Below are positions 1 to 64,000 of a stretch of DNA of 64,000 bases, in pieces; positions within the stretch are counted from its first letter, which is position 1, and each line of letters opens with the position of its first letter. This DNA is from a virus. The stretch is from positions 1-64,000 of IMG/VR virus record IMGVR_UViG_3300006802_000089. One strand, written 5' to 3'. A model generated the notes under the pieces. The model saw nothing but the letters and a program-made list of their open reading frames with translations. It had not been told where the DNA came from and did not search any database. Position numbers and translations under genes: made by a program.

Positions 1-2
1 AA

Positions 3-398
3 TGCTGCTCCTTGTGCTCCATATTGCAAAGTGCCATCCAATGTGTTTGATGATCCAAAGTTTTGATTAAGAGCTACAGATGATGTTGCAACAGACATTG
101 CTGTTGGATTCTTGTAAAAGTTTACTGCATACATAGTTGGTGTTCCGTTTGTTGTAGTAGCAGTAGTAAAAAAGTTTTCTACAATTAAAGGATCGGTTTC
201 GTTATGGCCATAAAAAAATATGGCACTTTCTGCAGCATTAGTTAATGTTACTAATGGAGTACCTAAAAAGTATGCATCTCCTTCTTCTGCAGAGTATTGA
301 AATATAGTTTCGTTAATTGAAGAAACTAGCAATCTGTTATCAGAACCTACTCCTGCTTTTGCTCCTTTTCCTTTTCCATCTAAAATTTGAAATCCCAT
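3..398 (-). CDS. Tandem virion-type paralogue 1 (partial)
   Basis: The frame opens at an ATG complementary to 396-398 and runs off the left edge of the window, so only about 132 N-terminal residues are visible. The opening MGFQILDGKGKG matches the start of the next three genes, which carry DGTG at the same place, and the block around ESAIFFYGHNETDPL matches their AVFYLKNN/ALLYLKNN block. It is therefore the fourth member of a tandem family. I know no function for the family; the position beside appendage proteins and the small beta-rich look suggest a virion surface or appendage protein. This is inference. Confidence 0.7.
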   Translation of the reverse strand, partial: MGFQILDGKGKGAKAGVGSDNRLLVSSINETIFQYSAEEGDAYFLGTPLVTLTNAAESAIFFYGHNETDPLIVENFFTTATTTNGTPTMYAVNFYKNPTAMSVATSSVALNQNFGSSNTLDGTLQYGAQGAA

Positions 399-409
399 GT
401 TTTATCCTT

Positions 410-1006
410 TTATACTGTACTTCTTAAATAAACTGCAGCTGCAAATTCCACATCAACACTGGTATTACCCGTACCAGGTGTTATTTCTATTCCAAGTGAT
501 GTTCCTTTAGGCAATACTATTGCACCTACTGAAATAGCAGCTCTGGTTGGCGATTGTGTAAATATACTTTCAACAACTTTTTCTCCATTTGTAAATGTAA
601 GTCCTTCTGCTCCTTTATAGGCATCGGTTGTTAATCCTTGTGATGAACCAAAGTTTCTGTTGACGCCAGGCATTTCCATATCTGTGGCACCACTAATTAT
701 AGTTCCTGTAGTTGGATTTCTTAACACTGTTACTAATACATCTACTCCACTTACGTTTGAGTTTCCAAACAAATAAAATAAAGTAGGTACTACTAAAGGT
801 AAGGATCCATTATTTTTCAAATAAAAAACTGCACTTTTATTTGCTGATGTTAAATTAATAACACCAGTATTAAAATTATAGCTTTCGCCTCTATCTGAAG
901 CTGCATCTACATCTGATTCGGATACAGCAAAAGTTCTTAATCGATTTAATGAATCAACTGCTGCTAAATATCCTGCGCCGGTACCGTCTTCTATTTCAAA
1001 TCCCAT
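410..1006 (-). CDS. Tandem virion-type paralogue 2
   Basis: This 198-residue protein begins MGFEIEDGTGAGYLAAVD and shares length, the DGTG opening, a central (S/A)AV(F/L)YLKNN-like block and a C-terminal 'LPKGTSLGIEITP' block with its neighbours on both sides. No signal peptide, membrane segment or enzyme motif is visible; the composition (Gly, Thr, Val, Asn rich) fits a beta-sandwich structural protein. Eleven bases separate it from the previous gene and no promoter-like motif lies between, so it is probably cotranscribed with the genes to its right. Function is unknown; a decoration or fibre-tip role is a guess. Confidence 0.75.
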   Translation of the reverse strand: MGFEIEDGTGAGYLAAVDSLNRLRTFAVSESDVDAASDRGESYNFNTGVINLTSANKSAVFYLKNNGSLPLVVPTLFYLFGNSNVSGVDVLVTVLRNPTTGTIISGATDMEMPGVNRNFGSSQGLTTDAYKGAEGLTFTNGEKVVESIFTQSPTRAAISVGAIVLPKGTSLGIEITPGTGNTSVDVEFAAAVYLRSTV

Positions 1007-1017
1007 TGTTTATCCTT

Positions 1018-1617
1018 TTATTCTGCTCCTTCAACATCTGATTTAAATACTTGAAACCCGGTATAAATTTCTAAAGGTTCAGCTCCATTTGGTGTATATG
1101 TTACAGCTAATGAAGCACCTTTTGGTATTGCAAGATATACTGTGCCAAATGCTCTTGCTGAAGATCCTTGTGTTTGATATAATACAGGGGTTGGTTGTTG
1201 CCCGGTAATTGTGTAACCATCTCCACCTTTATATATATCAACATCTAATGTTTCGGAGCTACCTAACAATCTATTTTGAGTTTGTACTACACTTGCAGAA
1301 GCAATTAATGTACCTCCGGTTGGATTAACATATACAGCTGTTAATCCTTGTCTAGTTGGTGTACCTGCAGCATTATCTGTTCCAATAAACCATGCAGCTA
1401 CAACTAACGGAGCAGCTTCATTATTTTTTAAATACAATAAAGCACTTTCTCCTGAGCTACTAATTGGCAAGAATTCAGTGTTGATATTAAATGCTCTACC
1501 AGATACAACTGAATGTTCAATTTCTGTTTCATTTGTAGTTCGAGTAAATAATCTACCTTCATCATCTATTCGTGCTGAATAGCCTTTACCGGTTCCGTCT
1601 TGTATTGTTGTTGCCAT
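1018..1617 (-). CDS. Tandem virion-type paralogue 3
   Basis: A 199-residue member of the same tandem family, beginning MATTIQDGTGKGYSARID. It keeps the ALLYLKNNEAAPLVV block near residue 60 and the 'IPKGASLAVTYTP' block near the C terminus that are seen in its paralogues. Only one base separates it from the gene on its right, which argues for one transcript. Sequence divergence between the copies is high, so the duplication is old or the copies are under diversifying pressure. No function is recognised. Confidence 0.75.
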   Translation of the reverse strand: MATTIQDGTGKGYSARIDDEGRLFTRTTNETEIEHSVVSGRAFNINTEFLPISSSGESALLYLKNNEAAPLVVAAWFIGTDNAAGTPTRQGLTAVYVNPTGGTLIASASVVQTQNRLLGSSETLDVDIYKGGDGYTITGQQPTPVLYQTQGSSARAFGTVYLAIPKGASLAVTYTPNGAEPLEIYTGFQVFKSDVEGAE

Positions 1618-1618
1618 A

Positions 1619-2215
1619 TTATCCTTGTGTATCGTTATCGTACCACCAATGTGTTACTACTAATGCAGTTGCACTAGTGGTTCCTACGGGTGGGGTTAAT
1701 CTAAATCCTATACTTGTACCTTTAGGTAATCGTCTTCCTAATGGTAATATAATTCGGTCAATTGATTGTTTAATCTTTTGAGGTGCACCTGATCCATCTG
1801 TAAAAGTATCACCTTCAACACCTCTAAAATTATCTCCATTTGGTGTGTTTGCAGATCCGTGATTTGAATTTGAAACACCTGCAGGTACTGCATTATCAAT
1901 AATGGTTCCCGCTGTTGGATTTCTTAATACTTGAAACGTCCAGTCTTGATCAGATGAAGCACTAATAGCAGAACCTAAAATTAATACAGCTCTGTCTAAT
2001 ACAAAATCTCGGGTATCATCATTTTTTGTATATAATACAGCAGAAGCAGTAGGTCCTGTAAAAGTTACAGGGATAGAAGCAATTTGATAGCCATCTCCTG
2101 TTACAATTGCATTATCTTCTTCTGAGATTGTTACTGCTTGAACTAATGCTCGATTTAACCCTGTTACTCTTAATCGGTTTTTAGTTCCTGTTCCGTCTGT
2201 GATGTTTGTACTCAT
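1619..2215 (-). CDS. Tandem virion-type paralogue 4
   Basis: A 198-residue protein beginning MSTNITDGTGTKNRLRV, the most divergent of the four tandem copies but still with AVLYTKNDDTRDFVL in place of the YLKNN block and 'LPKGTSIGFRLTP' near the C terminus. Three bases separate it from the preceding gene. As the first copy transcribed, it would be made from the same message as the 68-residue gene upstream. Probably a structural protein exposed on the virion; the evidence is only family resemblance and location. Confidence 0.75.
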   Translation of the reverse strand: MSTNITDGTGTKNRLRVTGLNRALVQAVTISEEDNAIVTGDGYQIASIPVTFTGPTASAVLYTKNDDTRDFVLDRAVLILGSAISASSDQDWTFQVLRNPTAGTIIDNAVPAGVSNSNHGSANTPNGDNFRGVEGDTFTDGSGAPQKIKQSIDRIILPLGRRLPKGTSIGFRLTPPVGTTSATALVVTHWWYDNDTQG

Positions 2216-2218
2216 ATA

Positions 2219-2425
2219 TTAATCCAATTCATCGTTTTCAAATATGTTGTCATCTATAGAAAAATCATTTTCATGTGCTTTATACATATTGTGTATGCGA
2301 TTCTGATGTAACACTTTTTTAGTTACAAGCAATTGATCTTCCAATAATATTCGTGTTTCTTCTAACTTCGCAGTTAAAGATTGAACATCGTCTTGATTTC
2401 CATCTAGTGTTATTACTTGTCCCAT
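2219..2425 (-). CDS. Small coiled-coil protein, unknown
   Basis: A 68-residue acidic protein. Residues 12-40 (DDVQSLTAKLEETRILLEDQ) have the heptad look of a short coiled coil; the tail is Asp/Glu rich. A late-type motif lies 7 bases upstream of its start, so it is likely the first gene of the transcript carrying the tandem paralogues. No function is recognised; small coiled-coil proteins in such places are often chaperones or oligomerisation partners of appendage proteins, but nothing here proves that. Confidence 0.65.
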   Translation of the reverse strand: MGQVITLDGNQDDVQSLTAKLEETRILLEDQLLVTKKVLHQNRIHNMYKAHENDFSIDDNIFENDELD

Positions 2426-2432
2426 ATCTTAT

Positions 2433-2440
2433 ATAAATAT
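2433..2440 (-). promoter_or_regulatory. Late-type motif ATATTTAT before the 68-residue gene
   Basis: Reads ATATTTAT on the minus strand, 7 bases before the start codon. It is one of about two dozen start-proximal copies described in the findings. Confidence 0.5.
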
Positions 2441-2448
2441 GTTTGTTA

Positions 2449-2790
2449 TTATCTTTTCGCTAATAAATAAATAGACATTGTACCTTTTGTTGAAGTTACA
2501 AATACTACTCTTAAATATTTTGACATCCAATTCATTTGTTGTAAAGTGATATTACAATTAGAAGAAGTTAATGAAATATCTCCATTTTCTACATTATCCC
2601 AATTTGTACCATCTAAGCTTTGTTGAAGTTGTACTTCTGCAGTTCCTCCAAACCCAGTACAAGTAAACTGCACGGAAAATTTATTATAATCTGAAATATC
2701 AGAAGAAGTAAATGTACCCGATCCTGCTGATAAATCAAAGCTGGATGCTAAAGTTTCTTCAAATGCTAATAATTCTGGTATATATGCCAT
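2449..2790 (-). CDS. Small beta-sandwich structural protein
   Basis: This 113-residue protein reads MAYIPELLAFEETLASSFDL and then a beta-rich domain with 'QQSLDGTNWDNV' (about residues 60-71) and 'YLRVVFVTSTKGTMSIYLLAKR' at the end. The 'QxSxDGTNW ... YLRV' pattern recurs in small phage structural domains that bind or cap tail or capsid parts. It sits among appendage genes, with its own late-type motif upstream. No catalytic or membrane features. Exact role unknown. Confidence 0.7.
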   Translation of the reverse strand: MAYIPELLAFEETLASSFDLSAGSGTFTSSDISDYNKFSVQFTCTGFGGTAEVQLQQSLDGTNWDNVENGDISLTSSNCNITLQQMNWMSKYLRVVFVTSTKGTMSIYLLAKR

Positions 2791-2804
2791 AATGCTTCTT
2801 ATTA

Positions 2805-2812
2805 ATAAATAT
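2805..2812 (-). promoter_or_regulatory. Late-type motif before the 113-residue structural gene
   Basis: ATATTTAT on the minus strand, 14 bases before the start codon; its first base overlaps the stop codon of the upstream gene, so the two genes are packed tightly around it. Confidence 0.5.
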
Positions 2813-3321
2813 TACTCAATGTACCAATTTGATACTCCGTCATTGTACAATCCGATTGCCATATAATTTCTGTTCATAATAGCTGTTGCATCTCCGTCGA
2901 TTAAATCACTGCCTGATGCTATGATTGTAATGTTGTTAAGTGCCGCATTGCCTTCTTCATCTTTGAATCGTAAATCTCGTTCGCCTACATCAGATATTTT
3001 AGGTAATAACAATTGCACACTTCCGGTGTCTGTGTATCGAACTGCTAATCTGTAATCAGAATCCAATACACTTGCAGTAGCAGCAGTTATTCTTCTGGTA
3101 AATGTTGTTATTGATGCATCATATATTAATGACCCGGTAATTATTAAATCTCCACCGACATTTACATTGCCAGTAACATCTAAATAATCAAAAGAACCAG
3201 TACGTCCAAATATATCCGCACTCGAACTTATATCTCCACTTGCAGTAAGTGTAGTAGTTATATTTAATGAATTTAATGCAGCATCTGAACCGGATACTAC
3301 AACCTTTTTCCAATTGGGCAT
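2812..3321 (-). CDS. Appendage protein with WKKV(I/V)VSGSDA N terminus
   Basis: A 169-residue protein opening MPNWKKVVVSGSDAALNSL, almost the same N-terminal module as the 238-residue gene at 3784-4500. Residues 20-75 are Ser/Gly/Thr-rich repeats of the kind found in phage fibres (TASGDISSSADI, NVGGDLIITGS); the C-terminal half ends in NRNYMAIGLYNDGVSNWYIE. The WKKV-SGSDA opening is common in appendage genes of marine T4-like phages and probably anchors different distal domains to one site. It is likely a tail-fibre or whisker component. Confidence 0.75.
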   Translation of the reverse strand: MPNWKKVVVSGSDAALNSLNITTTLTASGDISSSADIFGRTGSFDYLDVTGNVNVGGDLIITGSLIYDASITTFTRRITAATASVLDSDYRLAVRYTDTGSVQLLLPKISDVGERDLRFKDEEGNAALNNITIIASGSDLIDGDATAIMNRNYMAIGLYNDGVSNWYIE

Positions 3322-3410
3322 AATTATATTCTTTTAATATTGTGGTTAGATACATACACTTATGCCGTGTATATGCCTACTTCCTTGCGGCCAACAATAA
3401 TCAATTTAAT

Positions 3411-3418
3411 ATAAATAT
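3411..3418 (-). promoter_or_regulatory. Late-type motif in the 3322-3419 gap
   Basis: ATATTTAT on the minus strand, 89 bases before the appendage gene at 2812-3321 and directly after the small gene ending at 3420. The unusually long leader also holds a weak ATACAC/GTGTAT inverted repeat near 3353-3371. Confidence 0.45.
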
Positions 3419-3419
3419 G

Positions 3420-3569
3420 TTATTTTTTAGTTTTGGGCGGATTAGTTTTTTCTTGAATATCCGATTCTATTTTGGTTTGTAGTTGTGCTAAAAACTTGGC
3501 ATCGGCGCCTTTAATAGTTATAGAATCTAATGCAGCTCTAATTAATTGCAATTCTGATAATTCGTACAT
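3420..3569 (-). CDS. Small protein, unknown (49 residues)
   Basis: I read this gene directly: the start is complementary to 3567-3569 and the TAA to 3420-3422. It begins MYELSELQLIRAALDSIT, contains KGADAKFLAQLQTKIES and ends in a basic PPKTKK tail. The first 40 residues look helical and amphipathic. It follows the 62-residue gene by six bases and continues the same strand and spacing, which supports it as a real gene. It may be a chaperone or assembly factor for the neighbouring appendage proteins; nothing more can be said. Confidence 0.6.
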   Translation of the reverse strand: MYELSELQLIRAALDSITIKGADAKFLAQLQTKIESDIQEKTNPPKTKK

Positions 3570-3575
3570 GATTTA

Positions 3576-3764
3576 TTATTTTTGGTATTGTTGTTGTAAC
3601 TTGTATACTATTCCGTAAACTGCTTCTATATCTTTGCCTTGAAACGTGGTATCTCTTACTAGTTTCAGAATATATGCAATTTCTTGTTGTGATAATTGTA
3701 TAGAATCTGCCATAACCGTTTGTTCAGTAACTTGTTTTGTTTGAATATTATCTCGTAACCCCAT
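3576..3764 (-). CDS. Small helical protein, unknown
   Basis: I place the start at the ATG complementary to 3762-3764 (MGLRDNIQTKQVTEQTV), giving 62 residues. A longer reading from 3812 would overlap the end of the preceding appendage gene by 29 bases, which is unlike the tight but mostly non-overlapping packing here. The protein is helical and polar, with QQEIAYILKLVRDTTFQGKDIEAVYGIVYKL-type (split: QQEIAYILKLVRD, then FQGKDIEAVYGIVYKL) amphipathic stretches. It resembles in style the next small gene (49 residues). Unknown function. Confidence 0.6.
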   Translation of the reverse strand: MGLRDNIQTKQVTEQTVMADSIQLSQQEIAYILKLVRDTTFQGKDIEAVYGIVYKLQQQYQK

Positions 3765-3783
3765 AACTATATTATATAATTTT

Positions 3784-4500
3784 TTAAGCGTAAATCCAAA
3801 TTTCGCCGTCATCTGTATCTATGTGTATTGTACCAAAACCTGCGGAAGCTCCACCATATATCGGTGCTGCAGAAGCTGCTGTCTGTCCTGTTCCTGTTTG
3901 TACTGCTCCTACATACACATCTGGTGTGAACGTTGAACTGCCGGCATCAAATGAAGAAGTGAATCCCCATCTGTTAACAGAATTTTCATATGCAAATGCT
4001 TTACCTATGTTTTGAGTGTCTTGTTGCACAACAATACCACCATCACCTGCAGTAGTTGATCCAGATGCAAACAACACAAAACGGTCTGCTACAAGTAGGT
4101 TTTCAGAATTAGCAAAAGATGCGGTACCATTTACAGTTATATCTCCTTGGAAAACAGCATCATTAGTAACAGTAACAAGTGATCCGTTATCAGTAATACT
4201 TGTGTCAGCAAATGCATCGCCAGTCCATTTTGTTACGGTATTGGTTGTTAACGCAGCTGCTCCAGATACTGCTACTGTTGCAGTAGTGCTACCATCATAT
4301 GTAAATGAAGTTATACCTGTGCTATGCGTTAAATCTGGTAAATCTGCAGTACCTACTAAATTACCTTGGAATGATCCAGAAAATGAACCACTTAAACGAG
4401 TATCAGCAACTACACCTGATATTACCTGATTGGTATTAACTTCTAATGTGTTTAGTATCGCGTCTGATCCGGATACTATGACCTTTTTCCATTCTGCCAT
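3784..4500 (-). CDS. Appendage protein with WKKVIVSGSDA N terminus
   Basis: A 238-residue protein beginning MAEWKKVIVSGSDAILNTLEV. The middle has GSFSGSFQGNLVGTADLPDL, a Gly/Ser fibre-type repeat also seen in the gene at 4535-4942 (GSFTGSFTGDGSG) and in 42875-43330 (GSLIGNLTGTADTASY). The C-terminal part reads DGGIVVQQDTQNIGKAF and ends DDGEIWIYA. The modular build (anchoring N terminus, repetitive shaft, distinct tip) fits a tail-fibre or baseplate-attached appendage. No chaperone or cleavage domain is visible. A late-type motif lies 20 bases upstream. Confidence 0.75.
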   Translation of the reverse strand: MAEWKKVIVSGSDAILNTLEVNTNQVISGVVADTRLSGSFSGSFQGNLVGTADLPDLTHSTGITSFTYDGSTTATVAVSGAAALTTNTVTKWTGDAFADTSITDNGSLVTVTNDAVFQGDITVNGTASFANSENLLVADRFVLFASGSTTAGDGGIVVQQDTQNIGKAFAYENSVNRWGFTSSFDAGSSTFTPDVYVGAVQTGTGQTAASAAPIYGGASAGFGTIHIDTDDGEIWIYA

Positions 4501-4520
4501 TTTTTCTTATTCTTTTTTAT

Positions 4521-4528
4521 ATAAATAT
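4521..4528 (-). promoter_or_regulatory. Late-type motif before the 238-residue appendage gene
   Basis: ATATTTAT on the minus strand in a 34-base intergenic gap, 20 bases before the start codon. Confidence 0.5.
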
Positions 4529-4534
4529 ATGCTA

Positions 4535-4942
4535 TTAGTCTAATCCTACAAAAAACGAAGTAGAAGTAAAATATATTCCTCCGTTTGGTGCTGCGCCTGT
4601 TAATTCTGTGCTAGATGTAGCTACAGTTATTACTCCGCTTTGACTAACAGTTAATATGTTGTTGTCTGATAAATTTTTTATTAAAAATACATCTGGTGCA
4701 TTGTTTTGTATGGTTACTGCTCCTGATGAACTAATTTTAAATAATTCAATACTAGCGCTAGATATTAAAAATATGTCTTGTGCGTCTTCTACACTTGCAG
4801 TTACCGAAGCAAATGATATTCTGGTTGCATCTGTGCCAATACCTGTTAATCCGGAACCGTCCCCGGTAAAACTTCCGGTAAAAGAACCAGTTATTGAATA
4901 TGATCCGGTTGGAAGCTGTTTTATATTAAAACGTCTTGACAT
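4535..4942 (-). CDS. Fibre-like structural protein
   Basis: I choose the start MSRRFNIKQLP at 4942 because its ATG overlaps the TAA of the upstream gp15-like gene (TAATG), a usual coupling arrangement; an ATG nine bases earlier is possible. Of about 135 residues, 14-35 are a Gly/Ser/Thr repeat (SITGSFTGSFTGDGSGLTG) like the shafts of neighbouring appendage proteins. The rest is beta-rich with repeated SGxxT(I/V) turns (SSSGAVTIQ, SQSGVITVA). Probably a small fibre or baseplate-associated protein. Confidence 0.7.
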   Translation of the reverse strand: MSRRFNIKQLPTGSYSITGSFTGSFTGDGSGLTGIGTDATRISFASVTASVEDAQDIFLISSASIELFKISSSGAVTIQNNAPDVFLIKNLSDNNILTVSQSGVITVATSSTELTGAAPNGGIYFTSTSFFVGLD

Positions 4943-6165
4943 TATGCCCACCTTCCGTTAACTACGATGATAAAACTTGGATCCAATGTGAAACCTAATA
5001 TGTTTGTATCGAAAACTATAGTTTGAGGAGCAAAGTCTGTGGGTGTCCATGTGTATGCAGATTTATCTATATATTGACCGTTCAAATAAACATCAAATTC
5101 ATTTTTGGTTGCAGTAGTAGTAAGAGCCGGGTTAACGCCGGCTGCGGCAGGCACTGTTACTGTTGTAGTGCTTGTTACTGTTGCGTATTGATCTGTCAAG
5201 TTGGTTAAATAGTTTAATGTGTCTGCATTGATAGGTGTAGATGATCCGCCTCCAGATGCTATTACAGTGCCTCCGGAAAATATTTGTTGAGAAACTGCAA
5301 GTATAGAAGCCGGTACTGTGGTACTTTCAAACAATCCGCTACCTACATCTATAACTGTATCAAATCTAACCTTTTTAACTGAATACATTTTTTTCAAAGT
5401 GCTTCGACGAAATTCCTGTCCGTTTAACAGGGTGCCGTCAACTGTTATTGGCAGTGTAGCTCTGACTAATCTGTCTTCTCCTACTGTATTAACAGTTTCA
5501 TAATTAATACTGCCGTAATATGTTACAAAACGATTTTCTTCATTACCCCATGACATACGAGCATATGACATGAATTGATCTGTTAATTCGTTTATTTGTG
5601 TGGTAAAATCACACCACATCATTAAATCGTAGCTTACTGTTATGTATCTAGGAATATCAATAACTAGAAATTCTTGTGAATTCGCCGGCTCTGTTAATGG
5701 CATTGGCCATAATTGATCTTCGTACCTGTTTCTTTTGTTATATCGATTTCGATATACTCTTTTGTTGCCGGCAGCTTCTCTGTTTTGATCTAGATGTTTT
5801 AATGATTCTCTTTCTTGTACAGTTCCTCGTTTAATCATGATGAGTGGAGATTGAAGCATTCCTTTTTCATCACGTATGTATCCTAAACGTTGCACATTAT
5901 CCCATTTTTCGCCGTTCGCAAATATAACCGGGACATTTACAAGTTCTTTTTGAAACTTAATTTGCGGCCGAATCTCGTTGTCTATAAACCATTTTATTGC
6001 ATAATCAATATCATATATTGTTCGTTTAGGTGTACGAAATATATCATCATCTCGTCTCACTTGATCAGCTCTGTTTAAAATCTGATCAGGTCCTATTCCT
6101 TCAGTACGTATAGGAGATGGTTTATTAGTTTTACGATCGATATTTTGTCTGTTATATCTTGGCAT
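4942..6165 (-). CDS. Tail completion / sheath terminator, gp15-like
   Basis: A 407-residue protein. Residues 50-110 (YAIKWFIDNEIRPQIKF, VPVIFANGEKWDNVQRLGY, SPLIMIKRGTVQ) and 170-245 (IPRYITVSYDLMMWCDFTTQ then LPITVDGTLL) match the pattern I know from T4 gp15-type proteins, which cap the tail tube and sheath and join the tail to the head. Gene order gp13-gp14-gp15 supports this. T4 gp15 has about 272 residues; here about 130 extra C-terminal residues (from about 280) form a Thr/Val-rich linker and a small beta domain ending FIIVVNGRWA. Start and stop overlap both neighbours by TAATG, implying translational coupling. Confidence 0.8.
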   Translation of the reverse strand: MPRYNRQNIDRKTNKPSPIRTEGIGPDQILNRADQVRRDDDIFRTPKRTIYDIDYAIKWFIDNEIRPQIKFQKELVNVPVIFANGEKWDNVQRLGYIRDEKGMLQSPLIMIKRGTVQERESLKHLDQNREAAGNKRVYRNRYNKRNRYEDQLWPMPLTEPANSQEFLVIDIPRYITVSYDLMMWCDFTTQINELTDQFMSYARMSWGNEENRFVTYYGSINYETVNTVGEDRLVRATLPITVDGTLLNGQEFRRSTLKKMYSVKKVRFDTVIDVGSGLFESTTVPASILAVSQQIFSGGTVIASGGGSSTPINADTLNYLTNLTDQYATVTSTTTVTVPAAAGVNPALTTTATKNEFDVYLNGQYIDKSAYTWTPTDFAPQTIVFDTNILGFTLDPSFIIVVNGRWA

Positions 6166-6686
6166 TAATGTCCTTTATGTGCATATTTTTTGCCGTCACT
6201 TCCAAATCTTAAATTTCGTATTCCAATTGGCACTTGACGAGTTGCATGTGCATCAACTACTATAGAAACACTATATCCATGACTGCTACCGTTTGGCCAT
6301 GTCTCTGGATTCTTACCAGCAAAATACTGATTAGCATCTACATTGTCTAGTTCATAGTATTCGTTATCCCAGAAAATTACATCTCCGACTTCTGGATATA
6401 TATCAGCTCGAACTAATATATCTCTGGATATTGCAAACTGTGCCGTTCTGGTATAAGTATGTCCGTAATCGTCTTGAGATGCAGATTTACCTTCTTTAGT
6501 AATTAAACAAGGTAATAATATAGAATCATAAAAAGTTTTATTTTCAGATTCTCCGTACAAGTTGGATTCGCTTTGTTCAATGTTTAATTTATAAATTTCT
6601 ATTTCAGTGTCAATTACCGCATTCAATAATTCTGCGTTTATTGAAGCTAGAAACTTAGCATCACGATGTCCACCAAATAGAGCCAT
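6165..6686 (-). CDS. Neck protein, gp14-like
   Basis: A 173-residue protein between gp13-like and gp15-like genes. It contains DTEIEIYKLNIEQSESNLYGES (residues about 26-47, split here as DTEIEIYKLNIE and QSESNLYGES), 'YPEVGDVIFWDNEYYELDNVD' (about 113-133) and a His-rich basic end (KKYAHKGH). The 'GDVIxxDNxxYEL' block is what I recall of gp14-type head-completion proteins. T4 gp14 is 256 residues, so this is a short version. The role would be in the connector between portal and tail. Recognised mainly by order plus this block. Confidence 0.7.
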   Translation of the reverse strand: MALFGGHRDAKFLASINAELLNAVIDTEIEIYKLNIEQSESNLYGESENKTFYDSILLPCLITKEGKSASQDDYGHTYTRTAQFAISRDILVRADIYPEVGDVIFWDNEYYELDNVDANQYFAGKNPETWPNGSSHGYSVSIVVDAHATRQVPIGIRNLRFGSDGKKYAHKGH

Positions 6687-6691
6687 ATGTT

Positions 6692-7915
6692 TTAACCAAT
6701 ATAAATTTTAACAGGTACTTTGCTTAATACTTCGAACATTGCATCATTTTCTGCTTTTTGTCTTTCAAGCATTGCCTGTTTAGTCATTTTATCTAAAAAT
6801 TCTCTTAGTTGTGAGATAAGTGCTTCTTTTTCAGAAGATGCTTGTGATAAAAGATCTGCGGCATTCAATTGAACTTCTGCATTAGGTATAGGTATTGATG
6901 AATATTTTCCTCGAATATTACCTAATATTTCTTTAGCAAGTGCCGCACCATATCTAAATATCCACGTACGCCCCATATCATTAATGTTACTGTATGTTTG
7001 ATAAGTATATGGTATATTTGATGCGTCACTTATAGAGCCGGCATTTGGGGCTGTATTGCCGAATAAAAGAGCATCTTTCACTTTTTCTTCTTCAAACAAG
7101 AATTCAAACCAAACTTTATCAAAATAAGGAGTAGCCTGAGTTCCTTGTGTTCCTGGAACTGGATATAATTTTAAATCGTCTCCGTGTATTTCAAAAGAAA
7201 AATGTGACTTTCTGATTCTGTCGTTGAATTCTATAGTTTGTATTCTAAGCAAATCCTGATGAATAGGCATCATCATGAAGTTAACACTTGGAGAAAATCC
7301 TCCAAAGTCAAACGCATCTAGTAAGCCTTGAGAACCTAATCCAGTTCCTACAAAAGGATCAAAATATCTGATTATAGCAGGAGGCACCGTGTGAAGAACT
7401 CTTTTTATTTCAATTGAACTTGTGTTTGAAAGAGTGATACCTAAACTTCGTTCTACTGTTTCTCGTATGCTATATGTTTGTTTTCCATCTACTACGTCTA
7501 TAGAAGCAGTATGCCATCTAACATTACCTCCAGAATCTGCTTCGGTTCCATATGCTTTTGAAAGTTTTGTTATGTATTGAAGCGACGTACCAACAACTTG
7601 ATTGGTTAATGATCCGCTCAATAAAAAATTAGATCCGGTAGGTACTCCTAATGTGTTTAGTAAATTATTAACAATGTTAATTTGATTGACTTGATTTGAA
7701 TATTCCATTACTGCTTGTTCGAAAGCTGTGTAAAAATTCAAATCAATCATTTCAACATCCATCGTAGGATATCCTACTGATTGTGCTGCAAAATCTGCAA
7801 ATCGATCTGCATGCTGTTGAAATAATGAGTCATTATCGAAAAAACCAAATGGAGTGTCACCTGGCGAAAATGATGATGATCCTGGCCATATTGGTTTATC
7901 TACACTGTAATCCAT
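6692..7915 (-). CDS. Neck protein, gp13-like
   Basis: A 407-residue protein with 'LNFYTAFEQAVMEYSNQVNQ' near residues 59-78, the helix that is characteristic of gp13-type head-tail adaptors, followed by 'YSIRETVERSLG'. The C-terminal third is helical and has 'RTWIFRYGAALAKEILGNIRG' (split: RTWIFRYGAALAKE and ILGNIRGKYSSIP) and a coiled stretch rich in Gln/Glu. T4 gp13 is shorter (about 309). It lies first in the gp13-gp14-gp15 run and six bases from gp14. It should sit under the portal and connect to the tail. Confidence 0.75.
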   Translation of the reverse strand: MDYSVDKPIWPGSSSFSPGDTPFGFFDNDSLFQQHADRFADFAAQSVGYPTMDVEMIDLNFYTAFEQAVMEYSNQVNQINIVNNLLNTLGVPTGSNFLLSGSLTNQVVGTSLQYITKLSKAYGTEADSGGNVRWHTASIDVVDGKQTYSIRETVERSLGITLSNTSSIEIKRVLHTVPPAIIRYFDPFVGTGLGSQGLLDAFDFGGFSPSVNFMMMPIHQDLLRIQTIEFNDRIRKSHFSFEIHGDDLKLYPVPGTQGTQATPYFDKVWFEFLFEEEKVKDALLFGNTAPNAGSISDASNIPYTYQTYSNINDMGRTWIFRYGAALAKEILGNIRGKYSSIPIPNAEVQLNAADLLSQASSEKEALISQLREFLDKMTKQAMLERQKAENDAMFEVLSKVPVKIYIG

Positions 7916-7931
7916 CAGTTCCCTTTTTTAT

Positions 7932-7939
7932 ATAAATAT
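7932..7939 (-). promoter_or_regulatory. Late-type motif before gp13-like gene
   Basis: ATATTTAT on the minus strand, 16 bases before the gp13-like start and touching the stop codon of the phoH-like gene. It would give the neck operon its own late transcript. Confidence 0.55.
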
Positions 7940-8604
7940 TAGTAACCTTGAGATAATAGCCGTAGAATTTCATCTAATGATTCATGTCGATGATTATCTT
8001 TAAGAATTATTTCTGCAACATACTTGGATTCTTTTATTTTCGGCACTTCATGAACTGCTGAATCGTTGTGAAATTTTAAATCAATTTGATGTCGGTCGCC
8101 ACACAATATCATGATGCTTCGTTTACCTAATCTGGACAATACCATTTGAAGCTGTTGTTTGGTTAAATTTTGAAATTCATCTACTATGCATACTGCATCA
8201 TCAAACGTTCGGCCTCGGAAATGTGTTAATGAAACTAGTTCTATGTTTTCATTTTGTTCCATTTTTTCTAGCAGATCCGGTTTATTATAAACTTTGCGCA
8301 TGTTGCTACGTATTGGCACAAGCCATGGTTCCATTTTTTCATGTTCTGAACCTGGTAAGAATCCGTTATCTTCTGTAGATATAGTTGGACGTGTAATAAT
8401 AATTTTGTTAACTTCTCGTTTAAAAAACATATCAAGTGCTGTTTGAACTGCTAACAATGTTTTACCAGAACCTGCTTTGCCTAATATGAAATTAAACGGA
8501 TGTTGCAATATCAATGATTTTGCTTGTTTTTGCTCTTCCGAAAGTGTTAAATTGAATTTTACAGGGTTTTTGGGAGCTATCTTTTCTTTGTTTGTTACTG
8601 CCAT
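7939..8604 (-). CDS. phoH: PhoH-like ATPase
   Basis: A 221-residue P-loop ATPase of the PhoH family. The Walker A motif is GKAGSGKT (residues 42-49), the Walker B is CIVDEFQN (about 138-145), and 'IITRPTISTEDNGFLPGS' and 'ILCGDRHQID' are typical PhoH blocks. PhoH-like genes are common in marine T4-like phages; the biochemical role in infection is unsettled (RNA-related ATPase activity has been proposed for cellular homologues). Here it sits inside the structural cluster between the capsid and neck genes and follows the 91-residue gene by one base, so it is likely expressed late. Confidence 0.92.
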   Translation of the reverse strand: MAVTNKEKIAPKNPVKFNLTLSEEQKQAKSLILQHPFNFILGKAGSGKTLLAVQTALDMFFKREVNKIIITRPTISTEDNGFLPGSEHEKMEPWLVPIRSNMRKVYNKPDLLEKMEQNENIELVSLTHFRGRTFDDAVCIVDEFQNLTKQQLQMVLSRLGKRSIMILCGDRHQIDLKFHNDSAVHEVPKIKESKYVAEIILKDNHRHESLDEILRLLSQGY

Positions 8605-8605
8605 G

Positions 8606-8881
8606 TTATGATAGTTTAGTAAGAGTTGATTCTAATAACTGCATTTCTCTTAATGTTTCAATTTTTCCAACACTCAATCTTTTTACTATTTTAAAAGATT
8701 CGCGCGGAGGATATGCTGTCATTATTTTTAGTGTAACTAGTTCCAAGTCGTCTCCGAGATCTTGTTCTATATGAACCATCACAACCATTCTGATCGCTCG
8801 TATACGATCTAAAACATCTACTAGTTTTCCGTTATAACGAATTCTGCATTGCATTGAATATTTATGTCTCGCTGCTGCCAT
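8606..8881 (-). CDS. Small basic protein, unknown
   Basis: A 91-residue protein: a basic opening MAAARHKYSMQCRIRYNGK, a helix-like VLDRIRAIRMVVMVH, then IEQDLGDDLELVTLKIMTAY and a basic helical end. The alternation suggests a small alpha-beta (ferredoxin-like) fold. It is the first gene after the capsid-gene terminator and has its own late-type motif, and its stop lies one base from phoH, so the pair is probably one transcript. I recognise no family. Confidence 0.65.
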   Translation of the reverse strand: MAAARHKYSMQCRIRYNGKLVDVLDRIRAIRMVVMVHIEQDLGDDLELVTLKIMTAYPPRESFKIVKRLSVGKIETLREMQLLESTLTKLS

Positions 8882-8895
8882 ATATATCTTTTAAT

Positions 8896-8903
8896 ATAAA
8901 TAT
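8896..8903 (-). promoter_or_regulatory. Late-type motif after the capsid-gene terminator
   Basis: ATATTTAT on the minus strand, 14 bases before the 91-residue gene and 15 bases after the terminator at 8918-8937; the order terminator, motif, start codon is what a new transcription unit would look like. Confidence 0.6.
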
Positions 8904-8917
8904 CTAAACAGTAAGAA

Positions 8918-8937
8918 AGGGTGACCGAAGCCACCCT
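8918..8937 (-). terminator. Rho-independent terminator of the major capsid gene
   Basis: On the minus strand the sequence AGGGTGGC-TTCG-GTCACCCT forms an 8-bp stem (one G-T wobble) closed by a C(TTCG)G tetraloop, followed by TTTCTT. It lies about 50 bases after the gp23 stop codon. UUCG tetraloop hairpins are a common, very stable terminator form, also used by T4. Confidence 0.85.
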
Positions 8938-8989
8938 ATCTTTTCAATCTTTAATTTGTTAAATCGTTAACTAACTAATCAATTAACTA

Positions 8990-10663
8990 TTAAAGAGTCT
9001 CCAATCCTCTCACATATACTTTTCCGTAGAATTCTGGACGAACTACTTTTTTAGCATATCGTGTCATCACACCTTTTCTTGGAGTGAAGTTTACAGGATC
9101 ATAAACTAATGGAGTCATGATTAAAGGAACATATGGAGCAAATACCGCACCAGTTTCAAGGAACTGCGCACCTCTGAAGCCCATAAGTATAATGTTCTCT
9201 TTCATGTAAGGGTTTTTATAAACTGTGTATCTGTTATTGATAGCACCAATTTTTTGAACACCTGCAGCAAATTCCATTTTGTTACCGTCTGTGTCTGCAG
9301 CAAATCCTGGAATAGATTCCAAAATAGTTGCAACAGCTGGACTAGTTACCAAGAAGTTTGCGCCACCTCTTAAAGTTTTTTGGTGAATTCTGTTAGAAAC
9401 TTTTTGAAGTTTAGTTCCTAAAGTTTGGAACCATCCTCCTTGAGTGTTATAGAAACCACCAGTAGTAACAGATGTTTGATCGAAATTAGATCCGTTCCAA
9501 ATTTCGTTGTTTACTGCTGACCAATACTCAGTAGTTGGAGCTGCAGAAATCAACATGTCTAGAATCTCTAAATCGATTTCCATTGATACATACTCAGAAA
9601 GCATTGAAGTCAATTCTGCTTCAGCGTCAATTGAGTGGTAAGCGTTAAGGTCTTGAGCGAACTCAGGAGTCCATACAGCTTTCAATTTACGTGTTTTAGC
9701 AACAATTGGCTCTGATTGCATTTCCAAGTTAACTTCTGGAATGTCAATGTCTGTTCCATCATCAATACCAGTTCCAGCGCCAGATCCTTTGAATGGATTA
9801 GCATCTTCAAAATCACCTCTAGTAATATCAGTAGGTTGTTTGCTATAGTTAACATTTAATCCGCTGTTATCGATTGCAACTTGAATGTCACTAGCGATTG
9901 ATGCAGTTACTACAAATGATGCAGTATAAGAAGTGTCAATTACACTAAATGCTTGAACTGGTACAATCTCAGTTGATCCAGAAATAAGTGTAAAAGAACG
10001 TACAGCATATAAATCAGCATCTGTTGGTACTGGTACTGTTAATACAAACCAGTCTGCAGAGTTATTAGTATATGTACTATCAAAATTAACTGACGCAGAT
10101 GGTACTGCTGCTGGAGCTGCAGCTGAACCTGTAGATGCTCCTGCAGATACAGTAGCAGCAACGCCTGTTACATTCTTGATAGAATATCCAAATCTACCTG
10201 CTCCATAAAGACCGTCAGAAGCTTCATCAGCATTAGTAACACCGAATAAAGAGTCATCGGCACCTGGAGATGCAAAAGGATGTCCTGAAGGATTTGGATC
10301 TACATCTTTATTAAATCCAGGACGCTCTGTTCCATATTTAAAATCTAGGTAAAATACAAGACCTGATGGCAAATTCATTGGTTGTACAGAAACGAATTCT
10401 TTAGCTGCAAATTCAGCAAAAATTCTTCTTACCAATGGAAGTGCAACACCAGCCCACTCTTCAGAACCTTCTGCGGTTCCTGTAGCTGAAGCTTCTTTTA
10501 CCAATTGTCTTGCTTGGTTTTCAAGCAATTGAGCCATTCCGGCCATTTCAGTCTCAGAACGAAGTCCTTCTAAAAGACCTGTTCTTTGCCATTTTTGTAC
10601 TAGGGGCTTAGCTGCTACAGTTTGGTTTGGAGCTTTGCCGCCTAAAAGACTTTTCATGTCCAT
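8990..10663 (-). CDS. Major capsid protein, gp23-like
   Basis: A 557-residue protein in the T4 order gp21-gp22-gp23 and close to gp23 in length (521 in T4). Recognisable regions are the N-terminal scaffold-contact/propeptide part, 'MAGMAQLLENQARQLVKEAS' (residues 40-59), 'EINLEMQSEPIVAKTRKLKA'-like text (here VNLEMQSEPIVAKTRKLKA, about 320-340) and 'NRIHQKTLRGGANFLVTSP' in the C-terminal half. A candidate gp21 cleavage site is LLE at 30-32. It forms the hexameric shell. Strong expression is expected; a stable terminator follows it. The start could be the first or third codon (MDM). Confidence 0.93.
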   Translation of the reverse strand: MDMKSLLGGKAPNQTVAAKPLVQKWQRTGLLEGLRSETEMAGMAQLLENQARQLVKEASATGTAEGSEEWAGVALPLVRRIFAEFAAKEFVSVQPMNLPSGLVFYLDFKYGTERPGFNKDVDPNPSGHPFASPGADDSLFGVTNADEASDGLYGAGRFGYSIKNVTGVAATVSAGASTGSAAAPAAVPSASVNFDSTYTNNSADWFVLTVPVPTDADLYAVRSFTLISGSTEIVPVQAFSVIDTSYTASFVVTASIASDIQVAIDNSGLNVNYSKQPTDITRGDFEDANPFKGSGAGTGIDDGTDIDIPEVNLEMQSEPIVAKTRKLKAVWTPEFAQDLNAYHSIDAEAELTSMLSEYVSMEIDLEILDMLISAAPTTEYWSAVNNEIWNGSNFDQTSVTTGGFYNTQGGWFQTLGTKLQKVSNRIHQKTLRGGANFLVTSPAVATILESIPGFAADTDGNKMEFAAGVQKIGAINNRYTVYKNPYMKENIILMGFRGAQFLETGAVFAPYVPLIMTPLVYDPVNFTPRKGVMTRYAKKVVRPEFYGKVYVRGLETL

Positions 10664-10693
10664 TTTTATTTTCTTTCTTTTTTGTTTTTAAAA

Positions 10694-11692
10694 TTAAATT
10701 AAACCTGCTAATTTCTTCCAACGATTTGCAAAAGCTGCGCTTTCAGAAATTATTTCTCGTTTTGGTGCTGTTGAAGCAGTAGGTTTAGAAGCATATGATT
10801 TAGATTCTTTTACTACTTTTTTCTTGTTCACCGGTTTTTTGAAGCTTTCGCTTAAGGTGCTAAATACCAATTTAACTTCTCTGGTGCTTGCTGCTCTGTC
10901 AAAGTTTTCAATAACTTTCATTTTTTGTGACTCATTAAGTTCAAAGTTACGGAACAACTTGTTAGTGTAAAGAAGTTTAGCGTTAAGAAGATTCACTTCA
11001 TTAATAGTATAACGAAGTTGTTTGATAACTGAATAAGCTTCATCTAACTCTTCTTTCATGTTATATGAACCTTCGTTAGTTTCTTCTTCTTCTTTGGCAT
11101 ATTTTTCGCCTTCATCTTCTTCTGCTAGAATCGATTCAATGATAGCATCAATATCTTCAGATACTAAATCCATTCCGGTACCATCTTCAGAAGCAACTTC
11201 CATCATATCTTCTTCTGCTTCTTCTTCCATCATACCTTCTTCTAACTCTGCGATGATTTCTTGCAATTCTAAATCTAGTTCAGAATCCATTTCTTCGTCG
11301 CCCATTTCTGGTTCCATGTCCATGTCATCCATTTCTGGTTCCATTTCGTCTTCGGGCGCTTGTTCAATATCACCTTCGTAATCATAAGTTCCATCGCTAT
11401 CGATGTCAATACCAACTCCAATAGAGGCAGGCATATCCATACCAGCCATGTCATCTGGCATATCGCCTAATTCTGCAGGAACTTCTTCTTCTTCGCCTGC
11501 TGCCATGTCTAACTCTGCAGTTGCTAATTCGTCTTCTTCGTCGTCAAGCTGCTCAGACAATTGTTTTCCTAGCATGCTTTGCAAACGATTTCCAAATGCT
11601 TCTTCAAGAGCTATTTTGGCATTTGCGATAGCAGTTTCTTTAACAGCTTTAGCATCAGCGATTGCTTCTTTTAGCAAATCTGTTTTTGCCAT
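10694..11692 (-). CDS. Prohead scaffold core protein, gp22-like
   Basis: A 332-residue, extremely acidic protein (long Glu/Asp/Met tract, about residues 50-205) with helical ends. The stretch 'VIKQLRYTINEVNLLNAKLL' (about 222-241) plus the basic C terminus (ANRWKKLAGLI) matches gp22-type scaffolds, which fill the prohead and are degraded by gp21. Several L-x-E sites suit the protease. Position between protease-region genes and gp23 is as in T4. It has a strong Shine-Dalgarno AAGGAG, rare in this window, and a long leader with a hairpin, suggesting special control of its translation. Confidence 0.88.
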   Translation of the reverse strand: MAKTDLLKEAIADAKAVKETAIANAKIALEEAFGNRLQSMLGKQLSEQLDDEEDELATAELDMAAGEEEEVPAELGDMPDDMAGMDMPASIGVGIDIDSDGTYDYEGDIEQAPEDEMEPEMDDMDMEPEMGDEEMDSELDLELQEIIAELEEGMMEEEAEEDMMEVASEDGTGMDLVSEDIDAIIESILAEEDEGEKYAKEEEETNEGSYNMKEELDEAYSVIKQLRYTINEVNLLNAKLLYTNKLFRNFELNESQKMKVIENFDRAASTREVKLVFSTLSESFKKPVNKKKVVKESKSYASKPTASTAPKREIISESAAFANRWKKLAGLI

Positions 11693-11701
11693 AGTTTGTT
11701 T

Positions 11702-11707
11702 CTCCTT
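11702..11707 (-). promoter_or_regulatory. Strong Shine-Dalgarno of gp22-like gene
   Basis: AAGGAG on the minus strand, 9 bases before the ATG. Most other genes here have only A/T-rich leaders, as is usual in Bacteroidota, so this site stands out. Confidence 0.7.
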
Positions 11708-11770
11708 AAATTTTTTTTGTGGAAATAAGATTATTTGAAATCTTAATAGAATATTTTTATTTGTTTGTAG

Positions 11771-11794
11771 ACGCTATATAAAGGGTGATAGCGT
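11771..11794 (-). other. Inverted repeat in the gp22 leader
   Basis: ACGCTAT at 11771-11777 pairs perfectly with ATAGCGT at 11788-11794 around a 10-base loop. No T-run follows on the minus strand, so it is not a normal terminator; it lies between the late-type motif and the AAGGAG site, so it would be in the 5' leader of the gp22-like mRNA. Confidence 0.5.
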
Positions 11795-11802
11795 ATTCTA
11801 TA

Positions 11803-11810
11803 ATAAATAT
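11803..11810 (-). promoter_or_regulatory. Late-type motif before gp22-like gene
   Basis: ATATTTAT on the minus strand, 110 bases before the gp22 start and 27 bases after the terminator that follows the bS21 gene. The long leader is unusual for this motif class. Confidence 0.5.
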
Positions 11811-11837
11811 AGCACCGAACTAAAAAACAGTAAAAAA

Positions 11838-11860
11838 GTCCTAACTTTTTTTGCTAGGAC
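11838..11860 (-). terminator. Rho-independent terminator after bS21 gene
   Basis: On the minus strand GTCCTAGC-A7-GTTAGGAC forms an 8-bp stem (one G-T pair) with an all-A loop and is followed by TTTTTT. It lies 23 bases after the bS21 stop and separates it from the gp22-gp23 unit. Confidence 0.85.
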
Positions 11861-11882
11861 CAGTTTCAGGGTGTATTTGTGT

Positions 11883-12116
11883 CTATTGTTCTTTACTTCG
11901 GATGCGCTGTATGAATGCTGCTCTGCTTCGCTCTGCGCGTCTTGTAATGCTCGGTTTTGTAAACTCTGCACGTTCAAATGTTTGTTTTAATACTCCTGAT
12001 TTTTTAATTCGTCTTTTGAATTGTTTTAATGCGTAAGCAATATCTCCTTCAATAACCCGTACACCTAATCCGTTGCCTGGTAATGTGGTTTGATGTAATT
12101 TTTGTTTTTTATTCAT
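11883..12116 (-). CDS. rpsU: Ribosomal protein bS21 homologue
   Basis: A 77-residue protein whose residues 17-77 read as bS21: GVRVIEGDIAYALKQFKRRI, then KKSGVLKQTFERAEFTKP and SITRRAERSRAAFIQRIRS. This 'SGVL...FTKPS...R...KAA(Y/F)IQ' pattern is the Bacteroidota form rather than the Escherichia coli form. bS21 sits at the 30S platform by the mRNA exit and the 3' end of 16S rRNA. Phage bS21 genes are known from metagenomic phage genomes and are thought to replace or compete with the host copy. Relative to flavobacterial bS21, the residue I align with Tyr54 is Phe (F68). It is flanked by core genes upstream and a strong terminator downstream. Confidence 0.88.
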   Translation of the reverse strand: MNKKQKLHQTTLPGNGLGVRVIEGDIAYALKQFKRRIKKSGVLKQTFERAEFTKPSITRRAERSRAAFIQRIRSKEQ

Positions 12117-12125
12117 ATGTGTATT

Positions 12126-12596
12126 TTATACGTTTCTGTTTGGTCGTAGCTGAGGATCTTGCATCACTTTGAATCGAAAATATCGTATTTCCGGTTTCTG
12201 TGAAAAGTATCCTTGAAGCTGTTGTGATTCTTTTGCTGGATCATCACCTAATCGAAAATAAAAATATCCTGCTCTGCGACTTTTAGATTTTCGATGCTTA
12301 ACCGGATATATTTTTTTCTTGATTGCAAATTGTTTGATTTCTTCTGCTACGTTGTCTGCCATTGCTGGGTCACGAAGCATGTATTGAACGCCTCCTTGAT
12401 AGTCTGTGATATTGTTGATGAGCTCTGCTTCTTCGAGTTCATTTTCACCCATCATTTGTTTTTGAATATCTGCGGTTTTTTCTAATTCTTTATTATAGAC
12501 TTTTAACGCTTCGATATCATCATCAGTTATTTTACTTCGTTCATTTTGTTCTCGAATGCCGAAGAATTCTTTATATGTATTTCGTTTCTTGCTCAT
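12126..12596 (-). CDS. Head-cluster protein of unknown function
   Basis: I place the start at MSKKRNTYKEFFGIREQNER (12596), preceded by AGAGAT, rather than 11 codons earlier. The 156 residues are polar and helical, with 'NNITDYQGGVQYMLRDPAMAD' (split: NNITDYQGGVQY and MLRDPAMAD) in the middle and a basic stretch KKKIYPVKHRKSKSRRAGYF near residue 95. It ends QDPQLRPNRNV. The promoter-like element in front belongs to the TTnGGA/TATAWT class rather than the late class, so this gene and the bS21 gene after it (nine bases away) may be made earlier than the capsid genes. Confidence 0.65.
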   Translation of the reverse strand: MSKKRNTYKEFFGIREQNERSKITDDDIEALKVYNKELEKTADIQKQMMGENELEEAELINNITDYQGGVQYMLRDPAMADNVAEEIKQFAIKKKIYPVKHRKSKSRRAGYFYFRLGDDPAKESQQLQGYFSQKPEIRYFRFKVMQDPQLRPNRNV

Positions 12597-12608
12597 TATC
12601 TCTTTTCT

Positions 12609-12638
12609 ATAATAATAAAAAAATTGCAAATATCCTAA
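12609..12638 (-). promoter_or_regulatory. TTnGGA/TATAWT promoter before 12126-12596 and bS21
   Basis: On the minus strand TTAGGAT, 17 bases, TATTAT; the -10 ends 12 bases before the ATG at 12596. It lies directly after the stop of the upstream gene (12639). It would drive the 156-residue gene and the bS21 homologue. Confidence 0.55.
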
Positions 12639-13055
12639 TTATTGTCCGTACAATCTTTCTAATTGATATCTTAAATCTTCATAACATCTTTTGGCGCGCG
12701 CTTCTGCTAAAGCAGCTTCTTGACAACTTTTGTCATATAGTTTTGCATCGTCGACAAGTCTTTTAACTTCTCGGCGAATCATTACCTGGTCGACATTTGA
12801 TCCTTCTGCTTCAGAAAGTTCTGTGGTTAATCGTTCTGCAATATCAACAACACGATTCACTTCGTTTGCCGATTCCTCATATTTTGAAGGGCCGCCATAC
12901 ATTTCATTACACCTATCTTCCATCATGCGCATGTATTCCACCAAATGCCGTTTTTCTTCTTCGGTTAGCGGAAGTTTCTGTTCTGCTTGTTGATTATCTA
13001 GAACATGTTTTTGTTCTTTGTATATTGATCGTACGTAATCTAAATTGCTTTTCAT
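12639..13055 (-). CDS. Coiled-coil protein of the prohead region
   Basis: A 138-residue, highly charged and almost wholly helical protein (LTEEEKRHLVEYMRMMEDRC, AERLTTELSEAEGSNVDQV, REVKRLVDDAKLYDKSCQEA). It follows the prohead protease gene by 13 bases. Its place between gp21 and gp22 and its coiled-coil nature suggest a minor core or scaffold-associated protein, but I recognise no family. Three Cys residues are not arranged as a metal site. Confidence 0.65.
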   Translation of the reverse strand: MKSNLDYVRSIYKEQKHVLDNQQAEQKLPLTEEEKRHLVEYMRMMEDRCNEMYGGPSKYEESANEVNRVVDIAERLTTELSEAEGSNVDQVMIRREVKRLVDDAKLYDKSCQEAALAEARAKRCYEDLRYQLERLYGQ

Positions 13056-13068
13056 GTTATTTGTTTCT

Positions 13069-13707
13069 TTATATTCTGCATTTTCCGTCTTCGCATAAAA
13101 TAGAAGTTATAATTTCATGCACATGTTGATATTTGTTTGTTGGAGCTGCGTGTCCGGCACTTTCGAATTGAAATTGTCTTCCGCCTACTGGTGCAATAAA
13201 AGCTCCATGGGTTGAAGGATTGGATACTACATCCCAACAAATAAGTTCAAAATCAGGTTGAACTTCCATTAGTCCTTCTTTTAATTCTTTAACACTGCCT
13301 AAACCTCTTGAAGATATTCCTAATTTAATTCCTTCTTTAAACAATGATTTTAATATTTTTCCTGATGGTGTATCTAATACTTGTAAAGCTCCGCATAAAT
13401 CGTTGCCTTTCCACCAAATTTTTAAAATGTTATGTGACACATTATTCAGGTTAACAACTTGTGATTCTGGATGATCTAGTTCACCTAATGCTCTGTGTTG
13501 CTGAATGAATTCTCGATCATATTTTTTACATTCTCGTTCTAATATCTTTTTAGGATATACTCGTCCGTTTTGATTTTTAGCATCACATCTTTGCAACACA
13601 CCTTCTACTACGAATCCTCCAGGTACTCCGTAACGATCTCCGGTTGATTCATTCAATGTGTTTAACGGATTGAATGTTATAAAATCTTGTATAAGTTGTT
13701 TAGACAT
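13069..13707 (-). CDS. Prohead core protease, gp21-like
   Basis: A 212-residue serine protease of the T4 gp21 type. The likely catalytic His is in ELDHPES (H79) and the Ser in GISSRGLGS (S132 or S133); 'GRVYPKKILERE' and 'DVVSNPSTHGAFI' are further family blocks. In T4 (212 residues as well) the protease is activated inside the prohead, destroys the scaffold, trims gp23 and cuts internal proteins after (L/I)-x-E. Its own N terminus has LNE at 18-20. This enzyme is the expected processor of the targeting-like leaders found on many proteins in this window. Confidence 0.92.
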   Translation of the reverse strand: MSKQLIQDFITFNPLNTLNESTGDRYGVPGGFVVEGVLQRCDAKNQNGRVYPKKILERECKKYDREFIQQHRALGELDHPESQVVNLNNVSHNILKIWWKGNDLCGALQVLDTPSGKILKSLFKEGIKLGISSRGLGSVKELKEGLMEVQPDFELICWDVVSNPSTHGAFIAPVGGRQFQFESAGHAAPTNKYQHVHEIITSILCEDGKCRI

Positions 13708-13711
13708 AATG

Positions 13712-14266
13712 TTATTGATTTAGATTTCTAACTCTTTCTGCAATTGTTTTTAATTTGTTTGACATTTCTGTTAAAGCTTTAACCGCTGATTTATTAAAAG
13801 CTTCTCGTGTCATACCACTTTCAGATTTTAATCTGGTTGCATTATGAACAGCTTCTTCTATTTCACGTAATTTTTTATAAGCTTCTTTAATCGTACGATT
13901 CACTTTTGCTTCAGCCGACATTTTAGGATTTTCGGTAACATATTGTCCATATCCTTCGATAAGACGCTCATAACGTTTTTCCATTGCTTCAGCAACCTCA
14001 TTTTTCTTTAAGAAATACTTTCCTGTTACTGGAGCTACGCCAGCAGATGTAGACATTTCATCTACTTTTTCATGATATCCGTTTCCGTCACACTGTTCAC
14101 AACCTTTGCCTTCACATTCGGTGCATTGTTCTGCATTTTCTAAGGCATTAACCATTGGCTCTTCTTTATTTCCATCTCCATCAAAATCTAAATAATCAGG
14201 TTTTGCTTTTTCTGTTAATGGTACACGTTCAAATTTTCTTTTCATTTCCGTAATCAATTGTTTCAT
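13712..14266 (-). CDS. Prohead core-type protein with Asp-rich loop and Cys knuckles
   Basis: A 184-residue protein in the place of T4 gp68 (between portal and protease). It starts MKQLITE, a possible cleavage site, with a second site at PLTE (16-19). Residues 27-36 are an EF-hand or dockerin-like loop (DFDGDGNKEE). Residues 48-63 have two CxxCxGxG units (CTECEGKG, CEQCDGNG), as in the zinc region of DnaJ. The C-terminal 90 residues are helical. The mixture of a calcium-type loop and zinc knuckles in a core protein is unusual. It overlaps the next gene upstream by four bases (ATGA). Confidence 0.7.
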   Translation of the reverse strand: MKQLITEMKRKFERVPLTEKAKPDYLDFDGDGNKEEPMVNALENAEQCTECEGKGCEQCDGNGYHEKVDEMSTSAGVAPVTGKYFLKKNEVAEAMEKRYERLIEGYGQYVTENPKMSAEAKVNRTIKEAYKKLREIEEAVHNATRLKSESGMTREAFNKSAVKALTEMSNKLKTIAERVRNLNQ

Positions 14267-15108
14267 TGGTGAACTCTGTTTAATTCGTCAACTAGGTCAA
14301 AATATCTTAGCAGTGATAATACATGAGACTCTTTTATAACTTTCATGTTTTCCACATTGCAAAGCATTTCTGCTAAATTTTCTATTTTTATACGAGCAAC
14401 ATCATCTTCAGTTTTTGAAACATGTTCTTTTAGTTGCTGTTTAATTTTTGGTATTTCCGTTTTAATATACCGTTTAAGAGAATCTGTATCATTAACGTGT
14501 GTTATGTATTGATTCAACAATTTTTTCTGAGCTTCTGACAGATTGGTGTATTTTGAATTAAACTTGTCTACCAACAATTTGTATGTTAATAATCGGGTAT
14601 CTTTGCTTTGTTTTCTGAATTCTTCGTATAATTCATCCGTTTCCGTTTTTTTAGCTATCATTGTGTGTTCTAGTATCACATCTTTGCATTTAGCAATTTG
14701 TTGAACGGTAGCTTGATCTGCATATTCAAACAACAGGTATGTAGAAGCTAAAACTTTGTAATTTGATATGCGAGCATTTGATAAAGAATCGAAAGAAAAA
14801 TTTTCTTGTATTTCTTTTACCAGATTGTATTTTTGTCTGCGCAATGTGCTTTGATTCAATTTGCGATAAGCTGCTTGAGCTTCTTTAATAAAATCTAACG
14901 CACGTGCTTCTGATTTGTGTTGTTCTTTGATAATTGAATTATACAAATTTAATTCTTTTGATAATTCCGTGTTTTTGCCGAAATATTTTTTTATAATATC
15001 TAATGCAATTGTTTTGTCAGAAGTTAGTGTTTCTGAAGTCAGTTTTCTAACTAACATTTCAAACAATATTCCGGTATTTTTGTACTTCGAATGTTTGAGT
15101 TTTTTCAT
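14263..15108 (-). CDS. Helical protein in the gp67 position, unknown
   Basis: A 281-residue, basic, mostly helical protein beginning MKKLKHSKYKNTGILFEMLV, then RKLTSETLTSDKTIALDIIK. I recall proteins with this opening in the same place (after the portal gene) in other marine T4-like phages, but no function. Residues 200-281 are charged helices with repeated Leu/Ile. T4 gp67 is only about 80 residues, so positional equivalence is weak. It may be part of the prohead core. A late-type motif lies 31 bases upstream. Confidence 0.65.
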   Translation of the reverse strand: MKKLKHSKYKNTGILFEMLVRKLTSETLTSDKTIALDIIKKYFGKNTELSKELNLYNSIIKEQHKSEARALDFIKEAQAAYRKLNQSTLRRQKYNLVKEIQENFSFDSLSNARISNYKVLASTYLLFEYADQATVQQIAKCKDVILEHTMIAKKTETDELYEEFRKQSKDTRLLTYKLLVDKFNSKYTNLSEAQKKLLNQYITHVNDTDSLKRYIKTEIPKIKQQLKEHVSKTEDDVARIKIENLAEMLCNVENMKVIKESHVLSLLRYFDLVDELNRVHQ

Positions 15109-15139
15109 TTCTAGTATTCAGTTCTAGATTTATTTATAT

Positions 15140-15147
15140 ATAAATAT
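15140..15147 (-). promoter_or_regulatory. Late-type motif between portal and core genes
   Basis: ATATTTAT on the minus strand inside the 47-base gap after the portal gene, 31 bases before the start of the 281-residue gene. Confidence 0.5.
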
Positions 15148-15155
15148 TGTTACGC

Positions 15156-16994
15156 TTATAAAATATTGTTTTCATCTAGCAATGTTCCGCTATCTTCATC
15201 TTTTTTTGCTGACTCATACAGCATTTGATTTGCTAAACTTTTATTTTTCTTGTTTATTTTTTTCAATACATCAATATTTTCACGTCGCATATTATATGGA
15301 GAACTTGTGCTAGCTCGGCGACTGCCTCTTGGATCTGGTTGGAATGTTGTTCGTTGATTTTCCGGATCCATGTGTTGTTTGATTTGTTTGATACCCAGCG
15401 GATCCCATCCGAATGCATTCTTGTGTTGTCCAGATTTAATTCCTTCCGGCGGACGACCTCCTGGATCATCACTATCTGTACCCATATGCATTGAAGCTAA
15501 ATCATGAGGTGTTCCGTATGAAACTCCTGTTACCGTAGGATCATTTCCTTCTTGTTCAATTTGACTTTGACGGAATCTCAGTTTAAGATCTTCTATTACA
15601 TCGTTCCTTTCTTGCAACCATTGTTCTTCAGACATATTGAATATGTATTCGTATATGAATCTGTCTGAAACTAGTTTAGAATCTTTCATTGCGCCTGCTA
15701 ACTGAATTTTTTCATTCATGAGTGCAATTTTTTGTTGATCATAAATAATAGACGGAGCTGTTAATTCTAAATCAAAATTAACTAGATCTGCATCTTCATA
15801 TCCTTGAGTATATAAATGAACTATTGCTATTTTTGCAAGTTCTGATTCTATAATTTTTTGAATACGCTCAATAGTACGTGCAAAACGTATATCCATTGAT
15901 GCTAATGTGGATTTTCCTTCTACTCCTTCATCAAATCCTAAAAATGGTTTAGGTATTTTAAGAGCAGCCATCATTTTGTTTTTAACATATTCGATGTCAT
16001 CTATACCGGTAAATTCCATTCCCGGCAGTGAAGATATCTCAGTAGATGAATTTCCTCCTCGCACGGGTAAAAAATAATCTTCCAACATGTTGTTCAAGTT
16101 GAACTTCAAATTGTAATTACCTGTTCTTTGATCTACATATGGAACTTTTTTCATTTTGTTGATCATTTGTTCCATGAATGCATCAACTTCGTTAGGTGGT
16201 ATATTACCTATATCTACTTTGAATATTCTTTTTTCTGGAGCTCTCATTACACGATGAATAAGCATTGCATCTTCAAGCATTGTTAATTTTTGAAATTCTT
16301 GTCGTGCTCCTTCTAACATGGATCGGCCGTAAGGTAAGAAGTTAGAATCTGAAATTAATCTGAAATGTGCTATTTCAAACACATCATATTTTTCTTCTGG
16401 GTTAGAAACATGATGAAACTCTATTTCATAATCTCCAATATCTTCACGATATTCTTCCCAACGTTCCATTTCATAACTAGAAAATGGTCTAGCATTGATA
16501 ATACCTACTTCATCTGAAATATCTAGTTTTAAAAAGAAATCTCCGTATTTACACATATTTCGAATCCAAGGCCACAAGTTGAATTCTATGTTTAATACGT
16601 CATAAAACAGGTTGTTTAATATTTTTTGTATTCTGACATCTTCGGTTTTAATTGTTAAGATATCTCCGAACTGATTGGCTAATGTAGATTCATCGGCATA
16701 TATGTCTAATGCAGAACTGATAATAGGATCTTTATCCATCATTTCAAAATCAGTGTATAACTGCATTCTGTTTTGGTGCATATAATAATTTGAATCATAT
16801 CCACCCATACCTCCGACAGCATGACGATTAGTTCCATGCATTCTGGTGTATCTGTCGGCTATTTTGCTTCCTACTAAATTTCCGGATGATTGTAATCTGT
16901 TTGTGTCGACTACACGTAGTTTGTCTTTACCATACGCTCTTACGATAACGTTGGTACGAAACAGATTTCGTAATCTTCTTCTTAATGATGCCAT
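15156..16994 (-). CDS. Portal protein, gp20-like
   Basis: A 612-residue protein matching gp20 in length (524 in T4; longer in marine relatives) and sequence: 'RMQLYTDFEMMDKDPIISSA', 'LDIYADESTL', 'YGDFFLKLDISDEVGIINAR', 'VNPFxxYEMERWEEY'-like text (RPFSSYEMERWEEY) and 'FLPVRGGNSSTEISSLPG' near residue 305-322. Twelve copies form the DNA gate at one capsid vertex and nucleate head assembly with the core. It lies directly after the terminase gene, without the sheath and tube genes that separate them in T4. The C-terminal 100 residues are polar and Asp/Glu rich. Confidence 0.94.
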   Translation of the reverse strand: MASLRRRLRNLFRTNVIVRAYGKDKLRVVDTNRLQSSGNLVGSKIADRYTRMHGTNRHAVGGMGGYDSNYYMHQNRMQLYTDFEMMDKDPIISSALDIYADESTLANQFGDILTIKTEDVRIQKILNNLFYDVLNIEFNLWPWIRNMCKYGDFFLKLDISDEVGIINARPFSSYEMERWEEYREDIGDYEIEFHHVSNPEEKYDVFEIAHFRLISDSNFLPYGRSMLEGARQEFQKLTMLEDAMLIHRVMRAPEKRIFKVDIGNIPPNEVDAFMEQMINKMKKVPYVDQRTGNYNLKFNLNNMLEDYFLPVRGGNSSTEISSLPGMEFTGIDDIEYVKNKMMAALKIPKPFLGFDEGVEGKSTLASMDIRFARTIERIQKIIESELAKIAIVHLYTQGYEDADLVNFDLELTAPSIIYDQQKIALMNEKIQLAGAMKDSKLVSDRFIYEYIFNMSEEQWLQERNDVIEDLKLRFRQSQIEQEGNDPTVTGVSYGTPHDLASMHMGTDSDDPGGRPPEGIKSGQHKNAFGWDPLGIKQIKQHMDPENQRTTFQPDPRGSRRASTSSPYNMRRENIDVLKKINKKNKSLANQMLYESAKKDEDSGTLLDENNIL

Positions 16995-17012
16995 ACTTGA
17001 TATTATTTTTAT

Positions 17013-17020
17013 ATAAATAT
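17013..17020 (-). promoter_or_regulatory. Late-type motif before the portal gene
   Basis: ATATTTAT on the minus strand, 18 bases before the portal start, between it and the alternative terminase tail. Confidence 0.55.
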
Positions 17021-17040
17021 AACTTAATAAAGATCAGCGG

Positions 17041-17202
17041 CTATTTTATTAACCAAGTTAAATCTTCATCTCCGTAACCGTTATTCCAACTCCATCCGGT
17101 GTCTTGTCTATTCATGCCGCTGGTTGAAATAATTCCATTTGTTCTTGTGAACTGAGAAATTGCTTTTTTATGCAATTCAATACCATGTTGTCTGAGTTTA
17201 AC
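17041..17202 (-). other. Terminase C-terminal extension in the -1 frame
   Basis: In the -1 frame relative to the terminase gene, reading continues from GTTAAAC (17202-17196) through LRQHGIELHKKAISQF to GYGDEDLTWLIK and a stop at 17041. Acidic ends of the form EDL/I-x-W-L are what I recall from terminases of marine T4-like phages. Joined after residue 475, the product would have 526 residues. GTTAAAC is in the phase needed for -1 slippage, and a 6-bp AATTGC/GCAATT hairpin lies 18 bases downstream. One missing A in the AAA run would give the same result. Confidence 0.6.
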
Positions 17203-18620
17203 GATGTATCTCTTAACCATAATCCGATACAAAAACTCATAACAAGGTCGTCATTATAACCTATTTCTGCTTGTGCTTTTCCGTTTTGCCATTTAAACAC
17301 AAACATTTCTTGTATTAATCTTTTACTTCGTATTTTAGGAGTTCCTTCTCTCATGTACATTTCAAGTGCAGATATCATCAATGGCCGAGTTCTGCTCGTG
17401 GTAGATACACCCGGAACCATTTTAGTTTTATCTTTTACGTCATATCCTTTCATGAGTTGCACTTCTAAATCTACATATCCATCATCTTTATACGTGTAAA
17501 ATAAATTTTCATAGTTTCGGTCTAGTGCTGGTTGTATTGCGGCCCAACCTATGTTTGCATTTTCAATTGCAAGTAACGCATTATTCCATTCTGTTGCAAC
17601 CGTTACCAACATGTTGCCGTATTCATTCGGAGGAAGTTTACCTTTATATTCTGCAACTTGAGTTACTGTTTCTACGTCAATAACATGAAACGCAGACCAG
17701 TCGGCACTATCACCTCGAGCAACGTCAGCTACTACTATATAATTTTTAGAATAATCCGGATACTCCCAAATCCAATAGCCGTTATCATATCCTCTTCTTT
17801 CTAATGGCTCTGAACATTCTTGTTCAAATCGTTGCAGTATAGCACCATCTATTACAGTGTGTCCGGAACTTACAAAGTCACAATCACATTCTTGTGCTGC
17901 TCCTCTTTCTCCTAAAAGTTGTGTTTGTTCATTTCTCCAGGTTTGATCTCGTTCCGGATGCACCGTCCAATGCAGTTTGATGTTATGCCATTGTGTTTGT
18001 GCATTAGTTTCTCCGTCAACCCATGTTTGATGAAACCAGTTACCGATACCGTTAGGAGTAGATAACACAATTGCACCACCACCAGTAGATAGGGTTGCTT
18101 GTGATGCTATCCATATTTCTTCAATGTTTCGAATGAATGCGGCCTCGTCTACTATTAGCAGTGATAAGGCTTCTGAACGTGCTCCTGTGGTTGCTGATGA
18201 TACTGCTTTGATTTGAGAACCATTTTTAAATTTCAGTGATAATTTGTTGTCTGCTTCGATAGTTCCTTTCAACCAACTCGGCAGATTGTCATGCATCACA
18301 CGAACCTTTGTAACAAGATTTTTTGCTACTTCTTGTGTGGTTGCGATAACTAGAGTATTGAAATCTTCATTGAACAACATGCTCCACAGAGCAAACCCGG
18401 CACTAAGAGTTGAAATACCTAACTGTCGAGACTTTAATATAACACTGTATCGGTTATCTCTTAATTCTTCTAGTACCTCTTCCTGAAATTCATACAGATT
18501 AAATTTAATCTTTCCTCGTTTAGGATGTTGGATAAAACAATAGTTACGCATGAAGAACACAGGATCTTTAGCACACCGAACATATTGCTCCTGGATAATC
18601 TGTTTTAAGTTTTTTGACAT
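17112..18620 (-). CDS. Terminase large subunit, gp17-like
   Basis: As written, a 502-residue packaging motor. The ATPase has Walker A SRQLGIST (64-71), Walker B LLIVDEA (154-160) and a coupling motif STPNG (187-191). The RNase H-like nuclease has YIVVADVARGDSADWSAFHV (about 294-313) and the late acidic pair in YNDDLVMSF. The last 27 residues (SDNMVLNCIKKQ...) do not look like a terminase end, whereas the overlapping -1 frame does (see separate entry). So the true product is probably 526 residues. The enzyme cuts concatemers and pumps DNA through the portal. Confidence 0.93.
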   Translation of the reverse strand: MSKNLKQIIQEQYVRCAKDPVFFMRNYCFIQHPKRGKIKFNLYEFQEEVLEELRDNRYSVILKSRQLGISTLSAGFALWSMLFNEDFNTLVIATTQEVAKNLVTKVRVMHDNLPSWLKGTIEADNKLSLKFKNGSQIKAVSSATTGARSEALSLLIVDEAAFIRNIEEIWIASQATLSTGGGAIVLSTPNGIGNWFHQTWVDGETNAQTQWHNIKLHWTVHPERDQTWRNEQTQLLGERGAAQECDCDFVSSGHTVIDGAILQRFEQECSEPLERRGYDNGYWIWEYPDYSKNYIVVADVARGDSADWSAFHVIDVETVTQVAEYKGKLPPNEYGNMLVTVATEWNNALLAIENANIGWAAIQPALDRNYENLFYTYKDDGYVDLEVQLMKGYDVKDKTKMVPGVSTTSRTRPLMISALEMYMREGTPKIRSKRLIQEMFVFKWQNGKAQAEIGYNDDLVMSFCIGLWLRDTSLNSDNMVLNCIKKQFLSSQEQMELFQPAA

Positions 18621-18621
18621 A

Positions 18622-19002
18622 TTATTGTACTACTGCAACTATCATTTTGCCAGTAAACAGTGTTGCTGTTATGCCGGCAGTAAACCAGATTGCAGGATGT
18701 TGATACCATTTTTGTTGCAACAATTTTTCACGTTTAACGTATATTTCAATATTTTCTTCAAGTATTGCAATTTGTTTTGCGTGATATGATAGTTGCAATG
18801 AATCTAAATAATTAACCTGTTCTAGTTGAGATATAATCGTTTTCTGAGTGTTAATTATGTGTGTGTTAACTGAATCTATATAATACAATGAATCTAATGT
18901 TTCTGATATTGCATGTATTTCAGATTCAGTAAAACATGTGTCTGCTTGAGATGTTGCATTTAAACTGTTCAAGAAAAATATCGTATAGATGATATACTTC
19001 AT
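18622..19002 (-). CDS. Envelope protein with signal peptide and C-terminal TM
   Basis: A 126-residue protein. Residues 1-19 (MKYIIYTIFFLNSLNATSQ) look like a Bacteroidota signal peptide, cut before the Gln-Ala-Asp. The middle is a helical, coiled-coil-like region (DSLQLSYHAKQIAILEENIE). The end has a membrane segment (IWFTAGITATLFTGKMIVAVV). Proteins of this layout are frequent in Bacteroidota phages, often next to a TM plus coiled-coil protein as here, and could form a spanin-like pair that spans the periplasm at lysis. Its ATG overlaps the stop of that neighbour by four bases. The function is inferred. Confidence 0.6.
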   Translation of the reverse strand: MKYIIYTIFFLNSLNATSQADTCFTESEIHAISETLDSLYYIDSVNTHIINTQKTIISQLEQVNYLDSLQLSYHAKQIAILEENIEIYVKREKLLQQKWYQHPAIWFTAGITATLFTGKMIVAVVQ

Positions 19003-19322
19003 TTGCGTTTAGTTTTATTTATGATATTTTGTTTGCTTTGAGCGGTAGTTCTTTTTTTACGAGGAGTATTTTTCTTTTTGGTTTCTAGATCTGCAACTTT
19101 CTTTTTGTTTGCAGTTGCTTTTTTCTTAACCGCTTCTTTTTCTTCTGTTACTCGTTCTATTTTACCTTTTAATTTGTTTATTTCCGCATTGTTATCTTTT
19201 AACTTCTCTTCAGTTTTTTCTAGTTTACGTTTACTAGATAATTTGAATACGGAAATAATCAGCATGAATAATCCTATTGCTACTGCAGTTATCACTTTCC
19301 AATATCGTTTAATCGTTTTCAT
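18999..19322 (-). CDS. TM plus coiled-coil protein, possible i-spanin-like
   Basis: A 107-residue protein with one N-terminal membrane segment (VITAVAIGLFMLIISVF, about residues 10-26) followed by a highly charged coiled coil (KLEKTEEKLKDNNAEINKLK...) and a very basic tail. This topology, with a short cytoplasmic start and long periplasmic coil, is that of an inner-membrane spanin. It is translationally coupled to the next gene (ATGA overlap), which has a signal peptide. The very basic tail would also suit nucleic-acid or cell-wall contact, so a lysis role is only one option. Confidence 0.6.
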   Translation of the reverse strand: MKTIKRYWKVITAVAIGLFMLIISVFKLSSKRKLEKTEEKLKDNNAEINKLKGKIERVTEEKEAVKKKATANKKKVADLETKKKNTPRKKRTTAQSKQNIINKTKRK

Positions 19323-19968
19323 TTGGTTTAGTCCTTTTGTCTAATTCTTGTAAAAATTCTTTTTTATATTCGTCAAATCCTTTTTGCACTTTTTCTTCGA
19401 ACTCTTCTGCAGTCATATGTGCTTGTATGTCTTCGGTTAATCCGTCAGAATTAACTACAACTTTAGATGCTTCGGTATAAGCTTTTTTAAGCATTTCTAC
19501 ATCTTTCTCTGCATCACGAAGCCATGAAAGTGCATTTGCTCGAACTTTGGCTTTTGCATATTCTTGATACTTGCCTTCTTTTTTGAGTTCATGCTCCATT
19601 TCTATGGTACAATCAAAACACATTCCGTTAGCTTTACGCATTGTTTCATCTAATGGATGTGGTTTTAAGCAAGTGCATGTGTCTTTTCGACAGTTTGGAA
19701 AAGATCTGATATAATCACGTGCTTGTTGCAACGCATCGGAATTTTTTGATTTTCGTATGCGAAATCCGTCTCGTTGTTCTACAATGGTAACTAGTCCTGT
19801 AACTGGATCTGTTTCTTCCCAGATATCTCCAACTGCATGAGTTTCTGCTTTTTTGGCTGCGGATTTTGCGTCTGAAAATCCTATGCTTTTTTTGGTTTGA
19901 AACTTGTGGGTGCCATCAATCATTTGTTGAATGGCTTTGATGTTTTGTAACTTGTTCTTTTTTGCCAT
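19309..19968 (-). CDS. Cys-rich putative zinc protein near terminase
   Basis: A 219-residue basic protein beginning MAKKNKLQNIKAIQQMIDGT and then HKFQTKKSIGFSDAKSA. Residues about 93-120 hold a Cys cluster (FPNCRKDTCTC, then GMCFDCTIEM), suggesting one zinc site of the C-x4-C-x-C ... C-x2-C kind. The rest is helical. I recall similar proteins in marine T4-like phages with no function. Closeness to the large terminase raises the possibility of a packaging or DNA-binding role, but a gp16-like small terminase cannot be identified from the sequence. Confidence 0.6.
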   Translation of the reverse strand: MAKKNKLQNIKAIQQMIDGTHKFQTKKSIGFSDAKSAAKKAETHAVGDIWEETDPVTGLVTIVEQRDGFRIRKSKNSDALQQARDYIRSFPNCRKDTCTCLKPHPLDETMRKANGMCFDCTIEMEHELKKEGKYQEYAKAKVRANALSWLRDAEKDVEMLKKAYTEASKVVVNSDGLTEDIQAHMTAEEFEEKVQKGFDEYKKEFLQELDKRTKPNEND

Positions 19969-19983
19969 ATATTGTTTTGTTAT

Positions 19984-20883
19984 TTACGCCATATCTTCTG
20001 CAGAGCTTGGATCTACATTTATTTGTTTATTGCTAAACAATCCGTTATTCTGCATCCATATGATAATATCTCTTCTCATATCAGTCTTACTAACTTCTTC
20101 ACCAGTTTTAGCTTCAATTTGTTGTATTGTATTTTTTAAAATATTTAACATTACAGCTGTTGCTTTTTCTTCTGGTTGTGGTTGATTAATTAATCGACTG
20201 ATTAATAACTCTTGGAATTGTGCAACAGGTCCTTTTTCTGCTTGTAATTGAGCATCAGGATCTCCTGCTTCACCGGTTTCAGTGCCATCTAGTGTTGGTG
20301 CATCTGCTGGAGCTTCTGGAGTTGGTGCATCTGCTGGTGTTGGTGTTTCTGGTGTTGTTGCGGCTGCGGGTGCTTCTGGAGCTGCAGTTGGTTCGGGAAT
20401 CGGCTCTGGTGCAGGTTCTGCTGCTACTGGCTCTTCTTCTGTTTCTTCTGCTTGTTCTCGAATCATGATTGCAATTTTTCTGCGAACATATTCTCTGATT
20501 AATCGTTCTTTATTTGATTCAGACAAACGATTTACTCGCTCTTGCAATTTTTCTTCATTTTCTGGCTTTACCATGCTATTAGTAATTGCGCCATGATCGA
20601 TTCGTTCTAATTTTTCCAAGAATCCGTCAGTATCTTCAATCTGAAGTTTGTCAAACAATTTTCTTGCATGCTCTGCAGAATATTCTCCTTCTTCTATTTT
20701 TTTGTATAAACGATCTTTGATTTCTGGTACCATGTTTTCTATGTTGTCAATGACATTAGTAGCATATTTTCTAGGTACATTTGGTTGAACGCCTTTTACA
20801 CCACCAGGAACCATGTTAGGGGCATCTTCTGCTGTGTAATCCTTCATGTCTTTGCGTGTTTCTGCTTTCAGTGACTTTGCCAT
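19984..20883 (-). CDS. Head-cluster protein with Pro/Ala linker, N terminus uncertain
   Basis: A 299-residue protein: helical N-terminal half (residues 40-145), a Pro-Ala-Glu-Thr linker (about 150-205, EPAPEPIPEPTAAPEAP and so on) and a helical C-terminal domain (QFQELLISRLINQPQPEEKA onward). The start given is the first in-frame ATG. However, an ATG at 20924, well placed 20 bases from a late-type motif, opens MAENIRATTK and then leaves this frame; adding one A near 20896 would fuse it as ..RATTKASKDMAKSLK. The real gene may therefore begin at 20924. Function unknown. Confidence 0.65.
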   Translation of the reverse strand: MAKSLKAETRKDMKDYTAEDAPNMVPGGVKGVQPNVPRKYATNVIDNIENMVPEIKDRLYKKIEEGEYSAEHARKLFDKLQIEDTDGFLEKLERIDHGAITNSMVKPENEEKLQERVNRLSESNKERLIREYVRRKIAIMIREQAEETEEEPVAAEPAPEPIPEPTAAPEAPAAATTPETPTPADAPTPEAPADAPTLDGTETGEAGDPDAQLQAEKGPVAQFQELLISRLINQPQPEEKATAVMLNILKNTIQQIEAKTGEEVSKTDMRRDIIIWMQNNGLFSNKQINVDPSSAEDMA

Positions 20884-20944
20884 GTCTTTTGATGCTTTGT
20901 AGTTGCTCTTATGTTTTCAGCCATCTTTTTTCTTTATTTTATAT

Positions 20945-20952
20945 ATAAATAT
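20945..20952 (-). promoter_or_regulatory. Late-type motif before the linker protein gene
   Basis: ATATTTAT on the minus strand, 20 bases before the ATG at 20924 and 61 bases before the ATG at 20883. The usual 14-24 base spacing favours the former start. Confidence 0.5.
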
Positions 20953-22970
20953 TACCTACTGTATTTATAGGCTCCTAAAAGTTGATTTACTGGTGCAAAT
21001 GATCCGGTTAATTTGTATGTGTTTCCTCCGTATGTGAACACGATACCTTCTAACGGAACAATTTTTTCGAATCCTCCTAATGCTTCTATTCTGCTTAAAT
21101 GTTTTTGTAACAAATCCAAATGTTTTATATCATTGCTGGATTTCAACATGTTGATTGCTGCAGTTAGCTCTGAACGTATATCCTGAACTGCTTTGTCTGG
21201 ATTAACTGCTAAGAAGTTTTTGACATTCTGAAGTATGAGTGCTCCTAGTTTTAAAAAGATACTTTCGAATGGTTGTATGTTTTCATATTGTATCTTTTTT
21301 AGTTCTGCAGGATTATCCGTTTGAATTACCCATTCTTTGAATGCTTCATTATCAATTGACTTTGTTAGTGCTGTTTTGTTTAATGATTTGTCTGCTATAG
21401 ACCATCTGCGAACAAGTGCATTAACTATGTCTTCTGGAACATCGGCTCCTAACTCTTTTGCTTTAGCTTCAATCAATTCTTTCCACCAGGATCTGTGATA
21501 TTCAAAAACTAAATCAGTTTCTGCTAATCCGTAACGTGTTCTGAGTTGATCAACTTCTTTGAATAACGCATCTTGATAATCTTCAAATTGATCTACTTGT
21601 CCTAGTTTTAATTCGCGAGGTGGTATAATTTGAAATGTTTTTTGCAGATGAGCATTTGCATCTTGTATTGCTCTTTGCAGTTCAGATCCACCTGGCATAT
21701 CAGTCATTACTTCATTTCCGTCGGCATCATATTCTACCAGATTATGAAATTGTAGAACCGCAGTTTCATATGCAATAACATTTTTAGTTTCTGGATATAT
21801 GATTTCCATGTTAGCATACACAGATCCGTTTTTAAATATTTCATTTAAACGAGCTTCGCCTAGTTTCGAAAGTGCTGCATTTAAATCTTGACCGGCTTCT
21901 CGAAATGCATCAGATATAGCACCACGTCCTGCAAATTTTTCTGCTAATGCTTCTGCTGATAAAGGATTTTTTCTTTCTCCCTTATTACGTGCAAATCCTA
22001 CTTGTCCGTCTTTGTATGTTACAAATATGTTTTGTCCGTCTGTTTTTTCAGTTACTGCTTGTTCTACGTCTAATCGTCCTGTTAATCCTCGTGCTATAAT
22101 TTCTTTCATGTCGTTGAAAGTTAAATCATAACGATCATAAGGATGATTCATATGTCCACCTAATCCTCCTTCATTCAAAGGAACGCCGAAAATAGTTTTG
22201 CTAAAATTTCCAAAATCATAAACAAATTCTTTGCCACTGTTTTTATTTAAGAATCCTCTTAATTTTTTAATTTTTTTGGCATGAGCCTGTGTTTGTTTTT
22301 TAGTTGGGTATCCTCCACCCATTACTTCATTAACATCTTCTTCAAGTTGTTGTTTCCACCAATTCACAGAAAACAAAGTTTCTGTAATATCTGTTTCTGG
22401 TGTTTCGGGTGTGTCAAATATCTGCCAAACATTTTTTACATAAGCTTCATCATATTGTGGATATTGTTGTGCGAATTTTTCGTAATTTCCAGATGCAATT
22501 GCTTCACGTGCTGCGGTGGCAGAAATAGGTTTACCATTGCTTGTTAACGGATCTACCATCACATTGAGTTCTTCTGCATTGATATCTGCAGGTATTTTAC
22601 GTCCGTTTTTATCTCCAATTTGCTGATATTTTTCTACGTTGCTTATGAATCCTTTTACTCGAACATAGTCGTTATCTTTGTTAGATGCAGCCAATGCATA
22701 TGATCCGCCTGGCGCATTAAACAAGTATTCATATGCTGACAATATTGGACTTGGATATGGAGTTGGTTGTATTTCAATTTTAGAATTATCATTCAGCAAT
22801 CTGAAAATATCTATGCTGTTTTCTCTAGTTACTCCTGGTCTTGAATTAGGCCCTATCAGCATGATCACTTTGCTTACTGCCGGATGATTGGCATACTGAT
22901 TTGCAAGATGCATATGAGCTCCGGTGATAGGCTTGAACCCTCCAGGAAATAAAACAGTTACGTTGTTCAT
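20952..22970 (-). CDS. Fusion: cytidylyltransferase-like plus ligase-like nucleotidyltransferase
   Basis: A 672-residue protein with two nucleotidyl-transfer modules. Residues 1-175 are cytidylyltransferase/NMNAT-like: FPGGFKPITGAH (8-19, a variant of the HxGH site with Thr in place of the first His) and ISATAAREAI (149-158, the ISxTxxR motif). Residues 300-670 carry the motifs of covalent nucleotidyltransferases: motif I TEKTDGQN with K309 as the candidate adenylated Lys, a III-like ANMEI (E389), IV EGIVF (641-645) and V YKLTG (K653). T4-like marine phages are known to carry 'cytidyltransferase' genes; whether the ligase-like half joins RNA, DNA or something else is unknown. It could act in RNA repair or cofactor metabolism. 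Confidence 0.75.
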   Translation of the reverse strand: MNNVTVLFPGGFKPITGAHMHLANQYANHPAVSKVIMLIGPNSRPGVTRENSIDIFRLLNDNSKIEIQPTPYPSPILSAYEYLFNAPGGSYALAASNKDNDYVRVKGFISNVEKYQQIGDKNGRKIPADINAEELNVMVDPLTSNGKPISATAAREAIASGNYEKFAQQYPQYDEAYVKNVWQIFDTPETPETDITETLFSVNWWKQQLEEDVNEVMGGGYPTKKQTQAHAKKIKKLRGFLNKNSGKEFVYDFGNFSKTIFGVPLNEGGLGGHMNHPYDRYDLTFNDMKEIIARGLTGRLDVEQAVTEKTDGQNIFVTYKDGQVGFARNKGERKNPLSAEALAEKFAGRGAISDAFREAGQDLNAALSKLGEARLNEIFKNGSVYANMEIIYPETKNVIAYETAVLQFHNLVEYDADGNEVMTDMPGGSELQRAIQDANAHLQKTFQIIPPRELKLGQVDQFEDYQDALFKEVDQLRTRYGLAETDLVFEYHRSWWKELIEAKAKELGADVPEDIVNALVRRWSIADKSLNKTALTKSIDNEAFKEWVIQTDNPAELKKIQYENIQPFESIFLKLGALILQNVKNFLAVNPDKAVQDIRSELTAAINMLKSSNDIKHLDLLQKHLSRIEALGGFEKIVPLEGIVFTYGGNTYKLTGSFAPVNQLLGAYKYSR

Positions 22971-22985
22971 TCGTTTTCTTTATAT

Positions 22986-22993
22986 ATAAATAT
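22986..22993 (-). promoter_or_regulatory. Late-type motif before the nucleotidyltransferase fusion
   Basis: ATATTTAT on the minus strand, 15 bases before the start codon. A late signal on a nucleotide-transfer enzyme is notable. Confidence 0.5.
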
Positions 22994-23001
22994 TGTTATA
23001 A

Positions 23002-25584
23002 TTATAATTGCGCAAACTTTCTACCGGTAGTTATTGCTAGATCTTGTATTCTAAAATTAACGCCTGAAGATGCACTTAGTGCTAATCGATATCTAGATAA
23101 TCCTCCGGATCCTATAACAGATCCTGTAATTTGTCCGGTAAACGTAGCATTTAAACTAGCTCCTCCATGTCTTACTTTAAACGCTTCATAATATTGTAAA
23201 GCACTCCATGTACCATATCCAGTACTATTTTCTACTCCGATTAAAACACTTCCAGTTCCCGGTCCTAATGAAAGATTAAATGCGGAATCAATCCTCATTA
23301 CATCTTCACCATTTAAAATTTTTGTAAAAAATATTTCTCCTACATCAGATTGAGTTCCGGTTACTGAAAATATGCTACCCGTTGCATATATATGACGTCC
23401 AACATTGTATCCGTCTGCATATCCGGTTGCTGTATCTAACATTACAAGTCCATTAGTAGAATCTACTGCCATAAAAGCAGATGCGGTTACATCGCCGGCC
23501 GGCGTTAAATGAAATCCACTTCCGGATATTTCAATGTTTCCTCCACTACCAGATATAAATACTGTGTTAGGATCTCCCAGAAAGAAATTTTGTGTTGCAA
23601 CATACAATTCATCGTCAGACGTAGAATATCGAAAATAGCTGGATGTATTTAAAAATAATTCTAATCCTACACCGCTGTATGGTATTCCGCCTTTCGTGTT
23701 GAATCCTGGCAAGGCACTTCCGCTCCATAGCAAGAATCCTGGATCTCCAACTTCAAATCCACTATATCCTAGTGATCTAACAAATCCTGTGTCGGTTAAT
23801 CCGCTGATTGCGATACCCGATTCCAATGTGTTTGCAACATACAAAGAACCGGTAATCATGGAATAATCGCCGTCTATGTATCTGTTGCCTCCTTGCCAAG
23901 TTAAATTGTTTTTGTAACTGATCAGTTTGCTACGTTCGCCGGCAACGTTGTAATATTCTATTTTAAAAGAAAGCTGATTACCTGATTTGTGTTTGGTTGG
24001 TATTTCGGTTCTAAATCTAGTATAATTTGGTGTATAACCAGGATCGTTGTCTGTTGTGGTTCTGATATCAGAAAAATACCATTCTCCAGCTTCTATAACA
24101 AATAGCAATACTCCGTTGCCGTTTCGATCTGCACGGAAATAAAAAGTTTGATCGTCTATTCGTTGAGATTCAGATCGTATTTCTAATTCGCCAATTGGTT
24201 TTCCAACTTTAACTGGTAATTCCTGATTATAATAGTCTGCGGTAGCATAATTAAATGCACTACCACTCATGTAAGCATATACTTTTGGATTCTGATTGTT
24301 ACTTGTTGCATTGCGAAATGCTCGAGCGTCAAATGTAACTTTGTATTGAGAATCTGCAATAAATTTTCCTGCTACAGATGAAGAAACTTGTAACACATAC
24401 ACATCGTTTTTTCTGGGTATATTTACTGCAGGTACAACTCTTATTGAATTATTTAATGATCCGATATTTCTGGCTAATGCAGGTGCAGTAGTTTCAGTAC
24501 GTCCTAAGTATGTATGACTTTCCCAATATGTGTCTATAGTAGCTTGATCTACAATTGAACCTATATTAACATATGGATCTACACTTGAAGTTGAAGGAAC
24601 AAATATTTGTGTTTCTTCTAATGCTATATCATTTACTAATTCATATGTTCCTACAGTGCCTTTTCCAGAAGCATACACTTTGATTTGACTTACGTCTCCC
24701 GATGCAGGGTCTAATCCTTCTATTTCTACATATGCAAATGATTCAGAATTTTGTGTTGGTGTATACGTCGGAGTAGCTTCATAATCGATAGTATATGCAG
24801 ATGGTCCGAAACTATTGTATGTGTGCGAAAATATGCTTTGACTCGAAAATACTGTGTAAGCAGAAGTTAATTCTATTGCAGTCGACGATAACACTTTTTT
24901 AATAGTGCTGGTATAAGTATTATTGCTTATCGAGTATCTGGGTGTAGGAGATGGATTGTTTGGCGAAGCAACTGTGAGTGTGCCTCCTACCATATCTCCG
25001 GTAAATGTTCCTCCGTCTACTACTATCACAGGAGTAAAATTTTGATTGGTAAATGTTATGGTTCCTGCAGAATATGTTGGAAATTGACCGGATGTATATG
25101 TTCGATTCAGTTGTACACCTACTTGTTCCGAAATACGTATAGTAGGTTCTGTTTCGAATATTATTTCTGAAACATTAGCAATAGTTGGATTAACTGCTAT
25201 GCTTCTGGTCCATTTAACGTTTGGTTTATTGCGCCATTCTGCAGGAACATTTCGAAGTGTGCTTAGTAGTGTTACTGTTGCATCGCCTGGAGAAGTATCT
25301 TCATAAATATAAATTACTATGACACGTGCTTTGTCTTCATCTATATAATTTGCAAGTATTTCAGAATATATAGGATCGCCGTTATAATCTAAAACTTCAA
25401 CTGATATCAAAGAATTAGGCTGAAGAACGTTTTCTCGTCCTCTGAATTTTATAACGTTTTTTCCTGCAGTTAATCTTTCCGGAAATTCTGTTATAACAAA
25501 AACATCGGGTGACGTTAAGCTGTTGTCGGTTTGAAATGTGGGAGTATTAATAAATCCTCTGTAAACTGCAGTTTTCTGTTGCAT
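23002..25584 (-). CDS. Large tail appendage protein
   Basis: An 860-residue, beta-rich protein rich in Ser, Thr, Gly and Tyr, without membrane or signal features. The N-terminal 140 residues (MQQKTAVYRGFINTPTFQTD, later VNPTIANVSEIIFETEPTIR) look like an anchoring domain; the last 250 contain fibre-type strings (SGSGGNIEISGSGFHLTPAG, DVTASAFMAVDSTNG). No endosialidase-type chaperone is seen at the end. It resembles large structural proteins of marine T4-like phages that form part of the baseplate or long fibres. It is isolated between enzyme genes, with its own late-type motif. Confidence 0.7.
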   Translation of the reverse strand: MQQKTAVYRGFINTPTFQTDNSLTSPDVFVITEFPERLTAGKNVIKFRGRENVLQPNSLISVEVLDYNGDPIYSEILANYIDEDKARVIVIYIYEDTSPGDATVTLLSTLRNVPAEWRNKPNVKWTRSIAVNPTIANVSEIIFETEPTIRISEQVGVQLNRTYTSGQFPTYSAGTITFTNQNFTPVIVVDGGTFTGDMVGGTLTVASPNNPSPTPRYSISNNTYTSTIKKVLSSTAIELTSAYTVFSSQSIFSHTYNSFGPSAYTIDYEATPTYTPTQNSESFAYVEIEGLDPASGDVSQIKVYASGKGTVGTYELVNDIALEETQIFVPSTSSVDPYVNIGSIVDQATIDTYWESHTYLGRTETTAPALARNIGSLNNSIRVVPAVNIPRKNDVYVLQVSSSVAGKFIADSQYKVTFDARAFRNATSNNQNPKVYAYMSGSAFNYATADYYNQELPVKVGKPIGELEIRSESQRIDDQTFYFRADRNGNGVLLFVIEAGEWYFSDIRTTTDNDPGYTPNYTRFRTEIPTKHKSGNQLSFKIEYYNVAGERSKLISYKNNLTWQGGNRYIDGDYSMITGSLYVANTLESGIAISGLTDTGFVRSLGYSGFEVGDPGFLLWSGSALPGFNTKGGIPYSGVGLELFLNTSSYFRYSTSDDELYVATQNFFLGDPNTVFISGSGGNIEISGSGFHLTPAGDVTASAFMAVDSTNGLVMLDTATGYADGYNVGRHIYATGSIFSVTGTQSDVGEIFFTKILNGEDVMRIDSAFNLSLGPGTGSVLIGVENSTGYGTWSALQYYEAFKVRHGGASLNATFTGQITGSVIGSGGLSRYRLALSASSGVNFRIQDLAITTGRKFAQL

Positions 25585-25603
25585 CTTATACTTGCATTTT
25601 TAT

Positions 25604-25611
25604 ATAAATAT
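25604..25611 (-). promoter_or_regulatory. Late-type motif before the 860-residue appendage gene
   Basis: ATATTTAT on the minus strand, 19 bases before the start, in the 26-base gap after the recombination nuclease gene. Confidence 0.55.
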
Positions 25612-28600
25612 CAAGTATGTAATATATGGCTGAATCCATCAATCTTGTTAACTTCTAACAGATTGTCTACCATATCTCGCATAGAATCTACATGAGAAAT
25701 AATAATAGAGAAATCAAATTTGGTTCTGAGATATTCAAACAAATTGATAACTGATGATATGTGTTCTGCATCCAAACTACCCCATCCTTCATCAATTGCA
25801 ATGAAATTTGGACGTGGCAGAGCTGAAACATTGATAAGACCGATGCGAATCGCTAGGCTTGAAATAAATCTTTCCATTCCACTGCTTAATTCTAACGGCC
25901 AAGTGTTTTGTTCATCATAAATAATATATCCGTTGATATTTTTACCATCCGTATGCAACACTATGTTAAAATCTACTATCTGATCCAATACATTGTTTAT
26001 TTCAGATTCAATTTTTGGAATTGCCATAGCAACTAAATCATATGGAACACCGTTTCGACTAACTGATTTTAAATAGTATTCAAACGCGCGATATTCCGTT
26101 TCCAATATTTTATACTTTTCAAGTTGTTCTAATGCATGTTTCTTTTTGGTTCGAGCAACTTCTATCTCTCCATGCTTAGCTTTTATCTGATTAGCAATAG
26201 TTTTTAATTGAGTGTTTTTAGTTTCAATTTCAGATTTTATGCTTTGAATCTGTTCGTCTATACGCGCGTTAGTTTCAATAGCCGTTTTATTTTTATGAAA
26301 TTGTTCTTGACGTTCATTGCATGTTTCCAATTCAGATTCTTTGGTTTGTAAATCATTTTCTATGATTTGCAGTTGCAATTCTTCTCGTTCTTTTTGTTGT
26401 TTCAATGTAGCAATCTCAGAATGTATGGATTCGGCTGTTTGTAGATCTTCAACATGTTGTTGCAATGCATCAATTGAATCTTGTTGAGTGTTTAATGTGG
26501 TTGTTAGTTCTTGTAATAAACGTTGATCCGCTCCAATTTCACTCTGGGCTTTGTATGCATCTTGAACAAAAACGTTAGATCTGCAGTACTTGCAATCGGG
26601 GTCATATTCATGTTGCGATAAATGTTTGATCTTTTTTTGTTTCGTCTCAATCTCTCTGTTAACATGTTTAATTTTCGTACTTGTTTCATTGTGTTGTTCC
26701 TGCACTTGTTGATATGCTTTTGACTGTGCTGTTAAAAAATTAACATCGAATGTTGCATATTCTGTTTGTTTTGTTTTTATGCTATTGCCGTATGTTTCAA
26801 TAGTTGTTTCTTTTTTAGTAATCTGATCTTGTAATGATTCTATGTTTTCAATCAATCCGTTTTCAGTTTCTTCTAGTTTTTTAATACTAGGGCCTTCATA
26901 CGTAGTAGGCAGTTTGGATTCGATCAGTTCTAATATTTTGTTTTGTAAATCATTTCTTTGCTCAGAATGTATAGACTCTGAAGCTTCGCATGAAATGATA
27001 ACATCTTTGTTTTGATTTATTATGTTTTCTGACTGTGTTATTATTTCAGCAAAGTCCGTTTTCTTGTATTCTCGTAATTTTCCTGCAGTTTCTTTGATGT
27101 CGTCATTTGCTAACTGATATATTTGTTCAAACACAGTTATATCTAAAAACTGAGACAATAAATCTTTTCTTTCTCGCTGAGACTTGTCAATAAAGTTGTT
27201 GCTGTCTGATTGCAATGAAAATGCAGTTAATATAAAATCGTCATATGTTCCAAGATATTTTCTGATATTTTTATTTGTTTCACTGCGCTCTTCTCCGTTT
27301 AAATTTTCTGCATCAGTATAAAAATTAACATTCACTTTAACGTGTCCGTTTTTTTGTTTTATGCCTTCACGTTGTATGGTGTATTCCGTGTTGTTGATTG
27401 AAAATTTAAATTCTCCTCGAAACCCAGATTTCTGTGTGTTTAACACTTCTCCTGCTTTGCCTGTTTTGCTGCACTTGTCAAATATAGTGTATGTTATTGC
27501 ATCTAATAAACTGGATTTTCCTGATGTGTTTGGTGCAAATAATCCGGTTACATCAGATATTTTTGTGAAGTCAATTGAATTATTTTCTCCGTATGAAAAC
27601 ATGTTTTCAAACTCAAATGATATCGGAGTCCATGTGACGTGTCTAACAGATTCTAGTGCCGGTAATTTGCTGTTGATTGTTCGATTGATATGTCTAACTG
27701 CATCTAGTTCTTCAGCGGTAATATCCGGACTATTGTTTTGCAAATAATCAGTTATCAAGGTGTTTTGATATTCAACATCTCGCACATTTCCTATGCTAAT
27801 ATTTGCAGATCCGTTAGCAGTATTCGCACTGTTGCTGCGTTGAATTGAAATGTCTTGTACTTGATATTTTGAACGCAGAGTTGTTATGAATTTCTTCATG
27901 TCTGCGGCATCTGTATTGTTGAATTTAACTCGTACGCGTGGTTTATTTGGCATACGTTTTGGTGCTGCAGTTATGCTTGTTCCTTCTGTTTCAAACGTAA
28001 CATAACCGTAATCATTATGTATCTGCATGAAGTCGGCTGTTCTGTTTGCCAAGTCCCATCTGAGTATTCCGTGATCCAAAGACTCTCCGTGATTTTGTTG
28101 TATGAGTGACCCTGGATATTTGATTAATGGTTTTTTGACTCCTTCGGCTACGTGATATGTTTGCAACGTTTGATCTGCTTTATGAATATCTCCAAGCAAA
28201 ACCAAATCATGTCCGTCAAATATATCTGTTTTTACATGTTCATTGGATATTTCATATCCTATATCAGTTTTAGCAGAATGCACTGCCCCGTGATGCAATG
28301 CAATTTTATATTTATCAGATTTAATGTCGGCAGCTTTAATGTAATGTTCTGGTGCTACGTCTACTGCCATGTGATTGAACAACACGTTTCCTATTTCATA
28401 TACTGCATTTTCTTTTATGAAATGCACATTAGGATTTTGCAACATGTCCAACACCGGGGACAATGCATCTATTCGGTGCATGTTGTTCAGATTCATGTCA
28501 TGATTACCTAGTATAACTATGGTAGGTATAGTAAACATGTTGAAAAATTCAGTTAGCATTTGTATGAGTTCTGGACTCATATCCAATTTGCTGTGAACTA

Positions 28601-28778
28601 TATCCCCGGTAATCACACAACAACTTGTATCAGTTGCGTGCTGTGAAATTTCTATCATCATGTTTTCGAATACTTCTCGATATTCACGATGTCGTTTAAG
28701 TGTGCGGATATGCACATCACTTATATGAAATATATCCGATATTGTTTCTATTCCAATATCTAAACGTTTTATTTCCAT
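25611..28778 (-). CDS. Fused SbcD-SbcC (gp47-gp46) recombination nuclease
   Basis: A single 1055-residue chain carrying both halves of the Mre11-Rad50 machine. Residues 1-230 are the Mre11/SbcD metallophosphatase: SDVH (20-23), GDIVH (58-62), GNHD (91-94), HHG (162-164), GDIH (196-199). Then an SMC-like ATPase: Walker A APNTSGKS (415-422), two coiled arms around a zinc hook CKYC (about 728-731), signature LSSGMERF (about 962), Walker B FIAIDEGWGSLD (about 993) and H-loop ISHVD. In T4, gp47 and gp46 are separate (339 and 560 residues) and resect DNA ends for recombination-dependent replication. I see no internal stop or restart between the halves. It overlaps primase by ten bases. Confidence 0.93.
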   Translation of the reverse strand: MEIKRLDIGIETISDIFHISDVHIRTLKRHREYREVFENMMIEISQHATDTSCCVITGDIVHSKLDMSPELIQMLTEFFNMFTIPTIVILGNHDMNLNNMHRIDALSPVLDMLQNPNVHFIKENAVYEIGNVLFNHMAVDVAPEHYIKAADIKSDKYKIALHHGAVHSAKTDIGYEISNEHVKTDIFDGHDLVLLGDIHKADQTLQTYHVAEGVKKPLIKYPGSLIQQNHGESLDHGILRWDLANRTADFMQIHNDYGYVTFETEGTSITAAPKRMPNKPRVRVKFNNTDAADMKKFITTLRSKYQVQDISIQRSNSANTANGSANISIGNVRDVEYQNTLITDYLQNNSPDITAEELDAVRHINRTINSKLPALESVRHVTWTPISFEFENMFSYGENNSIDFTKISDVTGLFAPNTSGKSSLLDAITYTIFDKCSKTGKAGEVLNTQKSGFRGEFKFSINNTEYTIQREGIKQKNGHVKVNVNFYTDAENLNGEERSETNKNIRKYLGTYDDFILTAFSLQSDSNNFIDKSQRERKDLLSQFLDITVFEQIYQLANDDIKETAGKLREYKKTDFAEIITQSENIINQNKDVIISCEASESIHSEQRNDLQNKILELIESKLPTTYEGPSIKKLEETENGLIENIESLQDQITKKETTIETYGNSIKTKQTEYATFDVNFLTAQSKAYQQVQEQHNETSTKIKHVNREIETKQKKIKHLSQHEYDPDCKYCRSNVFVQDAYKAQSEIGADQRLLQELTTTLNTQQDSIDALQQHVEDLQTAESIHSEIATLKQQKEREELQLQIIENDLQTKESELETCNERQEQFHKNKTAIETNARIDEQIQSIKSEIETKNTQLKTIANQIKAKHGEIEVARTKKKHALEQLEKYKILETEYRAFEYYLKSVSRNGVPYDLVAMAIPKIESEINNVLDQIVDFNIVLHTDGKNINGYIIYDEQNTWPLELSSGMERFISSLAIRIGLINVSALPRPNFIAIDEGWGSLDAEHISSVINLFEYLRTKFDFSIIISHVDSMRDMVDNLLEVNKIDGFSHILHT

Positions 28779-29710
28779 AAAATACCCATCTGGTAATTAA
28801 TCATCGACTGAAACGTTAATTTGTCGGTTTCTGCGATTCGTTTCGTTATTTCTTCAAAACCTAACTCCGAAGCATCTTGTTCTTGTAAAGCTACAAAATA
28901 CACATTTAATCCTTCTTTCATGAATGTGTCAGCAATATCCAACGCATTGCGAATGGCATCACTATCCAAACAAATGTATATGTCTTGAACTCTTTTTTCT
29001 ATTAATTTTTTTCTTAGTGCCGGTTGTATTATTTTGCCGAACAGCGGCAGTGCATTTCTTTTTATTGCAATTGCATCAAAAGCTCCTTCACACAGTACCA
29101 CCGGCTCATTCCAATTGATCATCATTTCAAAACCTATTATGTCTTTTGACACTTTTGGATTCTTGTGTTTCTGCCAATCTGCCTGATAAAAAGCTCGACT
29201 AACAAAATAATTTAGTTGTCCGTCGGCATCATAGCTTGGAATAATTATTTTGCCGGAATATGCTCCTTCTTCACAATACCCAATACGATATCTGATAATA
29301 TCAAACACAGAAACGTTTCTGGATTTTAAATATGAAATAGCATTGCGATAATCCGGAGTATTCTTAGTTACCCAAAGTGGACGATATTCTGCCGGCAGTT
29401 GTAATATTTCTTTCTGAGTAACACTGTCGGTGTTTCGGAATTTAGATATTTTAATTATACGTTCTAATTCTTCGAACCTTTGTTTTGGCAGTTTTAATCT
29501 GGTAAACAAACTGTGAATACTACGACCTTTTTCATCAGAAATCCAACAGTGCCAAGCATTTTCTCCTTTGCTGGTAGTTTTAATATTGATTTCTAATTTT
29601 GGTTTGTAATGTGATTTGAACGGAGAAAAGAATGCTATGTTATCGCCTGAGGTTGTTTTACCTTTACCTAGAACAGATTCCAATAACTGTAGTAATCTTT
29701 GGTTTGCCAT
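28769..29710 (-). CDS. DnaG-type primase (TOPRIM)
   Basis: A 313-residue primase. The TOPRIM core has VVLCEGAFDAIAIKRNALPL (catalytic Glu) and IYICLDSDAIRNAL (the DxD pair). The N-terminal region looks like a CHC2 zinc-ribbon that has lost ligands: where DnaG has CPFHxxxxPSL it reads SPFKSHYKPKLEI (29-41), though AWHCW remains. So the zinc site is probably absent. In T4 gp61 this enzyme makes primers for the lagging strand with the gp41 helicase, which is not in the window. A TTnGGA/TATAWT promoter ends 6 bases before the ATG, suggesting a nearly leaderless mRNA. Confidence 0.88.
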   Translation of the reverse strand: MANQRLLQLLESVLGKGKTTSGDNIAFFSPFKSHYKPKLEINIKTTSKGENAWHCWISDEKGRSIHSLFTRLKLPKQRFEELERIIKISKFRNTDSVTQKEILQLPAEYRPLWVTKNTPDYRNAISYLKSRNVSVFDIIRYRIGYCEEGAYSGKIIIPSYDADGQLNYFVSRAFYQADWQKHKNPKVSKDIIGFEMMINWNEPVVLCEGAFDAIAIKRNALPLFGKIIQPALRKKLIEKRVQDIYICLDSDAIRNALDIADTFMKEGLNVYFVALQEQDASELGFEEITKRIAETDKLTFQSMINYQMGILWK

Positions 29711-29716
29711 ATTAAT

Positions 29717-29745
29717 ATTATAAGAAAAATACTGAAGTATCCAAA
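29717..29745 (-). promoter_or_regulatory. TTnGGA/TATAWT promoter before primase
   Basis: On the minus strand TTTGGAT, 16 bases, TATAAT. The -10 box ends only 6 bases before the primase ATG, so transcription would start at or very near the first codon. Confidence 0.65.
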
Positions 29746-29794
29746 GTATATGGCTTTGATATAATTAATATATAATATATGTCAGACACAAACA

Positions 29795-29872
29795 TTTCAT
29801 TAATGGTCTAACGATTTCATTTATTAAATAAATTTAATTTCATTCAATCAGTTAAATTAATTAACTTTCATT
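29795..29872. repeat. Four TTTCATT repeats in an AT-rich gap
   Basis: TTTCATT occurs at 29795, 29815, 29838 and 29866 (plus strand), three of the four preceded by A, at 20-28 base spacing, in the 204-base gap between the endonuclease and primase genes. The gap is otherwise A/T runs with short palindromes (ATTAATTAA). It may be an activator site, a replication origin or simply biased composition. Confidence 0.4.
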
Positions 29873-29882
29873 AATTACAAAT

Positions 29883-29912
29883 AAAATAGTAATTTAAATT
29901 TTAAAATCCAAC
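29883..29912 (-). promoter_or_regulatory. Weak second TTnGGA-type promoter upstream of primase
   Basis: On the minus strand GTTGGAT, 17 bases, TATTTT. It would give a 170-base leader across the TTTCATT repeats. Weaker than the proximal site and partly beyond the stop of the endonuclease gene. Confidence 0.3.
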
Positions 29913-29914
29913 CT

Positions 29915-30394
29915 TTATGCAAAAAACTTTTTCGGATTGTTTGCCGTTTCGCCTTGTTTCACACATTCCGATAACCATGCATCAGGTATCTGTTTTTTTG
30001 CTACATGCATGATACCCAGCTTGTTTGCATAAGCTTCATAAGTAGTTTTGCTGTTTTTTGATATGCGTTGATTAGGATTCTGAAACACCATGCGTATGTC
30101 TATTCCCGGATTAGAAGTCAAAACATGTTTCATTTTTTTGCGATCTGCTACGGTCCAACGACCCTTTGTTTCCACATACATGATTTCGCCGTTGCGTTTG
30201 GTAAATACAAAGTCTGGAGTGTATTTGTGTTTGGTTTCTGGTACTGTATAATTCAGTGTTTCTGTTTCATAATTTAATGGATATGCAGCTTCGGTTATTT
30301 GTTCTGACACTGATAATTCTAGTCCAGACTTGTAACCATGTTTATATGCAGCTTGTCGTGTTTTACTTGTGGTATTCCAATGATTTTTTCGCAT
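29915..30394 (-). CDS. Holliday junction resolvase, T7 endonuclease I-like
   Basis: A 159-residue nuclease of the T7 gp3 type: SGLELSVSEQI (residues 24-34, conserved Glu), YTPDFVF (58-64, Asp), EIMYVETKGRW (70-80, E75 and K77) and the later MVFQNPNQRISKNSKTTYE. The E..PD..ExK pattern is the metal-binding active site. T7 endonuclease I is 149 residues. It resolves branched DNA so that it can be packaged; T4 uses an unrelated enzyme (gp49), so here the job has been taken by a T7-type protein. It lies beside the recombination nuclease and primase. Confidence 0.88.
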   Translation of the reverse strand: MRKNHWNTTSKTRQAAYKHGYKSGLELSVSEQITEAAYPLNYETETLNYTVPETKHKYTPDFVFTKRNGEIMYVETKGRWTVADRKKMKHVLTSNPGIDIRMVFQNPNQRISKNSKTTYEAYANKLGIMHVAKKQIPDAWLSECVKQGETANNPKKFFA

Positions 30395-30408
30395 AACTTA
30401 ATTTTAAT

Positions 30409-31569
30409 TTACATATAGTCCCATGTTATTTCAATTTCTTTTGATGTTAACGTAGGATTTTCTTCAGTACCTGATTTAATAAGAATAAATGGAAATTTTA
30501 TGGTACCTTGATTATCGGTTGTAATTAAATCTTCAACATGTTCATAAACTTTGTCGACAGTTACTCGATTCAATGCTGTAATTTTCGATAATTTTGCCGT
30601 TTCACTAACATTTACACCCATACCTTGTTTTTCGAAAAATTCAACATATGAAGTTGTCAAAAAATCCGCAGCACCAATTTCATCATCGCCGTTTATCCAT
30701 CTATCAGCTCTCTTCCATAACGGATCCCAACTTTTAAACTCGCTAAAATAAAATTCTGCATCATCATCTAGTAATTCTTTTAGTTGCTTGCAAATAGTAT
30801 ATATTTTCGAATTAAATGCAATCTGTTTATCATAATTTTTACTAGTAATACCCAATGTTTCTATAGTAGGCAAATTGTTCTTTAATGAAATTGTATAATC
30901 ACCACCATCTTTAAATCCGGCTTGATCAAAAAACATATTCCAACTGTTATTATCTTCAGTAAATATTAATTGTGTTGTTCCGGCTGAATTATCTGCAGCT
31001 TCCGAATCATCTTTTTTGTCAGTAACAGCGGTTCCTGCTGTATTTGAAACATGTATGTGATTTTCATGTCGATCTGACTCGTTGTCACCACTTTTGTACC
31101 ATAATACAGATTTAGGATTATTTGAGTTTTCTACATTGTGGGTGTACCCCATGCCACTTAGTTGTTTTTGTAATCTATCTCCTAATAGTTTAAATTTATC
31201 TGGGTTTGACTTATACGTGTATCCGTTAAATGTTGCAATATCAACGGCTGCTCCTGGAGTACGAAAATGTCTTGAGTTATCCGTATGTGGACCTTTAGTT
31301 GTGCTATTGATTACTAACTTCATAGATAGAGCAGATGCAGCTAATTCCAAATCTGCCATAAGTTTTGGATTAACATTAGTATCTAAACCAGATGCAAATT
31401 CAACACTCCATTTCGGTGCAGATGTATCGTCAGTTGTATCGTCAGATGTAGTTGTAGTGTCAGATGTAGTTGTAGTATCAGATGTAGTTGTATCTTCATC
31501 GCTCCAAACATCCACTTCTTCGTCTTGTTCTAGTAATAAATTTTTTAATAATAATTGTTTATGTTTCAT
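30409..31569 (-). CDS. M15-type peptidase with capsid-targeting-like leader
   Basis: A 386-residue protein. The start MKHKQLLLKNLLLEQ fits a leader cut after LLE14. Residues 26-50 are a low-complexity Asp-Thr-Ser linker (DTTTTSD repeats). Residues 53-180 read as a VanY/M15 zinc peptidase: RHFRTPGAAVDI (H101, D110) and HENHIHVS (H171, H173). M15 enzymes cut peptidoglycan peptides. The C-terminal 190 residues are unrecognised. The leader suggests that the protein is packaged in the head, so it may act on the wall from inside during entry rather than at lysis; a lysis role is not excluded. It begins a run of three leader-bearing genes (with 31581 and 33157). Confidence 0.72.
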   Translation of the reverse strand: MKHKQLLLKNLLLEQDEEVDVWSDEDTTTSDTTTTSDTTTTSDDTTDDTSAPKWSVEFASGLDTNVNPKLMADLELAASALSMKLVINSTTKGPHTDNSRHFRTPGAAVDIATFNGYTYKSNPDKFKLLGDRLQKQLSGMGYTHNVENSNNPKSVLWYKSGDNESDRHENHIHVSNTAGTAVTDKKDDSEAADNSAGTTQLIFTEDNNSWNMFFDQAGFKDGGDYTISLKNNLPTIETLGITSKNYDKQIAFNSKIYTICKQLKELLDDDAEFYFSEFKSWDPLWKRADRWINGDDEIGAADFLTTSYVEFFEKQGMGVNVSETAKLSKITALNRVTVDKVYEHVEDLITTDNQGTIKFPFILIKSGTEENPTLTSKEIEITWDYM

Positions 31570-31580
31570 ATTTTTATATG

Positions 31581-33134
31581 TTATAGTTTGTTTAAAATTG
31601 TCAATGGTTTAGTTTTACCGTCGGCTCTTTGGAAATAAAATTTATTATCAGCTGGATTTAAAATAATTTTTTCATATTTATTCTCCGCCTCTGTGGCCCC
31701 TTTTTTCTGTAAAAATCTTAATTCTTTAGTAGTTGGATCTAATGTTATACGAGCTTTATAATCGTCGGAGTCAACCGCTTCTTTTGCGTTTGCTAACATG
31801 TCTAAATACACTGCATCGGACCAAGTACCATCATCCTTTTTCAGGAACTCTTTTCCGCTGATATAATACTTAGAATATTCTAATTTTACATTTCCTTGTG
31901 CATCAACCATTGCTATTGGGCCGGATAGCTTCTCATTTGCATTGTAAAATTGTATATTTCCACTGCCATCATCATCCCACCACTGCGTTTTCCGTTCTAT
32001 CCCATTCACATAGTTAGTTTTTCGATACACGGATCCATTTTTATTAAAACCAATTTCTTCGCCTTCTTTTTTGTCATTCACATAGTAGCGCTTTTTGAAA
32101 ACAGTGCCATCCGAATGGTACTCTATTTCTTCACCTTCTCGTTTTCCATCTACATAATTTCTAATAAATTCTTCTTGTCCAGATGCATAATACTCTATTT
32201 CTTCACCTTGTAGTATACCATCTACATAGTTTCTGACTGCTTTTTTTGTTTCATTCGAGTAATAATCTGTTTCTATACCTTCTCGTTTACCATTCTTAAC
32301 ATTGGTTTTCCTGATAATCGTTCCATGCTCACCACGTGTATATGCTGTACCGTTAAATAATTCATCATTTAATTTTAACGTGCCGTCTTCGTCAGTAAGA
32401 TCTGACATTGCAACTACTTTATCTTCTGCATCTATAGGTTTTAAACGATTTACAATAGCAACTTGTATTTTCGACAATAACGTCTTAATGTCTTGTTCAA
32501 GAAGTTCAATTTCTTTTATGCGTTCATCATATGATTGTTTAGTCATGAACAAAGAAGATCCGATTACAAATTCATTGGATCTCGGACGCATTCCAGATTT
32601 AGTTTTTACAGCAACCTGTACAGTTTCAAACGTTTGTACATAACTCTGCCATCCTTGCTGTAGCGCTGCATTCTGTTGTTCATATGACTGTATTGTTTGT
32701 GCGTCGACATCTCGTGTTCCATTTTCAGCATAGTATGCTATATCAGCTTGCAATTGCTTTTGTTGAGTAATTAACGTGTTATATGCCGCTAAAATTGATT
32801 CTGCTGCCGGAATAATAATAACATCTATTTTTCTGTCGGTAAATGGAACTGTTGCTATGTATACATATGTTCCGTCTGCATACTCGCCGGATGTACCATA
32901 CGTTTCATTGTCTTTTATCGAAGCGATATTTTGCTGCATCGTGCGATTTTTCTGAAATATAGTAAATCCTTGAATATCAATATAATTAACGTTGTATACA
33001 TCTGCATATTTTTTTTGTTTATTAAGCAGTTGTGTAGATTCCCATCCGGTTAGTTTATATTTTTCGGTGCCTCCTTGCTCAAATAAATTTTCAAGAATTA
33101 TTTGTTCTAACAATATATTATTATCAAATTTCAT
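31581..33134 (-). CDS. MORN-repeat protein with capsid-targeting-like leader
   Basis: A 517-residue protein opening MKFDNNILLEQIILENLFEQ, with L-x-E sites at LLE9, ILE14 and LFE18 for gp21-type cleavage. Residues about 260-390 contain at least five MORN-2/YwqK-type repeats, about 22 residues each (NYVDGILQGEEIEYYASGQE, NYVDGKREGEEIEYHSDGT, YYVNDKKEGEEIGFNKNGS). MORN repeats bind lipids or proteins in other systems. The N-terminal 230 residues have mixed helices, and the last 70 a beta domain rich in Lys. No enzyme motif is seen. A head-packaged, membrane-binding effector is a reasonable hypothesis. Confidence 0.72.
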   Translation of the reverse strand: MKFDNNILLEQIILENLFEQGGTEKYKLTGWESTQLLNKQKKYADVYNVNYIDIQGFTIFQKNRTMQQNIASIKDNETYGTSGEYADGTYVYIATVPFTDRKIDVIIIPAAESILAAYNTLITQQKQLQADIAYYAENGTRDVDAQTIQSYEQQNAALQQGWQSYVQTFETVQVAVKTKSGMRPRSNEFVIGSSLFMTKQSYDERIKEIELLEQDIKTLLSKIQVAIVNRLKPIDAEDKVVAMSDLTDEDGTLKLNDELFNGTAYTRGEHGTIIRKTNVKNGKREGIETDYYSNETKKAVRNYVDGILQGEEIEYYASGQEEFIRNYVDGKREGEEIEYHSDGTVFKKRYYVNDKKEGEEIGFNKNGSVYRKTNYVNGIERKTQWWDDDGSGNIQFYNANEKLSGPIAMVDAQGNVKLEYSKYYISGKEFLKKDDGTWSDAVYLDMLANAKEAVDSDDYKARITLDPTTKELRFLQKKGATEAENKYEKIILNPADNKFYFQRADGKTKPLTILNKL

Positions 33135-33149
33135 CGTGTATCTTTATAT

Positions 33150-33157
33150 ATAAATAT
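33150..33157 (-). promoter_or_regulatory. Late-type motif before MORN-repeat gene
   Basis: ATATTTAT on the minus strand, 15 bases before the start codon and abutting the stop of the kinase-fold gene. It would drive the MORN and M15 genes late, as expected for virion proteins. Confidence 0.55.
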
Positions 33158-33699
33158 TACCAATCTATCATCACTAAATTACCATTCCATGTCATTATGT
33201 TGTCTGGACGAAAGTCTATATCTAATTCAAATTCCGGCACACCTGTTTTCTGCACATCTGATTCCAATGCATTAACAAAATTAATAATTTTCACGTCCGT
33301 ATCTGCAACCACATCCGTTTTAGCAAAATCAAAAACGCTCTGCTCTCCGCCGGTATCTCTTTGCCAACGTTTATATGCATTAAAAAACTGATCAAGTTGT
33401 TGTCGCATAGAACCAGGTAAATCCGAAGCTCGACTCATTATATACATGCGCTGATTGTCATTATAGTAAACAGGAATAAAAGTTGAAAATTCTGCGTGTC
33501 GACCAGTTATAATTTCAGCAACACGGAATTCATCTAGTTCTGTAGTTATTTTAAACAGATAGTCTGTTCCGTTAATTTCATAGATACGACCATTGTCTCC
33601 TTTATTAAAAAACTTGAATTGTTTTTCTTTGATTAAATCCAATAATCGTTCTATCTCACTTTCCGGAGTTTCACGTAATATGTGTGACATTCGTATCAT
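33157..33699 (-). CDS. Kinase-fold protein with capsid-targeting-like leader
   Basis: A 180-residue protein. The leader MIRMSHILRE ends in a possible gp21 site (LRE10). The rest has the order of kinase motifs: a Gly-containing loop KGDNGRIYEIN (33-43), Lys in YLFKITT (K50), an HRD-like loop DIDFRPDNIM (D162, N167) and a DFG-like Asp in VMIDW (D179). The D162-N167-D179 spacing is close to that of true kinases. The chain stops right after MIDW, so the C-lobe is minimal, as in other phage kinase-like proteins. Substrate unknown. It overlaps the next gene by four bases. Confidence 0.65.
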   Translation of the reverse strand: MIRMSHILRETPESEIERLLDLIKEKQFKFFNKGDNGRIYEINGTDYLFKITTELDEFRVAEIITGRHAEFSTFIPVYYNDNQRMYIMSRASDLPGSMRQQLDQFFNAYKRWQRDTGGEQSVFDFAKTDVVADTDVKIINFVNALESDVQKTGVPEFELDIDFRPDNIMTWNGNLVMIDW

Positions 33700-35321
33700 A
33701 AGTTAGGCAAATCCTTATCTAAATCTACACGAACTAAAAAGTTGATATCAACATCTTCTCGTTTTTTAATTGGTTGTGCTAGTTTTGCAACAGCAATCAT
33801 TTCATTGCGATCATTATATAAACCTATAGTTGTGATGTATGGTTGAAAATCACTACCAGTTGCAAACGAAGCTATAGTAATGTCATCGTCTAGCAGTGTA
33901 GTAGGATTAGAAGAAACGTTTAAAGAACCTCTCGGAGCTCGTACAATTACTCCTAACTCGTAAATCGTCATGGTACTTTTGTAACTTGCGGTGTAAGCCG
34001 AATCTAAAACATAACGATATCGATAATCTATGCTAGATAAAACTGCTATTCCTTGTTTTTCAAAAACATTGCCAACATGATTGGTTTGAATGAATCCCAT
34101 GGTAGACTCATTACGATCATTTAATGCACTTATATTGCTAGTTGTAAGTGACTGGTTAAATATTCTAATTTCATCCAGATATCCGGTTAAATTAAAACTA
34201 TTACTGTTATAACCACCAATATACACATCATCTGTGTTATTTATAAAAGCACTTGCCGATAATGGATTAGAAACAGGTGTTAACAGACTGCTTGTTACTA
34301 CACTTTCCAACGCACCATCCAAATACAACTGCAAATAACTACCAGATTTATTCAGAACAACATGAGTCCAATCTGTTACTGTAACAGAACTAGTTACTTG
34401 TGCGATAAAATTAGAAGCACCTGCGGCACTTGCTACGATTTGATTGCTACCACTTAATTCTATTTTGAACGGATACTGTGTGATAGATCCTGATGCTGCT
34501 TTACCGATTATGAGCTGATTGTCTGATCCAGCATTAGAAGCTGAAACAAACAAAGATACTGCATAATTGTTATCTCGATCATACAATCCCGGTACCGTTT
34601 TTCTGATATATCCGCTGCCATTAAAATATGCAGATAATCCTATACTTTCAGATAATCCTGTGTTAGTAGGAACTCCGTTAGCAAATGTTAATCCGGATAT
34701 TTCATAATCAATTCTGCTAGTATCAAAATATTCATTGAATCCTTCGTAATATTTAACGCCAGATACTATAGATGCAGTATCATAAGCAACATCATATAAA
34801 TTGCCATATCTGTCAGCTTGTATGTTAAAATCTGCAACTCCGAATCCATATATACCCGATCCATAAACTGCAGCTCCATATACTCCAGCAGTTAAAAAAT
34901 CTCCTTGTATATTAAAAGAAGCTGGTTTTATTCCTTCGCCTATTCTTGGTTGTGGAATTGAAAAAACAGATGCAGATTTAAACAATATCTTTGTAGTTCG
35001 TTCTGCATTGTTTTGTCCGAAAGTATTGTATGGCTCGTCTGCTCTTCGATAAAATAAATGATCTAAAGAATCGTATATAATAAACTGATAAGATCCATTT
35101 GGGTTAGTAGCATCATTAAACGGCACACTACTGCTTATTGCTGGTAATCCATCTACATGTATCGCACGTAAAGGAGTTACATAACTTGAATCACTACCAG
35201 AATAAAAAGTCCAAGTACGATATGCCTTAAACGGATTAACAGTAACATCCGATTGCCGTACTCGATTATACGGCGTTGCAAATGTTCTGTCAATTGTTTC
35301 TAATAGATTTATTGTAGACAT
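33696..35321 (-). CDS. Baseplate or tail protein with LamG-like domain
   Basis: A 541-residue structural protein. Residues 220-395 form a concanavalin/laminin-G-like domain (LSAYFNGSGYIRKTV, TDWTHVVLNKSGSYLQLYLD, TGYLDEIRIFNQSLT), a fold that often binds sugars. The last 70 residues (PYITTIGLYNDRNEMIAVAK, then a basic stretch and RVDLD) are shared with the next gene upstream (SYITTVGLYNEKNELLAVAK), so the two are partial paralogues, one of them with a LamG insertion. The LamG domain may contact host polysaccharide. A hairpin containing a late-type motif precedes it. Confidence 0.75.
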   Translation of the reverse strand: MSTINLLETIDRTFATPYNRVRQSDVTVNPFKAYRTWTFYSGSDSSYVTPLRAIHVDGLPAISSSVPFNDATNPNGSYQFIIYDSLDHLFYRRADEPYNTFGQNNAERTTKILFKSASVFSIPQPRIGEGIKPASFNIQGDFLTAGVYGAAVYGSGIYGFGVADFNIQADRYGNLYDVAYDTASIVSGVKYYEGFNEYFDTSRIDYEISGLTFANGVPTNTGLSESIGLSAYFNGSGYIRKTVPGLYDRDNNYAVSLFVSASNAGSDNQLIIGKAASGSITQYPFKIELSGSNQIVASAAGASNFIAQVTSSVTVTDWTHVVLNKSGSYLQLYLDGALESVVTSSLLTPVSNPLSASAFINNTDDVYIGGYNSNSFNLTGYLDEIRIFNQSLTTSNISALNDRNESTMGFIQTNHVGNVFEKQGIAVLSSIDYRYRYVLDSAYTASYKSTMTIYELGVIVRAPRGSLNVSSNPTTLLDDDITIASFATGSDFQPYITTIGLYNDRNEMIAVAKLAQPIKKREDVDINFLVRVDLDKDLPNL

Positions 35322-35327
35322 AGTAAA

Positions 35328-35361
35328 AACCCGTTACACTTTATTATAAATATAACGGGTT
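35328..35361 (-). terminator. Hairpin terminator with a late-type motif in its loop
   Basis: On the minus strand AACCCGTTA and TAACGGGTT pair over 9 bp around a 16-base loop and are followed by TTTTTAC. It lies 20 bases after the stop of the 383-residue gene. The loop contains the late-type motif of the downstream gene. Confidence 0.75.
35346..35353 (-). promoter_or_regulatory. Late-type motif inside a terminator loop
   Basis: ATATTTAT on the minus strand, 24 bases before the LamG-domain gene, lying in the loop and last stem base of the hairpin at 35328-35361. Confidence 0.55.
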
Positions 35362-35381
35362 CAAATTGTGATGTTATTTTT

Positions 35382-36533
35382 TTAGTAATCTAATTTAACA
35401 CGAATCAATTGCTCTCTTGCAAAGTTTTTAAGAAGTGGCTTACTCATTTTTGCAACTGCTAACAATTCATTTTTCTCATTATACAATCCTACGGTTGTGA
35501 TATAAGATTGCGGATTTCCGATAAATGTGCTTTGCGCAAGTAATCCGTCAGAACCGGTTGTGTAAGAAGGATTGTTTGAGAAATTGTACTGGCCGTTTTT
35601 AACTCGTACAAAATAATTAGCACTAGTTATTTGTTGTGAATTTCGAGCTTGGAATCCGGTTGCAGAACCAGAAATAGAATGGAACAATGCAAAATGATTG
35701 CTACCTTCTGAATCTGACGTTGTATTAGTACTGAAATTCAATTGTTGATCCAACATTTTTCCGTCTAACACCATTACTCCATAATCTGGATAAAATAATC
35801 CGTAATAAACCGGAGCTGATGCATTAAAGACACCATTAGCTAATGAGCCAGATACAATATTATATACACGTCCAGATACTCCTACCGTTGCACTAGCAAT
35901 TGACGAGTCATCGATCAATGTAATAGATCCGCTATCTGCAGTTACTGTTACAGAACCAGTAGCATTTGTATCTCGTACGTCAATACCTATTAATGGTAAT
36001 TCAAAGTTTCCTTCATCTAATCTTTCTTTTACTCTGTTACGTTTAACATTGATAACATAGATTGAATCAGTACTACCAGATCCTGCAGTAACAAATCTAG
36101 ATGCTCCTTTTTCTAGTAGTAAATTTTTATATTGTGCATAAATTGCTTTTGACGCTGGATTTTCTTCTGTTCCTAAATCAGATGATCCAGATCCTAATGC
36201 ATGACCATATGCTGCAGCAAATTGAACTGCAGAACCATCGCTGCTAGGAGCATCATCGTAAATGTCGACATAATAACGTCGTTGTGATGTTGTCTGGGCC
36301 GAAGCTGTAAAAAATGTTGTTAAACTACCTACATTGCCTGACCATAATCCTGCAGTCACTGTTTGTTTGCTGTTAGTAACTACGTCATCGGGAGAAAATA
36401 CAGTATATGTATCTGTAGATACTTGTGATGCTAATAAATCAGCTAACGAATTAGTGTTTGTTATTATATTATTAGGATCGGCTATTCGGCCTTGTCTAGG
36501 AAGTTGTTTTAATTTTGAAATCAATGTTTTCAT
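35382..36533 (-). CDS. Tail or baseplate structural protein
   Basis: A 383-residue protein. Residues 85-190 contain 'YYVDIYDDAPSSDGSAVQFA', 'SKAIYAQYKNLLLEKGASRF' and 'IYVINVKRNRVKERLDEGNF', blocks I recall from unnamed structural proteins of marine T4-like phages. The C-terminal 40 residues match the end of the LamG-domain protein (YITTVGLYNEKNELLAVAKM). This common end may be a docking module on the baseplate. No enzyme motifs. A terminator follows. Confidence 0.7.
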   Translation of the reverse strand: MKTLISKLKQLPRQGRIADPNNIITNTNSLADLLASQVSTDTYTVFSPDDVVTNSKQTVTAGLWSGNVGSLTTFFTASAQTTSQRRYYVDIYDDAPSSDGSAVQFAAAYGHALGSGSSDLGTEENPASKAIYAQYKNLLLEKGASRFVTAGSGSTDSIYVINVKRNRVKERLDEGNFELPLIGIDVRDTNATGSVTVTADSGSITLIDDSSIASATVGVSGRVYNIVSGSLANGVFNASAPVYYGLFYPDYGVMVLDGKMLDQQLNFSTNTTSDSEGSNHFALFHSISGSATGFQARNSQQITSANYFVRVKNGQYNFSNNPSYTTGSDGLLAQSTFIGNPQSYITTVGLYNEKNELLAVAKMSKPLLKNFAREQLIRVKLDY

Positions 36534-36555
36534 ATTTTATTTATTTTTATACGTC

Positions 36556-37191
36556 TTAACTTTGTACAGTAACAACTGTTGCTGGGTTAATCACTAAATT
36601 AATAGTAGCAGAACCTCCGGTTTCATTACCTATTATAGTAATAGTAGTAGTTTTAGTAGTATTTACTTGTTTTCCAGTTACTTTAAATGCAAATCCTACT
36701 AATGCAACACTTTGTGCATCCTGATTAACACCCAATTGTGTCGGAGCAATGTTTCCTGCTACTGGTTGGGTTACTTCTAATGTTGCTATGCTAGAATTTC
36801 CTAGAATTGCAGTATAACCAAAATTAACATTTCCATTCAATGTTGTATTAGGCGTAATATCCGCGGTAGCATTTGGGTTTAATACTATACTAGGGTTACC
36901 AACACTAACAACAGGAATATACGTGCTTTGTTTCGGTAGTGTAATAAGTTTATATCGAAGAGCTTGTGTTTCATCAGGAACAGCTTCAGTAATAGGCATA
37001 TTCTCTATCAAAGTACCGTAATAGTCAGTACCTAACGGATGTTCCGGATTCCATAAATTATAATCAACTTCATCATCCCCTAATGCAAATTGCACTATGT
37101 TAAAAGATCCATCTCCTCGTGACAGAAGTTCTCTTCCTTTTAATGTTAAAATAGCATCTACCGTAATAGAACTGTTATCTAAATATCCCAT
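36556..37191 (-). CDS. Conserved tail-region structural protein
   Basis: A 211-residue protein with a highly conserved-looking N terminus (MGYLDNSSITVDAILTLKGR, then LSRGDGSFNIVQFALGDDEV and NLWNPEHPLGTDYYG) that I recall from many T4-like marine phages, always in tail clusters. The C-terminal half is a beta-sandwich-like region rich in Asn, Thr and Val. I know no function; a baseplate or tail-tip component is likely. It has a late-type motif 16 bases upstream. Confidence 0.75.
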   Translation of the reverse strand: MGYLDNSSITVDAILTLKGRELLSRGDGSFNIVQFALGDDEVDYNLWNPEHPLGTDYYGTLIENMPITEAVPDETQALRYKLITLPKQSTYIPVVSVGNPSIVLNPNATADITPNTTLNGNVNFGYTAILGNSSIATLEVTQPVAGNIAPTQLGVNQDAQSVALVGFAFKVTGKQVNTTKTTTITIIGNETGGSATINLVINPATVVTVQS

Positions 37192-37207
37192 ATTCTTTTC
37201 TTTTTAT

Positions 37208-37215
37208 ATAAATAT
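37208..37215 (-). promoter_or_regulatory. Late-type motif before 36556-37191
   Basis: ATATTTAT on the minus strand, 16 bases before the start codon in a 50-base gap. Confidence 0.55.
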
Positions 37216-37241
37216 ATACATGTTTAATTTATTGATTCATA

Positions 37242-40200
37242 TTAACTAGCGCTAGTAGCAGGTCCAGAATTACTAAAGTTTCCTGTAGTCTGATTATTAG
37301 TAACATTTATAACCTGATTAGGATTTGTAATAGTAGTTTCAACCGGTGGTCCGCCGTCTATGGTATCTTCCGAAGGTATATTAATATCCGGACTCGTTAC
37401 TTGTGTTCCATCGTAAAATGAATTATTCATACCATCAGGTAAATAATCTTGTGTATCTGCTGGATTTCCTGCAGGATCTTCAGAATATTCTGATGGAGTA
37501 GATGATTGTGCCGGTGGTATATAAGGTTCATTCGTATTTAATGCATCTTCAATAGCTTCAATCAATCCGTCTATATCTTCATACTCTCCTGATAATGAAT
37601 CATCATTAATCACATTTATAACACCATCTAAATCTTCATACTCGCCTGAAACGTTAGTTCCATCATCTGTTAAATCAATTTCAGCTTCATACGTAAATGT
37701 TTCACGTTCTATAGTAGGTAAAGCAGTGTCTTTGCTACGTTCTAGCAAATTAGGTTGAACTAGAATACCTGTTAAACGATCTACGCGGGCTGGTAATAGC
37801 TGATTTAATTGTTGAAAGAACGATAAATCATACAAAGTGAATATGCTAATATACGCATTAATATCATTGCTTTGTTCGTATTTCTTCCAGTAATCTACTG
37901 CAAATTGTGTTAAACGAGGATATGAATATTGTTCAGTATTTCCCGGATCTCCGATATAATCATCTAACACAGTAAATCCTAATTGTGCAATGATATCTTC
38001 ATCTATCATTGTTTGTGGAGAAAAATATACTCCTAGTTTTTTACTGTCTATCGGCGCATCATCCGTAGTGCTACGTGTTGCTCTGGTTATTACATCTAAA
38101 CTTCCAACTAGTTCATTATCCGTTAAACGTATTTTGTTGTCATCATAAGTGCCGGCAGCAATTGATATGCCATCATAATAATATGTTTCTTCTAAAGAGT
38201 CATAAGGAGTGTCAGTGCTCCAACCTGCAAAAGAAGCCGATATTCCAGACAGATTAGGTTCTACTCCAGATAAACTTGCAGTATCAGTATGATTGATTTT
38301 TTGTGATAACGGAGTTCTGAATACTAATTCATCATATGCATCCGTATTACCGTCATATGCAGCAGGAGCTTTAGTATGATTTTCAAATGGATCATCTTGT
38401 AATGATGTGTTCCATAATCTTAATTCTTGCACTTGTCCTTGCAAACGAACAGCTCCTGTGCTAGTTCCTCCTATTACCAATGTTCCTGGGTCTGTGATAG
38501 ATGCGGTAGCACTTGCAGAAGTTTCTGCAACAATTTTTCCGTATTTAGAACGTTTTGCTACTACTTCTAACAAACTTCCATTTGTTCTTAGAACCGTGTT
38601 CAACCAACCGCCATCAAACATTTCAATTGCAGCCGACGCAGTTCCGTTAATAAGTATGCTACCATATGTGCCGCTCTGGAAATCTATAGTTACATCATTG
38701 CCGTCAATTGTATACAAATGCATAGTTCCTGGCAGTGTTGGATTTTCTAAAACGTCATCTGTACGGAAACGAAGTTCTACACTGTTAACAGTTTCGTCAT
38801 AATTTACAGTTACTGTTCCTGCAGCATTATTAATTAAATCTAATGCATAATCAAAATTTAATTTTTCATACACAGGTCGCCGTGTGTTTCTTGGACCTCC
38901 ATATTCTTTAATAGTTATAAGAGTTTGTGGTATTCCGTAACATGCTAATAAAGATTGTATGCTTCGTTTAGTACCTTTAGATTTAAGTAATCCAGGAATA
39001 TTATTTACGATTCGACGCCATGTTGAAAATGTTAAATCTTGTGTAGGTGTTCCGGTACCGGTAACAGAATTTGAACCGGTATTTGGAGTTCCTGCCTCGT
39101 CTGTTCCGAGCAAATAACTCCAAAGTTCTTCTCCTTGTTTACCATCAATCAGATTCCATCCAAACTGTTTTGCTACTGAATATAATAATTCATTTGGCAT
39201 ACCAAGTTTAGGATTTTCTTCTCGTTCATGTATTTTAGACATATAATTAATATACGTGTAAAGTATATCATAATGTTGTCCTAACATGTTAACAAATGTA
39301 ATACCATTAACGTTTAATTCATTGAATCTGATATGTTCCGGCAATGCAGTTGCTAATGCATTTTCATTGAATGAATCATAATCTTGTGCGTATGATATTA
39401 AAGAATTGTACCATTCTGTAAATTGACTGCTAGATACTGCTGCTAATGTATAAGGCTTCGAAGAATTAGTTTTCGGAGCTGGCGCAATATAACTTCCGGT
39501 AACTTGTGGTACTGTTGCATTTGGTCTTGGATATGGATTACTGTAATATACCGATGATGACTCATAGTATAAAAACTTTTCAAAATTATCAAATCCACTA
39601 ATTACAGCTGTTCGTTCTGATTCAAAATCAGATGCATTAGTTGTAGCTACACTTCCACTCAATTGAGATACAGCTGCAGCTTGCGATGTATAAAATTCTA
39701 ATAATTCTAATTTGTATTTGAAATTTTCAACTCGTTCAGTTGCTGAACTATAAAATATAAAATTATTAAAATCAGTGTAATCAATATTCAGTTTAACACC
39801 TTGTAAACTTCCAGAAAAATATGCATCTATAATTTGTTGAGAAGTCTGTAATCCAGATCCTAAAATTTGTGTCCAGTTTCGGTATTCTGTAGGTGTAGAT
39901 AAATTAGCATCTGATATCGCATCCCAATTGGGTCCTGCTAACTGATTAAAGGTAACAACTTGTGACTCCGGACGAATTGATATCTTGTCAATATATGGCT
40001 GTTTTCGTTCTTCCACTACCCATAAACGGAAATCTTTTTCAATTTCATCATCTAACGGGTCAAACAATTTCACATATAAAAATTCTCCTACTACAACACT
40101 GTTAACAAAATGTGCTATTTTATTACGGCTGAAGTTTAATAAGAATGTTCGATGCGGAAATGGAGTTTGAAAAAATCCAACTGAATCACTTACATTGGTT

Positions 40201-40709
40201 TGTGCATTTGAATTTTGAAATTGTTCTGCGAAATCTGCCAATTGTTGCAATGCATTAGTATTAGTTGCATCAATCAACCGAAGTTTTAATTCCGTGCGAT
40301 CTGGAGATATATCTTCTATTTTTAAATATTGTTCGTCATAACTACCAATTAAATTCTTGAAGAAGTTTAATGCAATTCGATAATTACCAAGATTAACTCC
40401 TAAAGATTCAAATTGTTGATATATATCAATTGAAACAGGTTGATTCAGTGTAATCTGTGTGCCGGTAGAATCAAAATATGAATTAGTAGGCACATGTTGT
40501 ACTTGATGATTACCAGTTATCCAAGTTTCTCCGGAATATATATGAAGTTCTGTACGATAATCGGTATTTTGCAATGCTACTCCAGAATCTCCGGTATAGC
40601 TATAATAGTTAGTTTCAAATAAATTTAACAGTGTTTGTGGATATCGTTGAGCAGATACCGCACCTTGTGCTGCTAAAATTTGTTCGATATTTTTATATTG
40701 TGATAACAT
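37242..40709 (-). CDS. Very large baseplate or tail protein
   Basis: A 1155-residue protein, the longest in the window. The first 500 residues are mixed (MLSQYKNIEQILAAQGAVSA, HYDILYTYINYMSKIHEREE, GMPNELLYSVAKQFGWNLID). Residues about 570-800 include NNIPGLLKSKGTKRSIQSLL and a LamG-like region (LVIGGTSTGAVRLQGQVQEL then RLWNTSL). Near the C terminus an acidic motif is duplicated (SGEYEDLDGVINVI and SGEYEDIDGLIEAI) before a Pro/Asn/Thr-rich tail. It seems to be a major baseplate or distal tail component. It overlaps the upstream gene by one base (40709), indicating coupling. Confidence 0.7.
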   Translation of the reverse strand: MLSQYKNIEQILAAQGAVSAQRYPQTLLNLFETNYYSYTGDSGVALQNTDYRTELHIYSGETWITGNHQVQHVPTNSYFDSTGTQITLNQPVSIDIYQQFESLGVNLGNYRIALNFFKNLIGSYDEQYLKIEDISPDRTELKLRLIDATNTNALQQLADFAEQFQNSNAQTNVSDSVGFFQTPFPHRTFLLNFSRNKIAHFVNSVVVGEFLYVKLFDPLDDEIEKDFRLWVVEERKQPYIDKISIRPESQVVTFNQLAGPNWDAISDANLSTPTEYRNWTQILGSGLQTSQQIIDAYFSGSLQGVKLNIDYTDFNNFIFYSSATERVENFKYKLELLEFYTSQAAAVSQLSGSVATTNASDFESERTAVISGFDNFEKFLYYESSSVYYSNPYPRPNATVPQVTGSYIAPAPKTNSSKPYTLAAVSSSQFTEWYNSLISYAQDYDSFNENALATALPEHIRFNELNVNGITFVNMLGQHYDILYTYINYMSKIHEREENPKLGMPNELLYSVAKQFGWNLIDGKQGEELWSYLLGTDEAGTPNTGSNSVTGTGTPTQDLTFSTWRRIVNNIPGLLKSKGTKRSIQSLLACYGIPQTLITIKEYGGPRNTRRPVYEKLNFDYALDLINNAAGTVTVNYDETVNSVELRFRTDDVLENPTLPGTMHLYTIDGNDVTIDFQSGTYGSILINGTASAAIEMFDGGWLNTVLRTNGSLLEVVAKRSKYGKIVAETSASATASITDPGTLVIGGTSTGAVRLQGQVQELRLWNTSLQDDPFENHTKAPAAYDGNTDAYDELVFRTPLSQKINHTDTASLSGVEPNLSGISASFAGWSTDTPYDSLEETYYYDGISIAAGTYDDNKIRLTDNELVGSLDVITRATRSTTDDAPIDSKKLGVYFSPQTMIDEDIIAQLGFTVLDDYIGDPGNTEQYSYPRLTQFAVDYWKKYEQSNDINAYISIFTLYDLSFFQQLNQLLPARVDRLTGILVQPNLLERSKDTALPTIERETFTYEAEIDLTDDGTNVSGEYEDLDGVINVINDDSLSGEYEDIDGLIEAIEDALNTNEPYIPPAQSSTPSEYSEDPAGNPADTQDYLPDGMNNSFYDGTQVTSPDINIPSEDTIDGGPPVETTITNPNQVINVTNNQTTGNFSNSGPATSAS

Positions 40710-41710
40710 TAATTTCCTACTTGTCCACCTTGATTTCCTCCACCAGGATTACTAGGAGGTGTTCCGCCGGTTGTCCCTACGGTTGGAGTAGATGAAGTGT
40801 TATTAGAATTAGGCGGAGTTGTTCCTGTTGCAAAAGTATTATTATCGACTTGAATTGATCCTGTAAATCCTCCAAATAATTCGATATTTTGAGTAGCATC
40901 TGTAGTTGACCAAGTAGTAAATTCACGTAATATAACATGATCAGCTACGCCAGCATCATATACTCCAGCTAAAGCTGCAATTTGAAAACTGTCTGTAGAT
41001 TCAAAATTAGAATTTGGAATTGTTACATCAAAATATGTTTCCCTGATTGTTCCTTCGTCTACCGATACAAAATTATTATCGGGACTTATTTCTATAAATT
41101 CTCCATTTACAAATTGTGTAGATCCATTACGTTTTAGTATAAAAAATCGTATTCCACTCGAAGAATTCGAATTTGAACTATTTACATATCGGTGTCTAAT
41201 TCGTCCTTGCATTCTTAAGTCGTTACCACTTTGTTTTATTACATCAGAAATATAATATTGATTAGTAAAAACTTGCGGTAAGCCTTGTTGTACTATATCC
41301 ATTAATATACCAGTTGAAATTTGTTCAGATTCAATTGTATAATTAGCACTCGGAACATATTGTGCTGTTATAGGATCTATAATATCATCCAAATTGAATT
41401 CAATATCTGGTACCGCAATATTTTTTGCAGCAAATTTAAAGTATTTAAAACGAGTATCAATGTTACGTACTACACTACGATTAACATAAAACAATGACAT
41501 TGCTTCTAATACTAAATTCTGATTGTCTTCCGATCCTTGATTTATTATGATGTTGCCATTATCATCGCGTTCTACAAAATCTGCATTATTAGATTGATAT
41601 GTCAATCCGTTATCAACATAAGGTTGTGCTGCCGGCGGATATGGCTGTTGAGTTGGAGCAACATTTCCTCCGGGTGTTATAATAGGTGGTAAATTTGTAG
41701 ATGCTGGCAT
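40709..41710 (-). CDS. Tail-region structural protein
   Basis: A 333-residue protein with a Pro-rich start (LPPIITPGGNVAPTQQPYPP), a beta-rich core (FKYFKFAAKNIAVPDIEFNL, RMQGRIRHRYVNSSNS, IRFFILKRNGSTQFVNGEF) and a Gly/Pro/Asn/Thr-rich flexible tail from about residue 290. The core looks like a jelly-roll-like binding domain. Single-base overlaps with both neighbours show that it is part of one coupled operon (42864 to 37242). Probably a baseplate component. No enzyme features. Confidence 0.7.
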   Translation of the reverse strand: MPASTNLPPIITPGGNVAPTQQPYPPAAQPYVDNGLTYQSNNADFVERDDNGNIIINQGSEDNQNLVLEAMSLFYVNRSVVRNIDTRFKYFKFAAKNIAVPDIEFNLDDIIDPITAQYVPSANYTIESEQISTGILMDIVQQGLPQVFTNQYYISDVIKQSGNDLRMQGRIRHRYVNSSNSNSSSGIRFFILKRNGSTQFVNGEFIEISPDNNFVSVDEGTIRETYFDVTIPNSNFESTDSFQIAALAGVYDAGVADHVILREFTTWSTTDATQNIELFGGFTGSIQVDNNTFATGTTPPNSNNTSSTPTVGTTGGTPPSNPGGGNQGGQVGN

Positions 41711-42864
41711 TATCTAATAACTTTAAAATAATATTCATCGTCAATGCGTTGTTCAGTGAATCCATCTACAATTTTAAATTCTAAACGATAATATCGCTCA
41801 GGCATAAAACTATTCATGTCAATGTAAATGAAGTTACTTGTTTCATCGCAACTAACTTTATTATAAATATTATCAAAAGGAATTATGACTTCATCTGTGT
41901 TAGCATCCAATATAGAGTAATATGTAGTCGTTGGAAAACGTTTTACCGTTTGCAAAGGATATAAATTTGTAGGAGATTTTCTTGGATATCTGTCTCGGCC
42001 GTACAATCTAACTTTTACTATATCCGTATCTCGGTATTCTGCTTTGAGTTTAGTATACATTGAAAATGATTCTAAATCTACTTCTGGCAAAGTGTTATCA
42101 TAAGTAGAATTGTCCCAATACATCACAAGTTTAGGCACATATATAGTATGTGTTTCTCGACTAAAAAATCTGATATATCCTTGTTTGTTGTTATCTGCTT
42201 CATCTGCCTCAGAAAATTTAAGCAAAAATCCGTTGTTTTCTACTTCATTTAAATTAGAGCCAGATATCCACAAACGAACAGCTTCTGTAACATCCATGTT
42301 AATATCTGTTGGACGATATAAAAATGATTCTGATTCATCCAAACCCGGCTGATAAAAATATGAACTATTAAAAGAAGATGTATTAAATATACCAGATCCG
42401 CTCTGATACAACCAACTACCTCCTTCTCCAGATCCAGATATATAAAGACTTGTTCCGGGTATATTGATTTGCTGCGAACTAGATATCCATGCAGATCCAC
42501 TGAGTGGTTGGTCCCACGCAATACCGTTTGTTACTATTGGATTAGAATTTTCAAATCCGGTACCATTAATCCATTCTTGTCCAACTACTAATGCATCAAT
42601 AGTATAATCTGCCGGTAAATTTTTTGCATGTGTTGTAAATAATTGTAAAACAAATTTACACTGATTAATATCTGCACTATACTTTGATAAAGCCGCTGTT
42701 ATTTCAGACATATCAAATTTTACAACAGATCTAGATTTTTCTAATGTTTCTCCATCTGTTGCTAAGCGCTTACCTACTTCTAGTATTTCATCTATACCGG
42801 TATTACGGGTTGGTGATGATTCATATAAAGTAGCATCTGATTCTGCGTAAAATATTCTAAACAT
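41710..42864 (-). CDS. Tail protein with DNRLRE-like domain
   Basis: A 384-residue protein. It begins MFRIFYAESDATLYESSPTR and has 'SRSVVKFDMSEI', 'CKFVLQLFTTHAKNLPADYT', 'GQEWINGTGF' and 'INMDVTEAVRLWISG', the layout of DNRLRE/carbohydrate-binding-module-like domains found on surface and tail proteins. The C-terminal 150 residues form a second beta domain (VRLYGRDRYPRKSPTNLYPL, YYRLEFKIVDGFTE). It may be a tail or fibre protein contacting the host surface. It is the second gene of the coupled tail operon. Confidence 0.7.
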   Translation of the reverse strand: MFRIFYAESDATLYESSPTRNTGIDEILEVGKRLATDGETLEKSRSVVKFDMSEITAALSKYSADINQCKFVLQLFTTHAKNLPADYTIDALVVGQEWINGTGFENSNPIVTNGIAWDQPLSGSAWISSSQQINIPGTSLYISGSGEGGSWLYQSGSGIFNTSSFNSSYFYQPGLDESESFLYRPTDINMDVTEAVRLWISGSNLNEVENNGFLLKFSEADEADNNKQGYIRFFSRETHTIYVPKLVMYWDNSTYDNTLPEVDLESFSMYTKLKAEYRDTDIVKVRLYGRDRYPRKSPTNLYPLQTVKRFPTTTYYSILDANTDEVIIPFDNIYNKVSCDETSNFIYIDMNSFMPERYYRLEFKIVDGFTEQRIDDEYYFKVIR

Positions 42865-42874
42865 GTTTTATCTT

Positions 42875-43330
42875 TTATAAAGAACCAGTTCCTAAACTGA
42901 TTTGTAAACAACTTCCACTACGCCATAATTGTCCGTTAACGCCTGGATCAGTCGTAGGTAAAGACGCAGTATAAAATAATATAGTTCCATTTGCTATGAA
43001 TGTTTCTGATACATCTAATCGATTAATCGAAGCGCTTGTTGCAGTAACGGAAGATCCGCTCATATATGATGCAGAAATTGCATTAGCAACATAGCTAGCA
43101 GTTTGAGCTGTTTCTACGTAACTTGCAGTTTGCGATAATGTAACATAACTTGCAGTGTCAGCAGTACCTGTTAAATTGCCAATTAAACTTCCAGTAATAT
43201 TTAAAGATCCAGAAATACTTATATCTTGCAATGTATTTCCAGTTAATACGTCATATAAATCAGAAACAAAACTTGCTGAAATTAATCCACCATTCACAAT
43301 TTGTGAACGATTATCGTCTAATACGCCCAT
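42875..43330 (-). CDS. Short fibre protein with nine-residue repeats
   Basis: A 151-residue fibre-like protein. Residues about 58-95 contain four copies of a nine-residue unit, TASYVTLSQ, TASYVETAQ, TASYVANAI and SASYMSGSS, a regular pattern typical of trimeric fibre shafts. It is preceded by SGSLNITGSLIGNLTGTAD, which resembles the shafts of the appendage genes at 3.8-4.9 kb. The end reads DPGVNGQLWRSGSCLQISLG, a small tip domain. It lies beside gp6, so it may be a short baseplate-attached fibre. Confidence 0.72.
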   Translation of the reverse strand: MGVLDDNRSQIVNGGLISASFVSDLYDVLTGNTLQDISISGSLNITGSLIGNLTGTADTASYVTLSQTASYVETAQTASYVANAISASYMSGSSVTATSASINRLDVSETFIANGTILFYTASLPTTDPGVNGQLWRSGSCLQISLGTGSL

Positions 43331-43347
43331 GATATATTCTTTTTAAT

Positions 43348-43355
43348 ATAAATAT
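43348..43355 (-). promoter_or_regulatory. Late-type motif before the short fibre gene
   Basis: ATATTTAT on the minus strand, 17 bases before the start codon in the 30-base gap after gp6. It would drive the tail operon 43330-37242. Confidence 0.55.
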
Positions 43356-43360
43356 AAGCC

Positions 43361-45244
43361 CTAGTAATTTACTACTCGGCCTTTTATATCTGAATTTGGG
43401 AATTTGATTTCAAAAATACTTGGATCCAATGATGGATATACTATACCGTTACGTGTCGACGCAGTTAAATCATATTGATTTCCAGAATATCCTTGATCAG
43501 AGTCATATTTGTTATCCATGATTACACTAACAACGTTTTGAACTCCTTTTGTTGCTCCGATAAGATTAACAACTTCTGATTTTATAATCGGTTGATTTAT
43601 CTGCCAACGATCTATATTAAAATAATCTTTTAAATTTGCAACACAATCTAATAAAACGGAATTACTATTATAATTAGGCAGTACTGTAATTTCAAAATCC
43701 AAAGCAATATTAATAACAAATGCATCTTTAATATTGATAGCATCCGTTAAAATACGATAATAACCTAAATAAGTTTGTAAGTTTTCTTTTACTGCCTGAT
43801 TCAAGTTCACTAGTTGTTTGTTAGAATTATATCCTAACAGATACAAATTCATTGCAAACGGATTAGGACTATTTTCTTCTATAACTTGCTGTTGAGTTAA
43901 TTGATCATCTGGGACTATGTATGCTTTAGCAACACTTCCGAATTTAGCTGGCATTGAATAACATCTAACAACATAATCTTCTATAGTTACAGATCTATTC
44001 TGTGTTGCAAAATTTGTAACGGCATTAGTTTTAATATCAATGATACTTTCTCGAGACTTAGCTCCAACAGCAGGAGTTGCATTATTTACAGAAAGTGTTC
44101 TTTTTACAAAATTTAAAACTGAAGAAGAAACTCCTGTTGCATTAACATTGTCTACGTATTCAACAAAATCTACTTGCGTTAACGTGTTAGTAGGAACATT
44201 ATCAGTTATTCCATTTCCAATAGTATATGTAACCGTTAACGTGGTGTTAGACGGTGCTTGTCCATATGCTCTCGTATATAAAAAATTAGATGGATCGATA
44301 TCAACATCAATTGGTCTACGGAAGCCGGCTAATCCATTTCCTACATTGTCGGCATTTGGAATAATTTCTTCATCATTATTATCTGATATGCCTGCTCCGA
44401 ATTGTAATTCAGTTTTATTATCACTTCTTAAACGTGTAACATATCGTTTAGCAGTTTTACGAAGTTTTAAGAGTTTAGGAACATTTCCTCGATACTGACT
44501 CAATACCGGATCATTTTCTACAATATTTTCAATTTCTTCAAATATAGTATCTTGTCCTAAATAAGGTACCTGATACCAATTATCTCCATCTGATTCTTCA
44601 ACACTTATAATATCAATAACATTAGTTTCAGGCAAAACTACTTTGTCATATGGTAACGGATCATTAAAAGTATATTCAGATGTTTTTACTTCCCCGGATA
44701 CAGCTTGTACTTGTTTTTTTAATAAATAATATGTTGGTAAATTAGTAGTTTCATCAGATTCATACACAGTAACTTCAGTAGTATTATTTGATCCAGATGC
44801 AGAAAAGTCTATAGTATCTAATGTTCTGAATTGTGCCGAACCATTATTTTGTTTGATACGCATTCCTGGTTTAACATTTAACGCATATGTATAATCAGGA
44901 CGAACATCAGCTCCTGTACCTATAGCCGGGACAAGTTGAAATACATCCAAGGTAACATAAGCAGGAACTGAATTTTTTACGTTATATCCTAATGCTTTTG
45001 ATAATTCATAAACATTTGCACGTTCTGTTGCTTGTTGTATGATAGATTCTTTTAGATTAGTATCCGCATAATATGAAAGAACATCTCCAACATATGCAGC
45101 CATTTCTAAAAATATTGATCCTGGCGATGCATCACTAAAATCGGTATAATCATTAGGAAAATACTGTTTAGTAAAATTTATAAGATTCTGTTTGAATTGA
45201 GCGAAATCTTTTCCTAGGTAAGATATATCTTTTTTTATTTCCAT
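43361..45244 (-). CDS. Baseplate wedge protein, gp6-like
   Basis: A 627-residue protein of the gp6/baseplate J type. The N terminus is typical: YLGKDFAQFKQNLINFTKQY, then YTDFSDASPGSIFLEMAAYV, GDVLSYYADTNLKES and RANVYELSKALGYNVK. The C-terminal third has RSVTIEDYVVRCYSMPAKFG and a domain on the order of 'DAFVINIALDFEITVLPNYN'. T4 gp6 is 660 residues. It dimerises and forms the inner ring of the baseplate wedge, working with gp25, whose gene lies two bases upstream in the same transcript. Confidence 0.92.
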   Translation of the reverse strand: MEIKKDISYLGKDFAQFKQNLINFTKQYFPNDYTDFSDASPGSIFLEMAAYVGDVLSYYADTNLKESIIQQATERANVYELSKALGYNVKNSVPAYVTLDVFQLVPAIGTGADVRPDYTYALNVKPGMRIKQNNGSAQFRTLDTIDFSASGSNNTTEVTVYESDETTNLPTYYLLKKQVQAVSGEVKTSEYTFNDPLPYDKVVLPETNVIDIISVEESDGDNWYQVPYLGQDTIFEEIENIVENDPVLSQYRGNVPKLLKLRKTAKRYVTRLRSDNKTELQFGAGISDNNDEEIIPNADNVGNGLAGFRRPIDVDIDPSNFLYTRAYGQAPSNTTLTVTYTIGNGITDNVPTNTLTQVDFVEYVDNVNATGVSSSVLNFVKRTLSVNNATPAVGAKSRESIIDIKTNAVTNFATQNRSVTIEDYVVRCYSMPAKFGSVAKAYIVPDDQLTQQQVIEENSPNPFAMNLYLLGYNSNKQLVNLNQAVKENLQTYLGYYRILTDAINIKDAFVINIALDFEITVLPNYNSNSVLLDCVANLKDYFNIDRWQINQPIIKSEVVNLIGATKGVQNVVSVIMDNKYDSDQGYSGNQYDLTASTRNGIVYPSLDPSIFEIKFPNSDIKGRVVNY

Positions 45245-45246
45245 GA

Positions 45247-45699
45247 TTATTCTATATTAACTACACCACTTTCATCAGCCGTTACAGTTACCGTGTCTGT
45301 TTTCAAAGATCCGTTAATTCCAAACGTAATTGATATTTTAACGTTATGTGGTAAATTCGGATCATCTTCTGCAGTTACAATATCAAATTGTTGTATTTCG
45401 ATATAAGGTAGCCAAAACGAAATTTCATCTGTTATTAATGTTTCAATTTCTTGTTTTAAATCAGATACATTTGGTTCAAATACTAAATTTAATAATAATG
45501 TACCAAAATTCACATTATGTAGTCGTTCGCCTTTTCTAGTTAATAATAAATTTTTTAAATTATCACGGGCTTGATCAATTGATAAGTAATTCAAATCAAA
45601 TACACCAGGATTATTAAAAATTAATTTAACTCCTAATGCAATTTCTGAAACAACTGAATTTTCAGATTCTTGTTGATTTGATATTATCTGATATGCCAT
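45247..45699 (-). CDS. Baseplate wedge protein, gp25-like
   Basis: A 150-residue protein of the GPW/gp25 family: SIDQARDNLKNLLLTRKGER, then LHNVNFGTLLLNLVFEP, ending with IEIQQFDIVTAEDD and a beta strand. The RKGER motif and the following '(V/P)xFGT' are the family signature. T4 gp25 has 132 residues. It caps the sheath end and is a core part of the inner baseplate. Its start codon overlaps the stop of the gene upstream by one base, and gp6 follows by two bases. Confidence 0.92.
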   Translation of the reverse strand: MAYQIISNQQESENSVVSEIALGVKLIFNNPGVFDLNYLSIDQARDNLKNLLLTRKGERLHNVNFGTLLLNLVFEPNVSDLKQEIETLITDEISFWLPYIEIQQFDIVTAEDDPNLPHNVKISITFGINGSLKTDTVTVTADESGVVNIE

Positions 45700-46199
45700 T
45701 ATTTACCTTTTTTCTTGTCTATTGCTTTCATCAGCGCTGAATAATCTCTGGTGATAGCTTTTGCAACTGCAGGATCTACTTGCATGTTTTTACCAGTTTC
45801 TGGATCCTGCATAACAGCTGGTGCTGCCATGTTAGATTGCATTCCCATTTTTCTGGCCGCGCCGAAATTCATTGCATCTGCAGAAGTCATTGTGATATCT
45901 TCTGTCATTAATTCTGCATAAGAATTCATTGTTAATGGTGTTTCTTCACGAAGTGAATCGGTATCGTTTAGAATGCTAGAAAATTTATTTTCTTTAAAAT
46001 TTACTTTGCGTTTAGGTTTTGTTGGTTTCGGAATAACCGGATTAGACAGTTGTTTATTACTAATAACATCCGTTTTCATTTCATTGATAGTTGATTGTAA
46101 CCCTTCTTGTAGTATTTCAGACAGTTCTTCTTTAATTACTTTACGAACTTCTTCGGCTACTACTTGTTTTAAAACTGAAATTAATTTTGATTGACTCAT
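45699..46199 (-). CDS. Helical protein beside gp25, unknown
   Basis: A 166-residue protein. Residues 4-45 form amphipathic helices (LISVLKQVVAEEVRKVIKEE, LSEILQEGLQSTINEMKTDV), followed by a Lys/Pro linker and a Met/Ala-rich segment. 'YAELMTEDITMTSADAMNFG' and 'PAVAKAITRDYSALMKAID' are the best-conserved-looking parts. No family is known to me; the location and coupling with gp25 suggest a baseplate or tail assembly protein, perhaps a chaperone. It carries several L/I-x-E sites by composition, which I do not regard as leader-like. Confidence 0.6.
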   Translation of the reverse strand: MSQSKLISVLKQVVAEEVRKVIKEELSEILQEGLQSTINEMKTDVISNKQLSNPVIPKPTKPKRKVNFKENKFSSILNDTDSLREETPLTMNSYAELMTEDITMTSADAMNFGAARKMGMQSNMAAPAVMQDPETGKNMQVDPAVAKAITRDYSALMKAIDKKKGK

Positions 46200-46216
46200 A
46201 ATTACTTTTTTTATAT

Positions 46217-46224
46217 ATAAATAT
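46217..46224 (-). promoter_or_regulatory. Late-type motif before the gp25/gp6 unit
   Basis: ATATTTAT on the minus strand, 17 bases before the start of the 166-residue gene that leads into gp25 and gp6. Confidence 0.55.
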
Positions 46225-46244
46225 TAATATGTACGATTTATAGG

Positions 46245-47087
46245 TTAAGTCCAAGAGCCATTAGTTGGCTTAGGTCCGAATAATTGATTTGTTTGGGTAT
46301 CTATGTAAAAGTCACCTGCTGTTCCAATTGTATTTAATGGAGATCCTTGTCCGGTTAAAACATTGGTAGGTAGTTCTACCAAATTGTTAATAACATCAAA
46401 TCCTCCATCTATTAATTCTACTATTTCTTGATACCTAGCATCTAAATCTTCGTCAGACACATTTAGTTCCGTGTAGAATGTGCTTGGAAATTGTTCTAAT
46501 AATTCTTCTGCAGTTGGAGGCGTTACTAATGTTACATCAATAGTATCATTTCCTGATAAATTGTTTAAGAAATCATTAACACGATCTGCAGATTCATTGC
46601 ATAAATTATTTAGGAATTGTTGTGCTTGTGCAGCAGATGTTAAAATTGTAGGAAACAATGCTAATAAACGATCGAATATACTAAGCAATATATTAGCAAC
46701 CGTTAATGAATTTTGAGCTAATTGTGCGTTAGATTCTCCGGCACTTTGAGCGGCTCCATTAGTAGGAGTTACTAGAGTTGCTGCTAATGCAGCGGCTTGT
46801 CCAACTCTTGCTAATATTTTTAAAACATTCACTACCGTAGATAAAACTGCAATTAAATCATTTATCTTTTCCAAAAAATTTAATAACGCTTCCAGTTTAT
46901 TACGTAATTCTCGTACGTCTGCATCGTCGCAAGATACATTGGTAGGGATATTTTCTAACAGATTAGGAATTTGAATTGCTCCTAATTGTTGTAAAGTTCC
47001 GATATACTTGTTAAGTAACGGAAGCAAACGTTCAGCAATTAAAACCGGAGGCGCAGCAATTTGATTGATAGGAAATGGAGATGCCAT
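46245..47087 (-). CDS. Helical baseplate-region protein with fibre-like tail
   Basis: A 280-residue protein. The first 180 residues are long hydrophobic and amphipathic helices (APPVLIAERLLPLLNKYIGT, LNFLEKINDLIAVLSTVVNV, ILLSIFDRLLALFPTILTSA) without clear transmembrane topology. The C-terminal 35 residues (TGQGSPLNTIGTAGDFYIDT, NQLFGPKPTNGSW) match the short tip domain that ends many phage fibre proteins. It sits between gp5-like and gp25-like genes in the baseplate cluster, so it is probably part of the central baseplate. Function is not recognised. Confidence 0.62.
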   Translation of the reverse strand: MASPFPINQIAAPPVLIAERLLPLLNKYIGTLQQLGAIQIPNLLENIPTNVSCDDADVRELRNKLEALLNFLEKINDLIAVLSTVVNVLKILARVGQAAALAATLVTPTNGAAQSAGESNAQLAQNSLTVANILLSIFDRLLALFPTILTSAAQAQQFLNNLCNESADRVNDFLNNLSGNDTIDVTLVTPPTAEELLEQFPSTFYTELNVSDEDLDARYQEIVELIDGGFDVINNLVELPTNVLTGQGSPLNTIGTAGDFYIDTQTNQLFGPKPTNGSWT

Positions 47088-47089
47088 AA

Positions 47090-48088
47090 TTATTCAGTTC
47101 GTTTATCTTGTTGAATCTTAGGATTAAGAATGTTATTTAATTTACCAGAAGCTTCTAGTAAACTAATCTGATCTACTGCAGATGTTATAAGTGTGTTATC
47201 TGCAGATTTAAATCCAGATGTTAATACATTTAATATATTATTTAATACATCATGTAATTCTGTAGAATATATTCCATCTTCCTTGTTTATATCAGTACCA
47301 AATACTACTTTGGCTGTGTTTAACTCAATGTTATTAGGTGCATTAATCGTTACACTATCAGTTTTTGCGTTTAAATTGATTCGGTCTGCAACGCCTATAA
47401 ATTGTGATTGATACCCGTTTTCTTGTTTTAATGATTTAGTAACGGTATATCCGGATATTTCTTGCGTGCTAGTTAAATATATTGAAGAATAATCTGAGTT
47501 TGGATTTTCTGTAATAAACTGACTGTTAGTATTGTTTTTAGTATTTGAAATTATTATTATAGGATCTCCGTCAGATCCATTTTTATTTCTCCAACCCGGT
47601 TGTTTCGAAAAAGTTGTATCCTGTGTTTTCAATGTGCTGCCAAATCGAATTCGATTACCCCATCTTCCTTGAATTATTCGATCACCGGGATATGGCTGTA
47701 ATGTTGATATACTTTTTTCTGATATCCGTTTTTGCCAAGCTGTTGATAGTTCTTTGCCTACCGAATTATTTGTTTTATATGTAACTCCTGGTAATAAATT
47801 ATTATTAACAGTTGTTTGTATTGAATATGTAGTTAAAAAATACCAATCATATCTTCTTGTGCTAGTATTAGATTCTTGTCTAAGTCCTTTGAATATTAAA
47901 ACATGTTCTCCGGGTATTGGTATTACTAAATCGTGTATATTTGCTGGACGGACATTTTCATACACTCTAACATTAACATCGGATATAGTTCTAACAGTAA
48001 TTCTCAATTCATCTGATTCATTATTATTAGAATCATTAAAAGCATTACTAGTGTTTAAAACTTCAGCAATTTTTAATTTAGTTATCAT
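47090..48088 (-). CDS. Baseplate spike/hub protein, gp5-like
   Basis: A 332-residue protein. Residues 45-95 (VRPANIHDLVIPIPGEHVLI) and the block YPGDRIIQGRWGNRIRFGST (about 133-152) are typical of OB-fold regions of gp5/VgrG-type spike proteins. The following 'GWRNKNGSDGDPIIIISN' and a Thr/Asn-rich beta stretch (INLNAKTDSVTINAPNNIEL) suit a beta-helix spike. T4 gp5 also carries a lysozyme domain; none is visible here, so wall cutting may be done by another protein. The C-terminal 80 residues are helical. It overlaps the upstream gene by 11 bases. Confidence 0.72.
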   Translation of the reverse strand: MITKLKIAEVLNTSNAFNDSNNNESDELRITVRTISDVNVRVYENVRPANIHDLVIPIPGEHVLIFKGLRQESNTSTRRYDWYFLTTYSIQTTVNNNLLPGVTYKTNNSVGKELSTAWQKRISEKSISTLQPYPGDRIIQGRWGNRIRFGSTLKTQDTTFSKQPGWRNKNGSDGDPIIIISNTKNNTNSQFITENPNSDYSSIYLTSTQEISGYTVTKSLKQENGYQSQFIGVADRINLNAKTDSVTINAPNNIELNTAKVVFGTDINKEDGIYSTELHDVLNNILNVLTSGFKSADNTLITSAVDQISLLEASGKLNNILNPKIQQDKRTE

Positions 48089-48521
48089 CTGACTTAGATA
48101 CCTTGTTTTTAACTTGATCTACTCGCGATTGCATATTACGCTCTTCGTCATCAATACGTTTTATTTCTTCTATTTCATCTTCTAATTCCGTAACATAGTT
48201 TTGTTCAGCAATAGCTAAAAGTTGTTTCTTTTCTTCATCACTCATTAATCCGTCTGCACCAGAAATAGTTTGTTTGGTAGAAATATAACGCTGCGTAATT
48301 GCCGCTAATTTAATCAGATGATCATCGTTCTTAACAGATATATCCAGATATTCTTTGATAAGTGGAACAATGATAGTAGCATCAGATGCATTCTTGATTA
48401 AAGGTTGCAACTGTGCTATCATTTGGCTGATTTGCCGATCTTTCTTTTTGGAATTATGGTATATGTCGGACATCAAGTCCGAGAAAGAAGTATCCTTGAA
48501 TAGTTTGTCATCTTTATCCAT
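48078..48521 (-). CDS. Charged helical protein upstream of gp5-like gene
   Basis: A 147-residue, acidic, helical protein (LFKDTSFSDLMSDIYHNSKK, IVPLIKEYLDISVKNDDHLI, YVTELEDEIEEIKRIDDEER). The conserved-looking core is 'ISQMIAQLQPLIKNASDATI' followed by 'AAITQRYIS'. I recall similar proteins near gp5 or gp55 in marine T4-like phages but no function. It may be a tail assembly chaperone. A late-type motif lies 14 bases upstream and the gene is coupled to the gp5-like gene. Confidence 0.6.
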   Translation of the reverse strand: MDKDDKLFKDTSFSDLMSDIYHNSKKKDRQISQMIAQLQPLIKNASDATIIVPLIKEYLDISVKNDDHLIKLAAITQRYISTKQTISGADGLMSDEEKKQLLAIAEQNYVTELEDEIEEIKRIDDEERNMQSRVDQVKNKVSKSDDN

Positions 48522-48535
48522 AACGCTTTTTAATA

Positions 48536-48543
48536 ATAAATAT
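48536..48543 (-). promoter_or_regulatory. Late-type motif between gp55-like and tail genes
   Basis: ATATTTAT on the minus strand, 14 bases before the 147-residue gene; it separates the gp55-like gene from the first tail gene. Confidence 0.55.
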
Positions 48544-49253
48544 CAAAAAGGCAATTTCATGAACTCTGATTGTTGATACTCTTCGAATTTGTCTTCATAT
48601 AATCGTTTGATGGTTTTCATTACTCTGGTAATGTAGGTGGTTTGTGCTGGTTCTAGTTTAGCACGTTCCCGTATCAATATGTATAAAGACTTTTTGTTGT
48701 ATTCTTCTATATTTTCACGATTTTCAAAAAAGTGTAAAACTGAATCTGCTACATGAATATCTAATGACGAACTAAATATATAATTCAAATTGCGATAACA
48801 ATAATCTACAAATTCGTCCATAAACACTCGCAAATTGTCTTGCATTTCATCATTATCAATTTCAGTCATGACGTTTCGTTGTTCATCTAAATCGAATTCT
48901 TCTGCTTTTTGTTTTATTTTTTTATATGCTTTTGAATTCTCTGCAATCAGATAGTTCCATGATGTTCTGGTGTAATAAGAATAAGCTTTACCAGATTCCG
49001 GATTGAATTTATCTAAACGAGCAGTTAAATACGTAACTAAATCTGTTTGCAAATCAGAAAACGTAGAATCGATATAGTCAGGTTTCATTTTGTTAATTAA
49101 ATTTTCCGCAAGTTTCATGAATGCAGGAAATATGAATCTGCGATATACTCGTTCTTTAAGAACTGGTCTTTCTTCTAGTTGATTGTATGCTACGATTGCT
49201 GCCTGTGTGATGGATGTAAAATAATTATTACTTTTCTTCCTCTTGCGTCCCAT
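48543..49253 (-). CDS. Late-transcription sigma factor, gp55-like
   Basis: A 236-residue protein with features of T4 gp55 (185 residues), the divergent sigma factor for late promoters: 'YRRFIFPAFMKLAENLINKM', 'FSDLQTDLVTYLTARLDKFN' and 'PESGKAYSYYTRTSWNYLIA', followed by helices where a region-4-like part would be (YNKKSLYILIRERAKLEP, TYITRVMKTIKRLY). The 'KFNPxxGKAxSYY' block is the clearest. It should direct host RNA polymerase to the ATATTTAT-type motifs. gp33 and gp45 are not in the window. It is coupled to the membrane-protein gene upstream by a 26-base overlap. Confidence 0.85.
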   Translation of the reverse strand: MGRKRKKSNNYFTSITQAAIVAYNQLEERPVLKERVYRRFIFPAFMKLAENLINKMKPDYIDSTFSDLQTDLVTYLTARLDKFNPESGKAYSYYTRTSWNYLIAENSKAYKKIKQKAEEFDLDEQRNVMTEIDNDEMQDNLRVFMDEFVDYCYRNLNYIFSSSLDIHVADSVLHFFENRENIEEYNKKSLYILIRERAKLEPAQTTYITRVMKTIKRLYEDKFEEYQQSEFMKLPF

Positions 49254-49527
49254 TGAATTCTTCGTTTAAATTGTCTATTACTTCTTTTAATAATTGAAAT
49301 GTTGTGCCTGCTTCATCTTCTTTTTCAAATGCACCGAGTCGATCAATTCGCTTCATGTTGCGATGTGCTTCATCAATCATTCTGTACATATATTCAGAAA
49401 GCTGTTCTACTTCATCGGTATAATCTACCTGGTCTGCTAGTAGTCCTGCTAGCACATAAGCTCGATAAGCAAAGTATGCAGCAGCGCCTAATCCTAGCAT
49501 ACAAAGTATTGTTAGTGATATAATCAT
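49228..49527 (-). CDS. Small membrane protein, unknown
   Basis: A 99-residue protein with one N-terminal membrane segment (ISLTILCMLGLGAAAYFAYR, residues 3-22) and a charged helical tail (TDEVEQLSEYMYRMIDEAHR, NMKRIDRLGAFEKEDEAG). The layout (N-terminal anchor, cytoplasmic or periplasmic coil) occurs next to gp55 in other T4-like phages as I recall, without a known function. It overlaps the gp55-like gene by 26 bases and follows the HD-domain gene by two bases, so it belongs to the same message. Confidence 0.6.
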   Translation of the reverse strand: MIISLTILCMLGLGAAAYFAYRAYVLAGLLADQVDYTDEVEQLSEYMYRMIDEAHRNMKRIDRLGAFEKEDEAGTTFQLLKEVIDNLNEEFNGTQEEEK

Positions 49528-49529
49528 GA

Positions 49530-50300
49530 TTAATCTTCGTTAAATGAACCGAATATATCTGCGATTGATTTTCCCATATCCGGATTATTTTCTGCTAAAT
49601 TCTTTATAGCATTAGTTTTAGTTTCTTTTGATTTAGGAGCAACTACTTTTGGACTCTGATTGTTTCTCCATCTTTCAAATTCAATTTGTGCTGCCATGTG
49701 GTCTGCATGATGCAATAGCACTGGCAAATTAGTTTTTAATTTAGCCTGAGCACTTCTGGCAACAAAATACGGTTTATTTGCATCGTCATACATTCCGTCG
49801 TGTATTTTTATAGCTTGATATTCCGTCCAAGACATAGGAACATTGTATTTATGCAACAAGAAAATAGAAAGATCTGGAACCATTGTGAAAGGAATGTTTT
49901 CATTGTGTTTGTACATTCGTCCCATGTTTTTTCTGTGCCAATCCGAAGTTTCTACCTGATACACTTCATTGCCATCTCCTGGAAATCCTACTTTGCCTAA
50001 GTCATGATGCATTGCTGCGAAGAGCATTTCCTGCACAGTATATCCAGACATATCCGATCCCATATCTTGCCATGATTCATAAAGTTTTTCTGCACAATCC
50101 ATTACACGAAGCACGTGGTCTACATAACCGCCTGCAAAAGCATTATGATAATGTGCTATACTAGATGCCGGCATCATCATCATTCGATCTTCGAATTCAT
50201 CATACATTCGATTCAATTGTTCCGATCTGGAATCAAACAATGAATTAACACGGTCTCTGTAAATATCCCAATTTAATTTTATTTTTTCTGCTTCTAACAT
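49530..50300 (-). CDS. HD-domain phosphohydrolase
   Basis: A 256-residue protein with the HD metal-site pattern: HYHNAFAGGYVDHVLRVMDC (first His near 50-61), LFAAMHHDLGKVGFPG (the HD pair, about 103-107), HKYNVPMSWTEYQAIKIHDG and a final VLLHHADHMAAQIEFE (Asp). HD hydrolases act on nucleotides or cyclic nucleotides; substrate cannot be told. It may remove host signalling nucleotides or recycle nucleotides. It begins a three-gene run (HD, membrane protein, gp55) behind a TTnGGA/TATAWT promoter, which suggests expression before late genes. Confidence 0.82.
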   Translation of the reverse strand: MLEAEKIKLNWDIYRDRVNSLFDSRSEQLNRMYDEFEDRMMMMPASSIAHYHNAFAGGYVDHVLRVMDCAEKLYESWQDMGSDMSGYTVQEMLFAAMHHDLGKVGFPGDGNEVYQVETSDWHRKNMGRMYKHNENIPFTMVPDLSIFLLHKYNVPMSWTEYQAIKIHDGMYDDANKPYFVARSAQAKLKTNLPVLLHHADHMAAQIEFERWRNNQSPKVVAPKSKETKTNAIKNLAENNPDMGKSIADIFGSFNED

Positions 50301-50319
50301 TTATAACTTTTTTTTATAT

Positions 50320-50349
50320 ATTATAAGTAATTATTTGCGTTCTTCCAAT
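50320..50349 (-). promoter_or_regulatory. TTnGGA/TATAWT promoter before HD hydrolase and gp55
   Basis: On the minus strand ATTGGAA, 17 bases, TATAAT, with the -35 part inside the end of the zinc-ribbon gene. The -10 box ends 19 bases before the HD-gene start. Putting the late sigma gene under an early or middle promoter makes regulatory sense. Confidence 0.6.
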
Positions 50350-50498
50350 CGTTGTCCTTCTGCAAGTTTATGTGTGCATCTGAAACAAGTAACTTTGACT
50401 GAATTCACATCACATCGTTCTACCAATGTGTTGCAATACTTACAATTTAGTGAGTGGAAATTTCCTCCACTGCCTTTTCTGAAACTCTTTTTTCTCAT
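50331..50498 (-). CDS. Small zinc-ribbon protein (55 residues)
   Basis: I read this gene directly, with the ATG complementary to 50496-50498 and TAA to 50331-50333. It begins MRKKSFRKGSGGNFHSLN and has CKYC (19-22) and CFRC (38-41) about 16 residues apart, the classic four-Cys zinc ribbon; Cys29 and His43 are extra. Small zinc ribbons of phages act as transcription factors or nuclease cofactors; which applies here is unknown. It follows the coiled-coil membrane protein gene by five bases. Confidence 0.68.
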   Translation of the reverse strand: MRKKSFRKGSGGNFHSLNCKYCNTLVERCDVNSVKVTCFRCTHKLAEGQRLEERK

Positions 50499-50503
50499 GT
50501 ATT

Positions 50504-51466
50504 TTATTTTTTACGTTTTGCTGATCTCCACACATTGTGTAATGAGTGTGGTTTGAAAGGTTTTGTATCTGTTTCTGGTTTAGCAGGAGATTCCTGAGTC
50601 GGGGCTTCAACCCTCTCGGCTTTACTCTCCTCAGATTTTGAATCTCCTTGAGCTGCTTCCGGAGCAGTATCATGTTTTGTTCGGGTAGCAAGTAATTTGT
50701 TTGCAGATACCAGCAACATTACGGCTAACGGATCAAACACTATTATAAATAATAATATAAACCAATTCACTACCAGATCCATGGATTTGCCAGTAATACC
50801 AGAAACATAGGTTAACGGTCCTAACTCTGCAGCTGCTTCATTGTTTATTTGAATGTCAAGTATTTTCATTTCAATTGCACTAACCGAATCTGCTGCAGCA
50901 ATTTCTGAATCTGCTAACTGATCTCTTCTGGCAATCTGAGAATCCAATTGTGCCTGCAACACTTTTCTGGTGGCCGTGCTGGTAGTGGTTATTCTGTTTC
51001 CGTCTCGGTCTATGTAGCTTATAACGTTGTTTGATAGCCCTTTAGTTAATTCTGATATATTAGCATTCAGTGATTCTTTTTCAGCTTGTATAGCATTTAA
51101 ATTGGTTGTGTATCTTTGTTTTTTCAGATCTAAAACCGATATTTCACTGTCCATTGCATTCATTTTGTATGCAGTATCTTGATATGAAGAAACCAAGAAT
51201 CCGTATATACCCAGACTGGTAATTGCCATAAGTATGACCATTGCGGCAGTTAAATAAGTTTTAGCAAACCAATTGATAGTACGCCATCGTGCATGCAAAT
51301 AAGAAGCTGTAACTAGTTTAGATGCTTCAAGTATCGAAGCCATAAATATTACCGCAGTTGCTTGAGATGAAAATAACTTGCTTAGTCCAAATATACTATA
51401 ATACGCTGCGGTTGCTGCCAAAGATAATGCTGACAGCAGCATTATGTACGGTAACATCCGTTTCAT
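50504..51466 (-). CDS. Multi-pass membrane protein with coiled coil
   Basis: A 320-residue protein. About four membrane segments are visible: IMLLSALSLAATAAYYSIFG (8-27), ATAVIFMASILEASKLVTAS (36-55), TYLTAAMVILMAITSLGIYG (70-89) and WFILLFIIVFDPLAVMLLVS (about 231-250). Between the third and fourth lies a coiled-coil region (residues 105-205) with a Thr-rich insert. The C-terminal 65 residues are charged and disordered. I recall similar proteins in marine T4-like phages but no function. It might affect the envelope or superinfection; this is a guess. Confidence 0.65.
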   Translation of the reverse strand: MKRMLPYIMLLSALSLAATAAYYSIFGLSKLFSSQATAVIFMASILEASKLVTASYLHARWRTINWFAKTYLTAAMVILMAITSLGIYGFLVSSYQDTAYKMNAMDSEISVLDLKKQRYTTNLNAIQAEKESLNANISELTKGLSNNVISYIDRDGNRITTTSTATRKVLQAQLDSQIARRDQLADSEIAAADSVSAIEMKILDIQINNEAAAELGPLTYVSGITGKSMDLVVNWFILLFIIVFDPLAVMLLVSANKLLATRTKHDTAPEAAQGDSKSEESKAERVEAPTQESPAKPETDTKPFKPHSLHNVWRSAKRKK

Positions 51467-51470
51467 GTGA

Positions 51471-51650
51471 TTACTCCCGATCGACGAAATACTTTGCCGA
51501 CTCTATTTTTTTAAGAGCTCTGGCCAGATTATCTAACGTAGATCTTTTGTCTATTTTTCCTTCCGTAAGCATCTTTCCGACATTTCTTACGATTTCGTGT
51601 GCCTCTGTGAGGTCATCTGTAACTTTTGCTTTGTATCTGTAATACGCCAT
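51471..51650 (-). CDS. Small helical protein (59 residues)
   Basis: I read this gene directly, with the ATG complementary to 51648-51650 and TAA to 51471-51473. It begins MAYYRYKAKVTDDLTEAHEI and ends SAKYFVDRE; the middle is helical and charged (RSTLDNLARALKKIE). Base composition and the four-base gap to the next gene fit a real gene. No family is recognised. Confidence 0.6.
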   Translation of the reverse strand: MAYYRYKAKVTDDLTEAHEIVRNVGKMLTEGKIDKRSTLDNLARALKKIESAKYFVDRE

Positions 51651-51668
51651 AATTTATTTGGTTTTTTA

Positions 51669-52217
51669 TTAATTTACTGATATAGTTACATCAAAATTAG
51701 AATGTCTATCTGCAGTGCTAATTGTTTTAACTGAGATTAAATATCCGTTTTCTGAATGTATTTCTTTAACTTCAAAATGAGTAGCATATGGTTCATGAAA
51801 TTTAATATAACCTACATATACTCCATCACTGTTATGCATTTTGATTTCATAATTTGAATTTTCTCCTGCCCAACAAATACCACTTGATGTTGTGCTACAA
51901 GTAGTAATTACATCATGGTTTAAAGTACACCATTGAGGATTAATCACTACATCTTTAATACATTGCTCATAATCAGAACTTTTTTGCACATGAATTGAAT
52001 CATCTAAATCACTGTTTCTGAATGCTTGGGCATCTAATGAAATTGTTGCTTGCAATGAAGCAGAACTTCCTTTTCTCCAATCACCTACACTGTTGTTTGG
52101 TGCTACTAGGTGTACTAATACTGCTATAGATATTAATAATACCCAAGTAGATTTTTTACTAAATAAGTTTTTAACTCGTTCTAATAAACTTTTAATTTTT
52201 GCAACTGTTGTTTTCAT
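51669..52217 (-). CDS. Membrane-anchored protein, unknown
   Basis: A 182-residue protein with a basic N terminus and one membrane segment (STWVLLISIAVLVHLVAP, about residues 23-40), then an exported domain with four Cys residues (YEQCIKDVVINPQWCTLNHD, TTCSTTSSGICW) that could form two disulfides outside the cytoplasm. The C-terminal part is beta-rich (GVYVGYIKFHEPYATHFEV). It may be a virion or superinfection-type envelope protein; nothing decides. A late-type motif lies 23 bases upstream. Confidence 0.6.
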   Translation of the reverse strand: MKTTVAKIKSLLERVKNLFSKKSTWVLLISIAVLVHLVAPNNSVGDWRKGSSASLQATISLDAQAFRNSDLDDSIHVQKSSDYEQCIKDVVINPQWCTLNHDVITTCSTTSSGICWAGENSNYEIKMHNSDGVYVGYIKFHEPYATHFEVKEIHSENGYLISVKTISTADRHSNFDVTISVN

Positions 52218-52240
52218 ATTTGTTTCTTTTTTAATTTAAT

Positions 52241-52248
52241 ATAAATAT
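52241..52248 (-). promoter_or_regulatory. Late-type motif before the membrane-anchored protein
   Basis: ATATTTAT on the minus strand, 23 bases before the start codon, in the gap after uvdE. Confidence 0.5.
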
Positions 52249-52249
52249 G

Positions 52250-53269
52250 TTATACTAGTATTTGCTGCTGGCAACATTCGACACCAATCTGTTGCAGTGT
52301 TAATTCTTTTGCCTTAGCTTCAACCTCGATGTCTAAGTCGTCAACACCATATGTGTTAGGTAGATCGACAATATAGTCGGAATGAGCCTGCTCTTTGATC
52401 TTGGTGAATGCCTTGTATTCTTTGTGAAATGTAGGCCAATCAGCAATATTGTCCATGCTGATGCCGTTATGCTCGAACATTCGCTCGATAAGCAGTTGCT
52501 GTTCGCGTCTGCGAGACTCACTGTAATGAGTGCACTGAGTAACACCGTGCTTAGTCCATGTCTCACGTGCCATGAAGAATGCCTCCTGCTCGGATATGTC
52601 GCCGGTATTGAAAGTGTGATGCCAATAGTCAAACGTAATAGGAATATCGGTATGCACATGCACCATCTCATACAATTCACGCACAGAATACAAAGAAGCC
52701 TTGTCGTCATTCTCTAGCACAAGACGTGCACGTAAGCCGTCAGACAATCGTGAATAGTTTTGAAGCCATCGTGCAATAGTGCCGGACTTGTCGCCGTATG
52801 CTGCGCCTACATGAATATTGATAAGATTGTCAAAACTAGGAGCATAACCCATAAGGTCAAACATTTCGCTGTGTCGTTCGAGACCTATGATGCTGTTGTC
52901 GACAACATCGGCCTTAGGCGAACCTAGTATGTGAAATGGACCTGGGTGTGTAGTTAGACGATGACCATGCGCGCGAGCAAAGTCGCCGGCAGCACGAAGA
53001 TGATGTGTAATTTCATCTAGGCCAGGTAAATCTGTTAGCTCGTAATGATTCCAACGTGGAAATATCTCGGAACCGATGCGAAACAATCGTATGCCTTGCT
53101 GTTCGTTCCACTGCAGTATAGGAAGCAAATCTTTTGCATTTTGCAGAGATATGTCAGATGCTAACTGCATACCACCTTGTCGAAATTTGCGATCAATCAT
53201 GGTGCGACCGGTGCGGATGCCCTGCTTGCCGAGCTGCATGTTGATACAACAATAACCAAATCTAATCAT
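52250..53269 (-). CDS. uvdE: UV damage endonuclease UvdE/UvsE
   Basis: A 339-residue TIM-barrel endonuclease. It starts MIRFGYCCINMQLGKQGIR and has the family blocks GIRLFRIGSEIFPRWNHYEL, HPGPFHILGSPKADVV, GLERHSEMFDLMGY, NIHVGAAYGDKSGTIARW, RLVLENDDKASLYSVRELYE and PITFDYWHHTFN. The metal-binding His and Glu residues lie in these blocks. The enzyme nicks 5' of pyrimidine dimers and other lesions, so it would protect phage DNA in sunlit water; T4 uses the unrelated DenV. The gene is visibly richer in G+C than its neighbours, suggesting recent acquisition. A TTnGGA/TATAWT promoter precedes it. Confidence 0.95.
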   Translation of the reverse strand: MIRFGYCCINMQLGKQGIRTGRTMIDRKFRQGGMQLASDISLQNAKDLLPILQWNEQQGIRLFRIGSEIFPRWNHYELTDLPGLDEITHHLRAAGDFARAHGHRLTTHPGPFHILGSPKADVVDNSIIGLERHSEMFDLMGYAPSFDNLINIHVGAAYGDKSGTIARWLQNYSRLSDGLRARLVLENDDKASLYSVRELYEMVHVHTDIPITFDYWHHTFNTGDISEQEAFFMARETWTKHGVTQCTHYSESRRREQQLLIERMFEHNGISMDNIADWPTFHKEYKAFTKIKEQAHSDYIVDLPNTYGVDDLDIEVEAKAKELTLQQIGVECCQQQILV

Positions 53270-53283
53270 AGTATTTTTTTATT

Positions 53284-53313
53284 AATATAAGTAAAATTTT
53301 TCAAAAATCCTAA
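53284..53313 (-). promoter_or_regulatory. TTnGGA/TATAWT promoter before uvdE
   Basis: On the minus strand TTAGGAT, 17 bases, TATATT, ending 14 bases before the uvdE ATG. The spacer (TTTTGAAAAATTTTACT) is nearly the same as that of the CAP gene promoter. Confidence 0.68.
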
Positions 53314-53336
53314 TAACGATGTTTTTTAATTTTCGT

Positions 53337-53344
53337 ATATTTAT
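53337..53344 (+). promoter_or_regulatory. Late-type motif before the plus-strand gene at 53368
   Basis: ATATTTAT on the plus strand, 23 bases before the ATG. It shows that the motif orientation follows the gene, not the genome. Confidence 0.55.
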
Positions 53345-53367
53345 AATAAATAAAATAGAATGTATAC

Positions 53368-54609
53368 ATGATACGGTTAAAACATTTATTAATTGAACAA
53401 ACACGTGTTTCTCCAACTACTTACAACACTGTGTCTATTGAAACAACGATGCAAACTTTGACAAGGGACATTGCTAATTATAATCCTAATACTGGTTATA
53501 TTGCAATAACCAATGGTAATCTATGGCTAGCAACACAACGATCTAATTCTTTAAGAGATTTATTATTGCAGCCAGAAACACAAGAGAGTATTGGTATTAC
53601 AAGACCCATAAACCCTAATTGGATCCGAATCCAGCCACCTACAGTACAAGGAGAAGGCCAAGCCAATCAGAAAGTTGTAGGAACATTACAAGCTAGATTA
53701 TTTCGTCCGGAGGAAAGACAAGAAGAATATCCGTATCAAATCAATTATGAATGGCATGAAATAAATAATGTTCCTCATATCCTTGTTACAAAACAAGGAT
53801 TAGGTGCACCTCAACCGCATAATGTTAATAAAACAGGAGCTAATAGTGAATTGGATGTCAATAAAGATACTGCTGTGTATAATAAAATGAAACAATTCCA
53901 AAACAAAATTCCGGAAAATAATACGAAGATCTTAAGAGCTCTTTCAGGAGCCGGAACAGCACAAGGCCCAGTTTACACGGATACTACATGGGGTATCATG
54001 ATACCAGTACCTCAGGATCTTTATAAATATGTTGCAAAACAAGGAACATTTATATATTTTACAGAAGAACAAAAAGATAGTTATATTAAAACTAAAGATA
54101 TGATAACAAAATATGTAGATAATACAGGAATTAGAACAGGTGAAAACTATACTGATTTTACTCAGGTTCGTGGCAGTGGAGATACTCAGTTTGGAAACAC
54201 AACGGGTAGGTCTGCAACTGCATGGGACAAACAAGGAAATTATAATAATAGTTCACAAGTAAACGTTGTATCATATGATAAATCTACAACTGGTAATGTT
54301 CCTGGCCAGGTTATATCTGGCAAAGAGGAAAAATGGGAAACATTGGATGTTATTAACTTAGATGAAAATTATTTTATAGCAAACATGATAAGTTTGAAGC
54401 CGGATACATATAATACTATATTTGCAAATATAAAAAATATATTAGCAAACAAATTTGAACAAGAACAACTAGCATTCGTAGATTTAGCAGTTACAATACA
54501 AGGATTTGCATCAACAGCCCGTGCTACTAACAGATTATCCGGTGGTCTCACAACTCCTGATCATGATTACGGCGGCCGCGTGCCAGCAAATCTTTGGATA
54601 TATAGGTAA
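53368..54609 (+). CDS. Unknown protein with capsid-targeting-like leader
   Basis: A 413-residue protein on the plus strand. MIRLKHLLIEQ gives a likely gp21 site after LIE10. The body has no motif I can name; it is Asn/Thr/Gln rich, with 'TIEITMQTL'-like text (SIETTMQTLTRDIANYNPN), 'IMIPVPQDLYKYVAKQGTFI' and a conserved-looking end (FASTARATNRLSGGLTTPDH, GGRVPANLWIYR). The last part might be a surface or sugar-binding loop domain. A late-type motif lies upstream. I infer a head-packaged protein. Confidence 0.65.
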   Translation: MIRLKHLLIEQTRVSPTTYNTVSIETTMQTLTRDIANYNPNTGYIAITNGNLWLATQRSNSLRDLLLQPETQESIGITRPINPNWIRIQPPTVQGEGQANQKVVGTLQARLFRPEERQEEYPYQINYEWHEINNVPHILVTKQGLGAPQPHNVNKTGANSELDVNKDTAVYNKMKQFQNKIPENNTKILRALSGAGTAQGPVYTDTTWGIMIPVPQDLYKYVAKQGTFIYFTEEQKDSYIKTKDMITKYVDNTGIRTGENYTDFTQVRGSGDTQFGNTTGRSATAWDKQGNYNNSSQVNVVSYDKSTTGNVPGQVISGKEEKWETLDVINLDENYFIANMISLKPDTYNTIFANIKNILANKFEQEQLAFVDLAVTIQGFASTARATNRLSGGLTTPDHDYGGRVPANLWIYR

Positions 54610-54631
54610 ATACTTAATTCTGTTAAAATTA

Positions 54632-55195
54632 TTAATCAAAAATCGCGGTATAATAATCTTCCCACTCAGTGTAAAAATTTTTTCGGCCAACATAAGATCT
54701 AAACGCAAATCCGGTACCGATATATTTGTTGTTAGGATCTAAAAGTGCATCTCTGTGAGCATCTGATGTCATCCATTGTCGTACATGTAACTCGGCATTA
54801 TGTTTTACCCGCGTTAGAAAATTTCCATTTCCATAAGTAATTACTTCATCCATTCCGTTACCAGAATGTTGATATTTGTTTTTACTCATCCATACCGAAT
54901 GACGTTGAGCTTCTTTCATGAAATCGTCACGAGGAATAAGTGCATTCAATCCTCGTTTCGTTCTTTCATAATTAATGAAACGAATCATGATTTCTCTGTA
55001 TGTTTCGATGTGTTGAAGATTTAACTCTGCAACACTGTCTGCGTATAATAAATCAGACAAATCAACTTCATGATAAGTATCACATAAACTATCTAATAAT
55101 TCAAGATGTACTTGTCTTAAAGAATCTCTATACTTAGTTTGGGAATGTGATAAAGTAACAATCGTTACGGCTAGTATTACTAATAACTTTTTCAT
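54632..55195 (-). CDS. Secreted CAP-domain (SCP/PR1, YkwD-like) protein
   Basis: A 187-residue protein with a signal peptide (MKKLLVILAVTIVTLSHS, then Gln, Bacteroidota style) and a CAP domain from about residue 70: NYERTKRGLNALIPRDDFMK, RHSVWMSKNKYQHSGNGMDE, VRQWMTSDAHRDALLDPNNK and YIGTGFAF. The conserved His and Glu/Asp positions of CAP proteins are present (H94-type in RHSVW, H in QHSGN, H in DAHRD). Bacterial CAP proteins act outside the cell; here it would be made during infection and exported. It is flanked by plus-strand genes and has a TTnGGA/TATAWT promoter. Confidence 0.85.
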   Translation of the reverse strand: MKKLLVILAVTIVTLSHSQTKYRDSLRQVHLELLDSLCDTYHEVDLSDLLYADSVAELNLQHIETYREIMIRFINYERTKRGLNALIPRDDFMKEAQRHSVWMSKNKYQHSGNGMDEVITYGNGNFLTRVKHNAELHVRQWMTSDAHRDALLDPNNKYIGTGFAFRSYVGRKNFYTEWEDYYTAIFD

Positions 55196-55234
55196 GGCTT
55201 TAATTTTTAATTTGTTAACTATTTAATTTTATAT

Positions 55235-55264
55235 ATTATATGTAATATTTTTCACAAATCCAAA
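55235..55264 (-). promoter_or_regulatory. TTnGGA/TATAWT promoter before the CAP gene
   Basis: On the minus strand TTTGGAT, 17 bases, TATAAT, 39 bases before the ATG. The stretch from TATT to TATAAT differs from the uvdE promoter at only a few positions. Confidence 0.68.
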
Positions 55265-55287
55265 TATCACTGAAATTAAAAACGAAT

Positions 55288-55295
55288 ATATTTAT
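55288..55295 (+). promoter_or_regulatory. Late-type motif before the plus-strand annexin gene 1
   Basis: ATATTTAT on the plus strand, only 5 bases before the ATG; if it is a -10 element, the mRNA is leaderless or nearly so. Confidence 0.5.
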
Positions 55296-55300
55296 ATTAA

Positions 55301-56749
55301 ATGATTAGATTAGCCGATATACTGAAAGAATCCGAATATGCTCATTACCGCAATCTGCGTTACGGATTAACGGAACAAGAAGAAGGCAATTGGTTTACTA
55401 ACTGGATAAAAGACGCTGGCCAAGAATATGTTAAATATAAAAAAGCTGAAACTGAAGCACATATGGAACTGGCTCGTAAACTATACGAATATCGACATGG
55501 CCTTTTAGATATAGCAGAAATAGCAACTCTTTTCTGGCCTCCGGTATCTGCAGCAATAGGTGCCGCTCATGCTGGACTATATTTTTATGAAGGCGATCCT
55601 GAAATGGGTGTTTTATATTTAGTATTTGCTGGAATGACAGGACTTCCTCCTGCACCAATTAAATGGCTAGCTAAATATATAAAAGCTCTTAAAACCGGCG
55701 ATCAAGTCGTAGCAAAAAGTATTGAACAGGGACTAGGACAAACTGAAAAAAAAGCATTAGAAAAAATGTCTGAAATGGGTGCAAGAAAATCAGGAGAAGA
55801 GGTAGTAAAATGGACATCAAAAGGCCTGGCTCAAAACGCTGATTTTTTTGCTAGAGAGGCATTTAGCAATCAAATAGGCAAATTTGCATCTAAATTGCCA
55901 GCACAATCATTAAAACCATCATATGGTCGAGTAGTATTAAATATACTCAAATATATATTCAGATACGCAGGGAAATTTTTGCTCGGTGGATCTAAGTTTG
56001 TCGGCACACTATATGTATTTCATCATATTTTAAAAGTGTATCATTGGTTATGGGAAACGTATTATTACGTCGGACAGAGTCCAGAAGAATTTAGTAAAGA
56101 ATTAGGATTAGACAACACAATAAATTGGGATTCAGCAGATCCAATATTAAAACAAGTGATTACTGGTGAGTCTACTGAAAAAAATACTATTAAATTATCA
56201 AGTTTAATATCAGAAAACTCAAATATGCCTGATTTCCTAGGAAAAATATTCGATGCAGTCGAAGATTGGTCATCACAATTAGATGAAACGTCAAACTCAA
56301 TTATTGAACTAATGACAACTAAATCAGAGTTGTCTGACAATGAAATTAAATCGATAGCTAAGACTATACTAAGTAAACACATGGATATGAGCAATGCGCC
56401 TAGAAAAAAACGAGCATATATAGATTCTGGTGATGTTACTCAGTCTGTAGCTGCAACTGATCCAAATGCAAAACAAGCTGCAGCTGCATTATACAAGTCC
56501 ATGAAAGGCTTAGGCACCGACGAAACATTGTTGTTTAAAACTTTACAAGACATGATAGATAATCCAACTTGGGGATATCAAGCAGTTGTCGAATTTAATA
56601 GTAACTCAAAATACAATGAGGGTGATGATTTAAAATCCTGGTTAGAAGGTGATTTATCATTTGGATCAGAACGAAAAGCATTGGAAATGCTTGATCAGAT
56701 CATGAATACTGCTAATAATACTAGTAACTCCGGCGGTGGTGGATGGTAA
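55301..56749 (+). CDS. Leader plus hydrophobic region plus annexin-like repeat
   Basis: A 482-residue protein. The leader MIRLADILKE suits cleavage after LKE10, and LTE25 is a second site. Residues 72-120 (FWPPVSAAIGAAHAGLYFYE, VLYLVFAGMTGLPPAPIKWL) and 210-255 are hydrophobic, as in membrane-inserting proteins. Residues 298-305 read KLSSLISE, an internal leader-like site. Residues 392-470 form one annexin-type repeat: AAALYKSMKGLGTDETLLFK, then GDDLKSWLEGDLS, with the GxGTDE calcium loop and the acidic residue about 40 residues later. It ends in a Gly-rich tail. I infer a head-packaged, membrane-active protein. Confidence 0.7.
   Translation: MIRLADILKESEYAHYRNLRYGLTEQEEGNWFTNWIKDAGQEYVKYKKAETEAHMELARKLYEYRHGLLDIAEIATLFWPPVSAAIGAAHAGLYFYEGDPEMGVLYLVFAGMTGLPPAPIKWLAKYIKALKTGDQVVAKSIEQGLGQTEKKALEKMSEMGARKSGEEVVKWTSKGLAQNADFFAREAFSNQIGKFASKLPAQSLKPSYGRVVLNILKYIFRYAGKFLLGGSKFVGTLYVFHHILKVYHWLWETYYYVGQSPEEFSKELGLDNTINWDSADPILKQVITGESTEKNTIKLSSLISENSNMPDFLGKIFDAVEDWSSQLDETSNSIIELMTTKSELSDNEIKSIAKTILSKHMDMSNAPRKKRAYIDSGDVTQSVAATDPNAKQAAAALYKSMKGLGTDETLLFKTLQDMIDNPTWGYQAVVEFNSNSKYNEGDDLKSWLEGDLSFGSERKALEMLDQIMNTANNTSNSGGGGW
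56189..56215 (+). repeat. Repeat A of IKLSSLISE-coding sequence
   Basis: These 27 bases match 56844-56870 at 25 positions and encode the same nine residues, IKLSSLISE. The similarity at DNA level implies a duplication between the two annexin genes. Confidence 0.75.
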
Positions 56750-56751
56750 AA

Positions 56752-56759
56752 TATAAATA
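56752..56759 (+). promoter_or_regulatory. T4-type TATAAATA before the second annexin gene
   Basis: TATAAATA on the coding strand, 9 bases before the ATG at 56769. It is the exact T4 late consensus and the reverse of the motif found elsewhere in this window, so it may or may not be functional. Confidence 0.35.
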
Positions 56760-56768
56760 ATAAAAATT

Positions 56769-58343
56769 ATGATACGATTAAAAAGAATACTAGAACAAAA
56801 ATCTTCATATAGTAACATTGATAAGTTAGATAAAAATTTCGAAATTAAATTATCAAGCTTGATATCAGAACAAATCACAGATACAAATCAAGCCGGTAAA
56901 ACAGTAGACGCAGCTGCGGCAGATTTACACGATTCAATGGATTGGCTGGGAACAGACGAAGACTTATTATTCGCTACTTTAAAAGCAATGGCTGATGAAC
57001 CGGCTTGGGGTCAACAAGTTATCGATCGATTTAATAGTGCTGAGAAATACAGTGAAGGTGATGATTTGAATGATTGGTTGGATGGAGATTTGTCTGGCAA
57101 TGATTTGACAAAAGCAAAGGCGTATATAAAGACCATCGAAGCTGTATCGTCCGATCAACAAGAATCGAAATCGATTGATGAAAAATTAATGCTAGAAATA
57201 AGAGAAAACGCACAACAGCTTTATGGAGCTCCATCTGAAGATTTAGCGGACCAGATATTCGGTTGGCTTTGGTGGGAGAATGGATTAAAGATATTAGGAG
57301 TTTTAACAATTGCGCTGGCTGCAGGTGCTGGCCTGGAGAGGCTGGGGGTGGACCTGAAAAACACTGCCCTAGGTAAGGGTGTTAAAAAGTTACTTGCAAT
57401 ACCGGGATGGATTTTTAAAAAAGCATGGATTAGTGGAGTGTCATGGCCCTTATTCCGAGGTGTTTTAAGAATTCCTTCAAAATATATGCCATGGCTGATC
57501 AAATTTTCAAGTAAAACATTTCAACGAAACTGGATTAAAGAATCGTTATTAAAACCATTTCGCAATGTTATGAATAAATACGAAAAAGAATCCTATGAAC
57601 ATACAAAAATAAAAACATGGATAGACAATATTTCAGTTGCCTTAGATAAAGAATCTGATACTGTAGATGCATTAGTAACCAGTGTATATAATAAACTAAA
57701 AACATCTGCTTATGAAGTATTATATAATCTACGCAATGGAAAGATGTCGCAGTACGCCACCCTGCCGGCCAGCATGGAAGCGGGTTTTGTAGAAATTTTA
57801 GGAGATTTATATCGAATAGATCCAGCAAGATTTGGTAAATCATTTGCAGAAGAGATGATGACAAAATTAGAAGTCACAGCTGAAAGTCGTTCTAAAATTT
57901 TAGCTGAATTAGAAAAGTTTTATCCAAAAGTTGAAAAAGAATCGGAAACAATAATTCGAGCGTACAAAGAATTGCCTACGGCAGTAAAAGAATTACCAGG
58001 ATATGAAAATATATATAACAGATATTCTAACAAAATAGCAAATGCTGAAGAAACAATTGAATTATTATATAATAATATAAAAACTGGAAATTTAGGGCCT
58101 GGTTCCGGACTTCCAAATTACTTTAATCGAATTGCTAACTCGATCGAGCGGCCGTCGACAACCAATCCATCCAAATGGTATAATGAGTTTGGTCAATATT
58201 CTGATAACGTTCGTATTCAAATAGGTTGGGATCCTATTAAACAACGGCCGTTTGACCACGCTGTGAAAAGATTTCAAAACGAGATGAACCGAGATCAGAT
58301 GTTATGGGATCTTAACAATACCATGAAATCAGCTATTAAATAA
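56769..58343 (+). CDS. Leader plus annexin-like repeat plus hydrophobic region
   Basis: A 524-residue protein, partly a rearranged paralogue of its neighbour. Leader MIRLKRILEQ (possible cut after ILE9) and IKLSSLISEQ (26-35, cut after ISE34). Residues 49-123 form the annexin-type repeat: AADLHDSMDWLGTDEDLLFA, then GDDLNDWLDGDLSG. Residues 163-190 (QIFGWLWWENGLKILGVLTI onward) and 200-245 are hydrophobic. The rest (250-524) is helical and charged. Here the repeat comes before the membrane region; in the neighbour it comes after. Short G+C-rich patches (57318-57375, 57745-57785) break the AT-rich codon use. Probably a virion-carried protein. Confidence 0.7.
   Translation: MIRLKRILEQKSSYSNIDKLDKNFEIKLSSLISEQITDTNQAGKTVDAAAADLHDSMDWLGTDEDLLFATLKAMADEPAWGQQVIDRFNSAEKYSEGDDLNDWLDGDLSGNDLTKAKAYIKTIEAVSSDQQESKSIDEKLMLEIRENAQQLYGAPSEDLADQIFGWLWWENGLKILGVLTIALAAGAGLERLGVDLKNTALGKGVKKLLAIPGWIFKKAWISGVSWPLFRGVLRIPSKYMPWLIKFSSKTFQRNWIKESLLKPFRNVMNKYEKESYEHTKIKTWIDNISVALDKESDTVDALVTSVYNKLKTSAYEVLYNLRNGKMSQYATLPASMEAGFVEILGDLYRIDPARFGKSFAEEMMTKLEVTAESRSKILAELEKFYPKVEKESETIIRAYKELPTAVKELPGYENIYNRYSNKIANAEETIELLYNNIKTGNLGPGSGLPNYFNRIANSIERPSTTNPSKWYNEFGQYSDNVRIQIGWDPIKQRPFDHAVKRFQNEMNRDQMLWDLNNTMKSAIK
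56844..56870 (+). repeat. Repeat B of IKLSSLISE-coding sequence
   Basis: Partner of 56189-56215. In this gene it lies near the N terminus, where a protease-cut leader would be expected. Confidence 0.75.
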
Positions 58344-58348
58344 ATTTA

Positions 58349-58900
58349 TTATTTCTTAACAAATCCGTTCAAAAAGTCTTTTTGCCGTTGAACTGCTTGA
58401 TCTAATTCGGTATTTTTTCGTTTAACAGATTTTGATTTTTTCTTAGTGTCATTTGAAGTGCTGCGGTTAGCAGCATTTTTTGTGGCATCAGATTTTCTTG
58501 ATGTGCTAGTTGTATTTGAGCGGTCATTGCTATTAGAATCTGATCTAACGCCTGTTGTTTGAGTTGGTATGCTATCAGTTGTCCTTCTGGACTCTGCATG
58601 TATTGTTCTATCCGCAGTTTCTGGTTTAACTCCTCGGCGGACCGTTTCTGATTCGAGTAGGATACCGTAGTCTGCGTGTTCCGACTTGTAATCACCGATT
58701 TGAATGCCGCACGTATACGTGAAACCAGCTGCTTTAATTTTGTAACGAACATGTTCATGTGTTTTATATGTTTCTACTAGTTCTCCACGAATAAATTCGC
58801 CTAACCAAGTCATACACACAAAATCTCCAGGATTGAATTGTGGTTTTTTGAATTTTGCCTGTATGTACTTAGGAACTTCTTGTTTTTTCTTTTTTGCCAT
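58349..58900 (-). CDS. Small-barrel protein with basic low-complexity tail
   Basis: A 183-residue basic protein. Residues 20-75 (NPGDFVCMTWLGEFIRGELV, HVRYKIKAAGFTYTCGIQIG) look like an SH3/Tudor-type beta-barrel. Residues 95-165 are a Ser/Asn/Thr/Arg-rich low-complexity linker, and the end is a short basic helix (DQAVQRQKDFLNGFVKK). A shorter frame in the same region (58402-58758) is probably a by-product of the biased linker. The basic tail suggests nucleic-acid contact. Function unknown; it converges with the plus-strand gene, only five bases away. Confidence 0.6.
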   Translation of the reverse strand: MAKKKKQEVPKYIQAKFKKPQFNPGDFVCMTWLGEFIRGELVETYKTHEHVRYKIKAAGFTYTCGIQIGDYKSEHADYGILLESETVRRGVKPETADRTIHAESRRTTDSIPTQTTGVRSDSNSNDRSNTTSTSRKSDATKNAANRSTSNDTKKKSKSVKRKNTELDQAVQRQKDFLNGFVKK

Positions 58901-58901
58901 A

Positions 58902-59372
58902 TCAATTAGGACATAAAACCGGATTGATACCGATTATGCTATAAACTCGTAGATATTTAGTTAATTTGTCTTTGCGAAACACTTTTTCGGTGTTTAAATC
59001 TCTGCTCAAGATATATCCGTTATCAAAGAAATTGTATACTATGTGACGTAAAGCCTTCAAGCTATTAGATTCCAATAAAACTTGTTCTTCATCTATCAGT
59101 ATGTCTACTCGTTTATGAGTTTCGGGTATATCTTCCGATTCAACTTCAAAATACCCTCGTTCTGAATCATCGTCATCGTCTGGATCTTCTTCTAAATTTT
59201 TAGTTAATTCATCAAAGAAGTCTCCTAGTATTTGCGAAAAGCCATCTTTCTGGATGGCATCATGTGATTCGAATATATCTGCTAGATATTGAAATTTTTC
59301 TGCCGGACTATGTTTCAACATGCTTTGGTATTCTTTTTTGCTAACCTTGATATGTTGAAAAACATTTTTCAT
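58902..59372 (-). CDS. Acidic protein, unknown
   Basis: I place the start at MKNVFQHIKVSKKEYQSML (59372), four bases after the preceding gene's stop; an ATG 15 bases upstream would overlap that gene. The protein has about 156 residues: a helical N-terminal part, an acidic stretch (LEEDPDDDDDSERGYFEVES, residues 63-83) and a more ordered C-terminal part (ALRHIVYNFFDNGYILSRDL). No family is recognised. Confidence 0.6.
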   Translation of the reverse strand: MKNVFQHIKVSKKEYQSMLKHSPAEKFQYLADIFESHDAIQKDGFSQILGDFFDELTKNLEEDPDDDDDSERGYFEVESEDIPETHKRVDILIDEEQVLLESNSLKALRHIVYNFFDNGYILSRDLNTEKVFRKDKLTKYLRVYSIIGINPVLCPN

Positions 59373-59376
59373 TGCA

Positions 59377-59544
59377 TTATACTTCATCTGTTACGGTATA
59401 TAGTTTCATGAATTCATTTACGTGCAGATTCTTAATTTTCGCAAAATGTTCTGCTGCTTCGTAAATATTGAAAGCTTTGCATTTTGCTATGATTTCCTTC
59501 GAAGAATCATTGCTAGCATAAAAGCCGAATACTATCTTGTCCAT
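59377..59544 (-). CDS. Small alpha-beta protein (55 residues)
   Basis: I read this gene directly, with the ATG complementary to 59542-59544 and TAA to 59377-59379. It begins MDKIVFGFYASNDSSKEI, has KAFNIYEAAEHFAKIKNL and ends LYTVTDEV, the beta-alpha-beta look of small DUF4494-like proteins (compare YLVEALSVTEAESKVIKDF in the gene at 60287). A late-type motif lies 5 bases upstream. Function unknown. Confidence 0.6.
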   Translation of the reverse strand: MDKIVFGFYASNDSSKEIIAKCKAFNIYEAAEHFAKIKNLHVNEFMKLYTVTDEV

Positions 59545-59547
59545 TTA

Positions 59548-59925
59548 TTATAAATATAATCCAAGTTGGTACTTCCTCTGAATGCTGGTGATAGTATCTT
59601 CTATAGTTTCATATAATCGATTCAATTCCGTTACATTTAAACGAACATATTTTGACTTAAGTTTGATCTCATGTTCATTCATAGGCAATTGCACTGCCTC
59701 TGCAATAGATGTTTTTAAAACGGTTTGCATGAAAGATAAATCACGCATAGTAACTTCTTCTCGTTGTCCTGCTACTATCAATGTTCCAATCACCGTAGAT
59801 TGTGGATTTTCTAAAAAATTCTTTTCTAGTATATCCTTGAATTCGAAATCAATTTCTGCCCAAGTATTGCCATATTTCTCTCGATATTTATCAGATATAG
59901 CCCAAGGTTGGTTTACGCTGTTCAT
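59548..59925 (-). CDS. Unknown protein (125 residues)
   Basis: A 125-residue protein: WAISDKYREKYGNTWAEIDF, NPQSTVIGTLIVAGQREEVT and a helical C terminus (RLNVTELNRLYETIEDTITS). The strand 'TVIGTLIVAG' and surrounding helices suggest a compact alpha-beta domain. It is separated from the next gene upstream by 89 bases without a clear promoter. No family recognised. Confidence 0.58.
   Translation of the reverse strand: MNSVNQPWAISDKYREKYGNTWAEIDFEFKDILEKNFLENPQSTVIGTLIVAGQREEVTMRDLSFMQTVLKTSIAEAVQLPMNEHEIKLKSKYVRLNVTELNRLYETIEDTITSIQRKYQLGLYL
59550..59557 (-). promoter_or_regulatory. Late-type motif before the 55-residue gene
   Basis: ATATTTAT on the minus strand, 5 bases before the ATG at 59544 and overlapping the stop codon of the upstream gene. 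Confidence 0.4.
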
Positions 59926-60014
59926 ATTTGTATTTATTTTATTCGTTTTTGTTTGATTATTGTGTTCATATAACTTATTAGGTAGTTAGATCAGACGTTG
60001 TTATAAGTGCGGTA

Positions 60015-60287
60015 TTACCTAGTATACGGTAATTGTTCATTTTCTAACAATTCGTCATACGGTATCGTGCATTGTATTTCTCCGCTATCTATTAGCATCT
60101 TAGTTAGATTGCGATCTATAAAAATTCGATTGGATCTTGCAGTGTTCACACAAGTTACACATGACCTGGATTCTAATAGCACATCATAATATGCATTTTT
60201 ATGAATTAGAAACTTTTTGATAACTACTCCTACTTCGTTTTTACCTTCGTTATTAACGATAACCATATTTCCTTCTTTGTATGCCAT
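60015..60287 (-). CDS. Small SH3-like protein, unknown
   Basis: A 90-residue protein opening MAYKEGNMVIVNNEGKNEVG, a beta-rich start like KOW/SH3 barrels, followed by VLLESRSCVTCVNTARSN (a Cys pair) and IFIDRNLTKMLIDSGEIQCT. It resembles in style the barrel of the gene at 58349. Its ATG overlaps the stop of the DUF4494-like gene by one base, so the two are cotranscribed. Unknown function. Confidence 0.6.
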   Translation of the reverse strand: MAYKEGNMVIVNNEGKNEVGVVIKKFLIHKNAYYDVLLESRSCVTCVNTARSNRIFIDRNLTKMLIDSGEIQCTIPYDELLENEQLPYTR

Positions 60288-60496
60288 TATTCGATAATTT
60301 TAATGATTTTACTTTGTGTAACTCCTTTAACTTCGTAATCAAACCGATAACCTGCAAAGTCTTTTATTACTTTTGATTCTGCTTCTGTAACAGATAGTGC
60401 TTCTACCAAATATGTTTCGGTAATTTTCTTTTCTTTTACTCCTTTTGGAGTATCAATCTCGTCGATTAATTGTACTTTTGCAACATAATATGCCAT
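60287..60496 (-). CDS. DUF4494-like protein
   Basis: A 69-residue protein that reads MAYYVAKVQLIDEIDTPKGV, then KITETYLVEALSVTEAESKV and YEVKGVTQSKIIKIIE. This beta-alpha-beta pattern with 'YLV(N/E)AxSVTxAExKV' and 'VKxVTxSKIxxII' is DUF4494, a small family of Bacteroidota and their phages as I recall. Function unknown. It supports the host assignment. It has a TTnGGA/TATAWT promoter. Confidence 0.78.
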   Translation of the reverse strand: MAYYVAKVQLIDEIDTPKGVKEKKITETYLVEALSVTEAESKVIKDFAGYRFDYEVKGVTQSKIIKIIE

Positions 60497-60527
60497 AACC
60501 TTTAAAATTTATTTAGTTTCTATAAAT

Positions 60528-60557
60528 AATATAGAAAATTTACAGGAAATATCCAAT
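60528..60557 (-). promoter_or_regulatory. TTnGGA/TATAWT promoter before the DUF4494-like gene
   Basis: On the minus strand ATTGGAT, 17 bases, TATATT; the -10 ends 31 bases before the ATG. It follows the end of the gene at 60565. Confidence 0.62.
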
Positions 60558-60564
60558 CGAATAA

Positions 60565-61524
60565 CTATTTTTTAACAAGATTTTTCAATCTGTTCTGACT
60601 TCGATAAAAAGTATAAGATCTTAATATTTGATTTGGAGTTAAACCAAAATTATGTGCTAAATTATCTAGTATATCTGCTACTAGGTGCTCTTTATCTAGC
60701 GTATTATATATTTTACCACTTAAATTTTTAATAATTTTTTCTAACAATGTTAAATATCCACCAGGTAACCGATTTAACACTCTAGATTTTGCAACTCGAC
60801 CTGAAAATGTTTCATTTCCACGTTGTTCATTAATTATTTTTTGTGCTACTTTTACTGTTTCTCGAAGAATTTGTGGATATGTATATTGCATATGCACATA
60901 ATCATCAGTTTCCATTATCAAAGTACCATCTTTACGGAAAGATTCTTCAGGACCTTCATCAGGTATATCTGCTCCTTCTTCTGGAACTTCGGCTCCTATA
61001 GGTTCTGCGCCTGGTTCTCCTCCGGTATCCGGAGCTGGTTCTGGTGCTCCTCCTCCTCCAGTATCTAAATCTGCGGTAGTCATTCCTCCTCCTCCGGTAA
61101 AATCAGAGCCGCCACCGGTATCCATTGCTCCTCCGCCGGCGCTAGCATCTGCACTTTCTTCTCCGTCTGTGCTAAAAGCAGCTAAATCTTCGGTAGGTAC
61201 ATTGCATTTTATAGTATAATCTGTATTTCTGCTGTAACCAGTATAAGGAACTATACTAATTACTTTGGCTCGTAACAACTGGGTTAATACGTCAGTAGTT
61301 AAATTATACATTGCACCACTTCTGTTTATGAATTCTTGTATGCCGGCTGGCGATAATGAATATAGTATGCCTAATGATTGATTCTGTGTTTTTCCAAACT
61401 GTCCTAAAAACTTTTGTTGTTCTGGAGTATATACCGATTCTTTCCCGGTAATTTCAATTTCTTTACTGGTATTTTCTGCCTCTGCTAGAATTTCATTCAA
61501 TATTTCTTCGAATAACTCTCTCAT
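60565..61524 (-). CDS. Protein with Gly/Pro linker and leader-like N terminus
   Basis: A 319-residue protein. The first 15 residues (MRELFEEILNEILAE) contain LFE6, LNE11 and LAE15, so a gp21-type leader is possible, though it is less like the MIRL group. Residues 20-115 form a helical domain (LGILYSLSPAGIQEFINRSG, LTQLLRAKVISIVPYTGYSR). Residues 122-190 are a Gly/Asp/Pro-rich linker (GGGSDFTGGGG and similar). Residues 200-319 are helical and basic (LTLLEKIIKNLSGKIYNTLD, FGLTPNQILRSYTFYRSQNR). It may be a structural or head-internal protein. Function unknown. Confidence 0.6.
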   Translation of the reverse strand: MRELFEEILNEILAEAENTSKEIEITGKESVYTPEQQKFLGQFGKTQNQSLGILYSLSPAGIQEFINRSGAMYNLTTDVLTQLLRAKVISIVPYTGYSRNTDYTIKCNVPTEDLAAFSTDGEESADASAGGGAMDTGGGSDFTGGGGMTTADLDTGGGGAPEPAPDTGGEPGAEPIGAEVPEEGADIPDEGPEESFRKDGTLIMETDDYVHMQYTYPQILRETVKVAQKIINEQRGNETFSGRVAKSRVLNRLPGGYLTLLEKIIKNLSGKIYNTLDKEHLVADILDNLAHNFGLTPNQILRSYTFYRSQNRLKNLVKK

Positions 61525-61715
61525 ATATCTTTTGCTTCATTTAAACATGCAGTACGATAATTTCCAGATAATTTTTTTAATTCTAAAATAGATTTTCTCG
61601 CACGACTACCTGCAGCTTTCACACGTTTATTGTAAAAACGAGTATGATTTTCTTCAAAAGTTTCCCAAAGCTGTTTCATTTGTGTGTATAATTCTTGTGA
61701 ATCCATATCAATCAT
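61521..61715 (-). CDS. Hc1-type histone H1-like protein
   Basis: A 64-residue basic protein with the pattern of the Hc1 family common in Bacteroidota: ELYTQMKQLWETFEENHTRF, then YNKRVKAAGSRARKSILELK and KLSGNYRTACLNEAK. The 'KAAGxRARKxxxELKKL' core is diagnostic. An ATG nine bases downstream (MDSQELYTQ) would give a length closer to cellular members and avoids overlap with the preceding gene. Hc1 proteins bind and compact DNA. A phage copy may condense phage DNA or interfere with the host nucleoid. It overlaps the gene at 60565 by four bases. Confidence 0.82.
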   Translation of the reverse strand: MIDMDSQELYTQMKQLWETFEENHTRFYNKRVKAAGSRARKSILELKKLSGNYRTACLNEAKDI

Positions 61716-61917
61716 TTAAAATTGCGTTTCTTTCTAAATCTACATGTGCAGATGCAATACGTTCTGCTAATGTTATATAGGGCTGAAATGTAATTATTTC
61801 TAATCCGCTACTAAGTTTTACCGTAGTAGAATTATTATTGTTACAAAGATATACTATATGTTCCGTGTTTACCATGTATTGGTATCCGTCTTCGTCAGTT
61901 ATTTGTATGAGCTTCAT
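61708..61917 (-). CDS. Small beta-rich protein, unknown
   Basis: A 69-residue protein, MKLIQITDEDGYQYMVNTEH then IVYLCNNNNSTTVKLSSGLE, with several beta strands and a helical end (ITLAERIASAHVDLE). It looks like a small regulatory or binding protein (LytTR-like small beta fold) but no family can be assigned. Its stop overlaps the Hc1 gene's first ATG by eight bases, so the two are linked. Confidence 0.58.
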   Translation of the reverse strand: MKLIQITDEDGYQYMVNTEHIVYLCNNNNSTTVKLSSGLEIITFQPYITLAERIASAHVDLERNAILND

Positions 61918-61940
61918 ATATAAACATTTAATCTAATATT

Positions 61941-62366
61941 TTATGCACTAGCAGACCGGTTAGGATTCATTGGATCATATGGACCGGAAACGGTGCTAGG
62001 ATCAATTTCTATGTCAGTACCTGTTGGTCTAGATGATGCATCTGCATCAGATCCTTCTAATTCGGCTCTATTGATAGTAGCACCAGGCAACTGATCTAGT
62101 TCTTTTACTAGTCCTTCTAGATATGATTGTGAAGCTCTACCATGTTTCAACCAATCTAATATCTGAAACCAAGTTTTTGTACTACCTCCAGATGTATATG
62201 TAAAATCTACTGGAAATACTTCTTTGTTATTTTTCATCCAATCTATAATTTTTACATAATGTAATTGATTTGCTGTAGCTTCTTTGATAATTCGTTTGGC
62301 TCTAGCAATTTCTTCAGCTATAATCTGCTGGTGTCTAGGATTGGTTAAATCTAATAGTTTTATCAT
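61941..62366 (-). CDS. Unknown protein, possible leader-bearing
   Basis: A 141-residue protein. The N terminus MIKLLDLTNPRHQQIIAEEI differs from the MIRL leaders but has IAE18 and IKE28 sites. The body (LHYVKIIDWMKNNKEVFPVD, GSTKTWFQILDWLKHGRASQ) is a compact helical domain; the last 40 residues are disordered and acidic. Its ATG overlaps the stop of the ferritin-like gene upstream by four bases. Function unknown. Confidence 0.58.
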   Translation of the reverse strand: MIKLLDLTNPRHQQIIAEEIARAKRIIKEATANQLHYVKIIDWMKNNKEVFPVDFTYTSGGSTKTWFQILDWLKHGRASQSYLEGLVKELDQLPGATINRAELEGSDADASSRPTGTDIEIDPSTVSGPYDPMNPNRSASA

Positions 62367-62725
62367 TTTAAATTTTCTAGTTTATATATTGTACTATAAA
62401 TTAATTCAATTACTCCATCATATAAATTTTGTAAATATGAATCTTCTGGCAATTTATTGTATGCTTTTTCTGAAAACAATGCTAATCCTTTGAAATAATT
62501 AACAATATTTTTATCTCCGTAATTTTCAAATTTTGCCGGCGCAGTATAATTCATTAATATGCCATGCTTACCTTGGTACGCTTCGACAATTGCATCTATC
62601 ATATCAACTATACCTTCATAATAACCTTGTAATGCTACATGTTCGGCATAAGATTTTGTTTGCAAATGATAAATATGTGCTTGTGTTCTACTTGCAAACA
62701 ATGTAGATATAAATTTTTCTATCAT
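62363..62725 (-). CDS. Ferritin/Dps-like helical protein (DUF5856-like)
   Basis: A 120-residue protein with the four-helix look of Dps and ferritins: MIEKFISTLFASRTQAHIYH, then LQTKSYAEHVALQGYYEGIV and DMIDAIVEAYQGKHGIL. The arrangement H..H...T.SYAEH.AL...Y and a later E..QGK resembles the metal-site helices. I recall DUF5856 proteins of marine phages with this pattern; no enzymatic role is established. It may bind iron or act in DNA protection. Confidence 0.7.
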   Translation of the reverse strand: MIEKFISTLFASRTQAHIYHLQTKSYAEHVALQGYYEGIVDMIDAIVEAYQGKHGILMNYTAPAKFENYGDKNIVNYFKGLALFSEKAYNKLPEDSYLQNLYDGVIELIYSTIYKLENLK

Positions 62726-62742
62726 GATTAATATTCTTTATT

Positions 62743-62750
62743 ATAAATAT
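62743..62750 (-). promoter_or_regulatory. Late-type motif before the ferritin-like gene
   Basis: ATATTTAT on the minus strand, 17 bases before the start codon. Confidence 0.5.
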
Positions 62751-62757
62751 ATGTATA

Positions 62758-62922
62758 TTAGTTTTCTGGTACTGTTATAACAATTTCATTGTCTTTGCGT
62801 TTTAGTTTGAAATCACTAGGTATTAATCGTTCAAGATATTCTTGGTAATACTGATTTCGATCGAACCTTGGTTTCTCAGATTTTTTCTTTTTTTCGGATA
62901 TTATGTCTCGTAAACTAATCAT
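62758..62922 (-). CDS. 54-residue protein with capsid-targeting-like leader
   Basis: I read this gene directly, with the ATG complementary to 62920-62922 and TAA to 62758-62760. It begins MISLRDIISEKKKKSEK; cleavage after ISE10 would release a basic 44-residue peptide (FDRNQYYQEYLERLIPSDF, ending VITVPEN). Its size and basic nature recall T4 internal proteins. Its ATG overlaps the stop of the gene upstream by four bases, and the leader is almost the same as that gene's (MIRLRDILTE). Confidence 0.65.
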   Translation of the reverse strand: MISLRDIISEKKKKSEKPRFDRNQYYQEYLERLIPSDFKLKRKDNEIVITVPEN

Positions 62923-63221
62923 GTAATATTCTGATAATCTAAGTAACGTTCAATGAATTTATATGCTTGTGCGGTATCAAACAGTTTATGTCGATATTTT
63001 AAATAGCCTATGAATTCCTCCGGAGAATCTGAATTGTTTCTCATACTCATTAAAGTGTCATAACGATTCCATGCAGTTATGTCTTCATTATCTACTAAAT
63101 CATCAAGTTGATTTTCTAACCATTCTTCATAGTTACCTAGTATGGTTTCAAAATTATCACGAACCAAATCGACCACATCTTCATGTGCTGTTTCTGTCAA
63201 TATGTCTCGTAATCGTATCAT
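62919..63221 (-). CDS. 100-residue acidic protein with capsid-targeting-like leader
   Basis: It opens MIRLRDILTE and then ETAHEDVV-type acidic text (TAHEDVVDLVRDNFETILGN); a gp21 cut after LTE10 would leave 90 residues, helical and acidic (YEEWLENQLDDLVDNEDITA). No motif is recognised. A late-type motif lies 5 bases upstream. It is the second of three consecutive leader-bearing genes (63992, 63221, 62922), which argues that the leader is a functional unit. Confidence 0.65.
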   Translation of the reverse strand: MIRLRDILTETAHEDVVDLVRDNFETILGNYEEWLENQLDDLVDNEDITAWNRYDTLMSMRNNSDSPEEFIGYLKYRHKLFDTAQAYKFIERYLDYQNIT

Positions 63222-63226
63222 TTAAT

Positions 63227-63234
63227 ATAAATAT
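63227..63234 (-). promoter_or_regulatory. Late-type motif before 62919-63221
   Basis: ATATTTAT on the minus strand, 5 bases before the ATG, in a 15-base gap; the mRNA would have almost no leader. Confidence 0.5.
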
Positions 63235-63236
63235 GA

Positions 63237-63992
63237 TTACATGTTAGGATCGCCAGGTGTATCTATTCCATCGGTAGTGAATTTGACATCGATTGGTTTA
63301 CCTATCGTGCTTTTGCTAGGTACAGGAACGTTGCCTTGCATTATCGGATTAGATTGTGCTTGCAAATCAAACAATACAAACTTACCATGTTTAGTAAAAC
63401 CTACGTTACCTCCATGGGCTTCGCTGAAATTTATATTCATAGCACGCACATCTTGTAACACTTTTTGTCGTTGATCAATTATAGTATTTAACTGATTGTA
63501 CACATCTTGTGTTATGCTATTTTTAGAAAGATCATAATCAATCGATCTTCGAAGATCACTGTCCGGCCGCGATGACGAAAAATACATATATTTAATTCCA
63601 TCCCATGCATCTTGCATTTCTGATGTTAACGGAGTTACGCGATCCATGTATATAGCATATATATGATTATATATAGTTTGAATATCGTTTGAATCTTCAC
63701 TAGGAAGACGAAATGCGGCTAAAGGTCTCACACTATATATATTAATCAGATGTGGACGTCTGGCTCTTTTTGATATTCGAGCAGCTAATGCAGCTTCGTT
63801 CTGATCTGCGGTAAATTTAATTACTTTGCCTCGCTGAGTAGCAATTGCTTGTCCATAATATCCGCCTCCTAGCCATTCTGCCGGCGAATCTGCAAATTGA
63901 TCAAATATCATCTTCAGTGTTTCTGGCTGTCTTAATTCACCATACACTTTGGTCAAGTTCGTTTCATTCAATATTTGTTTAAGTAGTATCAT
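63237..63992 (-). CDS. Kinase-fold protein with capsid-targeting-like leader
   Basis: A 251-residue protein. The leader MILLKQILNE ends in a possible gp21 site (LNE10). Kinase-type motifs follow in order: LGGGYYGQA (41-49, Gly loop), VIKFT with K59, an acidic helix residue E66, HLINIYSV (81-88), a hinge-like IYMDRV (114-119), the catalytic loop NFSEAHGGNVGF (188-199) and LFDLQ (D209). The loop has Glu191 where D-x-H-x-x-N kinases have the catalytic Asp, so activity may be altered or lost. The last 40 residues are Pro/Gly rich. Substrate unknown. Confidence 0.7.
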   Translation of the reverse strand: MILLKQILNETNLTKVYGELRQPETLKMIFDQFADSPAEWLGGGYYGQAIATQRGKVIKFTADQNEAALAARISKRARRPHLINIYSVRPLAAFRLPSEDSNDIQTIYNHIYAIYMDRVTPLTSEMQDAWDGIKYMYFSSSRPDSDLRRSIDYDLSKNSITQDVYNQLNTIIDQRQKVLQDVRAMNINFSEAHGGNVGFTKHGKFVLFDLQAQSNPIMQGNVPVPSKSTIGKPIDVKFTTDGIDTPGDPNM

Positions 63993-64000
63993 ATTGATTT

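Follow-up and report, generated by a model that had tools for sequence, protein, structure and literature searches.

Annexins, which bind calcium and membranes, are familiar from textbooks as proteins of eukaryotes, above all animals and plants, and their occurrence in bacteria is patchy and unexplained. Two adjacent genes of the virus contig IMGVR_UViG_3300006802_000089 raise the question of whether phages also encode annexin repeats and, if so, what such repeats would do in a virion. The contig spans 74,397 bases, and the window analyzed here is the stretch from position 1 to 64,000. A preliminary description of the two genes, made from the sequence alone, had proposed that single annexin-like repeats, fused to hydrophobic segments and capsid-targeting-like leaders, may help a virion protein engage the host membrane at entry.

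Annexin repeats in two adjacent phage genes

The uncultured source phage is placed in the T4 superfamily because it encodes a major capsid protein of the gp23 family (Table 1). Portal and terminase genes are also present, and the baseplate wedge is 51% identical to that of Microcystis phage Mel-JY01 and 42% identical to that of Flavobacterium phage immuto. From N to C terminus, the first of the two proteins (P1) consists of a leader, a mildly hydrophobic two thirds, an internal leader-like motif, the annexin repeat, and a Gly-rich end. The second (P2) consists of a leader, a second leader-like motif, the repeat, a long helix, a hydrophobic region (aa 166-196), and a remainder predicted to be all-helical with low confidence. 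The single repeats read AAALYKSMKGLGTDE...GDDLKSWLEGDLS in P1 and AAADLHDSMDWLGTDE...GDDLNDWLDGDLS in P2; they are 59% identical over 68 aa and are sisters in a tree of repeats, the deep branches of which do not resolve phage from bacterial repeats. Outside the repeats, P1 and P2 are dissimilar apart from one short motif, and those regions had no PHROGs or Pfam match.

Table 1. Coordinates of features discussed in the text, numbered from the first base of the window
Feature	Position	Strand	Remark
Major capsid protein, T4 gp23 family	8990..10663	-	PF07068, 254 bits
Prohead protease, Peptidase_S77, T4 gp21 type	13069..13707	-	PF03420, E 9e-35, at 13189-13656
Third leader-bearing gene, leader MIRLKHLLIE, 413 aa	53368..54609	+	Candidate co-packaged protein
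P1, 482 aa	55301..56749	+	Open reading frame
P1 capsid-targeting-type leader MIRLADILKE	55301..55330	+	Residue 10 closes the I/L-x-E cleavage motif
P1 internal leader-like motif IKLSSLISE, aa 297-305	56189..56215	+	Predicted prohead-protease site
P1 annexin repeat, aa 387-468	56459..56704	+	Profile matches, predicted fold
P1 putative type II calcium loop MKGLGTDE, aa 401-408	56501..56524	+	Sequence
P1 acidic cap residue D451	56651..56653	+	Annexin V Glu72 ligand position
P2, 524 aa	56769..58343	+	Open reading frame
P2 capsid-targeting-type leader MIRLKRILE	56769..56795	+	T4 CTS-like pattern
P2 second leader-like motif IKLSSLISE, aa 26-34	56844..56870	+	Same 9-mer as P1
P2 annexin repeat, aa 45-121	56901..57131	+	Profile matches, predicted fold
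P2 altered calcium loop MDWLGTDE, aa 57-64	56937..56960	+	Trp for first Gly
P2 acidic cap residue D107	57087..57089	+	Sequence

Comparison with the Pfam annexin family (PF00191), which the preliminary description had named as a check, gave a divided result. Scored individually, P1 reached 15 bits as a whole protein and 20.1 bits as the repeat alone, both below the cut-off of 25, and P2 had no match, whereas profiles built from the wider family do find annexins. Relatives were collected by pattern scans of IMG/VR and of GTDB genomes that required the GxGTDE motif; scan matches such as L010, L011, L014, and L018 proved to be chance motifs and were removed at the HMM step. A held-out HMM, built from seven other phage and Bacteroidales repeats with the window sequences excluded, detected both P1 and P2 (E 3e-13 and 6e-13, respectively). 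A larger profile of 29 non-redundant phage and Bacteroidota repeats (A3) detected both window repeats, which are among its members, at E <1e-19. Against the PDB, A3 matched 81 sequences, and all 60 matches listed were annexins or annexin fusions; the best was annexin VI, with an overall E of 8e-76 and a best single-repeat E of 3e-13, and nearly the full repeat was aligned. A direct phmmer search of PDB chains with P1 likewise returned annexins IV and VI (E ~3e-7).

Could an isolated GxGTDE motif in unrelated helical proteins have produced this result by chance? The window sequences alone do fall under the Pfam cut-off, and the first scans did select on the motif. Because of that selection, a motif-deleted profile was built in which everything through GTDE was removed and the remaining 53 positions were used; it still recovered annexins at a best E of 2e-16, with no other protein among the 60 matches listed. 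Furthermore, 23 of the 29 A3 members match PF00191 at E <0.01, and the relatives in records L009 and L125 score above the Pfam threshold, at 30.7 and 30.9 bits. Together with the held-out HMM and the annexin-like predicted fold, the motif-deleted profile refutes a chance motif, which we regard as very improbable.

The predicted fold agrees with the sequence profiles. An AlphaFold2 model of the P1 repeat, computed with A3, has a mean pLDDT of 94.4 and five main helices (aa 388-401, 408-420, 422-434, 444-451, and 454-467). All 50 PDB matches listed by Foldseek were annexins or annexin-fusion entries (probability 0.98-1.00), with TM-scores up to 0.74 and E-values that were weak (at least 0.05), as expected for an 82-residue domain. 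When BFVD was searched with Foldseek, a single viral match was convincing, A0A6J5RF64 (probability 0.99). In the full-length model of P2, confidence is limited to the repeat (pLDDT about 81-98), and the last helix of the repeat continues to aa 152. Thus, P1 and P2 each carry what the held-out HMM, the motif-deleted profile, and the predicted five-helix fold identify as a true annexin repeat, and on this point the preliminary description is borne out: the model has the five-helix arrangement, and the profile searches do reach annexins.

Annexins hold calcium through a GxGT loop and an acidic residue of the D-E turn, with a canonical spacing of 38-40 between the Thr and this acidic cap. In both window repeats the spacing from the Thr to the acidic cap is 45. 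The cap position is acidic in all 29 A3 members (Asp in 21, Glu in 8), and the calcium site appears to be under selection among the phage repeats, since this residue is kept throughout although it was absent from every search pattern. In sequence, the putative type II calcium loop with a later acidic residue claimed for both proteins is intact in P1, and ligand-type residues are conserved across the family; in P2 the loop is altered, and its calcium site may be weak because Trp replaces the initial Gly of GxGT. In a 2014 survey of bacterial annexins, GxGTD was given as the annexin hallmark motif and the acidic cap position was less conserved (PMC3894181).

Distribution among viruses and Bacteroidota

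About 40 IMG/VR records carry annexin repeats, frequently accompanied by a hydrophobic segment or a PG-binding module, and A3 matched all 41 virus records gathered by the scans. Immuto and Mel-JY01, the cultured phages with the closest baseplate wedge, had no annexin repeat in the A3 search, and the repeat is thus accessory. A tblastn search of 50,697 phage records, with P1, P2, the P1 repeat, and several relatives as queries, also returned no annexin-bearing match.

Four architectures occur among the virus records. In the first (L006, L012, L048, L101, and L115), a leader-type N-terminus is followed by a Gly/Ala-rich hydrophobic stretch, the repeat, and often a PG-binding-like C-terminus, which in L115 matches PG_binding_1 above cut-off (39.4 bits). 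The second comprises short proteins, about 130-180 aa long, that combine a single TM segment with the repeat (L009, which has three such genes, L049, L079, L084, and L122). Typically, the adjoining gene at these loci encodes a TM protein with a PG-binding-like segment, which is over cut-off in L122 (23.6 bits), sub-threshold in L028, and recognized by eye elsewhere. In the third, the repeat forms the C-terminus of a protein of about 1000 residues that is encoded in a cluster of tail genes (L087, where the cluster includes the tail sheath, and L096), and the fourth is a leader plus repeat (L013, L042, and L102). Hydrophobic segments are found in 23 of 48 repeat proteins versus 97 of 499 neighbors (p 2.5e-5). 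Adjacent repeat genes also recur, in the window, L013/L021, L009 (three genes), L157, and L161.

Among 395 sampled Bacteroidota genomes, nine matched A3. Six of the nine (G007, G077, G093, G356, G379, and G419) have flanking genes homologous to those of annexin-bearing virus contigs or of one another; with the repeat gene itself excluded, these encode a 325-616 aa protein, a TM neighbor, and endolysins. In G162 and G093 the repeat gene is flanked by a phage lysozyme (130 bits) or a GH108 endolysin (67 bits) gene. G202 differs in encoding a 530-aa multi-repeat protein. Because gene clusters are common to these loci and the virus contigs, the single-repeat annexins in at least six of the nine genomes are probably proviral. 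Kodavali et al. (2014) described bacterial annexins that include single-domain Bacteroidetes proteins, TM regions, and immediate gene pairs, and their survey reported no annexins in viruses (PMC3894181). Compared by description, their single-domain and paired Bacteroidetes annexins resemble the loci found here, which by analogy suggests that they too could be of proviral origin.

A broader reading would join these observations. Single-repeat annexins might form a virus-borne, calcium-switched family for envelope docking, coupled to PG-binding modules and present as ejected head cargo in T4-like phages and as membrane-anchored virion proteins in Bacteroidota viruses rich in small transmembrane proteins, with the single-domain annexins of Bacteroidetes being proviral and viruses a candidate reservoir of the fold; we offer this only tentatively and consider it possible but doubtful.

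Leaders, probable head packaging, and a possible role at the envelope

The leaders of P1 and P2 point to the phage head. A pattern of the form M-[I]-x-L-x-x-[IL]-[IL]-(x)-E was searched over the 100 non-overlapping ORFs of the record and was found at the start of 10, including P1, P2, and the adjacent plus-strand gene at 53368-54609. Shuffling gave an expectation of 0.08, and the highest count in 2000 shuffles was 2. In T4, head targeting requires no more than the ten N-terminal residues; the CTS residues important to targeting are 4 and 7, those important to processing are 8 and 10, and gp21 cleaves after L/I-x-E (PMC9026906). This geometry is matched by MIRLKHLLIE, MIRLADILKE, and MIKLKRILTE. 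The product of the third leader-bearing gene, upstream of P1, had no relatives except in a contig that is 100% identical. The S77 protease encoded in the same genome is predicted to cut the leaders, and the capsid-targeting-like character first ascribed to them is upheld by both their frequency and this matching enzyme. In the relatives, a crude version of the leader pattern showed no significant enrichment (7 of 48 repeat proteins versus 44 of 499 neighbors, p 0.15), and head packaging therefore cannot be generalized from it.

P1 and P2 also share an internal copy of the leader motif. Internal leader-like motifs number two in the record, both confined to these proteins (0.13 expected by chance), and precede the repeat by about 11 residues in P2 and 81 in P1. 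The simplest reading would be that a single leader-bearing gene was the ancestor of both segments with the repeat and that these have since been fused to other leaders; the internal IKLSSLISE may still be a cut site.

From these features, we propose as the most likely explanation that P1 and P2 are packaged in the head, trimmed by the protease, and ejected as cargo, and that the annexin repeat docks their mildly hydrophobic helical parts on the envelope with calcium as DNA enters, a proposal that we hold to have an even chance of being correct. The leader would bring P1 and P2 into the prohead core, where the S77 protease would cleave behind I/L-x-E. The internal motif would be either a second cut site or a relict leader; if cut, P1 would release its C-terminal 177 aa, including the repeat, from the hydrophobic N-terminal part, and the P2 repeat would come to lie near a new N-terminus. 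The fragments might then exit alongside the DNA, with the GxGTDE loop and Asp cap bridging calcium to an acidic lipid or another envelope anion, so that the repeat would keep the helical, hydrophobic portions against the host membrane during genome crossing.

Evidence for membrane engagement is divided between the source phage and its relatives. The hydrophobic segments claimed to lie beside the repeats are present but moderate: 19-residue Kyte-Doolittle maxima are 1.39 in P1 and 1.56 in P2, and neither protein has a segment over the usual threshold for a transmembrane helix (1.6). No PG-binding domain was found in the source phage, and both results weigh against the proposal. Engagement of the host membrane at entry nonetheless appears plausible from architecture across the family, namely hydrophobic or TM segments and PG-binding neighbors, and from a precedent in PVC toxins. 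Zhang et al. (2012) found single annexin domains in PVC-delivered toxins and proposed that they aid in breaching the target membrane (PMC3482391); by analogy, this proposal is a direct precedent for an envelope role.

Alternatively, the repeat may serve assembly or packing of the head by binding a prohead partner (scaffold, portal, other cargo, or DNA), perhaps with structural calcium, and have no role at the membrane during entry. The leaders and prohead protease indicate the head, the recurrence of adjacent repeat genes suggests repeat-repeat assembly, and annexin repeats can be structural. However, the small-gene virus contigs and Bacteroidota loci place the repeat on a short TM protein next to PG-binding and endolysin genes, where T4-type head packing is inapplicable, which counts against this explanation and leaves it rather unlikely in our judgment.

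Another alternative is that P1 and P2 act on the host after ejection, in take-over or counter-defense as T4 Alt and IPI do, with the repeat tethering them to the cytoplasmic side of the inner membrane. T4-type CTS cargo does include Alt and IPI, both of which act in the cytoplasm (PMC9026906), about ten proteins in the record bear leaders, and the P2 model is long and all-helical. By contrast, searches of P1 and P2 against Pfam and PHROGs found no enzymatic or known counter-defense domain, and the hydrophobic or TM association across relatives better suits the envelope. Free calcium in the cytoplasm is also normally low, and such effectors seem an unlikely explanation compared with docking of ejected cargo on the envelope.

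Comparison with known annexins and phage internal proteins

A search of the open-access literature, with subscription papers and preprints outside its scope, found no report of annexins in phages. The annexin domain is already known, but its phage setting is new, and true annexin repeats in phage proteins are a real new occurrence, within a so far undescribed phage family. Recurrent phage repeats with conserved calcium-site residues and leader or TM parts give the domain a role in passage through the bacterial envelope that can be tested, and they make the calcium dependence of phage entry testable for a named domain. They could also explain, in a simple way, why Bacteroidetes have odd single-domain annexins.

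With eukaryotic annexins A4, A5, and A6 (PF00191), the phage repeats share the five-helix repeat, a putative type II loop of the form M-K-G-x-G-T-D-E, and an acidic residue that occupies the Glu72 position and aligns without gaps alongside the D-L of helix D. They differ in that each phage protein has one repeat, whereas the canonical core has four (or eight) in tandem, in the longer T-to-cap spacing of the window repeats, and in individual window sequences falling under the Pfam cut-off. They are also phage-encoded and occur with leader, hydrophobic, or PG-binding partners. The phage repeats resemble bacterial annexins in occurring singly, with TM regions, and in immediate gene pairs, but where the bacterial survey reported none in viruses (PMC3894181), about 40 virus records with single-repeat genes are described here.

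Like the T4 internal proteins (IPI-III and Alt), P1 and P2 have an N-terminal leader of about ten residues, an L/I-x-E site, and an S77 protease in the same genome, and they differ in carrying the leader motif internally as well. We know of no T4 internal protein that carries an annexin repeat. PVC toxins also have one annexin domain, and their carrier is a contractile phage-tail-like device. Their domain is always followed by a toxin domain, of which none was found in P1 or P2, whereas the carrier here is a phage and the proposed delivery route is the head.

Annexin-type modules in tail gene clusters

Since the proteins of about 1000 residues encoded in the T4-like tail gene clusters of two other virus loci, L087 and L096, end in an annexin-type repeat, this module is also joined to a probable tail or baseplate component.

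Features of the window and of related virus loci
Feature	Location	Strand	Evidence
~1000-aa protein, terminal annexin-type repeat	L087:9060-12050		
~1000-aa protein, terminal annexin-type repeat	L096:1069-4017		
Three tandem proteins, ~198 aa each	window 410-2215		common I.DGTG start
Phage-encoded UV endonuclease UvdE	window 52250-53269		PF03851, 195 bits
CAP/CRISP-family protein	window 54632-55195	-	PF00188, 44 bits
Six small leader-bearing genes	window 62758-63992, on to 66564 in record	-	capsid-targeting-type N-termini

Leader-bearing and neighboring genes

The six leader-bearing small genes, whose ORFs in the record start with MISLRDIISE, MIRLRDILTE, MILLKQILNE, MISLKHIIEG, MIKLKRILTE and MRLTSLITE, form a cluster of candidate head-cargo proteins. 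One leaderless ORF, at 65493, interrupts the run ahead of the last leader gene (MRLTSLITE). The CAP/CRISP-family gene is flanked on both sides by leader-bearing genes of the + strand, and the N-terminus of its product resembles a signal peptide. Close to the left end of the record, the three tandem proteins are apparently paralogous.

A recurring element in Bacteroidota chromosomes

An element combining many small transmembrane proteins, an endolysin and an annexin-repeat gene recurs in Bacteroidota chromosomes (loci L168-L175), with two close copies within one genome (L169 and L170). This element possibly represents an undescribed provirus group.
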